From NCBI RefSeq assembly GCF_013410105.1, contig NZ_JACCCJ010000001.1:620001-684000 (forward strand): a stretch of DNA of 64,000 nt, written 5' to 3'. Source of the DNA: Sphingopyxis sp. JAI108. Its GTDB lineage: Bacteria; Pseudomonadota; Alphaproteobacteria; Sphingomonadales; Sphingomonadaceae. Shown here in pieces: positions 1-64,000 of this stretch. Position numbers and translations under genes: made by a program. The notes under the pieces were generated by a model that ran no database searches, was not told the DNA's origin, and saw only the letters and a list, made by a program, of their open reading frames with translations. How positions within the stretch are numbered: position 1 is the stretch's first letter; every line of letters begins with the position of its first letter.

Positions 1-144
1 GATGGCGTCGTCGTTCCAGACGCGCAGCGCGCCCCAGCCCATGCGCTTCGGGTCGTTATAGCTCGCGAACGAGAAATGGTGGCGGGCGTCGAGCCAGCCA
101 TGGTTGGCGTGGCCCAGCGTGTCGAATTTGCGAATGTCGATCAT
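1..144 (-). CDS. Pirin family protein (5' part, runs off window)
   Basis: Only the first 48 codons are present, starting from an ATG at 144 and reading off the left edge. The translation opens MIDIRKFDTLGHANHGWLDA and continues with HHFSFASYNDPKRMGWG, the characteristic N-terminus of pirin/YhaK-type bicupin proteins. The conserved H-G-W-L-D-A-R-H-H-F-S-F run holds part of the metal-binding cupin motif. Some family members act as quercetin dioxygenases and others as redox-sensing regulators, so the substrate cannot be inferred. It is divergent from the LysR gene at 392, a common arrangement in which the LysR protein controls pirin expression; that link is inference. Confidence 0.85.
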   Translation of the reverse strand, partial: MIDIRKFDTLGHANHGWLDARHHFSFASYNDPKRMGWGALRVWNDDAI

Positions 145-274
145 GGCCTTGTCCTTTCTTTCGCAGCCACCCGGGGCTTTGGAGCCCGGCGGCGTTAGTC
201 TGTTGAGGACAAAATAGGCATTTGGATCGTTTCTAAAATAGCGTAGATGGAAAACCATCGTTTCCAATATTGAA

Positions 275-367
275 GTCCTTGCGAGCGGAGCGAAGCAATC
301 CCCAGCGACCGTCCATAGGGACCGAAAGCTGGAGATTGCCGCGTCGCCTGCGGCTCCTCGCAATGAC
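275..367. repeat. Dispersed palindromic element, 'TTGCGAGCG...GCAATCC' family
   Basis: Two imperfect inverted arms face each other in the pirin/LysR gap. The left arm (275-305) reads CCTTGCGAGCGGAGCGAAGC followed by AATCCCCAGC. The reverse complement of the right arm (328-367) reads GTCATTGCGAGGAGCCGCAG, then ends GGCAATCTCCAGC. This matches the short palindromic elements scattered through intergenic regions of many alphaproteobacterial genomes. The element sits within the 247-base gap that must hold both divergent promoters and ends 24 bases before the LysR start. Confidence 0.75.
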
Positions 368-391
368 GAACAAGCGGATAGGAGATAGTTT

Positions 392-1339
392 ATGGCGCTT
401 CCCGACTATGAAGGCTGGGCCTGTTTCGTCGCCGTGGCCGATGGCGGCAGCTTTACCGCGGCGGCGGCCGCGCTCGGCCTGTCGAAGGCGAGCGTGTCGA
501 AGGCGGTGACGCGGCTCGAGGCATCGCTCGGCATCACCCTGCTGCACAGGAGCTCGCGCGTCGTCGCCGTGTCGACCGCGGGCGCGGGGCTGCTCGACGA
601 GGCGCGCGCGATGGTCGCGGCGGCGACCGCCGCGACCGAAGCGGCGCGCGGCGACCGCGTCGATCTCGCGGGCCCGATCCGTCTTGCGGCGCCGATGAGC
701 TTCGGAATCAAGGTGCTCGGCCCGCCGCTCGCGGCCTTCCTCGACCGCCATCCCGCGGTCGAGATCGAGGTGCTGCTGAGCGACGCGCGCAATGACCCCG
801 TCGCCGAAGGCATCGACCTCACTTTGCGCATTTCGCCGCTTGCCGATTCGAGCCTGCTCGCGCGCACGATCGCGCCGGTCGCGGCCTCGGTGATCGCGAG
901 CCCCGCCTATCTGGAGCGGCACGGCACGCCCAGGCACCCGCTCGACCTCGCGGGCCACCGCCTGATCGGTTACGGTCACCGCCAGCGCGCGTTGCCGCTC
1001 CATTTCCATCGCAAGGGCGAGGAGGCGACGGTGCTGCCGACCGGGCCGCTCTTCGCGAACAATGGCGATGTCGCGGTACCGCTCGTTGTTGCGGGCGTCG
1101 GGATTGCGGCGCTCCCCGACTTCATCGCGGCCGACGCGCTGGCGTCGGGTGCGGTCGTGCCGATCCTGACCGACTGGTCGCTGCCGCAGTCGCACCTGCA
1201 CCTGCTGTCGCCGCCGTCGCGGCTGCGTCCGGCGCGCGTGCGCGCGCTTTCGGACCATCTGGTCGATACGCTCAAGATGTCCTGCACCGGCGCGCACGAG
1301 CAGTATCTGGCGCTTCACCATGATGGAAAAGCGGGCTGA
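392..1339 (+). CDS. LysR family transcriptional regulator
   Basis: A 315-residue protein of normal LysR length. The N-terminal winged helix-turn-helix (about residues 5-65) contains the typical GSFTAAAAALGLSKASVSKA recognition-helix segment followed by VTRLEASLGITLLHR. The remainder (about 90-300) is the periplasmic-binding-protein-like effector domain. It lies divergent from the pirin gene, so pirin control is the obvious hypothesis. The effector is unknown. The start is the ATG at 392, just downstream of a palindromic repeat. Confidence 0.9.
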   Translation: MALPDYEGWACFVAVADGGSFTAAAAALGLSKASVSKAVTRLEASLGITLLHRSSRVVAVSTAGAGLLDEARAMVAAATAATEAARGDRVDLAGPIRLAAPMSFGIKVLGPPLAAFLDRHPAVEIEVLLSDARNDPVAEGIDLTLRISPLADSSLLARTIAPVAASVIASPAYLERHGTPRHPLDLAGHRLIGYGHRQRALPLHFHRKGEEATVLPTGPLFANNGDVAVPLVVAGVGIAALPDFIAADALASGAVVPILTDWSLPQSHLHLLSPPSRLRPARVRALSDHLVDTLKMSCTGAHEQYLALHHDGKAG

Positions 1340-1381
1340 GCGACTGTTGCAAATAGAGCGCGACTCGTGGACTTCTGCGGG

Positions 1382-1396
1382 TTAAATCAAAATTAA
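1382..1396. promoter_or_regulatory. CtrA box upstream of ctrA
   Basis: A perfect TTAA-N7-TTAA motif (TTAA at 1382-1385 and 1393-1396, separated by exactly seven bases) lies 130 bases upstream of the ctrA start, with a further TTAA at 1422-1425. TTAA-N7-TTAA is the consensus CtrA recognition site known from Caulobacter and other alphaproteobacteria. The position suggests that CtrA regulates its own transcription. Confidence 0.7.
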
Positions 1397-1525
1397 CCTT
1401 TTCCCTTCATTAGTTTCGTGGTTAATGTTCCGGCAGTCCTGCAACGGGGGTTGATCGGGTGACATCCTTGATGGTCATGCGATCGGTTCGCGGGATTATC
1501 GTGGGAAACAGTCAAGGGGTGCCTA

Positions 1526-2233
1526 ATGCGCGTACTGCTGATCGAGGACGAGCCGACGACCGCGAAAGCGATCGACACGATGCTCACGACCGAAGGCTTC
1601 AACGTCTACACCACCGACTTGGGGGAAGAGGGCTTGGACCTGGGCAAGCTCTATGATTACGACATCATCCTGCTCGACCTGAACCTGCCCGACATGCACG
1701 GCTATGACGTGCTGAAAAAGCTGCGCACCGCGAAGGTGCAGACGCCGGTGCTGATCCTGTCGGGCATTTCGGAAATGGATTCGAAGGTGCGCTCGTTCGG
1801 CTTCGGCGCCGACGATTATGTCACCAAGCCGTTCCACCGCGACGAACTGGTCGCGCGCATTCATGCGGTCGTCCGCCGGTCGAAAGGCCACAGCCAGAGC
1901 GTCATCAAAACGGGCAAGCTCGCCGTCAATCTCGACACCAAGACGGTCGAGGTCGACAGCGTTCGCGTGCATCTGACCGGCAAGGAATATCAGATGCTCG
2001 AGCTGCTCAGCTTGCGCAAGGGCACGACGCTGACGAAGGAAATGTTCCTGAATCACCTTTATGGCGGCATGGACGAGCCCGAGCTGAAGATCATCGACGT
2101 CTTCATCTGCAAGCTCAGGAAGAAACTCGCGCTCGCCTGCGGCGGCGAAAATTATATCGAGACGGTCTGGGGCCGCGGTTATGTCCTTCGCGACATCGAC
2201 GACGAAGGCAATGAGGTGCGCCGCGTCGCCTGA
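1526..2233 (+). CDS. ctrA: Cell-cycle response regulator CtrA
   Basis: A 235-residue OmpR-type response regulator. The receiver domain (1-118) has the acidic pocket at Glu7/Asp8, the phosphoacceptor Asp51 in ILLDLNLPD and Lys101 in YVTKPF. The C-terminal winged-helix domain (about 125-225) contains [17 protein letters not shown], then [20 protein letters not shown] and [12 protein letters not shown], highly diagnostic of CtrA. In alphaproteobacteria CtrA is a phosphorelay output controlling the cell cycle, motility and surface functions. The protein ends Arg-Arg-Val-Ala, whereas Caulobacter CtrA ends in a two-alanine ClpXP tag (from memory), so proteolytic control may differ. The gene is monocistronic, with an upstream CtrA box and a downstream hairpin terminator. 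Confidence 0.97.
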
Positions 2234-2265
2234 CGCATGGCGCTTCGAAAGTTACCCGAGGGAAC

Positions 2266-2295
2266 CCGGCGCGGAGCGATCCGCGCCGGTTTTCT
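2266..2295 (+). terminator. Rho-independent terminator of ctrA
   Basis: A perfect 10-bp stem (CCGGCGCGGA pairing with TCCGCGCCGG) closes on a GCGA tetraloop and is followed by a T-rich run (TTTTCTTTT). It begins 33 bases after the ctrA stop codon. Confidence 0.85.
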
Positions 2296-2311
2296 TTTGC
2301 TCCGAATCAGC

Positions 2312-2337
2312 GTGACCCGGACTTGACCCCGGGCTCC
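2312..2337. repeat. Half-copy of a palindromic repeat, 'GTGACCCGGACTTGA' family
   Basis: A single arm reading GTGACCCGGACTTGACCCCG followed by GGCTCC lies between ctrA and the convergent gshA. It matches the arms of the paired element at 5856-5924. No second arm is visible here, so this appears to be a half element. Confidence 0.55.
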
Positions 2338-2353
2338 CTCTTTCTGAAATTGT

Positions 2354-3736
2354 CTAGAAGCTCAGTTCGTCGTAGATTTTCGAAAGATCGTGGTGCCACG
2401 GCCCCTCATAGCGATCGAGCAGGTCGTGTGCGGGCGATTTGCCGCTCTTGGCAATACGGCGGAGCGGTTCGAGGAAGCCCACCTCATTATCGCCCATCGA
2501 ATTGACCTCGCCGCGTGCCGCGAGGCCCGACGCCGCGATGTCGAGCACGCGGTGCGCCAGATCGCCGACATTGCCGCCGCCGGGCGCCGGGGCCTCGAGG
2601 CCTTCACTCGGCACCGCGTCGCGCAGCGCCTGCTGCTCCTCGATGCTCCAGTCCTTGACGAGGTCCCACGCCGCGTCGAGCGCGCCCTGATCGTAGAGCA
2701 GGCCGACCCACAGCGCCGGCAGTGCGCAGATGCGGTTCCACGGACCGCCGTCGGCACCGCGCATTTCGAGGAAGCTTTTGAGCCGCACTTCGGGAAACGC
2801 GGTCGACAAATGGTCGTTCCAGTCGGAGAGGTAGGGCTTCTCGCCGGGAAGCGCGGGCAGCTCGCCCTTCAGAAAGTCGCGGAAACTTTGCCCCGCGGCG
2901 TCGATATATTTGCCGTCGCGAAAGACGAAATACATCGGCACGTCGAGCATGTAGTCGACATAGCGTTCATAGCCGAAGCCGTCTTCGAACACGAAGGGCA
3001 GCATGCCGGTGCGTGCGGGGTCGGTGTCGGTCCAGATATGGCTGCGGTACGACATATAGCCGTTGGGCCGCCCCTCGGTGAAGGGTGACGAAGCGAAAAG
3101 CGCCGTAGCGAGCGGCTGGAGGGCGAGGCTGACGCGGAATTTCTGCACCATGTCGGCCTCGCTCGCATAGTCGAGGTTGGTCTGGATCGTGCAGGTGCGC
3201 AACATCATGTCGAGGCCGAGACTGCCGACGCGCGGCATATGCTCGAGCATGATCTTGTAGCGCCCCTTGGGCATGATCGGCAGCTCGGCGCGCGTCTTGT
3301 CGGGCCACATGCCAAGCCCGAGGAAGCCGAGACCGAGTTCGGCGCCGACTTCCTTCACCTGCTTCAAATGCCGGCCGGTCTCGGCGCAGGTCTGATGCAG
3401 ATTTTCGAGCGGGGCGCCAGAGAGTTCCAACTGACCCGCCGGCTCCAGGCTGACCGTGCCGTCGCTGCCCGCCAGAGCGATGACCTTCCCGCCCTCGATC
3501 ACCGGTTCCCAGCCGAAGCGCGTGAGCGCCATCAAAAGATCGTGGATGCCGCCGGGTTCGTCATAGGATGGGGCACGGTGGTCGGCGGTGCGATAGACGA
3601 ATTTTTCGTGCTCGGTGCCGATGCGCCAGCGGTCCCTGGGCTTTTCGCCCTTGATCATGGGGTCCGCAAGTTGATCGCGGTTTTCGACGATGGGATCGTT
3701 GCTGTCGGAGGCGGTGCGCGTGCTCATGTCGCGCAT
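2354..3736 (-). CDS. gshA: Glutamate--cysteine ligase, plant/proteobacterial type
   Basis: A 460-residue enzyme catalysing ATP-dependent formation of gamma-glutamylcysteine, the first step of glutathione synthesis in the cytoplasm. Family features include RIGTEHEKFVY near residue 38, the glycine-rich VSLEPAGQLELSGAPLENLH stretch, MMLRTCTIQTNLDYASE and LEMRGADGGPWNRICALPA, typical of the class-II ligase shared by alphaproteobacteria and plants. Length is normal. Another in-frame ATG lies three codons in (3727); neither has a strong Shine-Dalgarno. It is convergent with ctrA and probably monocistronic. Confidence 0.95.
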   Translation of the reverse strand: MRDMSTRTASDSNDPIVENRDQLADPMIKGEKPRDRWRIGTEHEKFVYRTADHRAPSYDEPGGIHDLLMALTRFGWEPVIEGGKVIALAGSDGTVSLEPAGQLELSGAPLENLHQTCAETGRHLKQVKEVGAELGLGFLGLGMWPDKTRAELPIMPKGRYKIMLEHMPRVGSLGLDMMLRTCTIQTNLDYASEADMVQKFRVSLALQPLATALFASSPFTEGRPNGYMSYRSHIWTDTDPARTGMLPFVFEDGFGYERYVDYMLDVPMYFVFRDGKYIDAAGQSFRDFLKGELPALPGEKPYLSDWNDHLSTAFPEVRLKSFLEMRGADGGPWNRICALPALWVGLLYDQGALDAAWDLVKDWSIEEQQALRDAVPSEGLEAPAPGGGNVGDLAHRVLDIAASGLAARGEVNSMGDNEVGFLEPLRRIAKSGKSPAHDLLDRYEGPWHHDLSKIYDELSF

Positions 3737-3774
3737 TTAGACTATCCGGTATAGAATGCAATCGGGGCCGGTCG

Positions 3775-5691
3775 TCAGTTGATCGCGACGTCGAACAGGG
3801 TCGCCATCGACCCGCCGGGCAGCAGCGTCGCGGTGGTCGCGGCGACAGTCGTCCCTGCTGCCGACGCGCCGAACGGGTCGCCTTCGTCGGCGCCGCTCGC
3901 ATTGTCGTCCTCGATCGTCGCCGCGCCCGCGCAGCTCGTGCCGCTGCGCAGCGATCCGGCGATGAAGCTGGTTCCGGGGGGCAGCGGATCGGCGACGCTG
4001 ATGCCCGTCGCGGTGCCGCTGCCATTGTTGGTGACGAGGATGCAGTAGCGCATCCTCGCGCCGGGGATCGCTTTCGGATTGGCCGTGCCGTTCACCGGGT
4101 CGCTGACGATGCTGCTCGTCTTCGCGATCGTCAGATTGGCGGTCGGGCGGCAGAAGATGATGTCGTGGAGCGCCATGCCCTGTTGCCCCGGGTTGGCGGG
4201 GGCGAGGCCGTGGCTGCCATATTCGATCGTGATGCTGTCGACGGGTGTGTTGAAGGTCACGGTGACCGTGCCGTCGGCGCTGCCATCGGTCGACAGCACG
4301 TCGCCATAGGCGCTGTTCCCGATCACATAATTGGCGGAGCCGTTGGTGAGTATGGGGGTGACGGCGGCGCCGTTATAGATGCCGATGACGGTCACGCGGT
4401 CAGCGAACTGGCCCGATGCATAATCGACGTCGAACAGCCGGAATTGTGCGCCCGGCACCGCGGTCGGCAGCGTGATCGTAGTGGTGACGGTCCCCGCCTG
4501 GCTGGTGAAATCGACAAGCTCGAAAATCGAATATTGCGCCGGATTCAGCCCGCCGGTGACGACATTCTGCCGCGTCGGCGACTGGCCGCCATAGGTCGCG
4601 TTGCTCAGAAAGCTGCCGCCGTTGATCGCAATGTTGACATTCGCGCTGCCGATCGCCGTCAACGTCGCGCCGGCGCTCGTCGTGCCCGCCGGCCAGCTGA
4701 CGCTGTCCCAGTCGTGCACCGTCGTGCCGACCGGGCAGACGAGCGCCGGCGGCGTCCCGGCGACGCGCGTCCCCGACACGGTAAAGCTCGCGCTGTCATA
4801 ATCATCCTCTCCCGCCGCGCCGTTGCCGGGCGTCGAATCGAAGTCGAGGGCGGAGGAGGCGCTGATCTCGGCGATGTTGGTGACGCTCGCGCCCGCCGTC
4901 GCCGCGACGGTGCCGCTGATCGTCAACGTCCGCGTTGTCCCCGCGGGTATGCTCCCTACCGTCCACACGCCGGTCACGCTGTTATAGCTGCCAAAGCCCG
5001 ACGCGCCCGTGAAATTGAAGCCCGGTGGCAGATTGTCCTGCACCGTCACGCCGCTGGCGGTCAGCGTCGACCCGCTCGCATTGGTGACGCTCAGCACATA
5101 GTTGATGCTCGCCCCGAACGCCGGCGCCGCGTTGCTGACCGATTTGGTCAGCGACAGGTCGGCGAAGTTCGACGGCACGCTGGTCAGGTAGAGATCGGCT
5201 CGCACGAAATTGCCATTGTCGGCCGATGGATATTGGTCGCAAATCTCGAGCCGCCAGGTCCCGGCGCTGTTCTGGCCGTTGAAGGCCGATAGCGGCGAGT
5301 TCGGGCCGAAGACATTCTGATAGGGGGGCGCGCTGGTCGAATGATTGGTGCCGTTGCCGTCGCTGTTGACGGCCTGCGCGGCGTCATCGTCGAGGTGGAC
5401 GTTGAAATTATTGCCGTCGATCGAACCGGTATCGCCATCGACCAGCTGGACGCGCGTCCCGGCCGGCGATTGCAGCGTGACGCGCAGGTCGCCGCGCCAG
5501 CTGTGCGTCGCGAGCAGGCCGAGATCGACGTCGCCGACGGTATAGCCGGTACCGACGGTGAAATTGCGCACCAGCGGCGCGGTGCAGGTCGTCGCGGCAT
5601 TGATCGTGCCGGTAGTGGTGTTGCTATAGGTTGTGGTGGTCTGCGCGGCGACGGGATTTGCGACAAGCGTCAACGCCAGCCAGACGAGCAT
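3775..5691 (-). CDS. Secreted P-domain / DUF11-repeat surface protein
   Basis: From the ATG at 5691 this is a 638-residue protein with a clean signal peptide (MLVWLALTLVANPVAAQ). An in-frame ATG at 5763 would add 24 arginine-rich residues and spoil the signal. Residues 35-172 resemble a proprotein-convertase P-domain: WRGDLRVTLQSPAGTRVQLV, then LSAFNGQNSAGTWRLEICD. Residues 177-300 form a DUF11 repeat (ADLSLTKSVSNAAPAFGASI...NLPPGF), and a second DUF11 repeat fills the C-terminus from about 545. No protease domain is present, so the P-domain is probably an interaction module. There is no obvious C-terminal anchor. Exported adhesin or matrix protein is inference. Confidence 0.8.
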   Translation of the reverse strand: MLVWLALTLVANPVAAQTTTTYSNTTTGTINAATTCTAPLVRNFTVGTGYTVGDVDLGLLATHSWRGDLRVTLQSPAGTRVQLVDGDTGSIDGNNFNVHLDDDAAQAVNSDGNGTNHSTSAPPYQNVFGPNSPLSAFNGQNSAGTWRLEICDQYPSADNGNFVRADLYLTSVPSNFADLSLTKSVSNAAPAFGASINYVLSVTNASGSTLTASGVTVQDNLPPGFNFTGASGFGSYNSVTGVWTVGSIPAGTTRTLTISGTVAATAGASVTNIAEISASSALDFDSTPGNGAAGEDDYDSASFTVSGTRVAGTPPALVCPVGTTVHDWDSVSWPAGTTSAGATLTAIGSANVNIAINGGSFLSNATYGGQSPTRQNVVTGGLNPAQYSIFELVDFTSQAGTVTTTITLPTAVPGAQFRLFDVDYASGQFADRVTVIGIYNGAAVTPILTNGSANYVIGNSAYGDVLSTDGSADGTVTVTFNTPVDSITIEYGSHGLAPANPGQQGMALHDIIFCRPTANLTIAKTSSIVSDPVNGTANPKAIPGARMRYCILVTNNGSGTATGISVADPLPPGTSFIAGSLRSGTSCAGAATIEDDNASGADEGDPFGASAAGTTVAATTATLLPGGSMATLFDVAIN

Positions 5692-5855
5692 GATACAGGC
5701 TCGCGCAGACTGCAAACACTGGCCCCCACGCCAGCGGTATCGGCTCTGGTCCCGCCGTTGCATGGCGCCGCTATGGAGGCGGGATAGCTAATATCGGGTT
5801 AAAATGAGCACGCTGGCGTCGATTCTGTCCGGTCGCGGGACAGTTTGTCGGATTG

Positions 5856-5924
5856 GTCACCCGGTCTTTATCCGGGGTCCATGCGGAGTGGGAGGAATGG
5901 ATCCCGGATCAAATCCGGCATGAC
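5856..5924. repeat. Palindromic repeat pair, 'CCGGATTTGATCCGGGATCC' family
   Basis: Two inverted arms separated by about 18 bases. The left arm (5856-5880) runs GTCACCCGGTCTTTATCCGG then GGTCC. The right arm, read in reverse complement (5899-5924), runs GTCATGCCGGATTTGATCCG then GGATCC. A related half-copy lies at 2312. The element fills part of the 330-base gap between the P-domain gene and rplQ; apart from this repeat and the rplQ terminator I see nothing in that gap. Confidence 0.7.
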
Positions 5925-5963
5925 GAAATAAGCGAATGACCGCCCAAAGCAGCCTGCTGCAAG

Positions 5964-5997
5964 AAAAAGGGCGGCCGTCCCATCGGACGCCGCCCTT
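5964..5997 (-). terminator. Terminator of the rpsM-rpsK-rpoA-rplQ operon
   Basis: Read on the minus strand, an inverted repeat with one bulge (AAGGGCGGCG...GGCCGCCCTT) is followed by a run of five T residues. It lies about 25 bases beyond the rplQ stop, as expected for the end of the operon. Confidence 0.8.
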
Positions 5998-6021
5998 GAT
6001 CTATTAACGAAGAGGCGAAGC

Positions 6022-6444
6022 TCAGGCTTCGGCCATGTCCTCGTCATATTGTTCCACAGGACCCGAATCCTGGCCCTTGGCGTCGACGTCGCGGTCGACG
6101 AATTCGATGACGGCCATCGGCGCCGCGTCCGAGGCGCGGATGCCGGCCTTGATCACGCGGGTGTAGCCGCCGTTGCGGTCCTTGTAGCGTTCGGCCAGCA
6201 CGTCGAAGAGCTTCTTGAGCTGCGTGTCGTCGAGCAGGCGGCTGTTCGCGAGGCGGCGGTTGGCAAGGCCTCCGCGCTTGGCGAGCGTGACCAGCTTTTC
6301 GATATAGGGACGCAGTTCCTTCGCCTTGGCGACGGTCGTCGTGATCTGCTCATGCTTGATGAGCGAAGCCGACATATTGCGGAACAGGGCCGTGCGGTGC
6401 GCGCTCGTGCGCTGCAGCTTCCGGCCACCCGATTTATGACGCAT
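6022..6444 (-). CDS. rplQ: 50S ribosomal protein L17
   Basis: A 140-residue protein starting [20 protein letters not shown], the conserved L17 N-terminus, followed by [27 protein letters not shown]17 binds 23S rRNA near the polypeptide exit region. It carries an acidic C-terminal tail ([20 protein letters not shown]), as in other alphaproteobacterial L17 proteins. It is the last gene of the alpha operon, 108 bases after rpoA, and is followed by a terminator. Confidence 0.98.
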
Positions 6445-6525
6445 AATTCTTTCCTTTGTTTGTCAGAGGGGCCGTGTGAGGTACCCCAAGCCAGGTCGAT
6501 TGCGGGCCGACCCCTTCCCGTTGTT

Positions 6526-6546
6526 GGCCCCGGCCGAAGCCGGGGC
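6526..6546. repeat. Small GC hairpin between rpoA and rplQ
   Basis: GGCCCCGGCCGAAGCCGGGG followed by C forms a compact hairpin in the 108-base rpoA/rplQ spacer. It resembles single arms of the paired repeats at 26685 and 46491, though the loop differs slightly. It could be an mRNA stability or processing element or a degenerate repeat copy. Confidence 0.45.
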
Positions 6547-6552
6547 GCAAAA

Positions 6553-7611
6553 TCAGCCGAGAAGTTCCTGTTCGAGCTTCTTGGCCATTTCTTCGATGTT
6601 CTCCGGCGGCCAGCCGGGGATGTCCATGCCGAGGCGCAGGCCCATCGACGACAGCACTTCCTTGATTTCGTTCAAGGACTTGCGGCCGAAGTTCGGCGTG
6701 CGCAGCATTTCGGCTTCGGTCTTCTGAACGAGGTCACCGATATAAATGATGTTGTCGTTCTTGAGGCAGTTGGCCGAACGGACCGACAGTTCGAGCTCAT
6801 CGACCTTCTTGAGAAGGAAGCGGTTGAGCTGGTTGACGTCCGACTCGTCGGCGGTGGTCGGCGACGCCGCCATGCCGATGAGGCCGCTGTCGTTCATCGC
6901 TTCTTCGAAGTGGACGAAGACCTGGAGCTGGTCCTGGAGGATGCGCGCGGCGTAAGCGACGGCGTCTTCCGGGGTGATCGTGCCGTCGGTTTCGACGGTC
7001 AGGTTCAGCTTGTCATAGTCCAGTTCCTGGCCGATGCGGGCATTGTCGACCTTGTAGGCGACCTGGCGCACCGGCGAGTAGAGCGAGTCGACCGGGATCA
7101 GGCCGATCGGCGCATCGACCGGACGGTTGGCGGTCGCGGGGACGTAACCCTTGCCGGTGTCGGCAACGAGTTCCATGTTCAGCGTCGCACCGTCGTCGAG
7201 GTGGCAGATGACGTGGTTCGGGTTCATCACCTTGATGTCGCCCGACACCATGATGTCGCCGGCCTTGACGGTCGCGGGACCGGTCGCCGAAAGCTGAAGC
7301 CGCTTCGGGCCTTCGCCTTCCATCTTGAGCGCGATCTGCTTCACGTTGAGGACGATGTCGGTGACGTCTTCACGCACGCCGGCCAGGCTCGAGAATTCGT
7401 GGAGCACATTCTCGATCTTGATCGACGTGATGGCCGCACCCTGGAGCGACGAGAGCAGCACGCGACGCAGCGCGTTGCCGAGCGTCAGGCCGAAACCGCG
7501 CTCGAGCGGTTCGGCGACGAAGGTCGCCTTGCGCTTGCCGTCGCTGCCAGCCTTGATTTCCAGGTTGCTGGGCTTCTTCAATTCCTGCCAGTTCCGGATA
7601 TTGACAGTCAT
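6553..7611 (-). CDS. rpoA: DNA-directed RNA polymerase subunit alpha
   Basis: A 352-residue RNA polymerase alpha subunit. The start is the ATG at 7611 ([20 protein letters not shown]), preceded by GGGAAA; the frame stays open further upstream but that extension overlaps rpsK. The N-terminal dimerisation domain includes [20 protein letters not shown], and the C-terminal domain, which contacts UP elements and activators, includes [20 protein letters not shown] and [14 protein letters not shown]. It is co-directional with rpsK and rplQ. Confidence 0.98.
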
Positions 7612-7711
7612 GGATTTCCCTTTGCTTTGGGCGGGACGGGCGGGGGTCGACCACCTGTCCAGCGAGGATTTTTGTACGGGCAACGCTCCGGCGGAGCGTG
7701 CCCGAAAGACG

Positions 7712-8101
7712 TCAGACGCGGCGGCGCTTGGCCGGGCGGACGCCATTGTGCGGGATCGGCGTCACGTCGCGGATCGACGTGATGTGAAAGCCCACAGCCT
7801 GCAGCGCGCGGAGCGCCGATTCACGGCCGGCACCCGGTCCCTTGACTTCGACTTCGAGCGTGCGGACGCCATGTTCAGCGGCCTTCTTGCCCGCGTCTTC
7901 GGCGCAGACCTGCGCCGCATAGGGAGTCGATTTGCGGCTACCCTTGAAGCCCATCATGCCGGCGCTCGACCAGGCAATCGCATTGCCCTGCGCGTCGGTG
8001 ATGGTGATCATCGTGTTGTTGAAGGTCGCGTTGACGTGGGCGACGCCCGACGAGATGTTTTTGCGTTCGCGCCGACGAAGGCGCTGCGGTTCACGAGCCA
8101 T
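7712..8101 (-). CDS. rpsK: 30S ribosomal protein S11
   Basis: A 129-residue protein with the canonical S11 sequence: [20 protein letters not shown] near the N-terminus and the conserved C-terminus [11 protein letters not shown]11 forms part of the platform of the small subunit. It lies between rpsM (99-base gap) and rpoA (100-base gap) in conserved order. Confidence 0.98.
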
Positions 8102-8200
8102 GATGAAATCCTAACCTAAATCCTGAATGGCCGGTGGCGGACGGATCGCCGCTGTCCGGCAGGGAAAGCAAGGAAGCGCGCCGCGGGGGCGCGCTCGACC

Positions 8201-8569
8201 TTACTTCTTCTTGCCGGCGATCGGCTTTGCCTTGCCCTTGCGGGTGCGCGCATTGGTGTGCGTGCGCTGGCCGCGGACGGGAAGGCCCTTGCGATGACGC
8301 AGGCCGCGATAGCAGGCGAGGTCCATCAGGCGTTTGATGTTCATCGCCGTGTTGCGGCGAAGGTCGCCCTCGACCGTGTGGTCGGCGTCCAGCGTTTCGC
8401 GGATCTGCAGGACTTCGGCGTCCGACAGGTCCTGAACGCGGCGGCTGTGGTCGATGCCCAGCTTGTCGGCGATGTCGACGGCGGTCTTGCGACCGATGCC
8501 GTGGATATAGGTGAGCGCGATGATCACGCGCTTGTTGGTGGGCAGGTTGACGCCCGCGATACGTGCCAT
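8201..8569 (-). CDS. rpsM: 30S ribosomal protein S13
   Basis: A 122-residue protein starting [20 protein letters not shown], with IHGIGRKTA and the C-terminal [20 protein letters not shown] stretch and basic tail. S13 sits at the head of the 30S subunit and contacts the 50S subunit and P-site tRNA. It is the first gene of this operon segment. A start-proximal run of hydrophilic residues in the upstream open frame is not conserved and is not part of the gene. Confidence 0.98.
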
Positions 8570-8706
8570 TGGTAACTTTCTCCTGCTCCACAGGGCGCGC
8601 TGGCAATCGGCCCCATCTCAAAGCGTCTGAATTTCCAACGCAAAAAACGGACCACGATGCGCACGAAGACGCTTCGCCGTCCGGTCAGGCTGTCGGAATG
8701 TTCGCG

Positions 8707-8735
8707 CAGTTAGGGTGAGTCGCCCCGAAAGTCAA
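8707..8735 (-). promoter_or_regulatory. Candidate promoter for rpsM-rpsK-rpoA-rplQ
   Basis: On the minus strand, TTGACT (8735-8730) is followed by a 17-base spacer and TAACTG (8712-8707), about 137 bases upstream of the rpsM start. The -35 box is strong and the -10 box is weak, as is common in alphaproteobacteria. The 200-base gap 8570-8770 holds no gene. Confidence 0.4.
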
Positions 8736-8770
8736 GCAGACTGCGGTGAATGGCTTGTCCGAAGATGCGA

Positions 8771-9562
8771 TCACGAAGGGGATGTAAGCGCGACCGCGCG
8801 ATCGTTCAAGCGGGAGACGACCGCCCGATGAATCCCGGGAGCGCAGGCGATGACGCCAAAGGCCTGCGCGCGCGGGGTGTTGAACCTCAGCGTCTCGCCG
8901 AAGGCATCGGTGACGGCCGCGCCCGCCTCGGCCGCGATCAGTGCCGCGGCGGCGACATCCCACTCGAATCCCCAGCGCAAGGTCGCGACGAGGTCGGCAC
9001 GGTCGTCGGCGACGAGCGCCATGCGGAGCGCAATGCTGTTCGGCTTGGTCACCATGATCAGGTCGCGGTCGATCCTGGGCAGGCTGTCGGCGGGAACGCG
9101 CGACCCGTCGAAGATCATGCGGCGGCTGGCGCGCAGCGTTTCGCCGTTCAATGTCGCGCCCTTGCCCTTTTGCGCGACCCACAGCTCGTCGAGCGCGGGG
9201 GCGTAGAGCACCCCGAGTTCGGGCGCCCCATCGACCACCAGCGCGACCGACACGCACCAGCCGGGGCGGCCACGGATGAAATCGCGCGTGCCGTCGATCG
9301 GATCGACGCACCACATCGCGCGGCACGCCAGCCGGTCTTCATTGTCGGCCGTCTCCTCGGACAGCCACCCTGCCTCGGGCACCATGGCGCCGAGCACCGC
9401 CTTCAGCCGCGCGTCGACCGCCAGGTCGACGTCGCTCACGGGATTGTCGTGCGATTTGTGCCACACGTCGACCGCCTTGCCCTCGCCGCGCCAGCGCGCC
9501 ATCGCCATGTCGCCAACCTCGCGGGTCGCGGCGATCATCGCTTCGAGGTTGCGCGCGGGCAT
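8771..9562 (-). CDS. Inositol monophosphatase family phosphatase (HisN/CysQ-like)
   Basis: A 263-residue Mg-dependent phosphatase of the IMPase superfamily. The metal-binding motifs are present: WLSEET near residue 68, WCVDPIDGTRDF near 88 and GFEWDVAAAALIAAEAGA near 204. Members hydrolyse inositol monophosphate, histidinol phosphate or 3'-phosphoadenosine nucleotides; the sequence alone does not decide among them, although HisN-type activity is common for sphingomonad members. It lies 13 bases downstream of pmbA on the same strand, so the two are probably co-transcribed. Confidence 0.85.
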   Translation of the reverse strand: MPARNLEAMIAATREVGDMAMARWRGEGKAVDVWHKSHDNPVSDVDLAVDARLKAVLGAMVPEAGWLSEETADNEDRLACRAMWCVDPIDGTRDFIRGRPGWCVSVALVVDGAPELGVLYAPALDELWVAQKGKGATLNGETLRASRRMIFDGSRVPADSLPRIDRDLIMVTKPNSIALRMALVADDRADLVATLRWGFEWDVAAAALIAAEAGAAVTDAFGETLRFNTPRAQAFGVIACAPGIHRAVVSRLNDRAVALTSPS

Positions 9563-9575
9563 CGGCTGACGGTCC

Positions 9576-10919
9576 TTAGCTGCTCGCGACGGTCATGCCG
9601 TCGATGCGCAGCGTCGGCGCATTGGTGCCGTGGCGGAACTCGAGGTCGTTCGCGGGGATCAGCGCGGCGAACATGTCGATCAGATTGCCCGCGATCGTGA
9701 ATTCGGCGATCGGCCCCGCGATCTGCCCCTCGCGGATCAGGAAGCCCGACGCCCCGCGGCTGTAATCGCCGGTCACCGGGTTGACGCCCTGGCCGATCAG
9801 TTCGGTGATATAGACGCCCTCGGCGATATCTTCCATCAGCGCTGCCGGGGTCACGCTGCCGGGTGCAAGGTGGAGATTGCTAGCGCCGACCCCCGATGCA
9901 CCGCCGCCGCGGCTCGCATGGCCGGTCGGCGCCAGGCCGAGTTGCTTCGCCGACGCGGTGTCGAGCAGCCAGCCCGTGATTTTGCCGTCCGCGACGATGT
10001 CGCGTGCTGCGGTGGGCAGGCCTTCGCCGTCAAAGGCGCGGCTGCGCAGCCCGCGCGGTCGGTGCGGCTCGTCGCGGATGACGATGCCGCTGTCGAACAA
10101 CATCCGCTCTTCCTTGCCGAGCAGGAAGCTCGTCCCGCGCGCGATCGCCGGACCGGCGATCGCGCCGAGCAGATGGCTGACGATGCTGCTGCTGATCCGG
10201 GGATCGAGGATGACCGGCAGCTTGCCGACGGGCGCCTTGCCGGGGTTCAGTCGCGCAACGGCGCGGGTGCCGGCGCGGGTCCCGATGTCGGCGACGCTTT
10301 CAAGGTCGGCCAGATGATGCGCGCTATGCCAGCCGTAATCGCGTTGCATCGCGGCGCCTTCGCCCGCGATGACGCTCGCCGACAGGCTGTGCCCGCTCGC
10401 TCCATAGCCGCCGGCAAAGCCGTGGCTCGTCGCGAGCGCGAAGCGCGTGCGGCTGTGGCTCGCGGAGCCGCCTTCGCTATTCGTGACTCCGGCGACCGCG
10501 CGCGCGGCTTCTTCGACCGCGAGCGCGGCTTCGCGCAAGGATTGCGGGTCGGCTTCGCTGCCGTCGTCAAGGTCGAGATCGGGGATTGGGCCCTTGAAGA
10601 GAAGTTCTTCGGGCGCGAGGCCCGCATAGGGGTCCTCGGGCGCTTCGCGCGCCATCGCGACGCAGCGGGTGACGAGCTTCGCCAGCTCGTCCGCGTCCAT
10701 GTCGGCGGTCGACACGCTCGCGCTACGCTGCCCGACGAAGACGCGCAGCGAAATATCCTGCCCCTCCGACCGCTCGACATCTTCGAGCGTGCCGAGACGC
10801 ATAGAAACCGAGGTCGCGGCGTTGCAATAATAGAGCGCGTCGGCGGCATCGGCGCCGGCTTTGGTCGCGGCGTCGCACAGCATCTGCGCGCGATCGAGGG
10901 CTTCGGAAACGGTCAGCAT
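9576..10919 (-). CDS. pmbA: TldD/PmbA family protein (PmbA)
   Basis: A 447-residue protein of the TldD/PmbA metalloprotease family, which in enterobacteria forms a heteromeric protease that matures microcin B17 and degrades CcdA. Family-typical segments include the GYGASGHSLSASVIAGEGAA region, NPGKAPVGKLPVILDPRISS and YSRGASGFLIREGQIAGPIA near the C-terminus. The substrate in this organism is unknown. It starts at the ATG at 10919 and lies just upstream of the IMPase-family gene. No tldD partner is in the window. Confidence 0.92.
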   Translation of the reverse strand: MLTVSEALDRAQMLCDAATKAGADAADALYYCNAATSVSMRLGTLEDVERSEGQDISLRVFVGQRSASVSTADMDADELAKLVTRCVAMAREAPEDPYAGLAPEELLFKGPIPDLDLDDGSEADPQSLREAALAVEEAARAVAGVTNSEGGSASHSRTRFALATSHGFAGGYGASGHSLSASVIAGEGAAMQRDYGWHSAHHLADLESVADIGTRAGTRAVARLNPGKAPVGKLPVILDPRISSSIVSHLLGAIAGPAIARGTSFLLGKEERMLFDSGIVIRDEPHRPRGLRSRAFDGEGLPTAARDIVADGKITGWLLDTASAKQLGLAPTGHASRGGGASGVGASNLHLAPGSVTPAALMEDIAEGVYITELIGQGVNPVTGDYSRGASGFLIREGQIAGPIAEFTIAGNLIDMFAALIPANDLEFRHGTNAPTLRIDGMTVASS

Positions 10920-10970
10920 TGCCGCGCCCTATACGGCAGGCGGGCCAGCGTCAAACCTGGCTGCGGGCGA

Positions 10971-11369
10971 TTAGCCGGTGATCGCGGCGATCGCGTCGGT
11001 CGCGGCGATCGCGCCGCTGATCCACAGGAAGGGCAAAGTCAGCGCGGCGAACCACAAGCGGCGAACGTCGCGGCGGAAGCGCGCGTGAAGGCCCCAGCTT
11101 GCGAGCGCCTGGCGGCTCAGATGATACCAGTGCCGTTCGGTCGATCGCGCGACCGGAAGCGCGAGCGCGAGCAGGATGATCAGCGCGACGACGATGAAGG
11201 CGGACGGCGCCCCGGCGGCGACGACGCTCATGACGAGCCAGATCTGCAGCGCGGCGAAGGCGAGGAGGGCGGTGGCGGCATGCCAGGTCATTCGGCGACC
11301 GAGGCTCCGTGCCGGTGGCACACTGACTGCCGTGCGCCTCCACAGGCGCGGTCCGAATGTTGATGCCAT
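10971..11369 (-). CDS. Small integral membrane protein, unknown function
   Basis: From the ATG at 11369, which has a G-rich ribosome-binding stretch just upstream, this is a 132-residue protein. Two strongly hydrophobic segments occupy about residues 30-75 (AATALLAFAALQIWLVMSVV and FIVVALIILLALALPVA), and a third lies near the C-terminus (FAALTLPFLWISGAIAATDA). The middle is basic (RSTERHWYHLSRQALASWGL). I recognise no family. An open extension upstream to 11531 looks non-coding. It lies 51 bases downstream of pmbA's 5' end on the same strand. Confidence 0.7.
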   Translation of the reverse strand: MASTFGPRLWRRTAVSVPPARSLGRRMTWHAATALLAFAALQIWLVMSVVAAGAPSAFIVVALIILLALALPVARSTERHWYHLSRQALASWGLHARFRRDVRRLWFAALTLPFLWISGAIAATDAIAAITG

Positions 11370-11578
11370 ATTACAGCCCCCTAGGCTGGCGATTCCCAGA
11401 ACCGCACGATTTGCCCCAAAAATTCCCAAGTCAAGACAGCTTGCCAGCGATTCGTTAATTTTTGCACTCGATTCGGCGCGCATTCGCAACCAAATCGCGG
11501 CGGATCGCAAAAAAAGCTGCAATATTGGCAATATGGGCCGCCGGCGGACCGGCGCGCAGGGGTTTCAGCGGCTCGCGA

Positions 11579-12184
11579 TCAAGGTTGCGGCGGGACCGGC
11601 AGCGGCTCCGCATCGGCTTCATCGGGCGCGGCCGGGGCGGGACCCTCGCCATTGGCCTGTCGTTCGAGTTCCGCGGCCGCCTTCTGCCGCTCGGCGAGCG
11701 CGCGCTCCTCGGCGACGACCGCAGCTTCGACCTCTTCGGCCGCGGCGTCGATCCCCGCGAGGCGCTTGGCGCGCTCGTCGGCGATCATCGCCTGCCAATC
11801 GGTCTTGTCGGCCGCCTTTTCTTCGGCGCGTGCGCCCGCGAGCAGCGCCTGCGTGCAGCCGGTGAAGCCGCCGAGGCCGGTCGGCGAGCAGCTGTCGGTG
11901 CCGAAGCGGCCGACGCGTTCGAGCGCGACAACCTTGTTCGCCCACGCCTCGTTGCGGGGATCGAGCGGGTTGCCGCGCAGCATCGGCGGTACGCGATAGC
12001 GTTCGGTTTCGGGCAGGCGGTTACACACGACGATTTCGTCGGGGCTCGATTGTTCGCACTTGTCGTCGCCGTAAACGATGACCTGATTGATCTTCTCGGC
12101 CTCGACCGTGGCCTCTTGGGCCGCGACGGGCAAGGCGGCGGCGCTGCCGGCGAGGATCAGCGCGAACAGGGGGAGGCGGGTCAT
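11579..12184 (-). CDS. Secreted protein of unknown function with charged C-terminus
   Basis: A 201-residue protein with a signal peptide (MTRLPLFALILAGSAAALPVAAQ). The mature part contains Cys residues in DDKCEQSSPDEIVVCNRLPE and a second cluster in DSCSPTGLGGFTGCTQALLA, suggesting periplasmic disulfides. Residues about 120-175 are rich in Ala/Glu/Lys/Arg and likely helical, and the C-terminus is proline-rich. The cysteine pattern recurs in uncharacterised sphingomonad proteins as far as I recall. Function unknown. Confidence 0.75.
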   Translation of the reverse strand: MTRLPLFALILAGSAAALPVAAQEATVEAEKINQVIVYGDDKCEQSSPDEIVVCNRLPETERYRVPPMLRGNPLDPRNEAWANKVVALERVGRFGTDSCSPTGLGGFTGCTQALLAGARAEEKAADKTDWQAMIADERAKRLAGIDAAAEEVEAAVVAEERALAERQKAAAELERQANGEGPAPAAPDEADAEPLPVPPQP

Positions 12185-12263
12185 CTCGATCTTCCTTTGT
12201 CGTTTCGGGCGGCATGACAGCCGCTACCTGCATCCGTTATGAACGGCGCTGGCGGTTATTCTA

Positions 12264-12779
12264 TCAGATACGTTTCGACAGCGCGATGGCTGCACGGCAA
12301 CCGGCGCGAATGGCAAGGCTGAGGATCGGGTAGCCGGGGGCGCTTTCGGCGCCCGCCGCCAGTGCGGCTTCCTTATGCTCAAGCTCCTCGGCGCGAAAAT
12401 CCTCGACCGCGGCGCTGAGTTCGGGGTCGCTGTCGCCCAATTCTGCGAGTTGTTGCTGGTAATGCCGGTCGATCTCGGTCTCGACCGCGGCGGTGCACGC
12501 CATGGCCGCCTTCGGCCCCATCGCAGCGGTCACCGCGCCCAGCGCGAAACCCGCGACGTTCCAGATCGGCTGGAGCGCGGTCGGGCGCACTCCGCGCCGC
12601 GCGATCATCGTGTCGAAATATTTGCGGTGCCGCTCTTCCTGCTCGGCCATATGCGCGATCTCGCGCGCCATCGGGTGGCGGTCGCCCATCACCGCGAGCT
12701 GGCCGGCATAGATGCGCGTTGCGCCATATTCGCCCGCCTGGTCGACGCGGATCATCGATGCGGTGCGTTCATTCGTCAT
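12264..12779 (-). CDS. coq7: Demethoxyubiquinone hydroxylase (COQ7 family)
   Basis: A 171-residue di-iron monooxygenase of ubiquinone biosynthesis that hydroxylates demethoxyubiquinone. The ATG at 12779 is chosen because it overlaps the dsbB stop by four bases (ATGA coupling) and gives the conserved MIRVDQAGEYGATRIYAGQ start. Iron-binding Glu and Glu-x-x-His motifs are visible: Glu17 in AGEYG, Glu48-x-x-His51 in EQEERHRKYF, and EELEHKEAAL in the C-terminal half. It is the last gene of the proA-to-coq7 run. Confidence 0.95.
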   Translation of the reverse strand: MTNERTASMIRVDQAGEYGATRIYAGQLAVMGDRHPMAREIAHMAEQEERHRKYFDTMIARRGVRPTALQPIWNVAGFALGAVTAAMGPKAAMACTAAVETEIDRHYQQQLAELGDSDPELSAAVEDFRAEELEHKEAALAAGAESAPGYPILSLAIRAGCRAAIALSKRI

Positions 12780-13258
12780 GCCGCCGATGTGCGCCCCCGG
12801 CGCAGCAACGTCAAGACGAGCGCGGCGGCGGCGAACGAGAAGATCGCGTTGAAACCCGCAAGCGAAATGCCGAACAGCGACCATTGCACCGCATCGCAGC
12901 GGATCAGCGGCGCGTTCATGATCGAATCGAGCGTGACGGGGCCGGCGCCACCGGTCGCACAGGTCGTGATGCCTTCCCAGAATCCATATTCGACCCCGGC
13001 GTGAAAGACGCCGATCGCCCCGCTGATGGCAATAGCGACCGCGGCGAGCAGCGTTAGCGCGCGCATCGCCTTATCGTTTCGGCGCAGCAACAGTGCAAGC
13101 AGCGCGAGCAGGATCGCCGCCTGGTGCGGCCAGCGCTGCCAATAACACATCTCGCACGGGTGGAGGCCAAAGCCATATTGCGACACGAGCGCACCGCCAT
13201 AGAGCAAGAGCGGCGCCGCGAACGCGGCGAGGGGCGCGGCGAGGCGCGATTTCCGCAT
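12776..13258 (-). CDS. dsbB: Disulfide bond formation protein B (DsbB family)
   Basis: A 160-residue inner-membrane quinone-dependent oxidase that reoxidises DsbA-type thiol oxidases. Four hydrophobic segments are visible. The first periplasmic loop carries Cys35-x-x-Cys38 (HPCEMCYWQRWPHQA) and the second carries Cys100 and Cys121 (TTCATGG...LIRCD), the expected two redox pairs. The ATG at 13258 is preferred over a longer arginine-rich extension that overlaps ctpA. It is translationally coupled to coq7. Confidence 0.9.
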   Translation of the reverse strand: MRKSRLAAPLAAFAAPLLLYGGALVSQYGFGLHPCEMCYWQRWPHQAAILLALLALLLRRNDKAMRALTLLAAVAIAISGAIGVFHAGVEYGFWEGITTCATGGAGPVTLDSIMNAPLIRCDAVQWSLFGISLAGFNAIFSFAAAALVLTLLRRGRTSAA

Positions 13259-13271
13259 GTCCGAAACGCCC

Positions 13272-14660
13272 TTAGTTGCGGCGCGCGGGCTTGGCGCCGG
13301 CTTTGCCGGCTTGCGCCATGCGCGCCGTGCCCGGTCCGATCCGCCCGATCGTCTGCAGCGCATAGTGGAGCTGGAAATCCTCGATGCCCTTTTCCTTGAG
13401 CTCCTCCGCGGTCGCAGTGAAGCGCGGATCGGCCTTTTCATCCTTTTCGATCAGGCCGTCGTCCACCTTCTTCTCGTTGATCAGATGGCGGCGCAGATCG
13501 CTTTCGCGGAACTTGGGGCGCGAGGCATAATCGGGATCGCTGAGCTGGGGCACCTGGATGTCGGGGTCGATCCCGCCTTCCTGCACGCTGCGGCCCGAGG
13601 GCGTGTAGTAACGCGCGGTGGTCAGGCGAAGCGCCGTGGTGTCGGTCAGCGGCAGCACCGTTTGCACCGATCCCTTGCCGAAGCTGCGTTCGCCCATCAC
13701 GACCGCGCGGTGCTGATCCTGCAGCGCGCCCGCGACGATCTCGGAGGCCGAGGCCGATCCCGAATCGATCAGGACGACGACCGGTGCACCCCCGGCCGCG
13801 TCGCCGGGCTCGGCGAAATAGCGCTCGATGTCGCCCTTCTTGCGGCCGCGCTGCGACACGATTTCGCCGCGTTCGAGGAACAGATCGCTGATCCCGACGG
13901 CTTCGTCGAGCAGCCCGCCGGGGTTCGAACGCAGGTCGAGGATCCAGCCGCGCGGTTTTTTGCCCAGCGATTTTTCGACCGCCATCATCGCGGCCTTGAG
14001 GTCGGCCGTCGCGTCGGCCGAGAAGCTGGCGACGGTGAGCACGCCGACGTCGCCGCTGACTTCCCATTTCACGGGCTTCAGGTCGATGATCTCGCGCGTC
14101 AGCGTCATTTCGATCGGCTTATCCTGGCCCTCGCGCACGACGGTGACCTCGATCTGCGTGCCCGGGCGTCCGCGCATCTGCTCGACAGCCTCGTCGAGCG
14201 TCATGCCGAAGATCAGCTCCTTGTTGATGTGGGTGATATAATCGCCCGCCTTGATTCCCGCCTTGTCGGCCGGGGTGTCGGCGGTCGGCGCGATCACCTT
14301 GACGACGCCGTCCTCCATCGTCACCGACAGGCCCAGCCCGCCATATTCGCCGTCGGTCTGGGTGCGCAGGTTCGAAAAGCCGCGCGCGTCGAGATAGCCC
14401 GAATGCGGATCAAGGCTGGCGAGCATGCCGTTGATCGCACCTTCGATCAGCTTCGAATCCTCGACCGGTTCGACATAGTTCGATTTCACTTCGAGATAGA
14501 CGTCCATGAAGCGCGCGATTTCTTCCTGTGTCTTCGAATCGACGGTCGCCATCGCGCCGGTCGCGAGCGGGACGAGCGCCAGCGTCGAAAGCGCGGCGGC
14601 CCCTTGCCACAAGGCGAAGCGGCGCTTCGGGGACGCGGTGGTTTTGGTCGAGTCGGTCAT
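13272..14660 (-). CDS. ctpA: S41 family C-terminal processing peptidase
   Basis: A 462-residue periplasmic tail-specific protease. The order is an N-terminal signal or membrane segment (WQGAAALSTLALVPLATGAM), a PDZ domain (about 95-180, YGGLGLSVTMEDGVVKVIAP) and the S41 catalytic domain. The catalytic Ser is in LIDSGSASASEIVAGAL and the Lys in MGERSFGKGSVQTVLPLTDT. Such proteases trim or degrade envelope and peptidoglycan proteins. It follows the EnvC-like gene, a conserved pairing that suggests control of cell-wall remodelling. Confidence 0.95.
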   Translation of the reverse strand: MTDSTKTTASPKRRFALWQGAAALSTLALVPLATGAMATVDSKTQEEIARFMDVYLEVKSNYVEPVEDSKLIEGAINGMLASLDPHSGYLDARGFSNLRTQTDGEYGGLGLSVTMEDGVVKVIAPTADTPADKAGIKAGDYITHINKELIFGMTLDEAVEQMRGRPGTQIEVTVVREGQDKPIEMTLTREIIDLKPVKWEVSGDVGVLTVASFSADATADLKAAMMAVEKSLGKKPRGWILDLRSNPGGLLDEAVGISDLFLERGEIVSQRGRKKGDIERYFAEPGDAAGGAPVVVLIDSGSASASEIVAGALQDQHRAVVMGERSFGKGSVQTVLPLTDTTALRLTTARYYTPSGRSVQEGGIDPDIQVPQLSDPDYASRPKFRESDLRRHLINEKKVDDGLIEKDEKADPRFTATAEELKEKGIEDFQLHYALQTIGRIGPGTARMAQAGKAGAKPARRN

Positions 14661-14793
14661 GTCAGTCTTTCACTCGGGCGAGAGCCATCCCGCCTTATAA
14701 TCCCCGGCGCGCCATCATCCTATGCAAATCTGCACGGGTCAAGCGGGGCATCCCTGTGCGGGACAGCGGCCGGATGGGCGACGAACCGCTCAC

Positions 14794-16008
14794 TCAGCCG
14801 ATCATCGCGACGACATCGACGGGGCGCCCCGCCCTGCGAAGTTCGACGGTGATGCGGCTGTCGTCCGACCCGGCGCGTCCGACCGGCGCGCCGGCGTCCA
14901 CGGTGTCGCCGACCCCGACCGACAGCGCGATCATCCCGGTCAGCAGCGAGACCCAGCCGCCGCCATGGTCGATGATCACGATCTTGCCATAGCCGCGATA
15001 GTCGCCGGCAAAGCCGACACGGCCGGGCGCGGGGGCGACGACCTGCCCGCCGGGACGCGCCGCGATCGTGATGCCGCGCGATCGCACGCCGCTGTCGTTG
15101 ACTTCGCCGAGTCCGGCGACGATGCGCCCGACGACCGGCAGGCGATAGGCGCCGCGGGTCAACTCGGCCTCCGCGGGGGCGGGCGGCGCGGCGGCGGCGA
15201 TATTGCCTTCGGGGTTGCGCGGGCGCGGGATCGGCCCTGCAAGCTGTGCGAGTTCGGCACGCACCGCGCCATCGGCTTCGAGCGAATCCATCAGATCGAC
15301 GATGTCGCGCGCCTTTTCACCCAGCCCGAGCGCGCGGTCGGCTTCGAGTTGCGCGCTGCTCATCAATTCGCGCGAACGCAGCCGACCTTCGTTTTCGAGC
15401 CGGGTCAGCGCGTCGCGGCGGTGCGCGAGCTGCGCCTTGCTCGTCGAAAGCGCCTTCAGCGCCACCGCCTGCTGCCGTCGCGTCGTATCGAGCAAGGTGA
15501 GTTCGCGGCGCACGCCAGCGGTGCGGCGCTCGATCACCGGCATCGCGGCGTCGATCACCGCGCGCGCGTGGACCATGTCGGAAAGCGAGCCTGGCTGCGC
15601 GAGCACGCTGACCGGCGGCTGGCGGCTCAATTGCTGGAGCGCCGCGGCGAGTTCGAGCAGGGGTTGCTGCTGTTCGGCGAGCCGCGCGCGCTGCGCCGAC
15701 AGGCGGCGGCTGACGAGCGCGACGCGCGCCTCGCCCGCGCTGATATCGGCTTCGGCCGACTGGATACGCGCGGCGAGCGCTGCGCTGCGTTTCTTCAGCC
15801 GGTCGGCTTCGCTGCTCGCGGCGGTCGCCTGTTTTTCGAGCAGCGCACTGCGCGCCATCGCTTGCGCCGACTGTTGTTTTGCCTCGATGAGCTGTTCGCG
15901 CTCGCGCGCGGCGATCACCCGCGGATCGAAAATATCGCCCTGCGCCAGCGCAAGCGCGCCGCCAGCGAAAGCGGCGGTGGCGGCAACGATGATCGCGGCG
16001 CGCCTCAT
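14794..16008 (-). CDS. envC: Murein hydrolase activator EnvC-like (degenerate LytM)
   Basis: From the ATG at 16008 (overlapping the rlmH stop by four bases) this is a 404-residue protein with a signal peptide (MRRAAIIVAATAAFAGGALA). A long coiled-coil region (about 30-260) rich in Ala, Gln, Glu and Arg follows, then a C-terminal LytM/M23 domain. The LytM metal ligands of active enzymes are missing: the H-x-G-x-D motif is replaced by RGITIAARPG and the final H-x-H by RITVELRRAG. This matches EnvC-type proteins, which activate amidases rather than cutting peptidoglycan themselves. Confidence 0.9.
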   Translation of the reverse strand: MRRAAIIVAATAAFAGGALALAQGDIFDPRVIAAREREQLIEAKQQSAQAMARSALLEKQATAASSEADRLKKRSAALAARIQSAEADISAGEARVALVSRRLSAQRARLAEQQQPLLELAAALQQLSRQPPVSVLAQPGSLSDMVHARAVIDAAMPVIERRTAGVRRELTLLDTTRRQQAVALKALSTSKAQLAHRRDALTRLENEGRLRSRELMSSAQLEADRALGLGEKARDIVDLMDSLEADGAVRAELAQLAGPIPRPRNPEGNIAAAAPPAPAEAELTRGAYRLPVVGRIVAGLGEVNDSGVRSRGITIAARPGGQVVAPAPGRVGFAGDYRGYGKIVIIDHGGGWVSLLTGMIALSVGVGDTVDAGAPVGRAGSDDSRITVELRRAGRPVDVVAMIG

Positions 16009-16433
16009 TGCCGGCCCTCGCGGTGATAGGGGTGCCCCGCGACGATGCTCGTCGCGCGCCACAATTGTTCGGCGAGCATCGCGCGCGCCATCAAATGCGG
16101 CCAGGTCGCGCGGCCGAAGGCGATGACCTTGTCGGCGCCTTCGCGCTCCTCGGGCGTGAAGCCGTCGGCCGCGCCAAGGCAGAAGCGCGCCTCGCGCACC
16201 CCGCCGTCGCGCCATGTTTCGAGCAGTTTGGCAAATTCGAGCGACGACATCTGCTCGCCGCCCTCGTCGAGCAGGATGGTGCGGCTGTTGTCGGCCGCGG
16301 CGGGCATGCGCCCCCCGCTATCGGGCAGTTCCGAAATCTTCTGCGCCCAGCTCACGCGCTTCATATAGCGATCGACCAGCTCGGCCTCGGGGGACCGCCC
16401 GATGCGCCCGCGCGCGATGATGTGCAGCAACAT
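16005..16433 (-). CDS. rlmH: 23S rRNA (pseudouridine1915-N3)-methyltransferase RlmH
   Basis: A 142-residue SPOUT-class methyltransferase starting MLLHIIARGRIGRSPEAELV, with LDEGGEQMSSLEFA, the SAM-binding FCLGAADGFTPEER loop and the C-terminal AEQLWRATSIVAGHPYH(R/K) signature. It methylates pseudouridine 1915 in helix 69 of 23S rRNA on the assembled 70S ribosome. It lies 32 bases downstream of rsfS and overlaps envC by four bases. Confidence 0.97.
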   Translation of the reverse strand: MLLHIIARGRIGRSPEAELVDRYMKRVSWAQKISELPDSGGRMPAAADNSRTILLDEGGEQMSSLEFAKLLETWRDGGVREARFCLGAADGFTPEEREGADKVIAFGRATWPHLMARAMLAEQLWRATSIVAGHPYHREGRQ

Positions 16434-16465
16434 ATCCGCCGCCTAACCTTCAGGCGGCGGTTGCG

Positions 16466-16864
16466 TCAATTCGCTGCTGCGACCGGCGGCGCGTCGCCGA
16501 ACGACCACATGCGCTCGAGGTTGTAGAAGCTACGCACCTCGGGCCGGAACAGGTGGACGATGACGTCGCCTGCGTCAATCAGCACCCAATCGGCGTTGGG
16601 CAGCCCTTCGACGCGAACGCTGCGGCCCGCTTCCTGCTTGATCCGCTGCGCCAGCTTCTCGGCGATCGCCGAGACGTGACGCGTCGACCGGCCGCTCGCG
16701 ATCACCATATGGTCGGCGATACTGCTCTTGCCGGCAAGCGGGATGGAAATGGTTTCCTGGGCCTGGTCCTCGTCCAGCTGGTGGAGGATCAGCGCGTGGA
16801 GCGCGTCCACGCTGTCATTGGCGGGTGCGGCGCCGGGCGCGGCCCCCTGGGTGGCGGAGATCAA
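16466..16864 (-). CDS. rsfS: Ribosomal silencing factor RsfS
   Basis: A protein of about 132 residues that binds L14 and blocks subunit joining in starvation. Conserved segments include DQAQETISIPLAGKSSIADH, VIASGRSTRHVSAIAEKL and NADWVLIDAGDVIVHLFRPE. I place the start at a TTG (16864) because AAAGGA lies six bases upstream and the codon overlaps the nadD stop as TTGA. The ATG at 16897 would give 143 residues and lacks a visible ribosome-binding site. It is in the conserved nadD-rsfS-rlmH order. Confidence 0.93.
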   Translation of the reverse strand: MISATQGAAPGAAPANDSVDALHALILHQLDEDQAQETISIPLAGKSSIADHMVIASGRSTRHVSAIAEKLAQRIKQEAGRSVRVEGLPNADWVLIDAGDVIVHLFRPEVRSFYNLERMWSFGDAPPVAAAN

Positions 16865-17571
16865 ATGCGTCCTTTCTTGGTCGGTTCCACCAGCCATGAA
16901 CGCGTCAGCGGGTCGCGCATCGCGCGGCCTTCATAGCGTTCGAACCAGCGGGGGTTGGCCTGCCGTATCGCAGTTGCGGATCGCACATCGGGCGAAAATC
17001 GCAGGAACACGAGGGCGGGCGGTCTCCAGTCTGTCCAATGCGTCTTCTGGTCTGCGGGCCGGACAAAGCGCCGCAGCCATCCCATCGCACGTCTTGCACG
17101 GGCGCGGTCATTATAGCCCGGACGCGCGACAACCGCAATCGGCATCAACCGCGCGATCCCCCGCCAGTCGCGCCACTGGGGCAACTGGACCAGATTGTCG
17201 GCGCCCATGATCCAGATGAACTGGCGGTCGGGGTAGCGTCGGACGAGCTTTTTCAGCGTATCGACGGTGTAACGCGTGCCCAGCTCGGCCTCGATCGCGG
17301 TCGCGCGAATGGGCGAACGCCGCGCCGCGCGCTGCGCCGATCCGAGGCGCGCAGGGAGCGAAGCCATGCCGGTCTTCGGTTTCAACGGATTGCCGGGCGA
17401 CACCAGCCACCACAGTTCATCGAGCCCGAGCGCGTCGATCGCGTTCAAACTGATCGCGCGATGCCCGCCATGCGCGGGATTGAAGCTGCCGCCGAGGAGG
17501 CCGGTGGGGAGGCGCCCCGATCTGGAGGGACGAGTCAGGGCCGGACCTGTCCCGTGCCGCGCACCAGCCAT
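16861..17571 (-). CDS. nadD: Nicotinate-nucleotide adenylyltransferase
   Basis: A 236-residue NaMN adenylyltransferase of NAD synthesis. The nucleotidyltransferase motif GLLGGSFNPAHGGHRAISL (near residue 24) holds the G-x-F-x-P-x-H-x-x-H signature, and the C-terminal RSATAIRQ corresponds to the conserved ISST-x-IR motif. Its first 37 bases overlap the 3' end of proA, so the extra arginine-rich N-terminus may be partly untranslated if a later start is used. It is coupled to rsfS. Confidence 0.95.
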   Translation of the reverse strand: MAGARHGTGPALTRPSRSGRLPTGLLGGSFNPAHGGHRAISLNAIDALGLDELWWLVSPGNPLKPKTGMASLPARLGSAQRAARRSPIRATAIEAELGTRYTVDTLKKLVRRYPDRQFIWIMGADNLVQLPQWRDWRGIARLMPIAVVARPGYNDRARARRAMGWLRRFVRPADQKTHWTDWRPPALVFLRFSPDVRSATAIRQANPRWFERYEGRAMRDPLTRSWLVEPTKKGRI

Positions 17572-18821
17572 TTATAGGTGGTGAGCCCTTCCAATGCGAC
17601 GGGCCCGCGGGCGTGGAGGCGTCCCGTCGCAATGCCGATTTCGGCGCCGAGACCGAATTCGCCGCCATCGGCGAACTGCGTCGAAGCATTGTGCATGACG
17701 ATCGCGCTGTCCACCCCGGCCAGGAAGCGTTCAGCGGTCGCGGCGTCCTCGGTGACGATCGCGTCGGTGTGGCGGCTCGAATGCGCGTCGATATGCGCGA
17801 GCGCGCCGGAAAGGCCGTTGACCATGGCGATCGACACGATCGCGTCGAGATATTCGGTGTCCCAGTCGCCGGTCGAGGCGGGTTCGACGTGCGGGCTCAG
17901 CGCCACGACGCCCTTGTCGCCGCGCACTTCGCATCCCGCCGCAATCAGCGCGTCGATGATGGCGAGCGGCGCGGGGTAGGCGCGGTCGATCAGGATCGTC
18001 TCGGTCGCGCCGCAGACGCCGGTGCGGCGCATCTTGGCGTTCACGGCCAGCTCGACCGCCTTTGCCGGGTCGGCGGCGCCGTCGATATAGAGGTGGTTGA
18101 TCCCGTCGAGATGCGCGAGCACCGGGACGCGCGCCTCGTCCTGCACGCGCGCGACCAGCCCCTTGCCGCCGCGCGGAATGATGATGTCGATCAGCCCCTG
18201 CGCGCGCAGCATCGCGCCGACCGCGGCGCGGTCCTGCGTCGGGACCAGTTGGACGGCATCGGCGGGCAGTCCGGCCTCGACCAGCCCCGCCGCGAACGCC
18301 GCGTGAAGCGCGCGGTTCGACTGCACCGCCTCGCTGCCGCCGCGCAGGATCACGGCGTTGCCCGACATCAGCCCGAGCGCTGCGGCGTCGGCGGTCACAT
18401 TGGGGCGGCTTTCATAGATGATGCCGACGACGCCGAGCGGCACGCGGACGCGGCTCAGCACCAACCCGTTGGGGCGTGTCACACGGTCGATCTCGCTGCC
18501 GGCCGGGTCGGGGAGCGCCGCGACCGCATCGATCGCATCGGCGATCGCGCCAAGCCGGCCCGCGTCGAGCCGCAATCGGTCGAGCATCGCGGACGAGAGG
18601 CCATTGGTCTGCCCCGCGGCCATATCCTTGGCGTTGGCGGCGAGGATCTCGGCCGAACGCGCGCGGATCGCCGCTGCCGCTGCACCCAGCGCCGCTGCCT
18701 TGTCGGCGGTCGGCATCAGCGCGAGCTTTTTTGCCGCGACGCGCGCGCGCGCGCCCATGTCGGCGATCAGGGCGGCGGCATCGCCGGGCAGGGGCGGGGC
18801 GGTCAGGGCTTCGGCGTTCAT
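17535..18821 (-). CDS. proA: Glutamate-5-semialdehyde dehydrogenase
   Basis: A 428-residue proline-biosynthesis enzyme that reduces gamma-glutamyl phosphate to glutamate-5-semialdehyde with NADPH. Family segments are VPLGVVGIIYESRPNVTADA, ILRGGSEAVQSNRAL, IIPRGGKGLVARVQ and the catalytic-cysteine region KMRRTGVCGATETILID. The start is the ATG at 18821 (MNAEALTAPPLPGDAAALIA); the open frame further upstream crosses the divergent gene and is not conserved. First gene of the proA-nadD-rsfS-rlmH block. Confidence 0.97.
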   Translation of the reverse strand: MNAEALTAPPLPGDAAALIADMGARARVAAKKLALMPTADKAAALGAAAAAIRARSAEILAANAKDMAAGQTNGLSSAMLDRLRLDAGRLGAIADAIDAVAALPDPAGSEIDRVTRPNGLVLSRVRVPLGVVGIIYESRPNVTADAAALGLMSGNAVILRGGSEAVQSNRALHAAFAAGLVEAGLPADAVQLVPTQDRAAVGAMLRAQGLIDIIIPRGGKGLVARVQDEARVPVLAHLDGINHLYIDGAADPAKAVELAVNAKMRRTGVCGATETILIDRAYPAPLAIIDALIAAGCEVRGDKGVVALSPHVEPASTGDWDTEYLDAIVSIAMVNGLSGALAHIDAHSSRHTDAIVTEDAATAERFLAGVDSAIVMHNASTQFADGGEFGLGAEIGIATGRLHARGPVALEGLTTYKWLVRGTGQVRP

Positions 18822-18900
18822 GACGCGGCCACTATCATGTTTTTCCCGACTCTCGAAAGCCCCGTTGCGTGCCGCCGCGCGCGCCTTTAGGCAGGGGGGC

Positions 18901-20040
18901 ATGACAGGGGATATCGAGGGTATCGGGAGCGCGGTGACGGCGGGCCTCGCGGCGCGCGCGGTCGAACCGCGCCGCGGCGAGGGCGGAGCGCACGGCCAGG
19001 GGCCGCTGCGCTGCCTCAATTGCGGCACCAGCCTCGTCGGATCGCACTGCCATCATTGCGGCCAGCGCGCCGACGTGCATCGCAGTTTCGGCGCGATCGG
19101 GCATGACCTCGTCCATGCGATCTTCCATTTCGAGGGCAAGATCTGGAACACGCTGCCGCTCTTGACCTGGCGCCCCGGCGACCTGACGCGCCGTTATATC
19201 CATGGCGAACGCGCGCGCTTCATCTCGCCGCTCGCGCTGTTCCTGTTCGCGGTGTTCCTGACGTATGCGGTGCTCGCGATGGTCGGTAGCGGCGGCGGCG
19301 TCGGCGAGGAGCTCTCGAAGGCCGCGGCCGAGCAGACGCGCACCGCGGCGATCAAGGACAGCATGCAGGAGGAGGTCGACCGGGTCGACGCCGAACTGGC
19401 GAAGGCCGACCTGCCCGCCGCGCGGCGCGATGCGCTGAAGACCGAACGCGACGTGCTGCAGAAAAGCGCCGACTATCTCGGCATTTCGCGAAGCCGCAGC
19501 AAAGCCGAGCGCGATGCCGATCGTGCGGCGGGGCCGCCGGTCCTCGAAAATCCGGCCGATCAGGTCAAAACGAGCGCCGATTTCATCTCGCGCAACAAGG
19601 TCGATACGGGGGTGCCCTTCATCGATCATGGTCTGAAGAAGGCGTTCGCGAACCCTGCGCTGGTTCTCTACAAGCTCCAGGCGAACGCCTATAAATTCGC
19701 ATGGGCGCTGATCCCGCTGTCGCTCCCCTTCATGTGGCTGCTCTTTCCGTTCAGCCGGCGCTTTCACACCTACGACCATTTCGTCTTCGTCACCTATTCG
19801 ATTTCGTTCATGCTGCTCCTGTTCGTCGTGGTGCGATTGCTCAACCTGACGATCTTCGGCGAACTCGCGACCTTTTTCGCGATGCTCTATGTACCCTTCC
19901 ACATGTACCGCCAGCTGCGCGGCGCCTATCGCTCGTCGCGGTTCGGGGCGCTTGTGCGCGCGACGCTGCTCCTCTTTTTCAGCCTGTTCGCGGTGATCTG
20001 GTTTATGCTGTTGCTGCTCGCGCTCGGGATCAGCGGCTAG
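18901..20040 (+). CDS. DUF3667-type membrane protein with zinc ribbon
   Basis: From the ATG at 18901 this is a 379-residue protein. Residues about 38-56 form a zinc ribbon (CLNCGTSLVGSHCHHCGQ: two CxxC pairs), followed by the conserved LVHAIFHFEGKIWNTLPLLT region and RPGDLTRRYIHGERARFISP, characteristic of DUF3667. A hydrophobic helix follows (LALFLFAVFLTYAVLAMV), then a charged coiled-coil insertion (about 140-230) and four C-terminal membrane helices. Function unknown; it may be a membrane-associated accessory protein. It is divergent from proA. Confidence 0.85.
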   Translation: MTGDIEGIGSAVTAGLAARAVEPRRGEGGAHGQGPLRCLNCGTSLVGSHCHHCGQRADVHRSFGAIGHDLVHAIFHFEGKIWNTLPLLTWRPGDLTRRYIHGERARFISPLALFLFAVFLTYAVLAMVGSGGGVGEELSKAAAEQTRTAAIKDSMQEEVDRVDAELAKADLPAARRDALKTERDVLQKSADYLGISRSRSKAERDADRAAGPPVLENPADQVKTSADFISRNKVDTGVPFIDHGLKKAFANPALVLYKLQANAYKFAWALIPLSLPFMWLLFPFSRRFHTYDHFVFVTYSISFMLLLFVVVRLLNLTIFGELATFFAMLYVPFHMYRQLRGAYRSSRFGALVRATLLLFFSLFAVIWFMLLLLALGISG

Positions 20041-20103
20041 CCCGGCACGAAGCTGTAACACGCAGCGGGCACAGCCGTCGGCGCGAGGCAGGAGGACAAG
20101 GCA

Positions 20104-21735
20104 GTGCATCAGCTGTGGAACGAAATCGATCGCCGCTTGCTCATCAAGCTCGGCACCGCGGGGCTTGCCGCGCTGTCCTTGCCCGGCGCTGCGCTCGCCG
20201 CCATGGCGCAGGGCTTCACTCACGGGGTCGCGAGCGGCGAGCCGGGAGCGAATTCGGTGCTGCTGTGGACGCGCTATGCCGCGGCCAGCGACACGGCGCT
20301 GACGATCGAGCTGTCCGACAGCGCCGATTTCGCCCGCGTCGTCGCGGGCGGCAGCGTCACCGCCAAAGCCGAGCGCGACCACACCGCAAAAATAACGGTG
20401 GACGGGCTCGAAGCCGGCCGCTGGTACTTCTACCGCTTCGTCGCGCCCGACGGGACGAAGTCGGTTACCGGCCGCACGCGCACGCTTCCCGCAGGGCCGA
20501 CGCGCGCCTTCACGATCGCGCTCTTCTCCTGCTCGAACCTGCCGTTCGGCTGGTTCAACGCCTATGCCCATGCGGCGGCACGGAACGATATCGACCTCGT
20601 CGCGCATGTCGGCGACTATCTCTACGAATATCAGGTCGGCGATTATCCGTCGCCGAAGGACGCGCTGCCCGGCCGCGATATCCAGCCCACGCACGAGATG
20701 GTGAGTCTTGCCGACTACCGGCTGCGCTACGCCGCCTATCGCGCCGACGCGGACCTCCAACGCCTCCACGCGCTGTTCCCGATGATCGCCCAGTGGGACG
20801 ATCATGAATTCGCGAACGACGTCTGGAAGGGCGGCGCGGAAAACCACAATGAAGGCGAGGGCGATTGGCGGGTTCGCGAAGAGGCGGCCGAGCGCGCCTA
20901 TCGAGAATGGATGCCCGTCGCCGACACGCGCTGGCGCGACTATCAGGTCGGCGATCTCGCGACGATCTTCCTCCCCGAAACGCGCGTGACCGCACGCGAC
21001 CGCCAGTATGAGATCGACGAGATCGTCGCGGGCGGCGGCGACCCGGCGGCGAAGCTCAAGCAATTCGCCGAAGGGGCCTATCGTGATCCTGCGCGCCAGA
21101 TGATCGGCGCGCAGCAGGAGGCATGGCTGTTCGACGGCTTCGCCAGATCGACGCGCGCGGGAACGCGCTGGCAGGTCTGCGCGCAGCAGGTGGTGATGGG
21201 CAGCTTGTTCGCGCCGCCCGAGACGAAGGACTGGTTCGGTCCCGACCAGCCCGACCATGTCCGCCGCCGCGTCGAGACGGGGCAATTCGCGGCGAAGGCG
21301 GGGCTGCCGTTCAACCTCGACGCGTGGGACGGCTATCCGGCGGCGCGCTCGCGCCTGCTCGCCGCCGCGCAGCGCGCCGACGCCGACCTTGTCACGCTGA
21401 CCGGCGACACGCACAATGCCTGGGCGTTCGACCTGGCGGAGGACGGGCGGCCCGCGGGGATCGAGATCGCGGGGCACAGCGTCACCTCGCCCGGCTATGA
21501 AAATTACACGAAGGGCGTCTCGGACGCGGCGCGCGTTTCGGCGCTGCGCCGTTCGTCGCCCGAACTCAAATGGGCGAATACCGAGGACCGCGGCTATGTG
21601 ACGGTTCAGTTGACGCGCGAAAAGGTCACCGCGAACTGGCACAACGTCGAAACGATCCGCACCCATTCGCCCGCGCTGAAGGGCACGCACAGCATGACGG
21701 CGATGCGCGGGCGGCGAGCCTATGATGCGGCCTGA
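20104..21735 (+). CDS. Alkaline phosphatase D family protein (PhoD), Tat-exported
   Basis: A 543-residue metallophosphoesterase/phosphodiesterase of the PhoD family, from a GTG at 20104. The N-terminus has a twin-arginine motif and hydrophobic stretch (DRRLLIKLGTAGLAALSLPG), so Tat export is likely. An Ig-like N-terminal domain (about 35-130) includes FTHGVASGEPGANSVLLWTR. The catalytic domain includes IALFSCSNLPFGWFNAYAHA, HVGDYLYEYQ, QWDDHEFAND and LVTLTGDTHNAWAFDL, which carry metal-binding residues. It releases phosphate from phosphomonoesters or diesters in the periplasm. Its end overlaps the convergent PD40 gene by 16 bases. Confidence 0.94.
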   Translation: MHQLWNEIDRRLLIKLGTAGLAALSLPGAALAAMAQGFTHGVASGEPGANSVLLWTRYAAASDTALTIELSDSADFARVVAGGSVTAKAERDHTAKITVDGLEAGRWYFYRFVAPDGTKSVTGRTRTLPAGPTRAFTIALFSCSNLPFGWFNAYAHAAARNDIDLVAHVGDYLYEYQVGDYPSPKDALPGRDIQPTHEMVSLADYRLRYAAYRADADLQRLHALFPMIAQWDDHEFANDVWKGGAENHNEGEGDWRVREEAAERAYREWMPVADTRWRDYQVGDLATIFLPETRVTARDRQYEIDEIVAGGGDPAAKLKQFAEGAYRDPARQMIGAQQEAWLFDGFARSTRAGTRWQVCAQQVVMGSLFAPPETKDWFGPDQPDHVRRRVETGQFAAKAGLPFNLDAWDGYPAARSRLLAAAQRADADLVTLTGDTHNAWAFDLAEDGRPAGIEIAGHSVTSPGYENYTKGVSDAARVSALRRSSPELKWANTEDRGYVTVQLTREKVTANWHNVETIRTHSPALKGTHSMTAMRGRRAYDAA

Positions 21736-22622
21736 TTGCGACAGTCGGGCGGCCAAGACCGGTGGGGATCGGTGACGAGGTCGATCAGGAACATTTCGCC
21801 CGACCGCGCGCCGTACCGCTGGGCAAAGAGCAGCCGGTCGCCCTTGGGTGACAGCAGCGGCCCGACCTGGAACTGATCGGGATCGGCGGGGATGCGGCCG
21901 GTTTCGATCCAGCGGTTGCCCTCGCGGCGATAACGATACAGATGCGACCGGTCGCCGCGGTCGGACACAGTGACCATCGTTTGTCCGTCGCGTGAAATCT
22001 CGGCTTCATAGTCATGGCCCGCGGTGCTGACCGGCGGGCCGACATTGGCGACGGTCCATTCACCCGGCCGGATCTCGGTCGCGACATAAATGTCGCCGCC
22101 GCCCGCGCTGCCCTTGCGGCTCGATCCGAAATATAGCCGCCCTGCGGCATCGGTTCGCGGCAGGAGCTCGGCGGCAGGCGAGTTGACGGGCTCGGGCAGG
22201 CGTTGCGGATCGCCCCACCGGCCATCGGGCGTGCGCTCGACATACCAGATGTCGAAATTATCGGTTTCGGGCGCGTGGCGCGTCGAAACATAATAAAGTC
22301 GCTTGCCGTCGGGCGCGATAGACGCATCAGCTTCGATAACGGGCAGTGGCTTTGCAAAGGATGGCGGCGTCGGCGCGCCCCACGCCCCCCCGGTGCAGCT
22401 CGATTGCATTAGTCGATAGCTGCCGAAATCCTTGTCCGCCGCAAGGTAGATCATCGTCTGTCCGTCGGGGGTGAAGGTAGGCGAGGATTCATAGCCCTCG
22501 CTTGAGATGGCGGCCGGGGTCCAAAGCATTGCGGCACCGGTTGCCGACGTGTCCGCGGCGGCGCTGCACGCGGACAGCGCGGTGGTACCAAACAGGATCG
22601 CGGCGCGGTCGATAAACGGCAT
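21720..22622 (-). CDS. PD40/TolB-like beta-propeller lipoprotein
   Basis: A 300-residue protein from the ATG at 22622. The N-terminus (ILFGTTALSAC) resembles a lipobox with Cys19, so it is probably a lipoprotein. Several PD40/WD40-like blades are visible: SSPTFTPDGQTMIYLAADKD, DASIAPDGKRLYYVSTRHAP, DAAGRLYFGSSRKGSAGGGD and EAEISRDGQTMVTVSDRGDR. This is the TolB-like propeller fold, usually a binding module. Specific function unknown. Convergent with the PhoD gene and divergent from the Lrp regulator. Confidence 0.85.
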   Translation of the reverse strand: MPFIDRAAILFGTTALSACSAAADTSATGAAMLWTPAAISSEGYESSPTFTPDGQTMIYLAADKDFGSYRLMQSSCTGGAWGAPTPPSFAKPLPVIEADASIAPDGKRLYYVSTRHAPETDNFDIWYVERTPDGRWGDPQRLPEPVNSPAAELLPRTDAAGRLYFGSSRKGSAGGGDIYVATEIRPGEWTVANVGPPVSTAGHDYEAEISRDGQTMVTVSDRGDRSHLYRYRREGNRWIETGRIPADPDQFQVGPLLSPKGDRLLFAQRYGARSGEMFLIDLVTDPHRSWPPDCRNQAAS

Positions 22623-22737
22623 GGACTTTTTCTCCGGCAAGACGCTAGCAGACGCGCGGCGCTTTTTGCCGAGCCGCGGATGCAACACCAGCGTCCGATC
22701 GGCGGCGCGGGCGCCATTATGGCGGCAGGGGAGGACA

Positions 22738-23154
22738 ATGGACGCGATCGACCGGCAGATTGTGGCGATGCTGCGCGCCAATGCCCGTCTCCCGCTCAAG
22801 ACGCTCGCCGCGACGGTCGGACTTGCGCGCAGCTCGGTGCGTGAGCGACTGTCGAAGCTCGAGGCGGCGGGAACGATCGGCGGCTATTATGCGCGCATCG
22901 TCAACGAAGGCGGGATTGCGGCGATCCTGCAGCTGCGGCTTGCGCGGACACCGTCGCCGGACATTATCGCGGCGATCACCGGCATGGCGGAGGTCGCGCG
23001 TTGCTATTCGTTGAGCGGCGAGATCGACCTGCTCGTCGAGATCGAGGCGGCCGATGCCGCGCAACTCAATGCCACGCGCGACCGGATCGCGACGATCGCG
23101 GGCGTCGAGGACACGACGACCGCGCTGATCCTGAAGCGCGACAAGGATCGCTAG
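22738..23154 (+). CDS. Lrp/AsnC family transcriptional regulator
   Basis: A 138-residue regulator. The helix-turn-helix occupies residues 1-55 (MDAIDRQIVAMLRANARLPL, SSVRERLSKLEAAGTIGGYY), followed by the RAM ligand-binding domain (CYSLSGEIDLLVEIEAADAA). The ATG at 22738 is preceded by GGGGAGGACA. Target genes are unknown; the convergent RidA gene nine bases downstream does not depend on it by position. Confidence 0.92.
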   Translation: MDAIDRQIVAMLRANARLPLKTLAATVGLARSSVRERLSKLEAAGTIGGYYARIVNEGGIAAILQLRLARTPSPDIIAAITGMAEVARCYSLSGEIDLLVEIEAADAAQLNATRDRIATIAGVEDTTTALILKRDKDR

Positions 23155-23163
23155 GGTCCGGCC

Positions 23164-23532
23164 CTAGACGGCGGCGATCGCCTCGATCTCGAGCAGCCAG
23201 GCCTCGTCATAAATGTCTGCGATGATGATCGTCAGCGCGGGCGAGCAATCGCCAAGAACTTCGTGCCGGACCTTGTAGTTCGCTTCGCGATACTGGCGGT
23301 CGGACAGAAAGACGGTGACCTTGACGAGGTCTTGCAACGACATGCCGCCTGCCCGAAGCTGCGTTTCGACATTACGCCATACAAGCCGGCATTGGGACTC
23401 GAAGTCCGCAGGCACTTGGTCCTTCTCGTCGACCGGAATCTGGCCGCTGACGAACAGCCAGCGCGTCGGCGCCTCGGCCAGATGTGCTTGGGCATAGGAA
23501 ACGCCGGTGGGATTGATCGCGCGGTTGGGCAT
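23164..23532 (-). CDS. RidA family protein (possibly Tat-exported)
   Basis: From the ATG at 23532 this is a 122-residue RidA/YjgF/Rid domain (SYAQAHLAEAPTRWLFVSGQ, LVWRNVETQLRAGGMSLQDL, VKVTVFLSD). RidA enzymes deaminate reactive enamine/imine intermediates; the usual C-terminal active-site Arg motif is replaced by IADIYDEAWLLEIEAIAAV, so it is probably an outlying Rid subfamily. In frame upstream, from a GTG at 23637, the sequence reads SRRIFCGGALAGLAVPSLGI, which looks like a twin-arginine signal peptide. If translated, the protein would be 157 residues and exported. Confidence 0.8.
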   Translation of the reverse strand: MPNRAINPTGVSYAQAHLAEAPTRWLFVSGQIPVDEKDQVPADFESQCRLVWRNVETQLRAGGMSLQDLVKVTVFLSDRQYREANYKVRHEVLGDCSPALTIIIADIYDEAWLLEIEAIAAV

Positions 23533-23717
23533 GGTGGGTCTCGCAATTCCAAGGGAAGGGACGGCCAGGCCGGCCAGCGCCCCGCCGCAGAAGATACGGC
23601 GCGAGGGAAGGAGCGGAGGCGGGCCGGACGAGTTCACCGCCGCATCTAATGCGAAAACAACAGCCGGCTCCAGCGTCCGATAGGCGGCACCGCCGCCGCA
23701 ACGGCGGCTTGACACCT

Positions 23718-23733
23718 ATAACTATATGGTTAT
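23718..23733. promoter_or_regulatory. Candidate ArsR operator within the promoter
   Basis: ATAACTATATGGTTAT is an inverted repeat (ATAAC, six bases, GTTAT) lying just after a TTGACA -35 box (23709-23714) and overlapping a possible -10 (TATGGA, 23731-23736). It is 30 bases before the ArsR start. A repressor bound here would block polymerase, consistent with autorepression. Confidence 0.5.
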
Positions 23734-23763
23734 GGAAAATGCATAGCCAGAGAGTTATGTATT

Positions 23764-24090
23764 ATGATGCAACCCATACCGGACCTCCTCTTCAAGGCGC
23801 TCGCGGATCCCAGCCGGCGTGGGCTCTTCGAACGGCTCTGTCTCGAAGGCGAGCAGACGGTCGGTGCGCTCACCGCAGGTGCGGGCATCTCGCAGCCTGC
23901 GGTTTCCAAACATCTCGGCCTGCTCAAGCAGGCGGGGCTGGTGCAGGGCCGCGGCGAAGGCCGCCAGACGCACTACAGTGCGCGGCGGGACGCGCTCGCG
24001 CCGCTCGTCGACTGGACAGGCCGCATGAACCGCTTCTGGGAAGCGCGGTTCGACGATCTCGAAGATTTGCTGGGAAGGATGGATCAATGA
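23764..24090 (+). CDS. ArsR family transcriptional regulator
   Basis: A 108-residue winged helix-turn-helix regulator. The core includes IPDLLFKALADPSRRGLFER, then GEQTVGALTAGAGISQPAVS and KHLGLLKQAGLVQGRGEGRQ. No CxC metal-binding motif is visible, so it belongs to the non-metal ArsR group usually paired with AHSA1/SRPBCC proteins. Its stop overlaps the start of the next gene by four bases, indicating translational coupling. Confidence 0.92.
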   Translation: MMQPIPDLLFKALADPSRRGLFERLCLEGEQTVGALTAGAGISQPAVSKHLGLLKQAGLVQGRGEGRQTHYSARRDALAPLVDWTGRMNRFWEARFDDLEDLLGRMDQ

Positions 24091-24509
24091 GTGAGAGCGA
24101 CGTGCGCAGCGTGACCGTGGAGCGCGAAATCCCGCACCCGCCCGAAAAGGTCTGGCGCGCGTTGACGACGCAGCATCTGATCGAGGAATGGCTGATGAAG
24201 AACGACTTCGGTCTCGATCTCGGCCAACGCTTTCAGTTGCGCGGCGACTGGGGCCACGTCGACTGCGAGATCCTCGACATCGATCCGGGACGCAGCCTCT
24301 CCTACAGTTGGAATACCGCGCACGACGATCCGGCCTATCGCCTCGAAAGCACCGTCACCTTCACGCTCGAACCGACCCCTGCCGGTACCTTGCTGCGGAT
24401 GGAGCAGGTCGGTTTCCGCCCCGACCAGAAGCAGGCCTTCGGCGGCGCGAAGGGCGGCTGGCCCATCCATCTCGAAAATCTCGAGAAGGTCGTGGCAACG
24501 CTCGACTGA
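24087..24509 (+). CDS. SRPBCC / AHSA1-domain protein
   Basis: A 140-residue START-like hydrophobic-pocket protein from the ATG at 24087. It has the AHSA1 pattern VEREIPHPPEKVWRALTTQH, LIEEWLMKNDF, ILDIDPGRSLSYSWN and the C-terminal GGWPIHLENLEKVVATLD. ArsR-AHSA1 pairs are common, but the ligand is unknown. Coupled to the preceding ArsR gene and followed after 21 bases by a small membrane protein, so likely a three-gene operon. Confidence 0.92.
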   Translation: MSESDVRSVTVEREIPHPPEKVWRALTTQHLIEEWLMKNDFGLDLGQRFQLRGDWGHVDCEILDIDPGRSLSYSWNTAHDDPAYRLESTVTFTLEPTPAGTLLRMEQVGFRPDQKQAFGGAKGGWPIHLENLEKVVATLD

Positions 24510-24530
24510 CAGTCAGACAGGGAGAATCTT

Positions 24531-24746
24531 ATGAACTGGAGCCTGTGGATCCGGCAATTCCATCGCTGGGTATCGATTATCTTCTCGGCGATCGTACTCG
24601 CCATTTTCGTAATGCTCGGCGCCGGGCAGGAGCCCGCCCAGTGGGTCTATTACCTGCCGCTGCCGCCGCTCTTCCTGCTGATGTTCTCGGGCCTCTACAT
24701 GTTCTTCCGGCCCTATTTCAGAAAGCGCGGCAGCGCGGCTGGTTGA
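24531..24746 (+). CDS. Small two-helix membrane protein, unknown function
   Basis: A 71-residue protein from an ATG preceded by AGGGAGAATCTT. Two membrane segments are visible (HRWVSIIFSAIVLAIFVML and YYLPLPPLFLLMFSGLYMFF), followed by a basic tail (RPYFRKRGSAAG). Co-directional with the ArsR/AHSA1 pair and convergent with the enoyl-CoA hydratase gene four bases away. Confidence 0.75.
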   Translation: MNWSLWIRQFHRWVSIIFSAIVLAIFVMLGAGQEPAQWVYYLPLPPLFLLMFSGLYMFFRPYFRKRGSAAG

Positions 24747-24750
24747 TCGC

Positions 24751-25674
24751 TCAACTATAGGGCGGCGTATCCTCGAACTCGGCGAACCACGGATAGTCGT
24801 TGGCAACGCTGACGGTGAAGTTCGCCGGACGCTTTTCGAGGAAGCTCGACACGCCCTCGGCGGCGTCGGCGCTGCGCCCGCGGGCAAAGATCGCGCGGCT
24901 GTCCCAGCGGTGCGCGCTCATCGGGTGCGGCGCGCCGAGCATGCGCCACAGCATGTGGCGGGTCAGCGCGACCGACACCGGCGCGCTATGGTCGGTCAGC
25001 TCGCGCGCCTTGGCGATCGTGGCGTCGACCAGATCGCCGGGCGTGTGGACCGATTGCACGAGACCTTTTTCATGCGCTTCGGCGGCGTCGATCAGACGAC
25101 CCGAATAGCACCAGTCGACGGCATTCTGGATGCCGACGAGGCGCGGCAGGAACCAGCTCGACGCTGCTTCCGGCACGATCCCGCGCCGCGCGAAGACGAA
25201 GCCGTAGCGCGCCGTTTCGCTCGCGAGGCGCGCGTCCATCGACAATGTCATCGTCGCGCCGATGCCGACCGCGGCGCCGTTGATCGCGCCAAGCACCGGC
25301 TTCTTGCAGTCGAAAATCCGCATCGAAACGCGCCCGCCCGAATCGCGGATCAGCGGGTGTGACCAGTCGATCGTGCCGTCCTCGGCCACCGGGCTCGCCG
25401 ACATGCCATCGGGCAGGATCGCCTGCTTGTCGGTGCGCTTGTCATAATCGAAGGTCGCCGCGCCTTGGCCGAGGTCGGCGCCGGCGCAATAGGCGCGGTC
25501 GCCAGACCCTGTGAAAATCACCGCGCGCACCGCGTCGTCGGCGTCGCATTCGTCGAGCGCAGCGACGATCTCGAGCATCATTTCGGTGGTGAAGGCGTTC
25601 ATCCGGTCGGGCCGGTGGAGCGTCAGCAGGGCGATGCCTTCATGGCGATCGAGGCGAATCTGGTCGAAGCTCAT
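24751..25674 (-). CDS. Enoyl-CoA hydratase/isomerase family protein
   Basis: A 307-residue crotonase-fold enzyme from the ATG at 25674 (MSFDQIRLDRHEGIALLTLH). Crotonase motifs are present: LHRPDRMNAFTTEMMLEIV, the oxyanion-hole segments AYCAGADLGQ and GAINGAAVGIGATMTLSMDA, and RRGIVPEAASSWFLPRLVG with a Glu at the catalytic position. It probably acts in beta-oxidation or amino-acid/aromatic degradation. An 18-bp palindrome of MerR/LiuR type lies 58 bases upstream. Confidence 0.93.
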   Translation of the reverse strand: MSFDQIRLDRHEGIALLTLHRPDRMNAFTTEMMLEIVAALDECDADDAVRAVIFTGSGDRAYCAGADLGQGAATFDYDKRTDKQAILPDGMSASPVAEDGTIDWSHPLIRDSGGRVSMRIFDCKKPVLGAINGAAVGIGATMTLSMDARLASETARYGFVFARRGIVPEAASSWFLPRLVGIQNAVDWCYSGRLIDAAEAHEKGLVQSVHTPGDLVDATIAKARELTDHSAPVSVALTRHMLWRMLGAPHPMSAHRWDSRAIFARGRSADAAEGVSSFLEKRPANFTVSVANDYPWFAEFEDTPPYS

Positions 25675-25731
25675 CCATCTCTCTCCTTGATTTTGCCATA
25701 GCGTCGCAAGCGGTGGGCGGGATTGCAAGCA

Positions 25732-25749
25732 CTTTACGTAAACGTAAAG
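25732..25749. promoter_or_regulatory. MerR/LiuR-type palindromic operator
   Basis: CTTTACGTAAACGTAAAG is an almost perfect inverted repeat 58 bases upstream of the enoyl-CoA hydratase start and 145 bases upstream of purC. It resembles the ACGTnnACGT-type operator of MerR-family regulators of branched-chain amino-acid and fatty-acid catabolism (LiuR), as I recall it. The regulator is not in the window. Confidence 0.6.
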
Positions 25750-25893
25750 CTGATGAGAATTGGCGGACAATGAAGCCGGGGATGACGCGCCCCTGCTTTG
25801 TCGCTATAGGCCGCCCGACCGCCCCGGCGCCGCGTCTCCACCTGAGTCGCTTGCCGGGGCCATTCATTTGGTTCCGACAGAAAGTAAGCGCCC

Positions 25894-26673
25894 ATGGCCC
25901 GTCGCCGCCAGATCTACGAAGGCAAAGCCAAGATCCTTTACGAAGGCCCCGAACCGGGCACCTTGATCCAATATTTCAAGGACGACGCGACCGCGTTCAA
26001 CGCGCAGAAGCGCGGGACGATCAACGGCAAGGGCGTGCTCAACAACCGGATTTCGGAGCATGTCTTCACGCTGCTCGGCAATATCGGCGTGCCCACCCAC
26101 TTCATCCGCCGCCTCAACATGCGCGAGCAGCTGATCCGGCAGGTCGAGATCGTGCCGATCGAGGTGATCGTGCGCAATGTCGCGGCGGGCACGCTGTCGA
26201 AGCGTCTCGGGATCGAGGAAGGCACGCAGCTTCCGCGCACCCTGATCGAATATTGCTACAAGGACGACGCGCTCGGCGATCCGCTCGTCGCCGAGGAGCA
26301 TATCGCCTGCTTCAACTGGTGCAGCCAGGACGAGCTCCACGACATCCAGGACATGGCGATCCGCATCAACGACTTCATGTCGGGCATGTTCGCCGCGGTC
26401 GGCATCCGCCTCGTCGACTTCAAGCTCGAGTTCGGCCGCCTTTATGAAGGCGACTTCAGCCGCATCATCCTCGCCGACGAGATCAGCCCCGACGGCTGCC
26501 GTCTGTGGGACATGACGACGAACGAAAAGCTCGACAAGGACCGCTTCCGCCGCGATCTCGGCGGCGAGGTCGAGGCCTATCAGGAAGTCGCGCGCCGGCT
26601 GGGCCTGATGCCCGAGGGCGGCGAGAATGCCGTGCTCGACCTCGAAAGCCACCGCAAGAAAAAGGGTAGCTGA
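25894..26673 (+). CDS. purC: Phosphoribosylaminoimidazole-succinocarboxamide synthase
   Basis: A 259-residue SAICAR synthetase, adding aspartate to CAIR in de novo purine synthesis. Conserved segments are [69 protein letters not shown] and [20 protein letters not shown]. Normal length. Monocistronic here, followed by a hairpin terminator formed from a dispersed repeat. Confidence 0.97.
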
Positions 26674-26684
26674 GCCCATATGCA

Positions 26685-26741
26685 CCCCGGCGAAAGCCGG
26701 GGCCCAGCTAAGCTGACAAAGAACCCCGGCTTTCGCCGGGG
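26685..26741. repeat. Paired hairpin repeat, CCCCGGC-GAAA-GCCGGGG family (copy 1)
   Basis: Two copies of an 18-base hairpin in inverted orientation: CCCCGGCGAAAGCCGGGG at 26685-26702 and CCCCGGCTTTCGCCGGGG at 26724-26741. Each arm is itself a hairpin with a 7-bp stem, and on one strand the loop is a GAAA tetraloop. An identical pair occurs at 46491-46567. Confidence 0.8.
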
Positions 26742-26745
26742 TTTT
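26724..26745 (+). terminator. Terminator of purC, formed by the repeat
   Basis: The right arm of the repeat, ACCCCGGCTTTCGCCGGGG followed by TTTT, has the form of an intrinsic terminator 51 bases after the purC stop. The repeat has apparently been co-opted as a terminator between the convergent purC and lipoxygenase genes. Confidence 0.7.
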
Positions 26746-26755
26746 CATTTTTGCG

Positions 26756-28756
26756 TCAGATATTGATGCTCGTCGGGATCAAACTCGGCTGCAGGTAAGG
26801 GTAGGGCTGCATCCGCTCGCTATTGCGCGCCACAATCTCAGCCTCGACGCCCGCAAGCGCGGCCTTGAACCACGCCAGCGGGCCCTCGGCGCCCGTCACG
26901 CGCGGGTCCTGGAACCACAGCGGATAGGGAAAGGCGTTGCTGCGATAATCGCCGAGCGGGCGGTAGTGGACCGACCCCAACAGTTCCAGCACATTGAGCT
27001 GTTCGAGCGCGAGCGCCATCGGCGGCATCATCGCGAGCCAGCCCGCCTTGTCGTGACCGCGCTGGCCATTGGGCGCCGCCTGCCATCCCGCGCCCGTGAC
27101 GGCGGGGGAAAAGGCCATGATGTCCTTTTGCGGGAAATTGACCGCGGCGTGCTGCGCGCTCGCGGTGAAGATCACCATCGCGCAGATTTCGACAAGCCGC
27201 GCGCGGGTCGTGACGGGGCCGAAGCCCTTGATCTTCGCTTCGCCCGCGAGGCACGCTGCCCAGGCGGCGAGCTCGGTATCGGCTACGACGTCGGCGTCAT
27301 GCGCATAATAAAGATCGATATATTGCCGCGCCCATTCGTGGATCGCGTCCCACACAAGCAGTGCGTCGTCGCGATAGGGATAATCGGCGAGCGCCGAGTC
27401 GACGCCCACGCCGCGTTCTGCAAAGTCGGCGTGCGGCATCTTGCCGTAAAAGTCGAATGCCAGCCGCGCATCGACGGCAGCGAGCTGGCTCGACGCGATC
27501 GAGCCCGCGAAAATATGGTCGATCGGGCCGTCCGCTGCGATCAGCGACGTTGCCGCCTGTTCGTTGATGAACAAGGTGCCCTCGAAATGCGGGACAAGCA
27601 GCGCCCAGACCGGATGGACTTCGGCAAGATGGCGGTGCGTCGCGACCGCGAACGCCTCGATCACCAGATGGGTGCGCGCGAGATGCGCGAACAGCTCGTG
27701 ATAATTGCCGTCGGCGACCTGCACGATGAATTTCGCCATTTCCCATCCCCATAGCTTGTCGAAGGTCGGCGAGGGGGTGAAGATCGGCCAGTCGGCGGGG
27801 TCCTGCCCGCACTGGATCGCTACCGGCACCGCCGACGAGCCGCCCGGGGGCACCGCGAACAGAGCCATCGGCTGCCAGGCATATTTGGCAAGGCTGCCGT
27901 AAGTGCCTGGGTCGAGGACCTCGAGCGGCTTGTAGTCGAGCATGAACAGGCGCCTGTCGGCCAAGGCCGCCGCCAGCGTATCGCCATTGACGACCGCGGC
28001 ATATTGGGCGCCGCTCAGCGGGAAGTTCGCGGGCAGCGCATCGCCGGCCGCGGCGATCAGCATGCAGTTCGGCCCCTGCACGCGCAGCCGCGCGAACTCG
28101 GCATCGTCTTGAAACATATAGCTGACGCCCGGAACCGGCAGCGTAGCGAACAGCGCGCGATACGCCTCGACGCTCCGCGGCGTCTTGCTGCCGAGGCTGG
28201 TGGCCTCTTCGACCTTCATCAGATCCTCAAGCCGCTCCTTATAGCCTTTGAGCAACGCGATATGCGCGTCGCGCTCGGCGGCGGCGACGGCATTCTCGAC
28301 GTCGCCGACGATGTGTTCGAAGATATTGCCGCCGGTGTGGACGCCATGCTCGGCCGCGACCTTGGCGGTCGACGCTTCGATCGCGTCGCATTCGGTGAGC
28401 GCGGCTTCATAGGTGGCGCGCGAGCTGTCGAGTTCGCTCCCCAACTCCCCCGCGTCGACGCCGGCAAGCTTCACCGTCAAAGCGTTCCGAACAATGCCCA
28501 GCCCGACGCCGATCAGGATCACGAACCAGGCGATCGTCGGCTCGTCATTCTTCGGAACGGTCGTGGCGAGCGGCACGCCGGGCAGGGTCGGGACGTCCGT
28601 CGTCCATGTGTAAACGGACTGGGTAGCGGCCAGCTGCGCCGCGCGCGCCGCCTGTTGCGCGGGCGTATCGTCCTGCGGAAGCGTCGGGGAGGCGGACGGC
28701 ATCGGCACCGCCGGCGCGGCGCCGGATGGTTCGAGTTGCGGCATCGGGTAAGACAT
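26756..28756 (-). CDS. Bacterial lipoxygenase with N-terminal membrane segment
   Basis: A 666-residue iron-containing lipoxygenase, which adds O2 to polyunsaturated fatty acids to give hydroperoxides. All five iron ligands are visible: His358 and His363 in AHLARTHLVIE, His536 and Asn540 in FTASAQHAAVNF, and the C-terminal Ile666 in PTSINI. Other family segments are HPVWALLVPHFEGTLFINEQ, DYPYRDDALLVWDAIHEWAR and IDLYY. Ala401 aligns with the Coffa-Brash stereocontrol position, which predicts S chirality. There is no PLAT domain. Instead residues 1-70 are proline/alanine-rich, residues about 74-92 form a hydrophobic helix (TIAWFVILIGVGLGIVR), and residues 100-185 look like a charged helical stretch. 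Membrane-anchored location is inference. It is divergent from the diguanylate cyclase. Confidence 0.93.
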   Translation of the reverse strand: MSYPMPQLEPSGAAPAVPMPSASPTLPQDDTPAQQAARAAQLAATQSVYTWTTDVPTLPGVPLATTVPKNDEPTIAWFVILIGVGLGIVRNALTVKLAGVDAGELGSELDSSRATYEAALTECDAIEASTAKVAAEHGVHTGGNIFEHIVGDVENAVAAAERDAHIALLKGYKERLEDLMKVEEATSLGSKTPRSVEAYRALFATLPVPGVSYMFQDDAEFARLRVQGPNCMLIAAAGDALPANFPLSGAQYAAVVNGDTLAAALADRRLFMLDYKPLEVLDPGTYGSLAKYAWQPMALFAVPPGGSSAVPVAIQCGQDPADWPIFTPSPTFDKLWGWEMAKFIVQVADGNYHELFAHLARTHLVIEAFAVATHRHLAEVHPVWALLVPHFEGTLFINEQAATSLIAADGPIDHIFAGSIASSQLAAVDARLAFDFYGKMPHADFAERGVGVDSALADYPYRDDALLVWDAIHEWARQYIDLYYAHDADVVADTELAAWAACLAGEAKIKGFGPVTTRARLVEICAMVIFTASAQHAAVNFPQKDIMAFSPAVTGAGWQAAPNGQRGHDKAGWLAMMPPMALALEQLNVLELLGSVHYRPLGDYRSNAFPYPLWFQDPRVTGAEGPLAWFKAALAGVEAEIVARNSERMQPYPYLQPSLIPTSINI

Positions 28757-28877
28757 GGCGTGGCCTCCTGTCGGGCGCGAAACTAGGGGTCCGCTTGTCG
28801 GCGAACATGGTTAATATTTCGCAAGTCATCTGGCTCGGACGCGCGCCTAGGCCCGTGATAAGACAAGATTTCGTTCC

Positions 28878-28892
28878 TTAACCCCTGCTTTA
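28878..28892. promoter_or_regulatory. Imperfect CtrA-like box upstream of the diguanylate cyclase
   Basis: TTAA-N7-TTTA (TTAA at 28878, TTTA at 28889) differs from the CtrA consensus by one base and lies 24 bases before the diguanylate cyclase start, between it and the divergent lipoxygenase. Only weak evidence; a chance match is possible. Confidence 0.25.
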
Positions 28893-28915
28893 CCCGGCCT
28901 TGCTATCCCGCCCCC

Positions 28916-30061
28916 ATGACGGGGGTCTATCATACACTGCAGATGCGGTTCTTTCCGCCGATTCCGGACGCGATCAGGGACGATATCGCGTTGCTGCGCG
29001 CCAATCGCGTCGAAACGCTGACGCCGATGCTGTTCCTGATGCTGGCGGCGACGACGCCGACCGCCATCTATGCCGGGGTCGACAGCGTGCATCCGGTGAT
29101 CCGCATCGGCTTTCCCGTGATCCTCGCGGTCGTCGGCATCCTCGGCTTCCTGTTCCTGCGCCACAATCGCGGCCGCAGGATGAGCCCGCGCCGCGCGCGG
29201 CGCGTCATTCGCGAGGCGAGCTGGGTGTCGGGCATCACCGGCGCGATGTGCAGCCTGTGGACGGTGGCCAACTGGCTCGCGGCGCCGCCTGAGACGCACA
29301 GCTATTATGCGATGATCATGGCGATGGGGTCGCTCGCGACCGCTTACTGCCTGTCGTCGATCCGCTTCGCGACCTTCCTCAACCTCGGTGTCGGGCTCGG
29401 ACCGGTGTCGGTGCTAATGCTGACCTCGGGCAATCCGCCCGAAATCGCGGCGGGCACTAGCCTCGTCATCGCGACCCTGTTTCTGCTGCGCATGGTGGTG
29501 CAGCAGCACGGGCAGGTGATCGACCTGCTCGAATTGCAGCGCCAGATGCGCGAACTCGCGCACACCGACCCGCTCACCGGCCTCGCCAACCGCCGCGAAT
29601 TCGACCTGCGGCTCGACGAGGAAATCGCCAAGGCCGACGCGACGACCCCGTTCGCGATCGCGCTGCTCGACCTCAACGGGTTCAAGCCGATCAACGATCA
29701 GCACGGCCATGCGATCGGCGACGGCGTCCTGTGCGAGCTTGCCGCGCGGCTGCGCCGCAGCTGCGGCAGCCACGCGATCGTCGCGCGTCAGGGCGGCGAC
29801 GAATTCGCCATCCTCGTGCCCGCCGGCTCGCCGTTGCTCGGCACGGCGCTCGCCGACCATATCCTCGCCGCGCTGGCGGCACCGTACCGCATAGACGGGC
29901 GGTCGATCGGCGTCGGTGCGGGCGTCGGCACCGCGAGCTGGCCCGAACATGGCACAACCGCGCGCGACCTGTTCGAAGTCGCCGACCGCGCGCTCTATGC
30001 GGCGAAGGCCGCCAATCGCGCCCATATGTCGTCTGTCGAAAGCGTCGACCGGGTCGCGTGA
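28916..30061 (+). CDS. Membrane-bound diguanylate cyclase (GGDEF)
   Basis: A 381-residue protein with an N-terminal membrane domain of about six hydrophobic segments (residues 30-195: TPMLFLMLAATTPTAIYAGV, FPVILAVVGILGFLFL and others) and a C-terminal GGDEF domain (about 215-370) with LAHTDPLTGLANRREFDLRL, LDLNGFKPINDQHGHAIGD and the intact RQGGDEFAILV active site. It makes cyclic di-GMP. The inhibitory RxxD I-site is not conserved (GSHA in its place), so product inhibition may be absent. An alternative ATG is at 28943. Divergent from the lipoxygenase. Confidence 0.94.
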   Translation: MTGVYHTLQMRFFPPIPDAIRDDIALLRANRVETLTPMLFLMLAATTPTAIYAGVDSVHPVIRIGFPVILAVVGILGFLFLRHNRGRRMSPRRARRVIREASWVSGITGAMCSLWTVANWLAAPPETHSYYAMIMAMGSLATAYCLSSIRFATFLNLGVGLGPVSVLMLTSGNPPEIAAGTSLVIATLFLLRMVVQQHGQVIDLLELQRQMRELAHTDPLTGLANRREFDLRLDEEIAKADATTPFAIALLDLNGFKPINDQHGHAIGDGVLCELAARLRRSCGSHAIVARQGGDEFAILVPAGSPLLGTALADHILAALAAPYRIDGRSIGVGAGVGTASWPEHGTTARDLFEVADRALYAAKAANRAHMSSVESVDRVA

Positions 30062-30103
30062 CGACGGCTTGACCGTCCGCGGGGTGGCGGCCACATCGGG
30101 ACC

Positions 30104-32998
30104 ATGACCAAAAACCTCGTTCGGCGCGCCTCGACCGCGCTGTCGCCACTCGTCCTCCTCATCGCCACGACTGCTCCGGCTTATGCCGGGGAAGCGTCCG
30201 CGAAGGCGGCGGCGACCACGACAGTCAACCCGCAGGATGCGGCGGCAAACGCATGGAATTTCGTCGCCAGCGACATTCCGGTCGACCCGAACATCGTCTT
30301 TGGCGTGCTGCCGAACGGGATGAAATATGCGCTGCTGAAAAACAGCACGCCCAAGGACAGCGTCGTGCTCCGCATGCGCTTCGACGTCGGCAGCTTCGCC
30401 GAAGCCGACGACCAACGCGGCCTCGCCCATTTCCTCGAACATATGGCGTTCAACGGTTCGACCCATGTGCCCGAGGGTGAGATGATCAAGCTGCTCGAAC
30501 GCAAGGGGCTGGCGTTCGGCGCCGACACCAATGCCTCGACCGGGTTCGACGAGACGGTCTACAAGCTCGACCTGCCGGGTGCGTCGGACGATTTGATCGA
30601 CACCGGGCTGATGCTGATGCGCGAGGCGGCGAGCGAGCTGACGATCGATCCCGCCGCAGTCGACCGCGAGCGCGGCATCATCCTCTCCGAACGCCGCGCG
30701 CGCGATACCTACCAACTGCGCAGCCTGATCGACCAGCTCGACTTCCAGATGAAGGGGATGACGGTGGCAAGCCGCATCCCCGTCGGCACCGAAGAGGTGA
30801 TCCGCACCGCGCCCGCGGCGCGGCTTCGCGACCTTTACGACCGCTATTACCGGCCCGAGCGCGCGACGCTGGTGATGGTCGGCGATTTCGACCCTGCGGC
30901 GGTCGAGGCGAAGATCAAGGCGCGCTTTGCGGACTGGAAGGGGCGCGGCCCCGCGGGCGCCGATCCCGATATCGGCAATGTCGACTATGCCCGTCCCGCC
31001 GCCGCCGACGATTTCGTCGATCCCGCGATCCAGGATTCGGTGACGATCGCGCGCTTCAAGCCATGGGTGGACGAGCGCGATACCAAGGCGAAGCGCGCCC
31101 GCAAGCTGGCCGAGGATGTCGGTGAGGCGATCGTCAGCCGCCGGCTCGCGAAGATCGCGCTCCGGGAAGATTCGCCGATCCTCACCGGCTATTTCAGCGA
31201 CGCCGAGGGGTGGAAGATTTTCGATCAGGTCACCGTCGGCGCGGTCGCGAAGGAAGGCGCGTGGAAAGAGGCGCTCGCGCTCATCGAGCAGGAACAACGC
31301 CGCGCGATCGAACATGGCTTTACCCAGGCCGAGGTCGATGAGCAGCTCGCGATCCGCCGCACCGCGTTCCGGAATGCCGTCGCGGGCGTGACGACGCGGC
31401 GCAGCGAGACGCTCGCCGACGCGCTGGTCGCGGCGGCCGAGGGCGATTTCGTCTTCACACGCCCCGAAACCTCGCAGGCGCTGTTCGAGGCCGTCGCGCC
31501 GTCGCTCGACGCCGCCGCGGTCACCGCCGCCTTTCGCAAGCGGATGGAGGGGCTCAGCCCGCCGCTCGCGCGTGTGACAACGAAAAAACCGGTGGAGGGC
31601 GGCACCGCGGCGATCCTCGCCGACCTCCAGGCATCAGCCAAGGTCGCGGTCGCCGCGCCTGCCGAGGCCGCGACCGCCGCCTTCGCTTACGATGATTTCG
31701 GCACGCCAGGAAAAATCGTCAGCGACGAACGCGTCGAGGACCTCAATATCCGCCGCATCCGCTTCGCCAACAATGTGATGCTCAACATCAAGACGACCGA
31801 TTTTCAGAAGGACAAGGTCATGGTGTCGCTGCGCGTCGACGGCGGCAACCTGCTCGCGACGAAGGGCGATCCGACGAAGGTGTCGCTCGCGGGTTCGCTG
31901 ATGCTCGGCGGGCTGGAAGCGCACAGCTATGACGAACTGCGCTCGATCCTCGCGGGCAAGACCATCAGCCCCGTCTTCGGCAATGCCACCGACAGCTTTG
32001 GCGGCAGCGCGGTGACCTCGCCCGAGGATTTCGCGCTGCAGGCGAAGCTGATGGCCGCCTATTTGATCCATCCCGGCTATCGCGCCGACGGGCTCGCGCT
32101 GATCCGCCGCGTGCTGCCGCAGCAATATGCCGCGAACGACGCGACCCCGGCGGCGGTGATCGGCCGCGATGCGGGCGGCATTCTCGCCAACGACGATCCG
32201 CGGTCGCAGACGCCGCCGCTCGACAAGGTGATGGCGCTCGACTGGGCGCAGCTCGAACCCGCGATCGCCGACAGCTTCGCGCACGGCGCGATCGAGATCG
32301 GCGTCGTCGGCGACATCGGCGAACAGGCGGCGATCGACGCGATCGCGGCGACCTTCGGCGCCTTGCCCGAGCGGCGCGCCGCCTTCGACCCGCGCGCCGA
32401 CGCGCGCGTCCGCGAATATGCGACCGACCGCAGCGAACGCACGTTGATCCACAAGGGGCCGGCCGAGCAGGCGGAACTGCGCGTTTATTGGCCCGCGCGC
32501 GATGATAGCGACCTCGCCGAGGCGATGCGCCTGAACCTTCTCGCGCGCGTGATGCAGCTCAAGCTGACCGAGGAGCTGCGCGAGCGGCTCGGCGAAAGCT
32601 ACAGCCCCGGCGCGGCGGCAAGCCTGTCGGACGAATTTCCGGGCTATGGCCACATCTTTGCCGCGAGCAATGTCGATTATAAGGATTTGGCGACGACCCG
32701 CGCGGCGATTTTCGCCATAGCGAAGGAATTCCGCGATACGCCGGTCGACGCGGACCTGCTCGACCGCGCACGCCGGCCGCTGGTCGAGGCGATGGTGAAA
32801 TCGCGGCGCGAGAACAGCTATTGGCTGAACTATGTCGCGGAGGCGGCAACGCACGCCGACCGCCTCGACCGCAGCCGCAACGGCATCGCCGAGGTCGAAG
32901 CGGCGACCCCGGCCGAGTTGCAGACGCTCGCGCGCCGCTACCTCGCCGACGACAAGGCGCTGGTGATCAAGGCGGTCAGCGACAAGGCGGGGCGCTGA
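30104..32998 (+). CDS. M16 family (insulinase-like) metallopeptidase
   Basis: A 964-residue periplasmic peptidase with a signal peptide (VLLIATTAPAYAGEA). The inverted zinc motif HxxEH is intact at His109-Glu112-His113 (RGLAHFLEHMAFNGSTHVPE), with the downstream acidic region DRERGIILSERRARDTYQLR. Length and the four-domain layout match two-repeat M16B/pitrilysin enzymes fused in one chain; the second half (LRVDGGNLLATKGDPTKVSL) lacks a zinc motif, as usual. Probably cleaves exported peptides. Co-directional with sodC. Confidence 0.94.
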   Translation: MTKNLVRRASTALSPLVLLIATTAPAYAGEASAKAAATTTVNPQDAAANAWNFVASDIPVDPNIVFGVLPNGMKYALLKNSTPKDSVVLRMRFDVGSFAEADDQRGLAHFLEHMAFNGSTHVPEGEMIKLLERKGLAFGADTNASTGFDETVYKLDLPGASDDLIDTGLMLMREAASELTIDPAAVDRERGIILSERRARDTYQLRSLIDQLDFQMKGMTVASRIPVGTEEVIRTAPAARLRDLYDRYYRPERATLVMVGDFDPAAVEAKIKARFADWKGRGPAGADPDIGNVDYARPAAADDFVDPAIQDSVTIARFKPWVDERDTKAKRARKLAEDVGEAIVSRRLAKIALREDSPILTGYFSDAEGWKIFDQVTVGAVAKEGAWKEALALIEQEQRRAIEHGFTQAEVDEQLAIRRTAFRNAVAGVTTRRSETLADALVAAAEGDFVFTRPETSQALFEAVAPSLDAAAVTAAFRKRMEGLSPPLARVTTKKPVEGGTAAILADLQASAKVAVAAPAEAATAAFAYDDFGTPGKIVSDERVEDLNIRRIRFANNVMLNIKTTDFQKDKVMVSLRVDGGNLLATKGDPTKVSLAGSLMLGGLEAHSYDELRSILAGKTISPVFGNATDSFGGSAVTSPEDFALQAKLMAAYLIHPGYRADGLALIRRVLPQQYAANDATPAAVIGRDAGGILANDDPRSQTPPLDKVMALDWAQLEPAIADSFAHGAIEIGVVGDIGEQAAIDAIAATFGALPERRAAFDPRADARVREYATDRSERTLIHKGPAEQAELRVYWPARDDSDLAEAMRLNLLARVMQLKLTEELRERLGESYSPGAAASLSDEFPGYGHIFAASNVDYKDLATTRAAIFAIAKEFRDTPVDADLLDRARRPLVEAMVKSRRENSYWLNYVAEAATHADRLDRSRNGIAEVEAATPAELQTLARRYLADDKALVIKAVSDKAGR

Positions 32999-33131
32999 TC
33001 CCGGCGTTTCGCGCGTCCCAAACCCGACTATGCCCTTGGAACCGCCGCCAAATACGGGCATCGTCGGTGAACGGATCGACACACGCCGACGCGGCGTCCC
33101 GATTCCGGTGGTCAAGACAGGGAGCAGCAAG

Positions 33132-33704
33132 ATGACGACGGGTTCGCACGAGAAGAATTTCATCGCCCGGGGGTTTGTTCTCGCCGGGGCGCTGGCGCTC
33201 GCGGGCTGCGCCGGGATGGGCGGTAAATCGACGAGCACGTTGCCCCCGGCCGACGCCTATGCCCCGCTTGTCGATTCGAAGGGCGCCGATCGCGGCCGCG
33301 CCGATATCTATCGCGACACGTCGGGCCTGCGTATCGAACTTGTCGCGCGCGGTTTCGGCCCCGGCACCTATGGCATGCACGTGCACGCCGTCGGCCAGTG
33401 CACGCCGCCCGACTTCGCGAGCGCGGGCCCGCACTGGAACCCGACCGGCGCGCAGCACGGGCGCGAAAATCCGATGGGCGCGCACCATGGCGACCTACCC
33501 AACCTCGTGATCGAACCCGACCAGATCGGCCGCGCGACCTTGCGTCTCGTCGGGTCGCGCTTCGAAGGCGACGGCGGGCTGCTCGACGCCGATGGTGCCG
33601 CTTTCGTCATCCATGCCGGGCCCGACGATTACAAGACCGACCCCAGCGGCAACAGCGGCGGCCGCGTCGCCTGCGGCGTGATCGTTCGCGGCAGCGGCGA
33701 CTGA
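33132..33704 (+). CDS. sodC: Cu/Zn superoxide dismutase, lipoprotein type
   Basis: A 190-residue SodC from the ATG at 33132, preceded by GGGAGCAG. The lipobox LALAGC places Cys26 at the mature N-terminus, predicting a membrane-anchored periplasmic lipoprotein. Metal ligands lie in YGMHVHAVGQC, AGPHWNPTGAQHGRENPMGA, HHGDLPNL and FVIHAGPDDYKTDPSGNSGG, then RVACGVI provides the disulfide Cys. It removes superoxide outside the cytoplasm. An upstream in-frame ATG at 33030 would bury the signal. Confidence 0.96.
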   Translation: MTTGSHEKNFIARGFVLAGALALAGCAGMGGKSTSTLPPADAYAPLVDSKGADRGRADIYRDTSGLRIELVARGFGPGTYGMHVHAVGQCTPPDFASAGPHWNPTGAQHGRENPMGAHHGDLPNLVIEPDQIGRATLRLVGSRFEGDGGLLDADGAAFVIHAGPDDYKTDPSGNSGGRVACGVIVRGSGD

Positions 33705-33726
33705 CGCCGCCGCCTGCGCGCCGGGT

Positions 33727-35337
33727 CTAGGCCGGCGCGCCCGCCGCGCGAGCCCGCTCGGCGATCGTCGCTTCGGCCTGCGGTACCGCGCGATAGGCAT
33801 AGAGCAGCAGCGCGACCGCGATCGGCGCGACTCCGATCAGCGACAATATGCCCGTGCGCAGGTCGCCGACGGGCTTGCCGTCGACGATCGTGCCCGCGAG
33901 GTCCGAAATCTGCCCGACCAGATAGGGGCCGAAGGACAGGCCGACGAGCGTCGTGCCGAGGAAGAAGGCGGCGGTTGCCGTGCCGCGCATCCGCGGCAGA
34001 ACCAGATCCTGCGTCGTCGCCGCCGCCGCGCCGAGGGCTGCCGCGCCGAACATGCCGGCCAGGAAGTTCATGACATAGAAGATCGTACCGCTCTCGGTCG
34101 TATAGCCGATCCAGATCGGGATGATCGGCGCGATGACGCCGAACAGGATCATGAGGATGCGCCCCGCGGGATTGCGGGCGCGCAATGCGTCGGCGAGGCG
34201 GCCGCCGATGATCACCCCGACGAAGCCGGCGAGCGCGCCATTGGCGCCGAGGATGAAGGCGAGCTCCTGCTTGGGCAGCCCCAGCACGATCTCGGCATAG
34301 GGGGCCGACCAGAAGGCGAGCCCGTACGCCGCGAGCGCGACGAGGCCATAGCCCAGCGTCGTGCAGATGAACGCCGGCGTGCCCCAGATCAGCCGGAAGG
34401 TCGCGGGATCGTGCGCGCGGAGCGCGCACGCCCAGGAAAAGACTGCATAATAGCCGAGCGCGACCGCCGACCATTGCGGGAAATTGCCGGTCAGCGCGAT
34501 CATCCACCAGGCGAAGGCGGCGATTGCGGCGGCGAAACCGGCATTGATCGCCAACGCCGCGGGGCCGCGTCTCGCCGCTCCGAGCAGCGTCAGCGGCGGC
34601 ACGATCATTGCCAGATCCTTGCCGAACTCGCGGAAGGGCGTCGGCGAACTCGGGCTCGGCGTCCCGTCCATCGCCCCGCGTACGGGCTCGCGCAAGCTGG
34701 CGACCCACAGCGCGAGCAGCAGCCCGGGGATGCCGACCGCGAGGAAGGCTGCCTGCCAGCCGACGAGACCCATCGGGCCGCCCGCCGGATAGGACCGGTT
34801 CCAAGCCTCGACGATCAGCGCGCCGATGAACAGCGACACGCCGCCGCCCAGATAGAGCCCCGACGAATAGATGGCGAGCGCGGTCGCCTTCTGTTTTTTG
34901 GGGAAATAGTCCGAAATCAGCGAATAGGCGGTGGGGCTCGCGGTCGCTTCGCCGACGCCGACGCCCATGCGCGCGAGCGTCAGGGTCAGCTGGTTGTAGG
35001 CCATGCCCGACAATGCGGTCATCGCCGACCATAAAGTCAGCCCGATCGACAGCAGCTTCACGCGGTTCCAATTGTCGGCGAGGCGGCCGAGCGGGATGCC
35101 GAACAGCGCATAAAAGACCGCGAAGGCGGCGCCGCCGAGGAAGCCCATGTCGCCGTCGGACAGGCCGAGGTCGGCCTTGATATCGACCGCGAGGATACTG
35201 ATGATCTGCCGGTCGATGAAATTGAGGATATAGACGACGACGAGCACCGACAGGACGTACCAGCTGTAACCCGTGGCTTTGGGCTCGGCGGCGGCGGGCG
35301 CACCGGACATGTCATTTTCGCTGGCGGTATCAGCCAT
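33727..35337 (-). CDS. MFS transporter (spinster-like)
   Basis: A 536-residue major facilitator permease with about 12 membrane helices, starting WYVLSVLVVVYILNFIDRQI. The inter-helix motif GIPLGRLADNWNRVKLLSIG (MFS motif A) is present after helix 2, and RMGVGVGEATASPTAYSLIS is typical of the spinster/sphingolipid-transporter-like group common in sphingomonads. The substrate is unknown. It is convergent with sodC and divergent from the phosphatase gene. Confidence 0.9.
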   Translation of the reverse strand: MADTASENDMSGAPAAAEPKATGYSWYVLSVLVVVYILNFIDRQIISILAVDIKADLGLSDGDMGFLGGAAFAVFYALFGIPLGRLADNWNRVKLLSIGLTLWSAMTALSGMAYNQLTLTLARMGVGVGEATASPTAYSLISDYFPKKQKATALAIYSSGLYLGGGVSLFIGALIVEAWNRSYPAGGPMGLVGWQAAFLAVGIPGLLLALWVASLREPVRGAMDGTPSPSSPTPFREFGKDLAMIVPPLTLLGAARRGPAALAINAGFAAAIAAFAWWMIALTGNFPQWSAVALGYYAVFSWACALRAHDPATFRLIWGTPAFICTTLGYGLVALAAYGLAFWSAPYAEIVLGLPKQELAFILGANGALAGFVGVIIGGRLADALRARNPAGRILMILFGVIAPIIPIWIGYTTESGTIFYVMNFLAGMFGAAALGAAAATTQDLVLPRMRGTATAAFFLGTTLVGLSFGPYLVGQISDLAGTIVDGKPVGDLRTGILSLIGVAPIAVALLLYAYRAVPQAEATIAERARAAGAPA

Positions 35338-35445
35338 CTGGCAACCTTCTCCCTGACCCTCTATCTGTTATGCGTCATGGCTAGCAGAGCCGCGCCACGG
35401 CGCAAGTTGAAAGTCGGTTCAACTTTATGGAGCGATATCGGCTAT

Positions 35446-35934
35446 ATGCGTGAAGATCGAAAAGTTGCGAAACCGGCGATCCTCTTCCTCTGCCTCGGCA
35501 ACATCTGCCGCTCGCCCCTCGCCGAAGCCGCCGCCCGTGCGGCCTTCGCGCACGCCGGCATCGACGCGGTGCTCGATTCGGCGGGGACGGGCGACTGGCA
35601 CGTCGGCCACGCCCCCGACGACCGCGCGCAGGCCGAGGCGCTGCGCCGCGGCATCGACATATCGGACCTGCGCGCGCGCCAATTGTCATCGGACGATTTC
35701 TATCGCTTTGACCTGATCCTTGCGGCCGACCAGACGAATCTGCGCGACGCGCGGGCGATCCGCCCTGGGGATGCGACCGCCGATCTCAGGCTGATGCTCG
35801 ACCTCATCCCCGGACGCGGCGGTGAGGGCGTCACCGACCCCTATTATGGCAAGGACGACGGCTTTGCGACGACGTGGGATGATGTCGCTGGGGTCGCCGC
35901 GGCGCTCGTCGCGGAATTTTCTTCCAGCGGATAA
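35446..35934 (+). CDS. Low molecular weight protein-tyrosine phosphatase
   Basis: A 162-residue phosphatase from the ATG at 35446; an in-frame ATG at 35377 gives a longer, unconserved N-terminus. The P-loop CLGNICRSP (Cys16 nucleophile, Arg22) and the general-acid Asp in VTDPYYGKDDGFATTW are both present. LMW phosphatases act on tyrosine kinases or arginine-phosphorylated proteins; the target is unknown. Its 3' end overlaps the convergent thpR gene by 91 bases. Confidence 0.94.
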   Translation: MREDRKVAKPAILFLCLGNICRSPLAEAAARAAFAHAGIDAVLDSAGTGDWHVGHAPDDRAQAEALRRGIDISDLRARQLSSDDFYRFDLILAADQTNLRDARAIRPGDATADLRLMLDLIPGRGGEGVTDPYYGKDDGFATTWDDVAGVAAALVAEFSSSG

Positions 35935-36458
35935 CGTACGACGGGGTGATAGCGCGAGCCGCCGTGGCCCATCTCGCTTTCGTACAGCGTGACATGGCCG
36001 AATTCGAACGGCGGGCTCGCGAGATCGCTGTTCATCGCCAAGAATGGGGCGACCGGCCCCGACCCGCGGTTGAGCCGCGCCAGCGTGATATGCGGCAGAA
36101 AGGCGCGCGATTCGGGTGAGACGCCAACGCGCGCGAGCAACTGATCGACCTTGCGGTGCAGCGCGGCGAGCGGCTCATGCGGCTCGACACCCGCCCAGAC
36201 CATATGCGGGCGACCCTGCCGCTCGAACAGGCCTGCCCCGGCGATGCGCGCACCGATTGCGGGGGCATGGAGCGCCCCGAGCGCCGCGGCGATATCTTCC
36301 GCCAAGTGATGATCGACCTCGCCGATGAAGCGCAGCGTCAGGTGCAATTGCTCGTCGCTCTGCCAGCGCGCGCCCGAAATGCCGTGCATCGCGGCGATCA
36401 AAAGTTGGCGGACCGGACGCGGCGGGCGCAGCGCGACGAAGAGGCGGTGCGTGGACAT
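35844..36458 (-). CDS. thpR: RNA 2',3'-cyclic phosphodiesterase (2H family)
   Basis: A 204-residue 2H phosphoesterase from the ATG at 36458 (MSTHRLFVALRPPRPVRQLL). Both catalytic HxTL motifs are present: HLTLRFIGEV and HITLARLNRG. ThpR (LigT) hydrolyses RNA 2',3'-cyclic phosphates. Its C-terminal 30 residues, a Ser/Ala-rich tail after VVRYPLEENS, lie antisense to the phosphatase gene and are probably a late extension. Confidence 0.92.
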   Translation of the reverse strand: MSTHRLFVALRPPRPVRQLLIAAMHGISGARWQSDEQLHLTLRFIGEVDHHLAEDIAAALGALHAPAIGARIAGAGLFERQGRPHMVWAGVEPHEPLAALHRKVDQLLARVGVSPESRAFLPHITLARLNRGSGPVAPFLAMNSDLASPPFEFGHVTLYESEMGHGGSRYHPVVRYPLEENSATSAAATPATSSHVVAKPSSLP

Positions 36459-36623
36459 GCCGGGCAGCATAAGCGGCGATGTTTCGGACCGCGACCCCTA
36501 ACTGTTCGCGGCATAATTGTTGCTGGAATATTGCTGATGTCCGGTTTCGCTTGAAACCCGCGGGGAAACTCCCGATATTGCTGCTTACGGCCGGTATGGG
36601 CTGGCCGGTTATGGAGATGAAAA

Positions 36624-37352
36624 ATGGCGAATTGGAACGACCCCAATATGGCGGCTTCCGGTTTCGGGGCCGGCGCGAACGCAATGGACCAGGCCGTCGA
36701 TGCCGGCCTGCGGTCGTACATGCTGTCGGTTTACAATTATATGGGCTCGGGCGTGCTGCTGACCGGCATCGTCGCGATGCTGGCGTTCAACTCGGGCTTT
36801 ACCGCCTCGCTGATCGGCAGCCCGCTGATGTGGGTGGTGATGCTCGCGCCGCTGGCCTTCGTGCTGGTGCTGAGCTTTGGCATCAACAAGCTGTCGACCG
36901 GCGCCGCGCAGGCGCTGTTCTGGGTCTACGCCGCGGTGATGGGCCTGTCGATGTCGACGATCTTTCTGGCCTTCACCGCCTCGTCGATCGCGACCACTTT
37001 CTTCGCGACCGCGGCGGCCTTCCTCGGTCTCAGCCTCTATGGTTATACGACCAAAAAGGATTTGTCGGGCTTCGGCACCTTCCTGATCATGGGTGTCGTC
37101 GGCATCCTCGTCGCGATGCTGATCAACATGTTCGTGCAGTCGACCGCGCTCAGCCTTGCGATCAGCGTGATCGGCGTGCTGCTCTTTGCGGGCCTCACCG
37201 CCTATGACACGCAGAAGATCAAGAGCATGTATTTCTATGTCCGCGGGACCGACTTTGTCGGCAAGTCGGTGATCATGGGCGCGCTGACGCTCTATCTCGA
37301 CTTCGTCAACATGTTCACCTTCCTGCTCAACCTGATGGGCAACCGCGAATAA
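36624..37352 (+). CDS. BAX inhibitor-1 / YccA family membrane protein
   Basis: A 242-residue protein with seven predicted membrane helices, from the ATG at 36624 after GGAGATGAAAA. Conserved BI-1 features are MLSVYNYMGSGVLLTGIVAM, SMSTIFLAFTASSIATTFFA, the C-terminal FAGLTAYDTQKIK and ALTLYLDFVNMFTFLL. Homologues affect ion flux and membrane-protease (FtsH) activity. Ends at a strong terminator, so it is probably monocistronic. Confidence 0.95.
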   Translation: MANWNDPNMAASGFGAGANAMDQAVDAGLRSYMLSVYNYMGSGVLLTGIVAMLAFNSGFTASLIGSPLMWVVMLAPLAFVLVLSFGINKLSTGAAQALFWVYAAVMGLSMSTIFLAFTASSIATTFFATAAAFLGLSLYGYTTKKDLSGFGTFLIMGVVGILVAMLINMFVQSTALSLAISVIGVLLFAGLTAYDTQKIKSMYFYVRGTDFVGKSVIMGALTLYLDFVNMFTFLLNLMGNRE

Positions 37353-37379
37353 GCGGACGGACAGGATCAAGTTACAACG

Positions 37380-37414
37380 GAGCCCGGCGGAGCGATTCGC
37401 CGGGCTCTTTTTTT
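37380..37414 (+). terminator. Rho-independent terminator of the BI-1 gene
   Basis: A perfect 10-bp stem (GAGCCCGGCG with CGCCGGGCTC), an 8-base loop and seven T residues, 27 bases after the BI-1 stop. The stretch 37415-37540 holds nothing recognisable. Confidence 0.92.
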
Positions 37415-37540
37415 GGCGAGCGGGGCGACAGGGGCTTTCGCCCATATCTCGCGTCGGGGGCCGCGTGACGGCTCGCCCGGCCAAGCCGCAGTTCGACGAA
37501 CCACGTGTATTATTCGAACAAAACCCCTTGCCAAGCATGC

Positions 37541-37570
37541 GCTACAAATGTAGCACGCTACAAATGTAGC
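37541..37570. promoter_or_regulatory. Tandem BlaI/MecI-type operators
   Basis: Two identical 14-base palindromes, GCTACAAATGTAGC, at 37541-37554 and 37557-37570, spaced 16 bases centre to centre. The TACA-n2-TGTA core is the known recognition element of BlaI/MecI/CopY repressors. They lie 18 bases before the BlaI start, ideal for cooperative autorepression of the whole cassette. Confidence 0.88.
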
Positions 37571-37587
37571 GCATGAGGTGATTCGAA

Positions 37588-37962
37588 ATGCTGTCCAGTC
37601 TACCCCCGCGGGAACGCGAGATCGTCGATATCCTGTACGAGCGCGGTGCTTCCACGGTCACCGAGATCGGCGACGCGCTCGCCGATCCGCTGTCGGGTTC
37701 GGCGATCCGCGCGATGCTGAAGCGGCTCGAGACCAAGGGCTTTGTCGTGCGCGAGGCGTCCGAACGCGGCTTCGTCTATGCGCCGAGCGTGTCGGACAAG
37801 ACCGCGCGCAAATCGGCGCTGAGCCAGGTCGTGCGCGTCTTCTTCAACGGATCGGCGACCAGCGCAGCCGCGGCGCTGCTCGGCATGCAGGACGAGATGA
37901 CGGGCGACGAACTCGACGAACTTGAAAAAATGATCGCCAAGGCGCGCGAAGGGAGAGGGTGA
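37588..37962 (+). CDS. blaI: BlaI/MecI/CopY family repressor
   Basis: A 124-residue winged-helix repressor: LPPREREIVDILYERGASTV, TEIGDALADPLSGSAIRAML, KRLETKGFVVREASERGFVY and a C-terminal dimerisation region ending DELEKMIAKAREGRG. BlaI proteins are normally inactivated by cleavage triggered by the partner BlaR1 protease. The N-terminal region matches that family through the LKRLETKGF hinge. The stop TGA overlaps the ATG of the next gene by one base. Confidence 0.93.
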   Translation: MLSSLPPREREIVDILYERGASTVTEIGDALADPLSGSAIRAMLKRLETKGFVVREASERGFVYAPSVSDKTARKSALSQVVRVFFNGSATSAAAALLGMQDEMTGDELDELEKMIAKAREGRG

Positions 37963-39677
37963 TGCTGACCGCCGCCATGTTGCTGGGCCTCGCCTGGAAA
38001 TCCGTCGTCGTCGCGGGCGTGACGCTCGGGCTGCTCCGCCTCGCGCGGGCACGTTCGGCGGGCGAGCGGTCGATGATCGCGCATGCCGGGCTCGCGGCGC
38101 TGCTCGCCTTGCCCGCCGCGATCCTTTCGCTGCCGCAATGGGCCCCGCTGCCCGCGAGCTGGTTCGCCGCGCCGGCGGTGGAGATGGTGACAACCGGGGG
38201 ATCGGCGATCGATCCGGCCCCCGCCACGACTTCAGTCCCTGTCGTGGTGGATACGGCCGGATCGACGCCGATCGTAATGGCATGGAGCGACCTTGCCCCC
38301 TTTCTCTACCTTGTCCCGCTCGCGTTGCTGTCGGGAGTGATGGCGCTGGCGGTGGTGCGGCTGTTCGCGATGCGCCGCCGCGCGGAGATATTGGTCGAAG
38401 GATCGTGGCTGTCGGCGCTCGCGGAGGCGCAGCGGCGCATGGGGTTCAAGCATGGCACCGCGCTGCTGGTCAGCAACGAGCTGCGCTCGCCGATCAGCTG
38501 GGGCGTGCTGCGCCCGACGATCGTGCTGAGCCCGAAGGCCGTCGCGGCGGCGGGCGAAGCCGAGGCGATCATCGCGCACGAGCTGGCGCATGTTGCGCGG
38601 CTCGACTGGGCAAAGCTGCTTGGTGCGCGCGTTGCCTGTGCGGTCTTCTGGTTCAATCCCCTGGTGTGGATGCTGGCGCGCGAAAGCCATCAATTGCGTG
38701 AGGAAGCCGCCGACGACGCGGTGCTGATGGCCGATATCGACGGTCCCGATTATGCGACCCTGCTCGTCGGTGCGGCGCGCCACGACAATCAGGGGACGCT
38801 GCTCGCCGCGCATGGCGTCGCGCCGGGCAAGGACAGCCTCAAACGGCGGATCACGCGTGTGCTCGACGGCAGCCTCCGGCGCGGCCCCGCGAGCGCAAGC
38901 TGGATATTGATGAGCCTCGTCGTACTGGCCGGCGTCACCGCGCCGCTCGCCGCCTTCTCGGCGACGGCCAAGCCCGAGGCGGCGACCGGCGTCCACACGG
39001 TTGCCGCCTCGACCACCACGAAGACGGCCGTGACTTCGCAGGCGGTTGCGGTTGCGAAAAACGCTGCGGTCGAGGGGAGTGCGACGGCGACGTCAAAGCC
39101 GCTGACCGCCGAACAGCTGGTAGGGATGCGCGCGGTCGGCGTGACTCCCGAATATGTCGAGAAGCTGCGCGAGAATGGCGGGTCGATGGATGCCGACGAC
39201 ATCATCTCGGCCAAGGCAAGCGGGATCGATCCTGCCTACATCAGGCAGATGCGCGCCATCATTCCCGGCGCCGGTTTCGACGATCTGGTGGGCGCTCGCC
39301 ATGTCGGGGTCGATGCGGCATTCGCACGCGACATGCGCTCGCACTTTCCGGGGGTCGGCATCGACGATCTGATCGCGCTGAAGGCGATGGGGGTCGACTG
39401 CGATTTCGTCACCGAGATGAAGAGATCGGGCGTGAAGATGCGCGACGCCGACGACGCAATCGAACTGCGCGCGACGGGCGGGGTCCGCCCGGTGGCGAGG
39501 GCTCGCGCCGCGGCGACGCCGCAGCCGGTCGCGAGGGCCGTCCGCGGCGGCGACGTCGCCGTCGTCGACATGGAACGCGGCGTGATCGAGGCGCGCCGCG
39601 CCGACGGCCGCACCGCCCGGATCGAATTCCCGGCAATGCCCCAGCCTCCGGCGCCGCCGCCGTCCCCGGACGACTGA
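37962..39677 (+). CDS. M56 (BlaR1-like) membrane protease with C-terminal 28-residue repeats
   Basis: A 571-residue protein. The N-terminal half has membrane helices at about 5-28, 40-58, 110-135 and 312-333, and the M56 zinc site His206-Glu-Leu-Ala-His210 (AIIAHELAHVARLDWAKLLG), with acidic ligand candidates in LREEAADDAVL. There is no penicillin-binding sensor domain. Instead residues 384-505 contain four repeats of about 28 residues of the form LxxxRAxGVxxxYVxxMR followed by a D-D pair. The C-terminus is arginine-rich then proline-rich (PAMPQPPAPPPSPDD). It probably cleaves BlaI upon a signal sensed by the repeat region; that is inference. Confidence 0.9.
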   Translation: MLTAAMLLGLAWKSVVVAGVTLGLLRLARARSAGERSMIAHAGLAALLALPAAILSLPQWAPLPASWFAAPAVEMVTTGGSAIDPAPATTSVPVVVDTAGSTPIVMAWSDLAPFLYLVPLALLSGVMALAVVRLFAMRRRAEILVEGSWLSALAEAQRRMGFKHGTALLVSNELRSPISWGVLRPTIVLSPKAVAAAGEAEAIIAHELAHVARLDWAKLLGARVACAVFWFNPLVWMLARESHQLREEAADDAVLMADIDGPDYATLLVGAARHDNQGTLLAAHGVAPGKDSLKRRITRVLDGSLRRGPASASWILMSLVVLAGVTAPLAAFSATAKPEAATGVHTVAASTTTKTAVTSQAVAVAKNAAVEGSATATSKPLTAEQLVGMRAVGVTPEYVEKLRENGGSMDADDIISAKASGIDPAYIRQMRAIIPGAGFDDLVGARHVGVDAAFARDMRSHFPGVGIDDLIALKAMGVDCDFVTEMKRSGVKMRDADDAIELRATGGVRPVARARAAATPQPVARAVRGGDVAVVDMERGVIEARRADGRTARIEFPAMPQPPAPPPSPDD

Positions 39678-39791
39678 CGCCCGACCGTTCATCCGAACGC
39701 GCCGACGATTAATCGAAACCTTGTTTGAAAAATGCCGCTGCGGCGGCGAGCGATGACGCTCGCCTGGCGCACGGAGGGAGGAGTGCACCAA

Positions 39792-40538
39792 ATGAAGGCT
39801 TTGTATTTTGCAGGCGGCGCCGCGTTGCTGTCGATCTTCGCCTGTTCGGCGCCGACCGCCGCCGCCGATCCGCTGGTGCTGACCGATGTGCGCTGGGTTG
39901 CCGAGCCCGCGAGCGGAAAGAAAGGCGCCCCGCGCATTCGCATCCAGCACAGGAAGTCGAGCAGCGACCAGACGTTCGACGGCTCGCGGTCCTATTTTGC
40001 GAAAGCCGAAGTTGCGCTCTCGCGCGAGACGCCGGGGCCGGTCCGCTTTGAGGTCGCGCACGACGCCGGCACCTTGTCGTGCACCGGCACGCTGACCCGC
40101 GCTTTCGACGGGGGTGGCGAATGCCGCTTTACCTCCGATCCGGCGTTCGAAAGGGCGCTGGGCGAACGCGGCCTCGCGCCCGAGCAGCGTTCGAGCTTGC
40201 TCGCGATGCTGCTTGTCGACGCGTCGATCGAACTCGCCGACGGGCTGACGCGCGAAGGCGTGCGACCGAAGGACGCCGATGACCTGATCGCCGCCGCCGC
40301 GCTCGATGTGCGGCCCGAATATGTGCGCGACCTCAGGTCCGAGGCGCTCGTGCTGACCGATGTCGAGGATGCGATCGCTTGCAAGGCGCTGGGCGTTGAC
40401 GGCGCTTATGTCCGCGGGCTCGCCGCGGCGGGATACCGGAAGCTGACCGCCGACGAGGTGGTCGGCATGAAGGCGCTGGGCGTGACGGGCGAATATGCGC
40501 AGGCGATGAACCGCGCGGCGGGGGGACAATCCAAGTGA
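39792..40538 (+). CDS. Secreted protein with the same 28-residue repeats
   Basis: A 248-residue protein from an ATG at 39792 with GGAGGAG nine bases upstream. It has a signal peptide (MKALYFAGGAALLSIFACSA then PTAAAD). Residues about 28-115 form an unrecognised beta-rich domain with Cys residues in TLSCTGTL and GGECRF. The C-terminal third contains three copies of the repeat found in the upstream M56 protein: DLIAAAALDVRPEYVRDLR, AIACKALGVDGAYVRGL and VVGMKALGVTGEYAQAM. Probably a periplasmic partner of the protease. Its stop overlaps the GTG of the TonB receptor. Confidence 0.8.
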   Translation: MKALYFAGGAALLSIFACSAPTAAADPLVLTDVRWVAEPASGKKGAPRIRIQHRKSSSDQTFDGSRSYFAKAEVALSRETPGPVRFEVAHDAGTLSCTGTLTRAFDGGGECRFTSDPAFERALGERGLAPEQRSSLLAMLLVDASIELADGLTREGVRPKDADDLIAAAALDVRPEYVRDLRSEALVLTDVEDAIACKALGVDGAYVRGLAAAGYRKLTADEVVGMKALGVTGEYAQAMNRAAGGQSK

Positions 40539-42634
40539 AACGATGGACCAGCTTTGCGGCGATTGCGGGCGCGCTTTCCACGCCGGCGCTTGCACAGGAA
40601 GCGGCCGCGCCGAGCGGCGACACGCCGCCACCCGCAGCGACCGAGGTTGCTCCCACCGCCACCACCCCCGCACGGCAAGTCTATACCCCCGCCGACTTCG
40701 CGCGCTACGCGCCCGTCAACGCTTATGACATGCTTGCCCAGGTTCCGAGTTTCCAGATCCGCGACAATGAACTGTTGCGCGGGCTGGGGCAGGCCACGGG
40801 CAACGTTCTGTTCAATGGCGAGCGGCCGTCGAACAAGGCCGACGACATGTATACGCAGCTGTCGCGCATTCCTGCCGGCAATGTGGAACGGATCGAGATC
40901 GCCGATGGCGCGACGCTCGATATCCCCGGATTGTCGGGGCAGGTCGCCAATATCGTCTATCGCGCCGACAGTTTTTCGGGGCAATTTTCGTGGAAGCCGC
41001 AGTTTCGGCCGCATTACACCGATCCGCTGTTCACCCGCGGCGACGTGTCGGTGCGCGGGCGGTCGGGCGATGTCGAATATGAGGCATCGCTGAATAACGA
41101 CGATTCGGCGCGTAGCGGCGCGGGCGGCCCGACGCTGATCTATGACAGCGCGGGCAATATCATCGAGCGGCGCAAGGATATATGGCACACCCATTATGAC
41201 ACGCCGAAGCTGTCGGGACGCATCACCTGGGATCCGGCGGGCGACACCGTCGCCAATCTCGGCGGCCATTATCAGCGCAAATATGACCGCTATTACGAGG
41301 ACGGCGTGCGTACGGGGCCGGGGCTGCCCGACAGCGTCCGCACCGTGCGCGACAATGCCGATAGCTGGAATTACGAACTCAGCGGCGACTGGCAGTTCGG
41401 CCTTGGCCCCGGAAAGCTCAAGCTGATCGGACTGCGCCGCTTCAGCCATGAACCATATTCGTCGGAAGTGGTATCGACCCCGGATGACGGCCCCCCTGCG
41501 ATCGGCGATCGTTTTGCGCAGGTGGGCGACCTCGGCGAGACGATCGGGCGCGGCGAATATCAGTGGCGGATGTTCGGAGGCGATTGGCAATTGTCGGGCG
41601 AGGCGGCGTTCAACACGCTCGATAATGTCGCTTTTATCGGCGTGCTCGATCCTTCGGGCGACTTCGTCGAACAGCCGTTCGCCGGCGGCACCGGCGGGGT
41701 GAGCGAGGATCGCTACGAAGGACTTTTGAGCTTTGGCCGCAAGCTGACCGGCAAGCTCAATTTCCAGATCGTCGCGGGTGCCGAGCACTCGACGATAACG
41801 CAGACAGGGGCAAACGGCCTGACGCGCAGCTTTTTCCGGCCCAAGGGGTCGATCTCGCTTGCCTGGACGCCGTCCGCCGATTTCGACGTTTCGGTGAAGC
41901 TCAGGCGGCGGGTTCTCCAGCTTTCCTTCTATGACTTTCTTGCCCGCGCCTTCCTCAACGACGGCAACCAGAATGAGAGCAACAACGACCTGCGCCCGCA
42001 ACAGGACTGGACCTATGAGGGCGAGATCAACAAGAAGCTCGGCCCATGGGGATCGACGAAACTGATCTTCATCTATCGCGATGTCGAGGATCGCGTTGAT
42101 GTGATCCCGGTCGGCGAAACCGGCGAGGCGGTCGGCAATATCGCGAAGGCCAAAGCGGGGGCGATCGACTGGACCTCGACCTTCAATCTCGATCCCGCGG
42201 GGCTCAAGGGAGTGCGCCTCACCACGCGCCTGCTGCTTCAGAAAAGCTCGCTGCGCGATCCGTTCACCGGCGAAAAGCGCCAATGGAGCGGTTTCACCGA
42301 CTCTGTCGTCGAGCTCGGCCTGCGTCACGATATCCCCGCGAGCGACTGGGCGTGGGGTGGCGACCTCGAATATGCCCATTACCAGCCCAATTATCGCCGG
42401 AACCAGACCGACAAGGTCTGGGAAGGGCCGGTATGGGCGTCGCTGTTCGTCGAGAACAAGGATGTGTTCGGCCTCACCGTCCGCGCCCAGGTTTCGAACA
42501 TGGTCAATGCGCGATCGAAACGCGACCGCATCGTCTATACCGGGGTACGCGGCGATAGTCCGGTTTCCTTCATCGAACAGCGCGACCGGCTGATCGGGCC
42601 GATCTTCGCCTTTTCGGTGCGCGGGACATTCTGA
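40535..42634 (+). CDS. TonB-dependent receptor-like outer-membrane protein
   Basis: A 699-residue protein from a GTG overlapping the previous stop (GTGA), so translation is coupled. Signal peptide MKRWTSFAAIAGALSTPALA, a proline/threonine linker, then a plug domain (about 50-150: YAPVNAYDMLAQVPSFQIRD, VLFNGERPSNKADDMYTQLS, IPAGNVERIEIADGATL) and a beta-barrel ending in aromatic SVRGTF, an outer-membrane C-terminal signature. No clear TonB box is visible. The ligand is unknown; its place in a BlaI/M56 operon suggests inducible uptake. Confidence 0.88.
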   Translation: MKRWTSFAAIAGALSTPALAQEAAAPSGDTPPPAATEVAPTATTPARQVYTPADFARYAPVNAYDMLAQVPSFQIRDNELLRGLGQATGNVLFNGERPSNKADDMYTQLSRIPAGNVERIEIADGATLDIPGLSGQVANIVYRADSFSGQFSWKPQFRPHYTDPLFTRGDVSVRGRSGDVEYEASLNNDDSARSGAGGPTLIYDSAGNIIERRKDIWHTHYDTPKLSGRITWDPAGDTVANLGGHYQRKYDRYYEDGVRTGPGLPDSVRTVRDNADSWNYELSGDWQFGLGPGKLKLIGLRRFSHEPYSSEVVSTPDDGPPAIGDRFAQVGDLGETIGRGEYQWRMFGGDWQLSGEAAFNTLDNVAFIGVLDPSGDFVEQPFAGGTGGVSEDRYEGLLSFGRKLTGKLNFQIVAGAEHSTITQTGANGLTRSFFRPKGSISLAWTPSADFDVSVKLRRRVLQLSFYDFLARAFLNDGNQNESNNDLRPQQDWTYEGEINKKLGPWGSTKLIFIYRDVEDRVDVIPVGETGEAVGNIAKAKAGAIDWTSTFNLDPAGLKGVRLTTRLLLQKSSLRDPFTGEKRQWSGFTDSVVELGLRHDIPASDWAWGGDLEYAHYQPNYRRNQTDKVWEGPVWASLFVENKDVFGLTVRAQVSNMVNARSKRDRIVYTGVRGDSPVSFIEQRDRLIGPIFAFSVRGTF

Positions 42635-42651
42635 TCGTTTAGGACAATCCG

Positions 42652-43029
42652 GTGACGACGCGCCGCATCAAAATCTATTTCGACGGGGGCTGCCGGCCCA
42701 ATCCCGGGCGGATGGAAACCGCCGTCGTGACCGGCGGTGCGGCGGTGGTCGTGCGCGACGCGGGGATAGGCAGCAGCATGGATGCCGAGTGGCTCGCGCT
42801 GATCGCAGCGCTTCGGCTGGCGCAGGACATGCGGCTGACCGATTTCATCCTGCTCGGCGACGCGGCGGCGGTCGTGGCGCAAGCGAACGGCACGGTGCGC
42901 GCGCGTGGCGAAGCGGCGGAGCATCTCGCCCATTTCCTGGCACTCACCGGCGACGGGCCGGTGCCCGCCGTGCGCCATATCAAGCGAACACAGAATCTGG
43001 CAGGAATCGCGCTCGCGCGCGGACGATAG
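42652..43029 (+). CDS. RNase H-like domain protein
   Basis: A 125-residue protein from a GTG at 42652, 17 bases after the receptor stop. The fold is suggested by YFDGGCRPNPGRMETAVVTG (Asp11), AEWLALIAALRLA (Glu46) and FILLGDAAAVVAQANGTVRA (Asp70), which match the first three acidic residues of RNase HI-type nucleases. The fourth catalytic Asp near the C-terminus is not evident. Similar short proteins are often annotated as reverse-transcriptase-like RNase H. Catalytic activity is uncertain. Confidence 0.75.
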   Translation: MTTRRIKIYFDGGCRPNPGRMETAVVTGGAAVVVRDAGIGSSMDAEWLALIAALRLAQDMRLTDFILLGDAAAVVAQANGTVRARGEAAEHLAHFLALTGDGPVPAVRHIKRTQNLAGIALARGR

Positions 43030-43112
43030 CGCACCGAAAGACTGTCCACGCGCATCACTTGTTGTTAAGTGCTGGTCGCCTATCCTTGGCCACCCAATGG
43101 AAGACCAGCGCG

Positions 43113-43601
43113 TTGAAGCCGACCCATCCCTTGCCTGTCCATCACAGCTGGCCGCTCTACGAGCGTGAGCGCTTTTTCGAGCTGGGGCGGCTGCACCGCT
43201 GCGAAACGCTCGATCCGATCCCCGACGTTGTGGATGTCGCCGCGCGGTTGGCGCCAGCAGCCGTCCGCGTCGGGCAATGGGAATGCGACCTCACCGACAA
43301 GGACCGGCTGAGCTGGTCGGAGGAAGTCCATGACATTTTCGGTATCCCGCGCGGCGCGGCGGTGGCGCGCGGCGAGGCCGTCGCGCTCTATGCCGAGGGA
43401 TCGCGCGCGGCGATGGAGAAACTCCGCGCCTATGCGATCCGCCATCGGCGCGGCTTTACCCTCGACGTCGAAATCTGCCCGGCGCAGGCGCCGCGCCGCT
43501 GGATGCGGCTGATCGCGGCGCCGGTGTGTGAGGGTGATCGGATCGTCCGGTTGCAGGGTCTGAAATTTCTCGTTCCGGATTCGGCTGGTCCCGAATTTTG
43601 A
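43113..43601 (+). CDS. PAS-fold protein, TTG start
   Basis: A protein of about 162 residues. No suitable ATG exists in frame near the start; a TTG at 43113 preceded by GGAAG is the best choice. Residues about 45-155 resemble a PAS_3 sensor fold: RVGQWECDLTDKDRLSWSEE, VHDIFGIPRG and RRWMRLIAAPVCEGDRIVRL, ending LQGLKFLVPD. No output domain is attached, so it may be a stand-alone sensor or adaptor. Function unknown. Confidence 0.65.
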   Translation: MKPTHPLPVHHSWPLYERERFFELGRLHRCETLDPIPDVVDVAARLAPAAVRVGQWECDLTDKDRLSWSEEVHDIFGIPRGAAVARGEAVALYAEGSRAAMEKLRAYAIRHRRGFTLDVEICPAQAPRRWMRLIAAPVCEGDRIVRLQGLKFLVPDSAGPEF

Positions 43602-43736
43602 ACCGATCGATCAACCGAGCCTGAGAAACAACCGTTCTGGCAGTATTGACTGCCGCTTTCGTTGACGCGTCTGCGGCTTCGACGCAGTCGATCATGGGAC
43701 CAGACGTTGAGGGCGCCGAAGGGCCAGCACGCCTGA

Positions 43737-46416
<2,680 letters not shown>

Positions 46417-46490
46417 GAGGCGGGAGTAATCCTCGGCGCGGGAAGCCGCAAGACGCGGCGGTTTCGGGGTGGGGATCTGACCCTTGTGCA

Positions 46491-46567
46491 CCCCGGCGAA
46501 AGCCGGGGCCGAGTGCGTAAAGGCGCAACGCTAGCGCGGGAATTCTGGACCCCGGCTTTCGCCGGGG
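46491..46567. repeat. Paired hairpin repeat, CCCCGGC-GAAA-GCCGGGG family (copy 2)
   Basis: CCCCGGCGAAAGCCGGGG at 46491-46508 and CCCCGGCTTTCGCCGGGG at 46550-46567, the same arms in the same order as at 26685. The flanks TGCA before and GCACATAT after are also partly shared with copy 1. It lies in the 207-base gap between the phosphoribosyltransferase start and the M28 peptidase stop. Confidence 0.8.
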
Positions 46568-46623
46568 CACATATCTCTATCGGCGACCTCCGGCCGAAAC
46601 CCGCCGCCTCCGCGCATCACGCC

Positions 46624-48276
<1,653 letters not shown>

Positions 48277-48430
48277 GGGAACTTTCCGATTGTCGGCGTT
48301 TGGGACAGGCGCGGGAAGGCAGCTCAGGGTTCTGACCCTAGGCGATTGTCGGCGCCACTTGAAGCACATAGGCGTGTTTGAGCGCAAGAAACGGGGCGCG
48401 GCGACCGGCGCGTGGCGCCATGATTGCGGC

Positions 48431-49150
48431 ATGACGACACAGCCCAAAATCATGCCGCCGCCCTGTGCAGACGATGCCGCCGACCCGATGATCGCGCTCG
48501 ACCGCGAAGGTTGGGCCGTTCTGCCGGGGCTGCTCGATGCGGCGGCGTGCGACGGCCTCGCCGCGCTTTATGACGCGCCGGCGGGTTTCCGCAGCCATGT
48601 CCATATGGCGCGGCACGGTTTCGGGCGCGGTGAGTATCGCTATTTCGCCTATCCGCTGCCGCCGCTGGTCGCGGCGCTGCGCGGGATGCTCTATGCGCGG
48701 CTCGCGCCGATCGCGAACCGCTGGCACGAGCGGATGGGGATGGCGGCGCGCTTTCCGGCGGACCACGCCGAATTCCTCGCGCGGTGCCATGATGCGGGGC
48801 AAAGGCGGCCGACGCCCCTGCTGCTGCGATATGGCGCGGACGACTATAATTGCCTGCACCAGGATTTATATGGCGAGCATGTCTTTCCGCTGCAGGTCGC
48901 GGTGCTGCTGTCGGCGCCGGAAGAGGATTTCACCGGCGGCGAGTTCGTGCTGACCGAACAAAGGCCGCGGATGCAATCGAGGGCGGCGGTCGTGCCGCTC
49001 GCGAAGGGCGACGCGGTGGTCTTCGCGGTGAACGCGCGACCCGTGCGGGGCACGCGCGGCGACTATCGCGTGATGATGCGCCACGGGGTGAGCCGCCTCC
49101 GGTCGGGGCGGCGGCACACGCTGGGGGTGATCTTCCACGACGCGGCGTGA
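48431..49150 (+). CDS. 2OG-Fe(II) oxygenase
   Basis: A 239-residue protein from the ATG at 48431. The iron facial triad is His143-x-Asp145 (YNCLHQDLYGEHVFPLQVAV) and His218 in MMRHGVSRLRSGRRHTLGVI, with Arg228 positioned to bind 2-oxoglutarate. FTGGEFVLTEQRPRMQSRAA is the typical intermediate segment. It belongs to a family with uncharacterised members close to AlkB-like/prolyl hydroxylase folds; the substrate is unknown. Divergent from the M28 peptidase. Confidence 0.88.
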   Translation: MTTQPKIMPPPCADDAADPMIALDREGWAVLPGLLDAAACDGLAALYDAPAGFRSHVHMARHGFGRGEYRYFAYPLPPLVAALRGMLYARLAPIANRWHERMGMAARFPADHAEFLARCHDAGQRRPTPLLLRYGADDYNCLHQDLYGEHVFPLQVAVLLSAPEEDFTGGEFVLTEQRPRMQSRAAVVPLAKGDAVVFAVNARPVRGTRGDYRVMMRHGVSRLRSGRRHTLGVIFHDAA

Positions 49151-49221
49151 AGGGGCTGGCTTGGTCCCTCACGCTTTCAATGTCGGAAACGACCGCTCCC
49201 TACCACGACACTGACATGGCG

Positions 49222-51378
49222 TTATTCCCCCGCAGGCCGCGTCCAGCCTTTCCGGTATTTCTCGAACCAGGCGAGGATTGCGGCGGCTTTGGCGGCCGAT
49301 TGCGACGGGCGCGCGGCGATGCCGCCATGGCTGGCGCCGGGCACCTTGACCAGCGCCGTGGGCACGCCGCGGAGGCGAAGCGCGGTGTAATATTGTTCGG
49401 ATTCGCTGACCGGCGTGCGGTAATCCTCGGCTCCGACGACCACCATCGTCGGCGTTTCGACATTGCCGACGAGCGACAGCGGCGAGCGCGACCAGTAAAG
49501 TTCGGGATTCTCCCACGGCTGCGCGCCGAGCCAGTAGCGGCCGAAAAATGCGGGGCCGTCGGCGGTGAGCGCCTGCGTCGTCCAGTTGATCACCGGCTTT
49601 TGCGTGACCGCGGCCTTGAACCGGTTGGTCTTGCCGACGATCCAGCTCGTCAGCACGCCGCCGCCCGAACCGCCGGTGACGAACAGGGCGTTCGGGTCGG
49701 CAACGCCGAGTTCGATTGCGCGATCGACGATGCTGATCAGATCGAAATAGTCGTTGCCCGGATAGGCCTTGTCGATCTCGTTCGCAAAGGCCGCGCCATA
49801 GCTGGTCGAGCCGCGCGGATTCGCCGAGAGCACGGCATAGCCCGCGGCGGCATAGAGCTGGTTGTCGGTCGCGAAATGCGGGCCATAGGCGGCGAAGGGC
49901 CCGCCGTGAATTTCGAGGATCAGCGGCACGCGCTGGCCTTCGACATGGCCGGGCGGCAGCGTCAGCCAGCCCTCGATCGTCTTGCCGTCGTGACTGGAGG
50001 CGGCGGTGATCTTGCGGACCGCGCCGAATGATTTCACTTCGCGAAGCGAGCGGTTGAGGTCGGTGAGCATCCGCGTCGATCCGCCGCGCGCAAGCTGCAC
50101 TTCGGCGGGACGCGTCGGTGTGCCGCCGGTGAAGGCGATCGCGCCGCCGTCCGATACCGAGAAACTGCCGCCGGTATAGGGGCGGTCGAGCCCGCCGCCC
50201 GAAAGGCCGGTCGCGGCGCCGCGCACCGATCCGTCGAGGCCGATGCGCGCGACCTTCGTTTCGCCATGGTCGTCATATTGCGCATATACCGACTTGCCGT
50301 CCGCGGCCCATTCGATCGCATCGACGCCATGGTCCCAATCGGCGGTCAGGCTGCGCGCGCCCGAACCGTCGCGGTTCATGACATAGAGCTGCGTGTTCTC
50401 GTATGCGCGCAAGGCGTCGTCGAAGCCGAGATAGGCGATCTTGCCGCCATCGGGCGAGACGAGCGGGTTGGCGTCGGGGCCGTTGCGGTCGGTGAGCGCG
50501 GTGACGCCGCCGCCGGCCACATCGAGCGCATAGATTTCGCTTTCGACCGGATCACTCTCCCAGTCGGGGCGCCGGTTCGCGGCGAAATAGAGCGTGCGGC
50601 CGTCGCGCGACCAGCTCAGCGGGCCGCCGTCGTGATAGGGGCCGAAGGTGAGCTGGCGCGGCGAGCCGCCGGCCGCGGGGACGAGAAAGATCTTTTCGAA
50701 GCCGGGCTCGACATAGCCTTCGCCGTCGGCGCGATAGGTGAGGAGGTCGCGAATTTCGAGCGGCTCGGCCCATTTCGCGCCCTCGGGCTTGTTCGCGGGG
50801 GCGCTGCCGAACTTTGGCCCTTCGTCCTTGACGAGCATCGTATAGGCGATCGAACGGCCGTCGGGCGACCAGGCGATGCTCGACGGGCTGGTGGGCAGGC
50901 CCGTGAGGCGAACCGCCTCGCCGCCGTCCATCCAGCGCACCCACAGCTGTGCGCTGCCGCCCTCGGTCGAGGCGAAGGCGATGCGCTTGCCGTCGGGTGA
51001 CCAGCGCGGCGAAAAGGCGCCGTCGCCCTGCCCGGCGACGGGGGTTTCCTCGCCGGTCTGCGTGTCGATCAGCCAGATCGAGCTCACCGCGCGGTCGGTC
51101 ATGATGTCGTTCGCGCGGCGGACATAGGCGATGTGGCGGCCGTCGGGGCTGATCTGCGGATCGGCGGCGATGGCGAGGTCGAAAAGGTCGGCGCCGGTGA
51201 AGCGGCGGTTGGGGGCGAGCCTCGCGCTGCCGACGGCGGAGCCGGACATGGCGGCGGGCGTTTCGGCCGGGGCGGCGGTTTCGGCGGGCGGCGCGGCGGG
51301 CGGCTGGTCCTCCTGCGCAAGCGTGATCTGCGAGGTGAGGGCGAGAAGGCTCGCCCCGAACAATGCCAGTTTGCGCAT
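49222..51378 (-). CDS. S9 family prolyl oligopeptidase-like peptidase
   Basis: A 718-residue secreted serine peptidase with signal peptide MRKLALFGASLLALTSQITL then AQ. Residues 65-450 form a beta-propeller of PD40 repeats (DPQISPDGRHIAYVR, FSPRWSPDGKRIAFAS, SIAWSPDGRSIAYTM). The C-terminal alpha/beta-hydrolase domain holds the nucleophile Ser571 in FVTGGSGGGVLTSW, an acidic residue near VGAEDYRTPV (650-655) and His684 in PGASHGG. It is a dipeptidyl- or acylaminoacyl-peptidase type enzyme. Confidence 0.95.
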   Translation of the reverse strand: MRKLALFGASLLALTSQITLAQEDQPPAAPPAETAAPAETPAAMSGSAVGSARLAPNRRFTGADLFDLAIAADPQISPDGRHIAYVRRANDIMTDRAVSSIWLIDTQTGEETPVAGQGDGAFSPRWSPDGKRIAFASTEGGSAQLWVRWMDGGEAVRLTGLPTSPSSIAWSPDGRSIAYTMLVKDEGPKFGSAPANKPEGAKWAEPLEIRDLLTYRADGEGYVEPGFEKIFLVPAAGGSPRQLTFGPYHDGGPLSWSRDGRTLYFAANRRPDWESDPVESEIYALDVAGGGVTALTDRNGPDANPLVSPDGGKIAYLGFDDALRAYENTQLYVMNRDGSGARSLTADWDHGVDAIEWAADGKSVYAQYDDHGETKVARIGLDGSVRGAATGLSGGGLDRPYTGGSFSVSDGGAIAFTGGTPTRPAEVQLARGGSTRMLTDLNRSLREVKSFGAVRKITAASSHDGKTIEGWLTLPPGHVEGQRVPLILEIHGGPFAAYGPHFATDNQLYAAAGYAVLSANPRGSTSYGAAFANEIDKAYPGNDYFDLISIVDRAIELGVADPNALFVTGGSGGGVLTSWIVGKTNRFKAAVTQKPVINWTTQALTADGPAFFGRYWLGAQPWENPELYWSRSPLSLVGNVETPTMVVVGAEDYRTPVSESEQYYTALRLRGVPTALVKVPGASHGGIAARPSQSAAKAAAILAWFEKYRKGWTRPAGE

Positions 51379-51558
51379 GAAATGCTTCCCCTTTTTTGCG
51401 ACGGGGGTGGTCTGAACTTTTCGGGGATGCGGGTCAACCGGCCTTCGCCGGGACGACGATGTGCACCATAGGGTCCCGGCGGCTGGACATCATGGCGCGC
51501 CAGGTTAAGCCGATATTTCATGCCCCTTGGCTGCATCATCACAGGTGAAGGAAGAAAC

Positions 51559-52650
51559 ATGGATTTTTCGCGGTTGCAGGCGACGAGCAAGATCGGCGAC
51601 GACTGGATCTATCCCCAGCCGCCCTGCCTGAATTTCGGCTGGCTCGAGGTCGACCGCGATCCCGCGCACCGCATCTATTGGGAGGAATATGGCAATCCCG
51701 CGGGTGAGCCGGTGATGTTCCTCCACGGCGGCCCCGGCGGCGCCTGCGCGCCCGTCATGGCGCGCTTCTTCGACCCGAAGCGCTACCGCGTGATCCTGTT
51801 CGACCAGCGCGGTTGCGGCAGGAGCGAGCCCAATGTCGCCTCGGCGGGCCCCGCGGTGGCGCTCGCGAAAAACACCACCGCCGACCTGATCGGCGATATC
51901 GAGAAATTGCGCGAAAAACTCGAGGTCGCTGGGCCGATGCATGTCTTCGGCGGCAGCTGGGGCAGCACGCTGGCGATGGCCTATGGAATCGCGCATCCGG
52001 CGCATTGCGCGACCCTGATCCTGCGCGGCATCTTCCTCGGCGCGTCCGAAGACCTGCTCTATCTCTATCAGGGCAATGCCGCGACATGGGCGGACGATCC
52101 CTACGGCCTGACCGAGCCCGGTGCCTATATGAAGTATCCGGGCGAATGGGCCGAGCTGCTGTCGGTGCTGACGCCGGAGGAGCGCGGCGACGTGATGAAA
52201 TCCTACAAGGCGATTTTCGATATGGTCCCGGCGAACGAGGCCGAGAAGGAGCGCCAGCTGAAGGCGGCGCTGACCTGGTCCTTGTGGGAAGGTGTCATCT
52301 CGAACATGATCCCCGAGACGGCGGACACGGGCAAGTTCGGCGAAGCCGATTTCGCGCTCTGCTTCGCGCAGATCGAGGCGCATTATTTCGCCAATGGGCT
52401 GTTCCTTCCGGCGGGGCATTTCTTCGACAATATCGACGTGCTGGCGTCGATCCCCATCCATATCGTCCATGGCCGCTTCGACGAGGTGTGCCCGCTGACG
52501 CAGGCGTCGCGGCTTGTCGCGGCGTTGCGCGGGGCGGGGTCGGAGCCCGTCACCTACGTCGTGACCAACGCGGGGCATAGCGCGATGGAGCGCGAGAATG
52601 CGCTGGCGCTGACCGCGGTGATGGGCGGATTGGACCCGATCAGCGGGTGA
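51559..52650 (+). CDS. pip: Proline iminopeptidase (S33)
   Basis: A 363-residue alpha/beta hydrolase from the ATG at 51559, preceded by GAAGGAAG. HGGPGGACAP (56-65), FDQRGCGRSEP, the nucleophile elbow GGSWGS (Ser133) and the C-terminal VHGRFDEVCPLTQASRL and NAGHSAMERE supply the catalytic Asp and His. It removes N-terminal proline from peptides in the cytoplasm. It is divergent from the S9 peptidase gene. Confidence 0.96.
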   Translation: MDFSRLQATSKIGDDWIYPQPPCLNFGWLEVDRDPAHRIYWEEYGNPAGEPVMFLHGGPGGACAPVMARFFDPKRYRVILFDQRGCGRSEPNVASAGPAVALAKNTTADLIGDIEKLREKLEVAGPMHVFGGSWGSTLAMAYGIAHPAHCATLILRGIFLGASEDLLYLYQGNAATWADDPYGLTEPGAYMKYPGEWAELLSVLTPEERGDVMKSYKAIFDMVPANEAEKERQLKAALTWSLWEGVISNMIPETADTGKFGEADFALCFAQIEAHYFANGLFLPAGHFFDNIDVLASIPIHIVHGRFDEVCPLTQASRLVAALRGAGSEPVTYVVTNAGHSAMERENALALTAVMGGLDPISG

Positions 52651-52754
52651 CGAAGCCGTCCGGCTGGTAAAAACGCGGAAATTTCCTTTATATTTGAATG
52701 CCTGGAAGGGGGCTTTCATGGATTTCGAATTTTATTCACACACACGATAGTGAA

Positions 52755-52770
52755 TATTGACTCGCGTGAG
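52755..52770. promoter_or_regulatory. Candidate TetR operator upstream of the TonB receptor
   Basis: TATTGACTCGCGTGAG lies 65 bases before the receptor start. It shares the CTCRC and GTGAG half-sites of the sites at 59154 and 63174, though here the halves abut instead of being two bases apart. A TTCAC...GTGAA inverted repeat (about 52735-52754) adjoins it. Confidence 0.4.
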
Positions 52771-52834
52771 AATCTTGCCGATAAGCTGAGCCCTGATCGG
52801 CGGCAACGACCGCTGACGGGAGGGAGAGTTTGAT

Positions 52835-55111
52835 ATGAAGGCTCAGCTTTTTGCGTCCGCCTCGGCGGTCGTTCTGTTCGCGTCGCCCGTTTCGGCCATG
52901 GCCCAGGAGGCCGAAGCGCCGCCCACGGATAGCATAGCGCAGGACCAGCAGCGCGATGACCGCGACATCATCGTCACCGCGACCCGCCGCACCGCCCGGT
53001 TGCAAGACGTGCCGCTCAGCGTCACCGCGTTCGGGCAGGAGGAACTCAACGACCTCGGTATCGTGGGGTTCGAGGGCATCGCCCAGAATACGCCGGGCAT
53101 CGTCGTCAACCGGCCGACACAGAATTTCAACAATTTCACCGCGCGCGGGATCAACACCAACGGCTATTCGGCCGGCCTGCAGAGCGCGGTTGCCATCTAT
53201 GTCGATGAGCTGCCGATTTCGGCGAATGGCAATTCGACGATCCTCGACCCCAATCTGTACGACGTCGAGCGCGTCGAATTCCTGCGCGGGCCGCAGGGGA
53301 CGCTGTTCGGATCGAACTCGCTCGCGGGCGCGATGCGGATCATCACGAAGAGCCCCGACCTCGACGATTTCGAAGCGTCGGCGAGCGTCGATCTCGGCCT
53401 CACCGGGTCGAGTTCGGTGCGCCAGCGCTATAATGCGATGGTCAACCTGCCGATCATGAAGGACGAGATCGGGCTACGCGTCACGGGCTATTATCGCAAC
53501 GAGGAAGGCTGGGTCGACAATATCGGCACCGGCGTCGAGGATGCGAACAGCCTCGAGGCGTTCGGCGGGCGCGCGATCCTGCTCCTCCAGCCGAGCGACC
53601 GGATGAAGGTCAAACTGCTCGCGTCATACGAGAACAGCAAGCCCGCCGATTCGGGGCTGACCAACCCGCTGCTCGGCAAGTTCGTGCGCAATTCGGACCG
53701 CCCCGACCTGTTCCAGGGCAAGCTCACCAATTATAATCTGACGATCAACTACGAGTTCGACTTTGCCGAGCTGATCAGCTCGACGACGCTGTCGGACTAT
53801 GACGCGTCCTTCTATGTCGACCTCGCGGGCACCTTTGCGCAGGCCTTTCCCTTCGCGCTCGACGCATATGGCTATGACGATCTGTTCGTGCAGGAAACGC
53901 GGCTGGTGTCGCGTCACGACGGGCCGATCGAATGGGTCGCGGGCTTTTTCTATTACGACAAGCGCCGCAGCGTCGATTTCGCCTATCGTTCGAGCCTCGA
54001 ATATCTGACCGAGAATAATCTGACCGGGCTGCCCGACGAATATTACCAGCGGTTCAACAGCTATACCGACCAGAAAGAGATCGCCGGCTTCGGCGAAGTG
54101 ACCGGACGCTTCAGCGACCGTTTCTGGGTCACGGGCGGGCTGCGCTACGGCAGCACCGAGGTGCAGAGCTTCACCCGCGGCGGCGGATACAACAGCAATT
54201 ATCTGACCATCGCCTTCCTCGGTCTGGAGAATATCCCGCTCACCGTCACGCCGATCGCTTATGCCGAAGGGCTGAAGGTCAAGGACGACCGCCTGTCGTG
54301 GAAGGCGAGCGTGTCGTGGAAGCCCGTCGACAGCCTGACCACCTATGCGACCGTTTCGACGGGGTTCCGCACGCCCGTCGTCAATGCGCGCGCCGGGCTG
54401 GTCAGCGCGATCGACCCGAACGACCTGATCATCCCCGACGGCGCGAAATCGGACAGCGTCACCAATTACGAACTCGGGCTGAAGGGACGCTGGCTCGGCG
54501 GCGATCTCGTCGCCAATATCGCCGCCTATTATATCGACTGGAAGGATATTCAGGTCCAGGCGAACCGCGTGTCGGATTCGATCCAGTTCGCGACCAACAT
54601 CGGCGGCGCCGAAAGCTATGGCCTCGAGTTCGAGTTCATCGCGCGGCCGGTGCAGGGATTGAGCCTCGCGCTCAACGGTTCTTTCAACCGCGCGAAGGTG
54701 ACCGACCTGACCCCGGGCGAAGCCGCGATTTCGGGCGCCGAGCTCGGGACGCGTCTCGCCTCGCCGCGCTTCCAGGGGTCGGGCACGCTGCGTTACGACT
54801 TCCCGATCGGCGGCGCCGACACCGCCTATGCCGCGGTCAATGTGTCGCACGCGGGGGCATTCCCGAACCAGTTCCCCAATGTGCCGGGCAATCCCAATGC
54901 CGTCGCCCCGACCTATGACTTCACCGAGGCGTGGACCAATGTGAACCTTTATGCCGGGGCAAAGCTGGGGGCGATCGACCTCGGCGCCTATGTCGAAAAT
55001 CTCTTCGACGACAGCAAGGTCACCTATGTCCATCCCGAGGCGTTCCTCGACGGCCGTTACGCCCGGATGCGTCCGCGCACGATCGGCGTCCGCGCCAATT
55101 ATCGCTTCTGA
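52835..55111 (+). CDS. TonB-dependent receptor
   Basis: A 758-residue outer-membrane receptor: signal peptide (MKAQLFASASAVVLFASPVS then AMA), a TonB-box-like DIIVTATRR (about 47-55), plug domain (LQDVPLSVTAFGQEELNDLG, RGINTNGYSAG, VEFLRGPQGTLFGSNSLAGA) and a beta-barrel ending RTIGVRANYRF. It is the first gene of a likely operon with the esterase and ligase, so its ligand is probably an ester or lipid-like carbon source. Confidence 0.95.
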   Translation: MKAQLFASASAVVLFASPVSAMAQEAEAPPTDSIAQDQQRDDRDIIVTATRRTARLQDVPLSVTAFGQEELNDLGIVGFEGIAQNTPGIVVNRPTQNFNNFTARGINTNGYSAGLQSAVAIYVDELPISANGNSTILDPNLYDVERVEFLRGPQGTLFGSNSLAGAMRIITKSPDLDDFEASASVDLGLTGSSSVRQRYNAMVNLPIMKDEIGLRVTGYYRNEEGWVDNIGTGVEDANSLEAFGGRAILLLQPSDRMKVKLLASYENSKPADSGLTNPLLGKFVRNSDRPDLFQGKLTNYNLTINYEFDFAELISSTTLSDYDASFYVDLAGTFAQAFPFALDAYGYDDLFVQETRLVSRHDGPIEWVAGFFYYDKRRSVDFAYRSSLEYLTENNLTGLPDEYYQRFNSYTDQKEIAGFGEVTGRFSDRFWVTGGLRYGSTEVQSFTRGGGYNSNYLTIAFLGLENIPLTVTPIAYAEGLKVKDDRLSWKASVSWKPVDSLTTYATVSTGFRTPVVNARAGLVSAIDPNDLIIPDGAKSDSVTNYELGLKGRWLGGDLVANIAAYYIDWKDIQVQANRVSDSIQFATNIGGAESYGLEFEFIARPVQGLSLALNGSFNRAKVTDLTPGEAAISGAELGTRLASPRFQGSGTLRYDFPIGGADTAYAAVNVSHAGAFPNQFPNVPGNPNAVAPTYDFTEAWTNVNLYAGAKLGAIDLGAYVENLFDDSKVTYVHPEAFLDGRYARMRPRTIGVRANYRF

Positions 55112-55124
55112 TCGGGCCGGTGAG

Positions 55125-56771
55125 ATGAACGGTCCGATGATCCGCCGCCTGTCACGCGTCGCGCTCGCCGTCTCCGCCCTCTGCGCGGCGCCGGCAGCGG
55201 CGGCGGGGCCGATGGTCGATTCGCCCGCGGGCAAGGTCGAGGGTAGCGAAACGAAAGGCATACGTGCCTTCAAGGGCATCCCCTTTGCCGCGCCGCCGGT
55301 CGGCAAGCTGCGCTGGGCGCCGCCGCAGCCGGCGGAGGGCTGGGACGGCACGCGCGACGCGACCAAATTCGGCGCCGCGTGCATGCAGCCGGGCCCGCGC
55401 GGCCCCAGCATCTATGCCTGGGACCTGCCGGCGATGAGCGAGGATTGCCTGTCGCTCAACATCTGGGCGCCGAAGGATGTGAAGGATGCGCCGGTGTTCG
55501 TGTGGATCCACGGCGGCGCGCTGACCGGCGGGTCGGGCGGCGATCCGATCTATGACGGCAGCGCGCTCGCCGAGCGCGGCATCGTCGTTGTGTCGATCAA
55601 CTACCGGCTCGGTGCGCTCGGCTGGCTCGCGCATCCGGCGCTGAGCGCGGAATCGGCCGACGGCGTGTCGGGCAACTACGGGCTGCTCGACCAGGTCGCG
55701 GCGCTCGAATGGGTCAAGCGCAACATCGGCGCCTTTGGCGGCAGCGCGGGCAATGTGACGATCGCGGGTGAATCGGCGGGCGCGCTCAGCGTCATGTATC
55801 TGATGACCGCGCCGGCCGCGCGCGGCCTGTTCCACAAGGCGGTCGCGCAGAGCGCCTATATGGTCTCGGCGCCGGGGCTGCGCGAGCGGCTCAGCGGCAT
55901 GGTCCCGGCCGAGGCGCAGGGGACCGACCTGGCGGCGAAGCTCGGCGCCGCCGACCTCGCGGCGCTGCGCGCGATGCCCGCGAAGGAGATCGCCGAAAAG
56001 GCGCCGGCGACGGGCTATTTCCCTTTCCCCGTCGTCGACGGCAAGAGGGTGCCGCGCCAGCTCGTCGACAGCTTTGACCGGAACGAGCAGGCGCCGGTGC
56101 CGATCCTCGCTGGCTTCAACGCCGGCGAAATCCGCTCGCTGCGCTTCCTGCTGCCCAAGCCGCCCGCCGATGCCGCGGCCTATGAAGCCGCGATCCGCGC
56201 CAATTACGGCGAATTTGCCGACGCCTTCCTTGCGCGCTATCCGGCGAAGACTATCGAGGAAAGCATGCTCGCCGCGACGCGCGACGCGATGTACGGCTGG
56301 ACCTCCGAACGGCTGGTGTCGAACCAGGCGGCGTTGGGGCAAGGCGCCTATCTCTATTATTTCGACCATGGCTATCCGGCGACCGTCGAGTGGAAGCTCC
56401 ACGCCTTCCACGCCGCCGAGCTGCCCTATATTTTCGGCACCGCGGGCAAGACGCCGCCGCTGTGGCCCAAAATCCCGGACGACTTGGCCGAGCGCAAGCT
56501 AGCCGGTGCGATGGGCGATTATTGGGCGAGTTTCGCGCGCGGCGGCCGACCGCAGGCAAAGGGCCAGCCCGAATGGCCCGCCTATTCCGACGACGCCGGC
56601 TTCCTGCATATCGCCGAGGCGCCGAAGGCCGGGCACCGGCTGCTCCCCGGCACCGCGGCGCTCCACGAAGCGGTGATGTGCCGTCGCCGCGCGGCGGGCG
56701 ATACGCCGTGGAACTGGAATATCGGCGTCATTTCGCCGCCGTTGCCGCCGAAAGCCGCGGGGTGCCAATGA
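55125..56771 (+). CDS. Carboxylesterase type B
   Basis: A 548-residue secreted esterase from the ATG at 55125, with signal peptide RVALAVSALCAAPAAAA. Type B carboxylesterase signatures are SEDCLSLNIWAP, the oxyanion hole [11 protein letters not shown] and the nucleophile elbow AGESAGALS (Ser217). The catalytic His lies in FHAAELPYIFG and an acidic residue in FNAGEIRSL. It hydrolyses carboxylic esters, probably in the periplasm. It follows the receptor after 13 bases, and its stop overlaps the ligase start as ATGA. A paralogue lies at 63237. Confidence 0.93.
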   Translation: MNGPMIRRLSRVALAVSALCAAPAAAAGPMVDSPAGKVEGSETKGIRAFKGIPFAAPPVGKLRWAPPQPAEGWDGTRDATKFGAACMQPGPRGPSIYAWDLPAMSEDCLSLNIWAPKDVKDAPVFVWIHGGALTGGSGGDPIYDGSALAERGIVVVSINYRLGALGWLAHPALSAESADGVSGNYGLLDQVAALEWVKRNIGAFGGSAGNVTIAGESAGALSVMYLMTAPAARGLFHKAVAQSAYMVSAPGLRERLSGMVPAEAQGTDLAAKLGAADLAALRAMPAKEIAEKAPATGYFPFPVVDGKRVPRQLVDSFDRNEQAPVPILAGFNAGEIRSLRFLLPKPPADAAAYEAAIRANYGEFADAFLARYPAKTIEESMLAATRDAMYGWTSERLVSNQAALGQGAYLYYFDHGYPATVEWKLHAFHAAELPYIFGTAGKTPPLWPKIPDDLAERKLAGAMGDYWASFARGGRPQAKGQPEWPAYSDDAGFLHIAEAPKAGHRLLPGTAALHEAVMCRRRAAGDTPWNWNIGVISPPLPPKAAGCQ

Positions 56772-58357
56772 TCGACGGTTCGATGCAGTCCTATGCCCTG
56801 ACGCTCGACAAATTCCTCTCCCACGCCGCCAAATGGCACCCCGACGCTGAAACCGTGTCGGCCGGGGCGGACGGAAAGGTCGCGCGCATCGGCTATGCCG
56901 CGCTTTACGAGCGCGCGCGTGCGGTGTCGGGGGCGCTCCATGCGATGGGCGTGCGCGCGGGGCACCGCGTCGCGACGCTCGCGTGGAATACGCAGGGGCA
57001 TCTCGAAAGCTGGTACGGGATCATCGGGATGGGCGCGGTGTGTCACACGCTGAACCCGCGGCTGACCGCGGCGCAGATCGGCGCGATGCTGGTGCAGTCC
57101 GAAGCGGGCATCCTGCTCGTCAGCGCCGACCTGCTGCCGCTTGCCGAAGCGGCGACGCGCAACGTCGGGACCGTGCGGCAGATCTTGCTGCTCGACGCCG
57201 CCGATACCGACGCGGGCGGAGGGGAAGGCCGCATCGCGGTGGGCGCGCTTGATGCCGTGCTCGCTGCGGCGTCGGCCGATGTCGCATGGGGTGCCTTCGA
57301 CGAGAACAGCCCCTCGGGGCTTTGCTTCACCTCGGGCACCACCGGCGCGCCAAAGGGTGTCACCTATACGCATCGCGGTTGCTACCTCCACACGATGCGC
57401 CAGTTGCAGGCCGACGTGATGGGCGTGCGCGCGCGCGACGCGGTGCTCGCGGTGGTGCCGATGTTCCACGCCAATGCCTGGGGGCTGCCCTTTTCTGTGC
57501 CCGCCGTCGGCGGCAAGCTCGTGCTGCCCGGACGCCACAGCGACGGCGCGCATCTGGCGGCGCTGATCCGTGGCGAGGGCGTGACCGCCGGCGTCGGTGT
57601 GCCGACCGTGTGGCTGGGGCTGGTCGAGCATCTCGAGCGCGAGGGCGGCAAGGTGCCGACGCTCGAGCGCATCCTCGTCGGCGGCGCGCCGATGCCGCCG
57701 GCGCTGATGGAGCGGATCGAGCGGCGGCTGGGCGCCGAGGTGCAGACGAGTTGGGGCATGACCGAATTGTCGCCGCTCGGCACCGCCGCGGTCCCCGGCG
57801 ATCCGGACCGCACCGCCGGCGTGTCGGGAAAGCCCGCGATCGGCGTCGACCTGCTGCTGACCAACGCCGAGGGACGCGCGCTCGCCGAGCAGCGCGGCGC
57901 CGAGGGGCATTTGCGCGTCCGCGGGCCGAGCGTCGTCGAACGCTATTTCGGGCAGGATGCGCCCGCGACCGACGCCGATGGCTGGTTCGACACCGGCGAT
58001 CTCGCGCGGCTCGACCGCGCCGGCAATCTGACGATCACCGGGCGGTCGAAGGATCTGATCAAGTCGGGCGGCGAGTGGATCAACCCCGCCGAGATCGAGG
58101 CGCTGGTCGGCGCGCTGCCGCAGGTGAGCCTCGCCGCGGTGATCGGCCGCAGCGATCCCAAATGGGGCGAGCGGCCGATCCTGCTGGTCGAAACCAACGA
58201 CGCGTCGGTCAGCGACGACGACCTGCTCGCGCCGCTGCGCGAACGCGTGGCGTCTTGGTGGATCCCCGACGCGATCGTGCGGCTCGACGCGATGCCGCTC
58301 GCGCCGACGGGCAAGATCGACAAAATGCAATTGCGGGCCGATTACGGACAGGTGTAG
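56768..58357 (+). CDS. Acyl-CoA ligase (AMP-binding, fatty-acid type)
   Basis: A 529-residue adenylate-forming enzyme from an ATG overlapping the esterase stop. The P-loop is LCFTSGTTGAPKGVTY (about 185-200); other motifs are TSWGMTELSPLG, DGWFDTGDLARLD, GRSKDLIKSGGEWINP and the C-terminal catalytic Lys in PTGKIDKMQLR. It converts a carboxylic acid to its CoA thioester with ATP. It resembles medium/long-chain fatty-acid ligases; position suggests it activates the acid released by the esterase. Confidence 0.94.
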   Translation: MIDGSMQSYALTLDKFLSHAAKWHPDAETVSAGADGKVARIGYAALYERARAVSGALHAMGVRAGHRVATLAWNTQGHLESWYGIIGMGAVCHTLNPRLTAAQIGAMLVQSEAGILLVSADLLPLAEAATRNVGTVRQILLLDAADTDAGGGEGRIAVGALDAVLAAASADVAWGAFDENSPSGLCFTSGTTGAPKGVTYTHRGCYLHTMRQLQADVMGVRARDAVLAVVPMFHANAWGLPFSVPAVGGKLVLPGRHSDGAHLAALIRGEGVTAGVGVPTVWLGLVEHLEREGGKVPTLERILVGGAPMPPALMERIERRLGAEVQTSWGMTELSPLGTAAVPGDPDRTAGVSGKPAIGVDLLLTNAEGRALAEQRGAEGHLRVRGPSVVERYFGQDAPATDADGWFDTGDLARLDRAGNLTITGRSKDLIKSGGEWINPAEIEALVGALPQVSLAAVIGRSDPKWGERPILLVETNDASVSDDDLLAPLRERVASWWIPDAIVRLDAMPLAPTGKIDKMQLRADYGQV

Positions 58358-58413
58358 GCCCGTTGGGCCACGGCGGCGCGACGAGTGCGGATGATGTGCG
58401 GAAGGACAAGGAT

Positions 58414-59106
58414 TTGGCGTCGAAGGCAAAGAGTGCGGTGAAGCGCCCGTCGAAGGCGGAACAGCGCGCCGAAATGATGGAGCAGATCCTCGACACCGCC
58501 GAACTCCTGTTTTCGAAACATGGTTTTCACGGCGTGACGTTGAAGGATGTCGCGAAGCAGGTCGGGGTCCACCACACGCTGCTCAACTATTATTTCGACG
58601 ACAAGCGGACGCTGTTCGACGCGGTGTTCGCGCGGCGCGCGGTGGTGACGATCGACAAAAGGATGCAGGCGCTCGACGATTATGACCGCGCGGCGGGCGG
58701 CAAGCCGACGGTTGAGGGCGCGCTCCATGCCTTCCTCGACACCGACCTCGACCTCTACATCCAGGGCGGCGAGGGCTGGAAGAATTATGGCGCCTTCGGC
58801 GCGCAGGCGTCGAACAGCCCCGAGGGCGCCGAGTTCATGGACAAATATTTCGACCCCGTCGTGCTCCGCCTGATCGAGATACTGAAAAAGGCGCTGCCCG
58901 ACGCGGCCGAGGAAGATATTTTCTGGGGCTATCATTTCGTCACCGGCGCGCTGATGCTGACGCTCGCGCGCACCGGGCGCATCGACAAATTGTCGCACGG
59001 CCTTTGCCACTCGGACGATTATGAAGCGGTCAAGGCGCGCATGGCGCGCTTCATGGCCGCGGGTTTCCGCGAAATCTGCGACCAGCGCAAGCAGGACAGG
59101 GGCTAG
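58414..59106 (+). CDS. TetR family transcriptional regulator
   Basis: About 230 residues from a TTG at 58414, chosen because AAGGA lies seven bases upstream; a GTG at 58396 is the alternative. The helix-turn-helix is ILDTAELLFSKHGFHGVTLK followed by DVAKQVGVHHTLLNYYFDDK. The ligand-binding domain (about 80-220) includes GYHFVTGALMLTLARTGRID. It lies between the ligase and the SDR and probably controls the palindromes at 52755, 59154 and 63174. Confidence 0.92.
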   Translation: MASKAKSAVKRPSKAEQRAEMMEQILDTAELLFSKHGFHGVTLKDVAKQVGVHHTLLNYYFDDKRTLFDAVFARRAVVTIDKRMQALDDYDRAAGGKPTVEGALHAFLDTDLDLYIQGGEGWKNYGAFGAQASNSPEGAEFMDKYFDPVVLRLIEILKKALPDAAEEDIFWGYHFVTGALMLTLARTGRIDKLSHGLCHSDDYEAVKARMARFMAAGFREICDQRKQDRG

Positions 59107-59153
59107 ACGACCTGGCGACGACGACGCGCATCCCGCCGTCCGCGCGACAATAA

Positions 59154-59171
59154 TATTCACTCACAAGTGAG
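59154..59171. promoter_or_regulatory. Candidate TetR operator upstream of the SDR
   Basis: TATTCACTCACAAGTGAG contains the perfect palindrome ACTCAC-AA-GTGAGT (59159-59172), 26 bases before the SDR start. It is nearly identical to the site at 63174. The gap 59107-59196 is otherwise featureless. Confidence 0.65.
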
Positions 59172-59196
59172 TTATGATAAGACAAGAGGAAATGGA

Positions 59197-60099
59197 ATGA
59201 CGAACGAGCTGAAGGACAGGGTGGCGATCGTGACCGGCGCGGGCGGCGGACTCGGCCGGTCGCATGCGCTGATGCTCGCGCGGCACGGCGCGCGCGTTAT
59301 GGTCAATGATCGCGACGGCGATGCCGCCGCGCGCGTCGCCGCAGAGATTGCCGGGGCCGGCGGCGTCGCGATGGCCGCCGTCGCCTCGGTGACCGACGAA
59401 GCCGAGGTCGCGGCGATGGTTGCCACGGCGACCGAGGCGTGGGGCGGGATCGACATTTTGATCAACAACGCCGGCATCCTGCGCGACAAAAGCTTCGCGA
59501 AGATGGATCTCGCCGATTTCCGGCTGGTGGTCGACGTCCACCTGATGGGCGCCGCGATCTGTTCGAAGGCGGTGTGGGACCAGATGCGCGAACGTCGTTT
59601 CGGTCGCATCGTGATGACGACCTCCTCGTCGGGGCTCTACGGCAATTTCGGGCAGGCCAATTATGGCGCGGCGAAGATGGCGCTCGTCGGGCTGATGCAG
59701 ACGCTCGGCATCGAGGGCGATAAATATAATGTCCGCGTCAACTGCCTCGCGCCGACCGCGGCGACGGCAATGACCGATGGCGTGCTCGCGGCGGACGCGC
59801 TCGCGCGTCTGGCGCCCGAGGCGGTGAGCCCCGGGCTGCTTGCGCTGGTCGGCGACGATGCGCCGACGCGCGCGATCCTGTGCGCCGGCGCCGGGCATTT
59901 CGCGGCGGCGCATGTGACGCTGACCGGCGGTATCTATGTGGGGCAGGGCGACGGCGCGGCCGAGCGCGTCGCCGCCGAGTGGGACCGCGTCGCCGACCGC
60001 TGCGGCGAGATCGTCCCCGCCTATGGCTTCACGCAGGCCGAACGCGAGCTGGCGAGCGCAGGTTTCGACGCGCCGGCGGTTGCCGCTGCGCACGGATAA
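59197..60099 (+). CDS. SDR family oxidoreductase (3-hydroxyacyl-CoA dehydrogenase-like)
   Basis: A 300-residue short-chain dehydrogenase from the ATG at 59197. The nucleotide-binding motif is TGAGGGLGRSHALMLARHGA (13-32), then NDRDGDAAA, INNAGILRDKSF, and the catalytic Ser-Tyr156-x3-Lys160 in TSSSGLYGNFGQANYGAAKM. The sequence resembles the SDR domain of peroxisomal-type multifunctional enzyme 2 (HSD17B4), which oxidises 3-hydroxyacyl-CoA. That suits beta-oxidation of the CoA thioester made by the upstream ligase. Confidence 0.93.
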   Translation: MTNELKDRVAIVTGAGGGLGRSHALMLARHGARVMVNDRDGDAAARVAAEIAGAGGVAMAAVASVTDEAEVAAMVATATEAWGGIDILINNAGILRDKSFAKMDLADFRLVVDVHLMGAAICSKAVWDQMRERRFGRIVMTTSSSGLYGNFGQANYGAAKMALVGLMQTLGIEGDKYNVRVNCLAPTAATAMTDGVLAADALARLAPEAVSPGLLALVGDDAPTRAILCAGAGHFAAAHVTLTGGIYVGQGDGAAERVAAEWDRVADRCGEIVPAYGFTQAERELASAGFDAPAVAAAHG

Positions 60100-60167
60100 T
60101 CCCCGGCGGCGCACGCGGACGGGCCGATAAGCCCGCCGCGGCTGCCGGGATAAATGGGAGAGGAAAT

Positions 60168-61835
60168 ATGGCTACCGACGCGGAAGCCTTGCCCGCCGGC
60201 GAGGACAAGAAACAGAATGAAGCACTCGTCATCACCGCCTCTTCGTTGGGGACGGTGTTCGAATGGTATGATTTCTACCTCTATGGCCTGCTCGCCACCG
60301 CGCTGTCGCACCATTTCTTTGCGGGGGTGAACGAGACGACGGGCTTCATCCTCGCGCTTATGGCCTTTGCCGCGGGTTTTGCGGTGCGGCCGTTCGGGGC
60401 GCTGGTGTTCGGGCGTGTCGGTGACATCGTCGGGCGGAAGAACACTTTCCTCGTCACCATGGCGATCATGGGGCTGTCGACCTTTGCGGTCGGCTTCCTG
60501 CCCGGTTACGACACGATCGGGATCGCCGCGCCAATCATCCTGATGATCCTGCGCTTGCTCCAGGGGCTCGCGATCGGCGGCGAATATGGCGGCGCTGCCG
60601 TCTATATCGCCGAACATGCCCCGCCCGGAAAGCGCGGCTTCCATACCAGCTTCATCCAGACCACCGCGATGCTCGGGCTCATCCTCGCCTCGTCCTTCGT
60701 CGTCGGCTTGCGCACCTTCATGGATGCCGAGACCTTCAACGCGTGGGGTTGGCGCCTGCCCTTCATCTTCTCGATCCTGCTGCTGGGGGTGACATTGTGG
60801 ATCCGGCTGCAGCTCGAGGAAAGTCCCGTGTTCCGGCGGATGAAGGCGGCGGGTGCGACCTCGAAGGCGCCGCTCAAGGAAGCTTTCGGCGAATGGCGGA
60901 ATTTGAAGATCGTGCTGATCGCCCTGTTCGGCGCGGTCGCGGGGCAGGCGGTGATCGGCTTCGCCGCGCATCTCTATCCGCTCTTCTATCTCGAACGCGT
61001 CGCCAAGGTCGACGGCGCGACCGCCAATTTCCTCGTCGCCACCGCGCTCCTGCTCATCATCCCCTGCTTCGTCTTCTTCGGCTGGCTGAGCGACAGGATC
61101 GGCCGCAAACCGATCATGATGACCGCCTGCGTCGTCGCGATCTTCGTCTATTTCCCGGCGTACAAGGCGCTCGTCGCGGCGGCGAACCCGGCGATGGCGA
61201 CGGCGGTCGAACGGTCGCCGGTGCAGGTCGTCGCGCACGGCGGCGAATGCTCGTTCCAGTTCGATCCGATCGGGAAAAACACGTTCGACCGGACGAGCTG
61301 CGACATCGCCAAATCCTACCTCGCCAAGAACGGCGTCAATTACGCCAATGTCGAGGCGCCGGCGGGGACGGTCGCCTCCGTGCGTATCGGCGATCGGACG
61401 GTCGCGGTGCCCGATCCGGCGGGGCTGGGCGATGCGGAGCGCGCCGCGGCGGTCGCCGCCTTCGGCGCCGCGGCAAAGGCGGGGCTCGACGCGGCGGGCT
61501 ATCCCGACAAGGCCGACCCGGCAGCGGTGAACAAGCTCAAGGTCATCGGCATCCTCTGCCTCTTCGGGGTGCTCGCGACGATGGTTTACGGCCCGCTCGC
61601 GGCGCTGCTCGTCGAATTGTTCCCGGCGCGGATCCGATACAGCTCGCTGTCGCTGCCCTATCATATCGGCAATGGCTGGATCGGCGGCTTCATGCCGACG
61701 ATCGGCTTCGCGATGGTCGCGGCGACGGGCAATATCTATCAGGGGCTGTGGTATGCGGTGGTGATCGCCGCGATCACCGCGGTTGTCGGCATCCTGTTCC
61801 TGCCCGAAACCTACAAGCGCGATATCGAAGCCTGA
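60168..61835 (+). CDS. MHS-family permease of the MFS
   Basis: A 555-residue permease from the ATG at 60168 after GGGAGAGGA. MHS features include SSLGTVFEWYDFYLYGLLAT, FAVRPFGALVFGRVGDIVGR, LLQGLAIGGEYGGAAVYIAE and GWLSDRIGRKP. Twelve helices are expected. Between helices 10 and 11 (residues about 340-455) is a soluble insertion containing Cys361 and Cys378, absent from ordinary MHS proteins. It may import a carboxylate derived from the esterase product. Confidence 0.92.
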   Translation: MATDAEALPAGEDKKQNEALVITASSLGTVFEWYDFYLYGLLATALSHHFFAGVNETTGFILALMAFAAGFAVRPFGALVFGRVGDIVGRKNTFLVTMAIMGLSTFAVGFLPGYDTIGIAAPIILMILRLLQGLAIGGEYGGAAVYIAEHAPPGKRGFHTSFIQTTAMLGLILASSFVVGLRTFMDAETFNAWGWRLPFIFSILLLGVTLWIRLQLEESPVFRRMKAAGATSKAPLKEAFGEWRNLKIVLIALFGAVAGQAVIGFAAHLYPLFYLERVAKVDGATANFLVATALLLIIPCFVFFGWLSDRIGRKPIMMTACVVAIFVYFPAYKALVAAANPAMATAVERSPVQVVAHGGECSFQFDPIGKNTFDRTSCDIAKSYLAKNGVNYANVEAPAGTVASVRIGDRTVAVPDPAGLGDAERAAAVAAFGAAAKAGLDAAGYPDKADPAAVNKLKVIGILCLFGVLATMVYGPLAALLVELFPARIRYSSLSLPYHIGNGWIGGFMPTIGFAMVAATGNIYQGLWYAVVIAAITAVVGILFLPETYKRDIEA

Positions 61836-61843
61836 CGGAAGGA

Positions 61844-63130
61844 TCAGACGGCGGCGACAAGCAAGCGCCGGAACGCCGCCGTCGTCGCCGCCACCGCGGC
61901 GGCATCGACGCAGCGCGCGTCGTCGTCGGCCACATGATGAAAGCGGTGGACGCCGAAGATGCCGGCAACCGACGGATAGCCCGCGGCGATGATCGCGGTG
62001 AGCTCGCCGGCCGACAGTTTTTCGCTGGAATAAGGCGATTCGAGCCCCGCCAGCCCGGCGAACAATCGCCGGGCGGCGGGCAACAGCGGCGGGCTGACGA
62101 CGAGGTAACGCTGCGAATCACTGCCCGCGAGCGGGGCGAGTCCGAACAATCCCTCGTGCCAGTCGCGCGCGGCGAGATTGGCGCCGAGGTGGAGCCAGAA
62201 ATGCGTCTCGGCGGGCTTGGGCGCCGCGGCCTTCAGCGCCTCTTCGGCGCCCAGATTTTCATATTCATGGCCGCTGTTGCACAGGAAGGCGAGATCATGA
62301 TCGGGCAGCAGCGCCGGCGCGGCGCGCGCGAAATCGAGCCAGGCGGCGATGCCGCCGCCGCGTTCGCCCGCGCAGCCGAACCAGCCCGACCGCGGGGTCG
62401 ACACCACGATCCAGCGCCCCTTGCCGCGGTCGAGCCGGCCGATCACGTTGAACGCCGCCCGGCGCCCGCCGTGGCCTGCCAACGCCACCCGCGCCGGCTG
62501 GTGCCGCATCGCGGCGTCCAGGAAAGGCGCCGCCCCGGCGGGCGCGAGCAGGCCGACCGGTCCCGCGAACATCGGCGCGCGGCCATCGGCGTTGAGCGCG
62601 ATGACCTGCCCGGTGGGTCCGTTGGTCACGATCACCGCCGCCTTCGCGCCGCCCGCGAAGGCGGCATCGACCGGCGCGCGCACCGGTTTGGCGAGTGTCG
62701 ACGACCAGCGGCCATAGGCCAGGTCGATCAGCGCGATCGCGCCCGCGAGAGGCGCGTCGGTCATGCCATGCGCGTCGACGCGGACGAGCGGCCCTGTCAC
62801 GCCGTTGCCCGGCGTCGGCGTGACGATCGGCTGCGGGTGGAGCGGTGCGCGTGCATCGCCCGCGACGATCTCGCACCGCTCCCCCTCGAACCAGGGGACG
62901 CTGATCGGCGGCTTTTCGACCGTGAAGCCTGCGCGCTCGAGCTCGGTCGCGAGCCAATGACCACAGGCGGTGTCGCCCGCGCCCCCCGACTGCTTGTTGC
63001 CGAAGCCGATATAGGTCGCAAGATCGGCGGCGATCGCGTCCGGCGCGGCCGCCGCATCGGCGTTCGCTGCGGTCGCGAGCGGAAGCACCGCTGCGCCCGC
63101 CAGAAAGCCCCGCCGCGTGGGTTCCGTCAT
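61844..63130 (-). CDS. Tat-exported M28-like protein with degenerate zinc site
   Basis: A 428-residue protein from the ATG at 63130 with a Tat signal (TRRGFLAGAAVLPLATAANA). The layout resembles secreted M28 peptidases with a PA domain (GDTACGHWLATELERAGFTV, AKAAVIVTNGPTGQVIALNA). Where M28 enzymes have H-x-D, D-D and E-E ligands, this protein reads STPRSGWFGCAGERGGGIAA and LCNSGHEYENLGAEEALKA. Only the late His region (HRFHHVADDDARC) is close to normal. It may have lost peptidase activity or changed metal binding. It is divergent from the second carboxylesterase, sharing an operator. Confidence 0.75.
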   Translation of the reverse strand: MTEPTRRGFLAGAAVLPLATAANADAAAAPDAIAADLATYIGFGNKQSGGAGDTACGHWLATELERAGFTVEKPPISVPWFEGERCEIVAGDARAPLHPQPIVTPTPGNGVTGPLVRVDAHGMTDAPLAGAIALIDLAYGRWSSTLAKPVRAPVDAAFAGGAKAAVIVTNGPTGQVIALNADGRAPMFAGPVGLLAPAGAAPFLDAAMRHQPARVALAGHGGRRAAFNVIGRLDRGKGRWIVVSTPRSGWFGCAGERGGGIAAWLDFARAAPALLPDHDLAFLCNSGHEYENLGAEEALKAAAPKPAETHFWLHLGANLAARDWHEGLFGLAPLAGSDSQRYLVVSPPLLPAARRLFAGLAGLESPYSSEKLSAGELTAIIAAGYPSVAGIFGVHRFHHVADDDARCVDAAAVAATTAAFRRLLVAAV

Positions 63131-63173
63131 CTTGCCCTCCCCATCCGTTCGTTCGCGCACTCTCGGCGCTTGA

Positions 63174-63191
63174 TATTCACTCGCGTGTGAG
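63174..63191. promoter_or_regulatory. Candidate TetR operator between the M28-like and esterase genes
   Basis: TATTCACTCGCGTGTGAG matches the site at 59154 at 15 of 18 positions. It lies 46 bases before the esterase start and 44 bases before the divergent M28-like start, so it could control both. Confidence 0.6.
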
Positions 63192-63236
63192 CGTAAGTCG
63201 AGCGCAGGACGATGGCAAGCATCGCCAAAGGGAGAG

Positions 63237-64000
63237 ATGGTGATGACGGGCATCGCGGCACTTCGCCGGCTATTCGCCCTGGCTCTTTGTCTGGTCGCCG
63301 TTGCGGCGGGCGGTCCATTATTGGCCGCCGATCCGCCGGCCGCGACGATCTCCGAAGGCCGCGTCGCGGGCGCTCGGGAGGACGGGCTGCGCGTCTTTCG
63401 CGGCATCCCCTATGCGGCGCCCCCGGTCGGCGAACGCCGCTGGCGCCCACCCGCGCCTCCCGCGAAGTGGACGGGGGTGCGCGACGCGCGCGCCTTCGGC
63501 GCCGACTGCGTCCAGCCCGCCTTTCCCGCCGCGAGCGTGTATTTCGAGCCGCCGCGGCCAATGAGCGAGGATTGCCTGACGCTCAACATCTGGGCGCCCG
63601 AACGCGCCGGTCGCGCGCCGGTGATCGTCTGGATCCACGGCGGCGCGCTGCAATATGGATCGAGCGCCAGCCCGATGTACGATGGCGCCGGATTTGCGAG
63701 GCGCGGCATCGTCTTCGTGTCGATCAACTATCGGCTGGGCGTCCTTGGCTGGCTTGCGCATCCGGCGCTCAGCGGCGAATCGGCCGAAGGCGTATCGGGC
63801 AATTACGGCCTGCTCGACCAGATCGCGGCGCTGGAATGGGTGCGACGCAATATCGGTGCGTTCGGCGGCGATCCCGCGAACGTCACCGTCATGGGAGAGT
63901 CGGCAGGCGCGCTCAGCGCAACCTATCTGCTCGCCAGCCCGCGCGCGAAGGGCCTGTTCGCGAAAGCGATCGTCCAGAGCACCAATATGCGCGCGGTGCC
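63237..64000 (+). CDS. Carboxylesterase type B, second copy (3' end outside window)
   Basis: The first 254 residues of a secreted esterase from the ATG at 63237, preceded by GGGAGAG. Signal peptide [19 protein letters not shown] is followed by the family motifs [43 protein letters not shown] and the nucleophile elbow GESAGALS (Ser222). It is highly similar to the esterase at 55125, so the two are paralogues. The gene continues past the right edge. Confidence 0.9.

Follow-up and report, generated by a model that had tools for sequence, protein, structure and literature searches.

Head-to-head pairing of a lipoxygenase gene and a predicted diguanylate cyclase gene in Sphingopyxis and its relatives suggests that fat oxidation may be tied to whether cells swim or settle

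Within a stretch of 64,000 nucleotides of Sphingopyxis sp. JAI108 DNA (hereafter the window, from whose first letter all positions are counted), a lipoxygenase gene, here called LOX, lies head to head with a gene encoding a GGDEF protein. The locus contains the following features.

26720..26745, plus strand: predicted terminator-like hairpin where purC and LOX converge, in a region whose count of such hairpins does not exceed the shuffled mean.
26756..28756, minus strand: LOX, the gene of a LoxA-type lipoxygenase of 666 amino acids, with its ATG at 28756 and its stop codon ending at 26756.
28757..28915, no strand: LOX/GGDEF intergenic region of 159 bp, between the two divergent genes.
28764..28768, minus strand: GGAGG, a Shine-Dalgarno-like sequence 5′ of the LOX ATG (position and role assigned by inspection).
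28806..28822, minus strand: conserved block GCGAAATATTAACCATG on the LOX side, its sole exact copy in the genome.
28878..28892, plus strand: TTAA-N7-TTTA motif on the cyclase side, 23 bp before the GGDEF start.
28916..30061, plus strand: gene of the GGDEF protein (predicted diguanylate cyclase) of 381 amino acids, divergent to LOX.

A scan of 26600-30200 found no sigma-70 promoter. The original prediction, which concerned the LOX protein, was silent on the minus strand of its gene and on the conserved GGDEF gene that adjoins it.

The LOX protein matches the lipoxygenase family PF00305 over residues 253-648 (E 8.3e-58; 196.8 bits against a curated cut-off of 23.6), and neither PLAT nor any other Pfam family matches anywhere in the protein, which bears out the predicted absence of a PLAT domain. 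His358, His363, His536, Asn540 and the terminal Ile666 all stand where they had been predicted, and in a pairwise alignment they pair with H377, H382, H555, N559 and I685 of Pseudomonas aeruginosa LoxA, which we take to be the lipoxygenase iron ligands. We compared 73 non-identical LOX proteins, a set defined by the removal of the window's own copy (L001), the fragments of a 32%-identity lipoxygenase (L040-L043) and identical duplicates. His358, His363 and Ala401 are constant in 73/73, and His536, Asn540 and Ile666 in 72/73, the remaining row being a gap. This gap row is probably the short L024 frame, which carries an in-frame TAG. The dN/dS of LOX against five congeners is 0.11-0.17, indicating purifying selection on the gene; together with the complete and unchanged ligands, this value marks LOX as an intact, selected lipoxygenase. 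The product is thus almost certainly a member of the lipoxygenase family, with predicted dioxygenase activity. Ala401 was also found at the residue named for the Coffa-Brash position, aligned with A420 of LoxA. An alanine at this site predicts S products, and LOX is accordingly predicted to form them. The A420 position is a glycine in the chain of the mutant LoxA entry 5lc8.

Which known enzymes does LOX resemble? Its best solved relatives are the structures of P. aeruginosa LoxA (PA-LOX; PDB 4g32, 4rpe, 5ir4, 5lc8), which align with LOX residues 23-666 (E 8e-156); by tblastn, the two share 43% identity over 93% of the query. In place of PLAT, LOX carries a LoxA-type N-terminal region, collinear with LoxA from residue 23; as this region aligns with a crystallised enzyme, the original prediction's description of an unrecognised form is not supported. 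The next-best PDB group by sequence is the Enhygromyxa salina lipoxygenase (PDB 8x8f; E 6e-131), whose N-terminal helix region matches LOX weakly, followed by the Cyanothece LOX. The structure prediction and family search proposed earlier as a check point the same way: a low-confidence model (mean pLDDT 62.5, from 25 sequences) superposes best on LoxA 4g32 (Z 26.9, rmsd 4.8, 559 aligned residues), and the 50 matches listed for this weak model are lipoxygenases. An arachidonate 9S-lipoxygenase of Sphingopyxis macrogoltabida has been reported (Kim et al. 2022) and used for making 11,17-diHDoPE; it is very probably an ortholog, since LOX forms one orthologous group at one locus in the 36 LOX-bearing genomes of the genus. 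With LOX common in the genus and this published enzyme at hand, LOX by itself adds one more ordinary enzyme to a known lipoxygenase family, and what is new here is the lipoxygenase-cyclase divergon.

The product of the partner gene matches PF00990 (E 5.1e-39). The GGDEF motif is intact in 21/21 aligned orthologs, and the RxxD inhibitory site, which is optional among diguanylate cyclases, is absent from all 21. Pfam and NCBIfam match the GGDEF part and the preceding linker only and name no N-terminal sensor domain. In the AlphaFold model (mean pLDDT 85.9, pTM 0.58), six long helices precede the GGDEF domain, and the model superposes on P. aeruginosa ImcA (PDB 8wcn; Z 20.5, rmsd 4.0, 340 residues), the single near-full-length match among those listed. 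By sequence, the likeness to ImcA covers residues 194-369 only (E 1.2e-15). ImcA is described as a 6TM + GGDEF protein whose transmembrane part is required for activity and for binding IsmP (PMC10904736). While the partner of ImcA is IsmP, in an iron response, the partner of the Sphingopyxis cyclase gene is a lipoxygenase. We infer that the partner protein is a membrane-bound diguanylate cyclase, predicted to synthesise c-di-GMP.

The two genes keep their arrangement far beyond this genome. All 36 LOX-positive Sphingopyxis genomes have them head to head with starts less than 300 bp apart, in the constant order purC - LOX - GGDEF, with an M16 peptidase gene next in the genus loci listed. The pair is likewise head to head in 18/18 loci fetched from 11 other genera. 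purC flanks it throughout the LOX-positive genomes of the genus, unlike in these 18 loci, where neither purC nor M16 gave a match. When the open reading frames of the 18 loci were clustered all against all (families in at least three genera, best 25 listed), LOX appeared in 18 loci and the GGDEF gene in 17 (18 by tblastn), each in 11/11 genera. The other listed clusters spanning at least six genera overlap LOX or GGDEF by their coordinates and are shadow frames; the next true neighbour family listed reaches 4/11 genera. The JAI108 genome holds 17 GGDEF places, so the chance of immediate adjacency is about 1% by our estimate.

A second set of 19 loci outside Sphingopyxis contains the pair in 12. 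Four members (L065, L067, L068, L073) have LOX and no GGDEF gene within the 6.7-8 kb of upstream sequence; their genomes keep the GGDEF gene elsewhere, with an N-terminal part 54-55% identical. A fifth, L082 (52% identity), has no cyclase neighbour, and its genome gives no match to the cyclase N-terminal part. L069 and L072, where the sequence ends too near LOX for a neighbour call, were left unjudged. No cyclase is annotated within ~3 kb of the LOX homologs of P. aeruginosa (one loxA record), Rhodococcus, Pantoea and Acaryochloris (4/7 plasmid matches looked at). LOX and the cyclase gene form an old two-gene divergon, linked in 12 genera, and the pair-bearing genera found all lie within one family, the Sphingomonadaceae. 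A search of mainly open-licence literature found no report of a lipoxygenase-cyclase gene pair.

How widespread is the lipoxygenase itself? The original prediction held lipoxygenases to be rare in bacteria. This is true of broad samples, with a lipoxygenase in 2/337 class-sample genomes (JAI108 itself and one distant type) and 2/349 phylum-sample genomes (both Sphingopyxis), and fails within the genus, where 36/80 genomes searched carry LOX. Best-segment identity to LOX is 74-89% in Sphingopyxis, 68-72% in Erythrobacter/Porphyrobacter and kin, 56-58% in Parasphingorhabdus/Sphingorhabdus and kin, and 52% in one MAG. A lipoxygenase type of 32% identity, found in G209 and as an additional copy in G279, was not counted as LoxA-type; no cyclase match lies near it.

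The cyclase gene is the more widely kept of the two. Its ortholog occurs in 50/80 genus genomes at E <= 1.4e-100, the next match being 2.6e-45; among the 30 genomes counted as negative, five have a distant member (G011, G058, G074, G075, G063; 2.6e-45 to 1.3e-33). All 36 LOX-positive genomes are among these 50 (Fisher 1.6e-11, a value that ignores relatedness and is overstated). In a family sample of 397 genomes, the GGDEF family, taken at a limit of E <= 1e-25 set after the list was seen, occurs in 36; it is present in 23/23 genomes with a LoxA-type LOX and in 13/374 others (Fisher 1.9e-28, again overstated through ignoring relatedness). Moreover, the LOX and cyclase trees agree (r 0.855 over 40 loci; 0/2000 permutations as high), an agreement that vertical descent alone could give. 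Common descent makes both the co-occurrence and the tree correlation look stronger than they are.

The cyclase gene stands without LOX in 14/50 GGDEF-positive genomes of the genus and in 13/36 of the family sample. We fetched 12 of the 14 genus loci, leaving out G043 and G068, where the contig breaks off at the cyclase and the missing LOX may be an assembly gap. In all 12, the LOX site remains bounded by purC and the GGDEF gene, which are 66-303 bp apart in nine and 1.6-1.7 kb apart, with other genes between, in three. These genomes are scattered on a tree of the PurC, GGDEF and M16 proteins, on which eight losses are enough to explain the pattern, given a LOX-bearing midpoint root; parsimony counts 8 changes for LOX, against a mean of 10.9 and a minimum of 6 with shuffled labels. 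By eye, G005 retains the LOX-side block, the ribosome-binding sequence and apparent first LOX codons, and G008 retains the LOX-side block, so that in these two genomes, at least, LOX appears to have been lost in situ. LOX has thus been lost from scattered Sphingopyxis that kept the GGDEF gene, which shows that it is dispensable and is outlived by its partner. The persistence of the cyclase in these genomes also means that this lipoxygenase cannot be all that the cyclase depends on.

The short region between the two genes measures about 160 bp in the genus and holds two conserved blocks. Its length is 154-171 bp in 27/36 LOX-positive genus genomes, and the remaining 9/36 values (177-240) are longer since the BLAST match begins inside LOX, as judged by eye. 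The intergenic motifs were defined and counted after the alignment was seen. TTAACC occurs in 36/36 of these regions and TTAACCAT in 35/36; TTAACC also stands 5′ of the GGDEF gene in 5/12 LOX-negative genus genomes, and in other genera it is found in 12/12 pair loci of the 19-locus set and 13/18 of the 18-locus set. For all four sets, the shuffled means for TTAACC are below one sequence. On the cyclase side, the TTAA-N7-TTTA motif precedes the GGDEF start by 22-24 bp in 36/36 LOX-positive and 12/12 fetched LOX-negative genus genomes, and it is found within the intergenic region in 11/12 (19-locus set) and 5/18 (18-locus set) loci of other genera. Its spacing resembles TTAA-N7-TTAA, which we take to be the CtrA consensus; our literature search found no printed CtrA motif for Sphingomonadales.

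What could join a lipoxygenase to a cyclase? The two genes probably form a functional unit of some kind. As to its nature, we lean, with some reserve, towards a module leading from lipids and oxylipins to c-di-GMP, in which LOX oxygenates a polyunsaturated fatty acid and either the substrate or the product bears on the cyclase; the mechanism, like the polyunsaturated LOX substrate, the cyclase activity and the signalling link, is inferred. First, polyunsaturated lipids would enter the cell mainly from outside, for example from algae. Second, LOX, as an intracellular non-haem iron enzyme, would add O2 to the polyunsaturated fatty acids. Third, the membrane part of the cyclase, with its six helices, would sense the substrate or the hydroperoxide product, whether directly or indirectly. 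Finally, the cyclase would set the level of c-di-GMP and thereby the choice between swimming and settling. The cell may also have a polyunsaturated source of its own, as two proteins of the FA_desaturase family are encoded: of the three FA_desaturase places in the genome, two exceed the Pfam cut-off and the third falls short of it, and none comes near the NCBIfam cut-off of a named fatty-acid desaturase.

Parallels in P. aeruginosa support this module by analogy. There, oxylipins derived from oleic acid, which a diol synthase produces rather than LoxA, are reported to inhibit flagellar motility and promote biofilm formation (PMC5155153). loxA is reported to be induced in the biofilm (PMC6702342), and transcription of the loxA operon to fall under a compound interfering with c-di-GMP signalling (PMC8271024). 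Evidence against the module comes from the genomes that keep the cyclase without LOX, from the genome of L082 and from the LOX homologs with no cyclase annotated nearby; moreover, the two divergent genes may have nothing more than a promoter region in common. The strongest form of the proposal, in which an oxylipin made by LOX is sensed directly by the cyclase as its native input and sets c-di-GMP in many Sphingomonadaceae, seems to us unlikely as it stands. If it were true, the strains with the cyclase and no LOX would be listeners to oxylipins made by their neighbours. In the portions of the literature covered here, bacterial lipoxygenases figure chiefly as biocatalysts or as tools directed at a host. 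The presence of LOX and one particular cyclase in nearly every related genome examined makes an oxidised lipid as a c-di-GMP input a testable idea; if borne out, it would identify both how bacterial oxylipins are sensed and what the Sphingomonadaceae lipoxygenases are for.

Should the module fail, the linkage would still need explaining, most simply by shared regulation. LOX would then act by itself in the breakdown or detoxification of polyunsaturated lipids from outside the cell, neighbouring the cyclase through one regulatory region, possibly CtrA-like, without any lipid sensing. Divergent gene pairs often share their regulation, and this account draws on the conserved motifs in the short common intergenic region and on the retention of the cyclase with its own motif after LOX loss (12/12 fetched loci). 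However, the four genomes in which the genes lie apart still keep both, and every family-sample genome with a LoxA-type LOX has the cyclase family as well (23/23). We rate this account as a serious, if somewhat unlikely, alternative. Hitch-hiking by descent, in which two unrelated genes were neighbours by chance in an ancestor and have never been separated, strikes us as quite improbable. It would agree with the similarity of the two trees and with the confinement of the pair-bearing genera found to one family. In contrast, no other true neighbour family among those listed for the 18 loci persists in more than 4/11 genera, and both genes are kept in the four genomes where they have been separated.

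The proposed module places LOX inside the cell, and the N-terminus of the protein bears on this point. The original prediction held that LOX is anchored in the membrane by a transmembrane helix at about residues 74-92. This hydrophobic stretch is real: its highest Kyte-Doolittle average over 19 residues, at residue 75, is 2.02, a value that made the suspicion a reasonable one and exceeds the best window after residue 200 in the same protein (1.57), and the weak model has one helix at 75-101. However, other members of the fold have windows of up to 1.78 beyond residue 200, the N-terminal maximum varies from 1.33 to 2.12 within the genus, and the helix lines up with LoxA residues ~102-120. Its counterpart in LoxA is LPNVDWLLKTAGVIVELIV, and that in the ortholog L074 (58% identity) is PSIEWWFKVLEVGIAILEN, with K/E residues in the middle of the helix. 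From the hydropathy of the 73 proteins and from the ortholog alignment, in which LoxA, L074 and further orthologs place charges in this collinear helix, we judge the segment to be a helix of the LoxA fold; hydropathy would permit a membrane span, yet an anchor is highly improbable.

LoxA is described as a secreted enzyme (PMC6702342). The LoxA protein starts with MKRRSVLLSGVALSGTALA, and LOX has no such leader; the Rhodococcus homolog carries RRRLLGLSALIPAVSLG near its start. We take both of these to be typical export leaders. The LOX N-terminus is instead the Pro/Ala-rich segment MSYPMPQLEPSGAAPAVPMPSASPTLPQ, which contains no RR and, by crude hydropathy scoring from assumed starts, no LoxA-like hydrophobic leader. 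Across the family, the same crude test gives a best leader value of 1.50 in the 66/73 scorable proteins (7/73 were not scorable and were left out), compared with 1.69 for LoxA. LOX may work as LoxA does and, having no RR and no comparable hydrophobic leader, is probably intracellular, unlike the secreted LoxA.

In six Sphingopyxis genomes, a two-gene unit is situated between purC and either the lipoxygenase gene or the head-to-head GGDEF gene, which encodes a predicted membrane diguanylate cyclase. At locus L112, one gene of the unit encodes a fatty acid hydroxylase (PF04116), while the other encodes a phospholipid/ICMT-type methyltransferase (PF04191). The identity of the unit was read from the L112 copies, and the other five loci were assigned by similarity, by eye.

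Loci carrying the two-gene unit
Lipoxygenase gene absent: L111, L112, L119
Lipoxygenase gene present: L084, L090, L091

The unit is thus present in three genomes lacking the lipoxygenase, where the cyclase therefore adjoins another lipid-modifying enzyme. A further lipid-linked context for the lipoxygenase is found on a Rhodococcus qingshengii plasmid (L099), in which an acyl-ACP thioesterase gene is followed by a lipoxygenase gene encoding an RR-type leader. In addition, a loxA-like gene (L098) is listed on the P. aeruginosa plasmid p2014S05-249-1, an 847-kb record from a blood isolate that is typed as conjugative.

The family also contains a second, distant lipoxygenase type with 32% identity, at L140 (genome G209) and L141 (the second copy in genome G279), and neither locus has a cyclase neighbour. 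Outside the family, genome G695, from another family of the same class, has a weak match to the lipoxygenase profile PF00305. At L124 (genome G378), the lipoxygenase copy may be broken, because its frame contains one in-frame TAG; the neighbouring cyclase has an unusually long open frame of 572 aa.

In some genomes (L011, L020, L055, L013, and L015), the lipoxygenase frame is open upstream of the usual start, and at L055 it runs through the conserved intergenic block (MTCEILTM). Since indels vary the upstream spacing among genomes, we set aside a coding extension and read this stretch as regulatory DNA.
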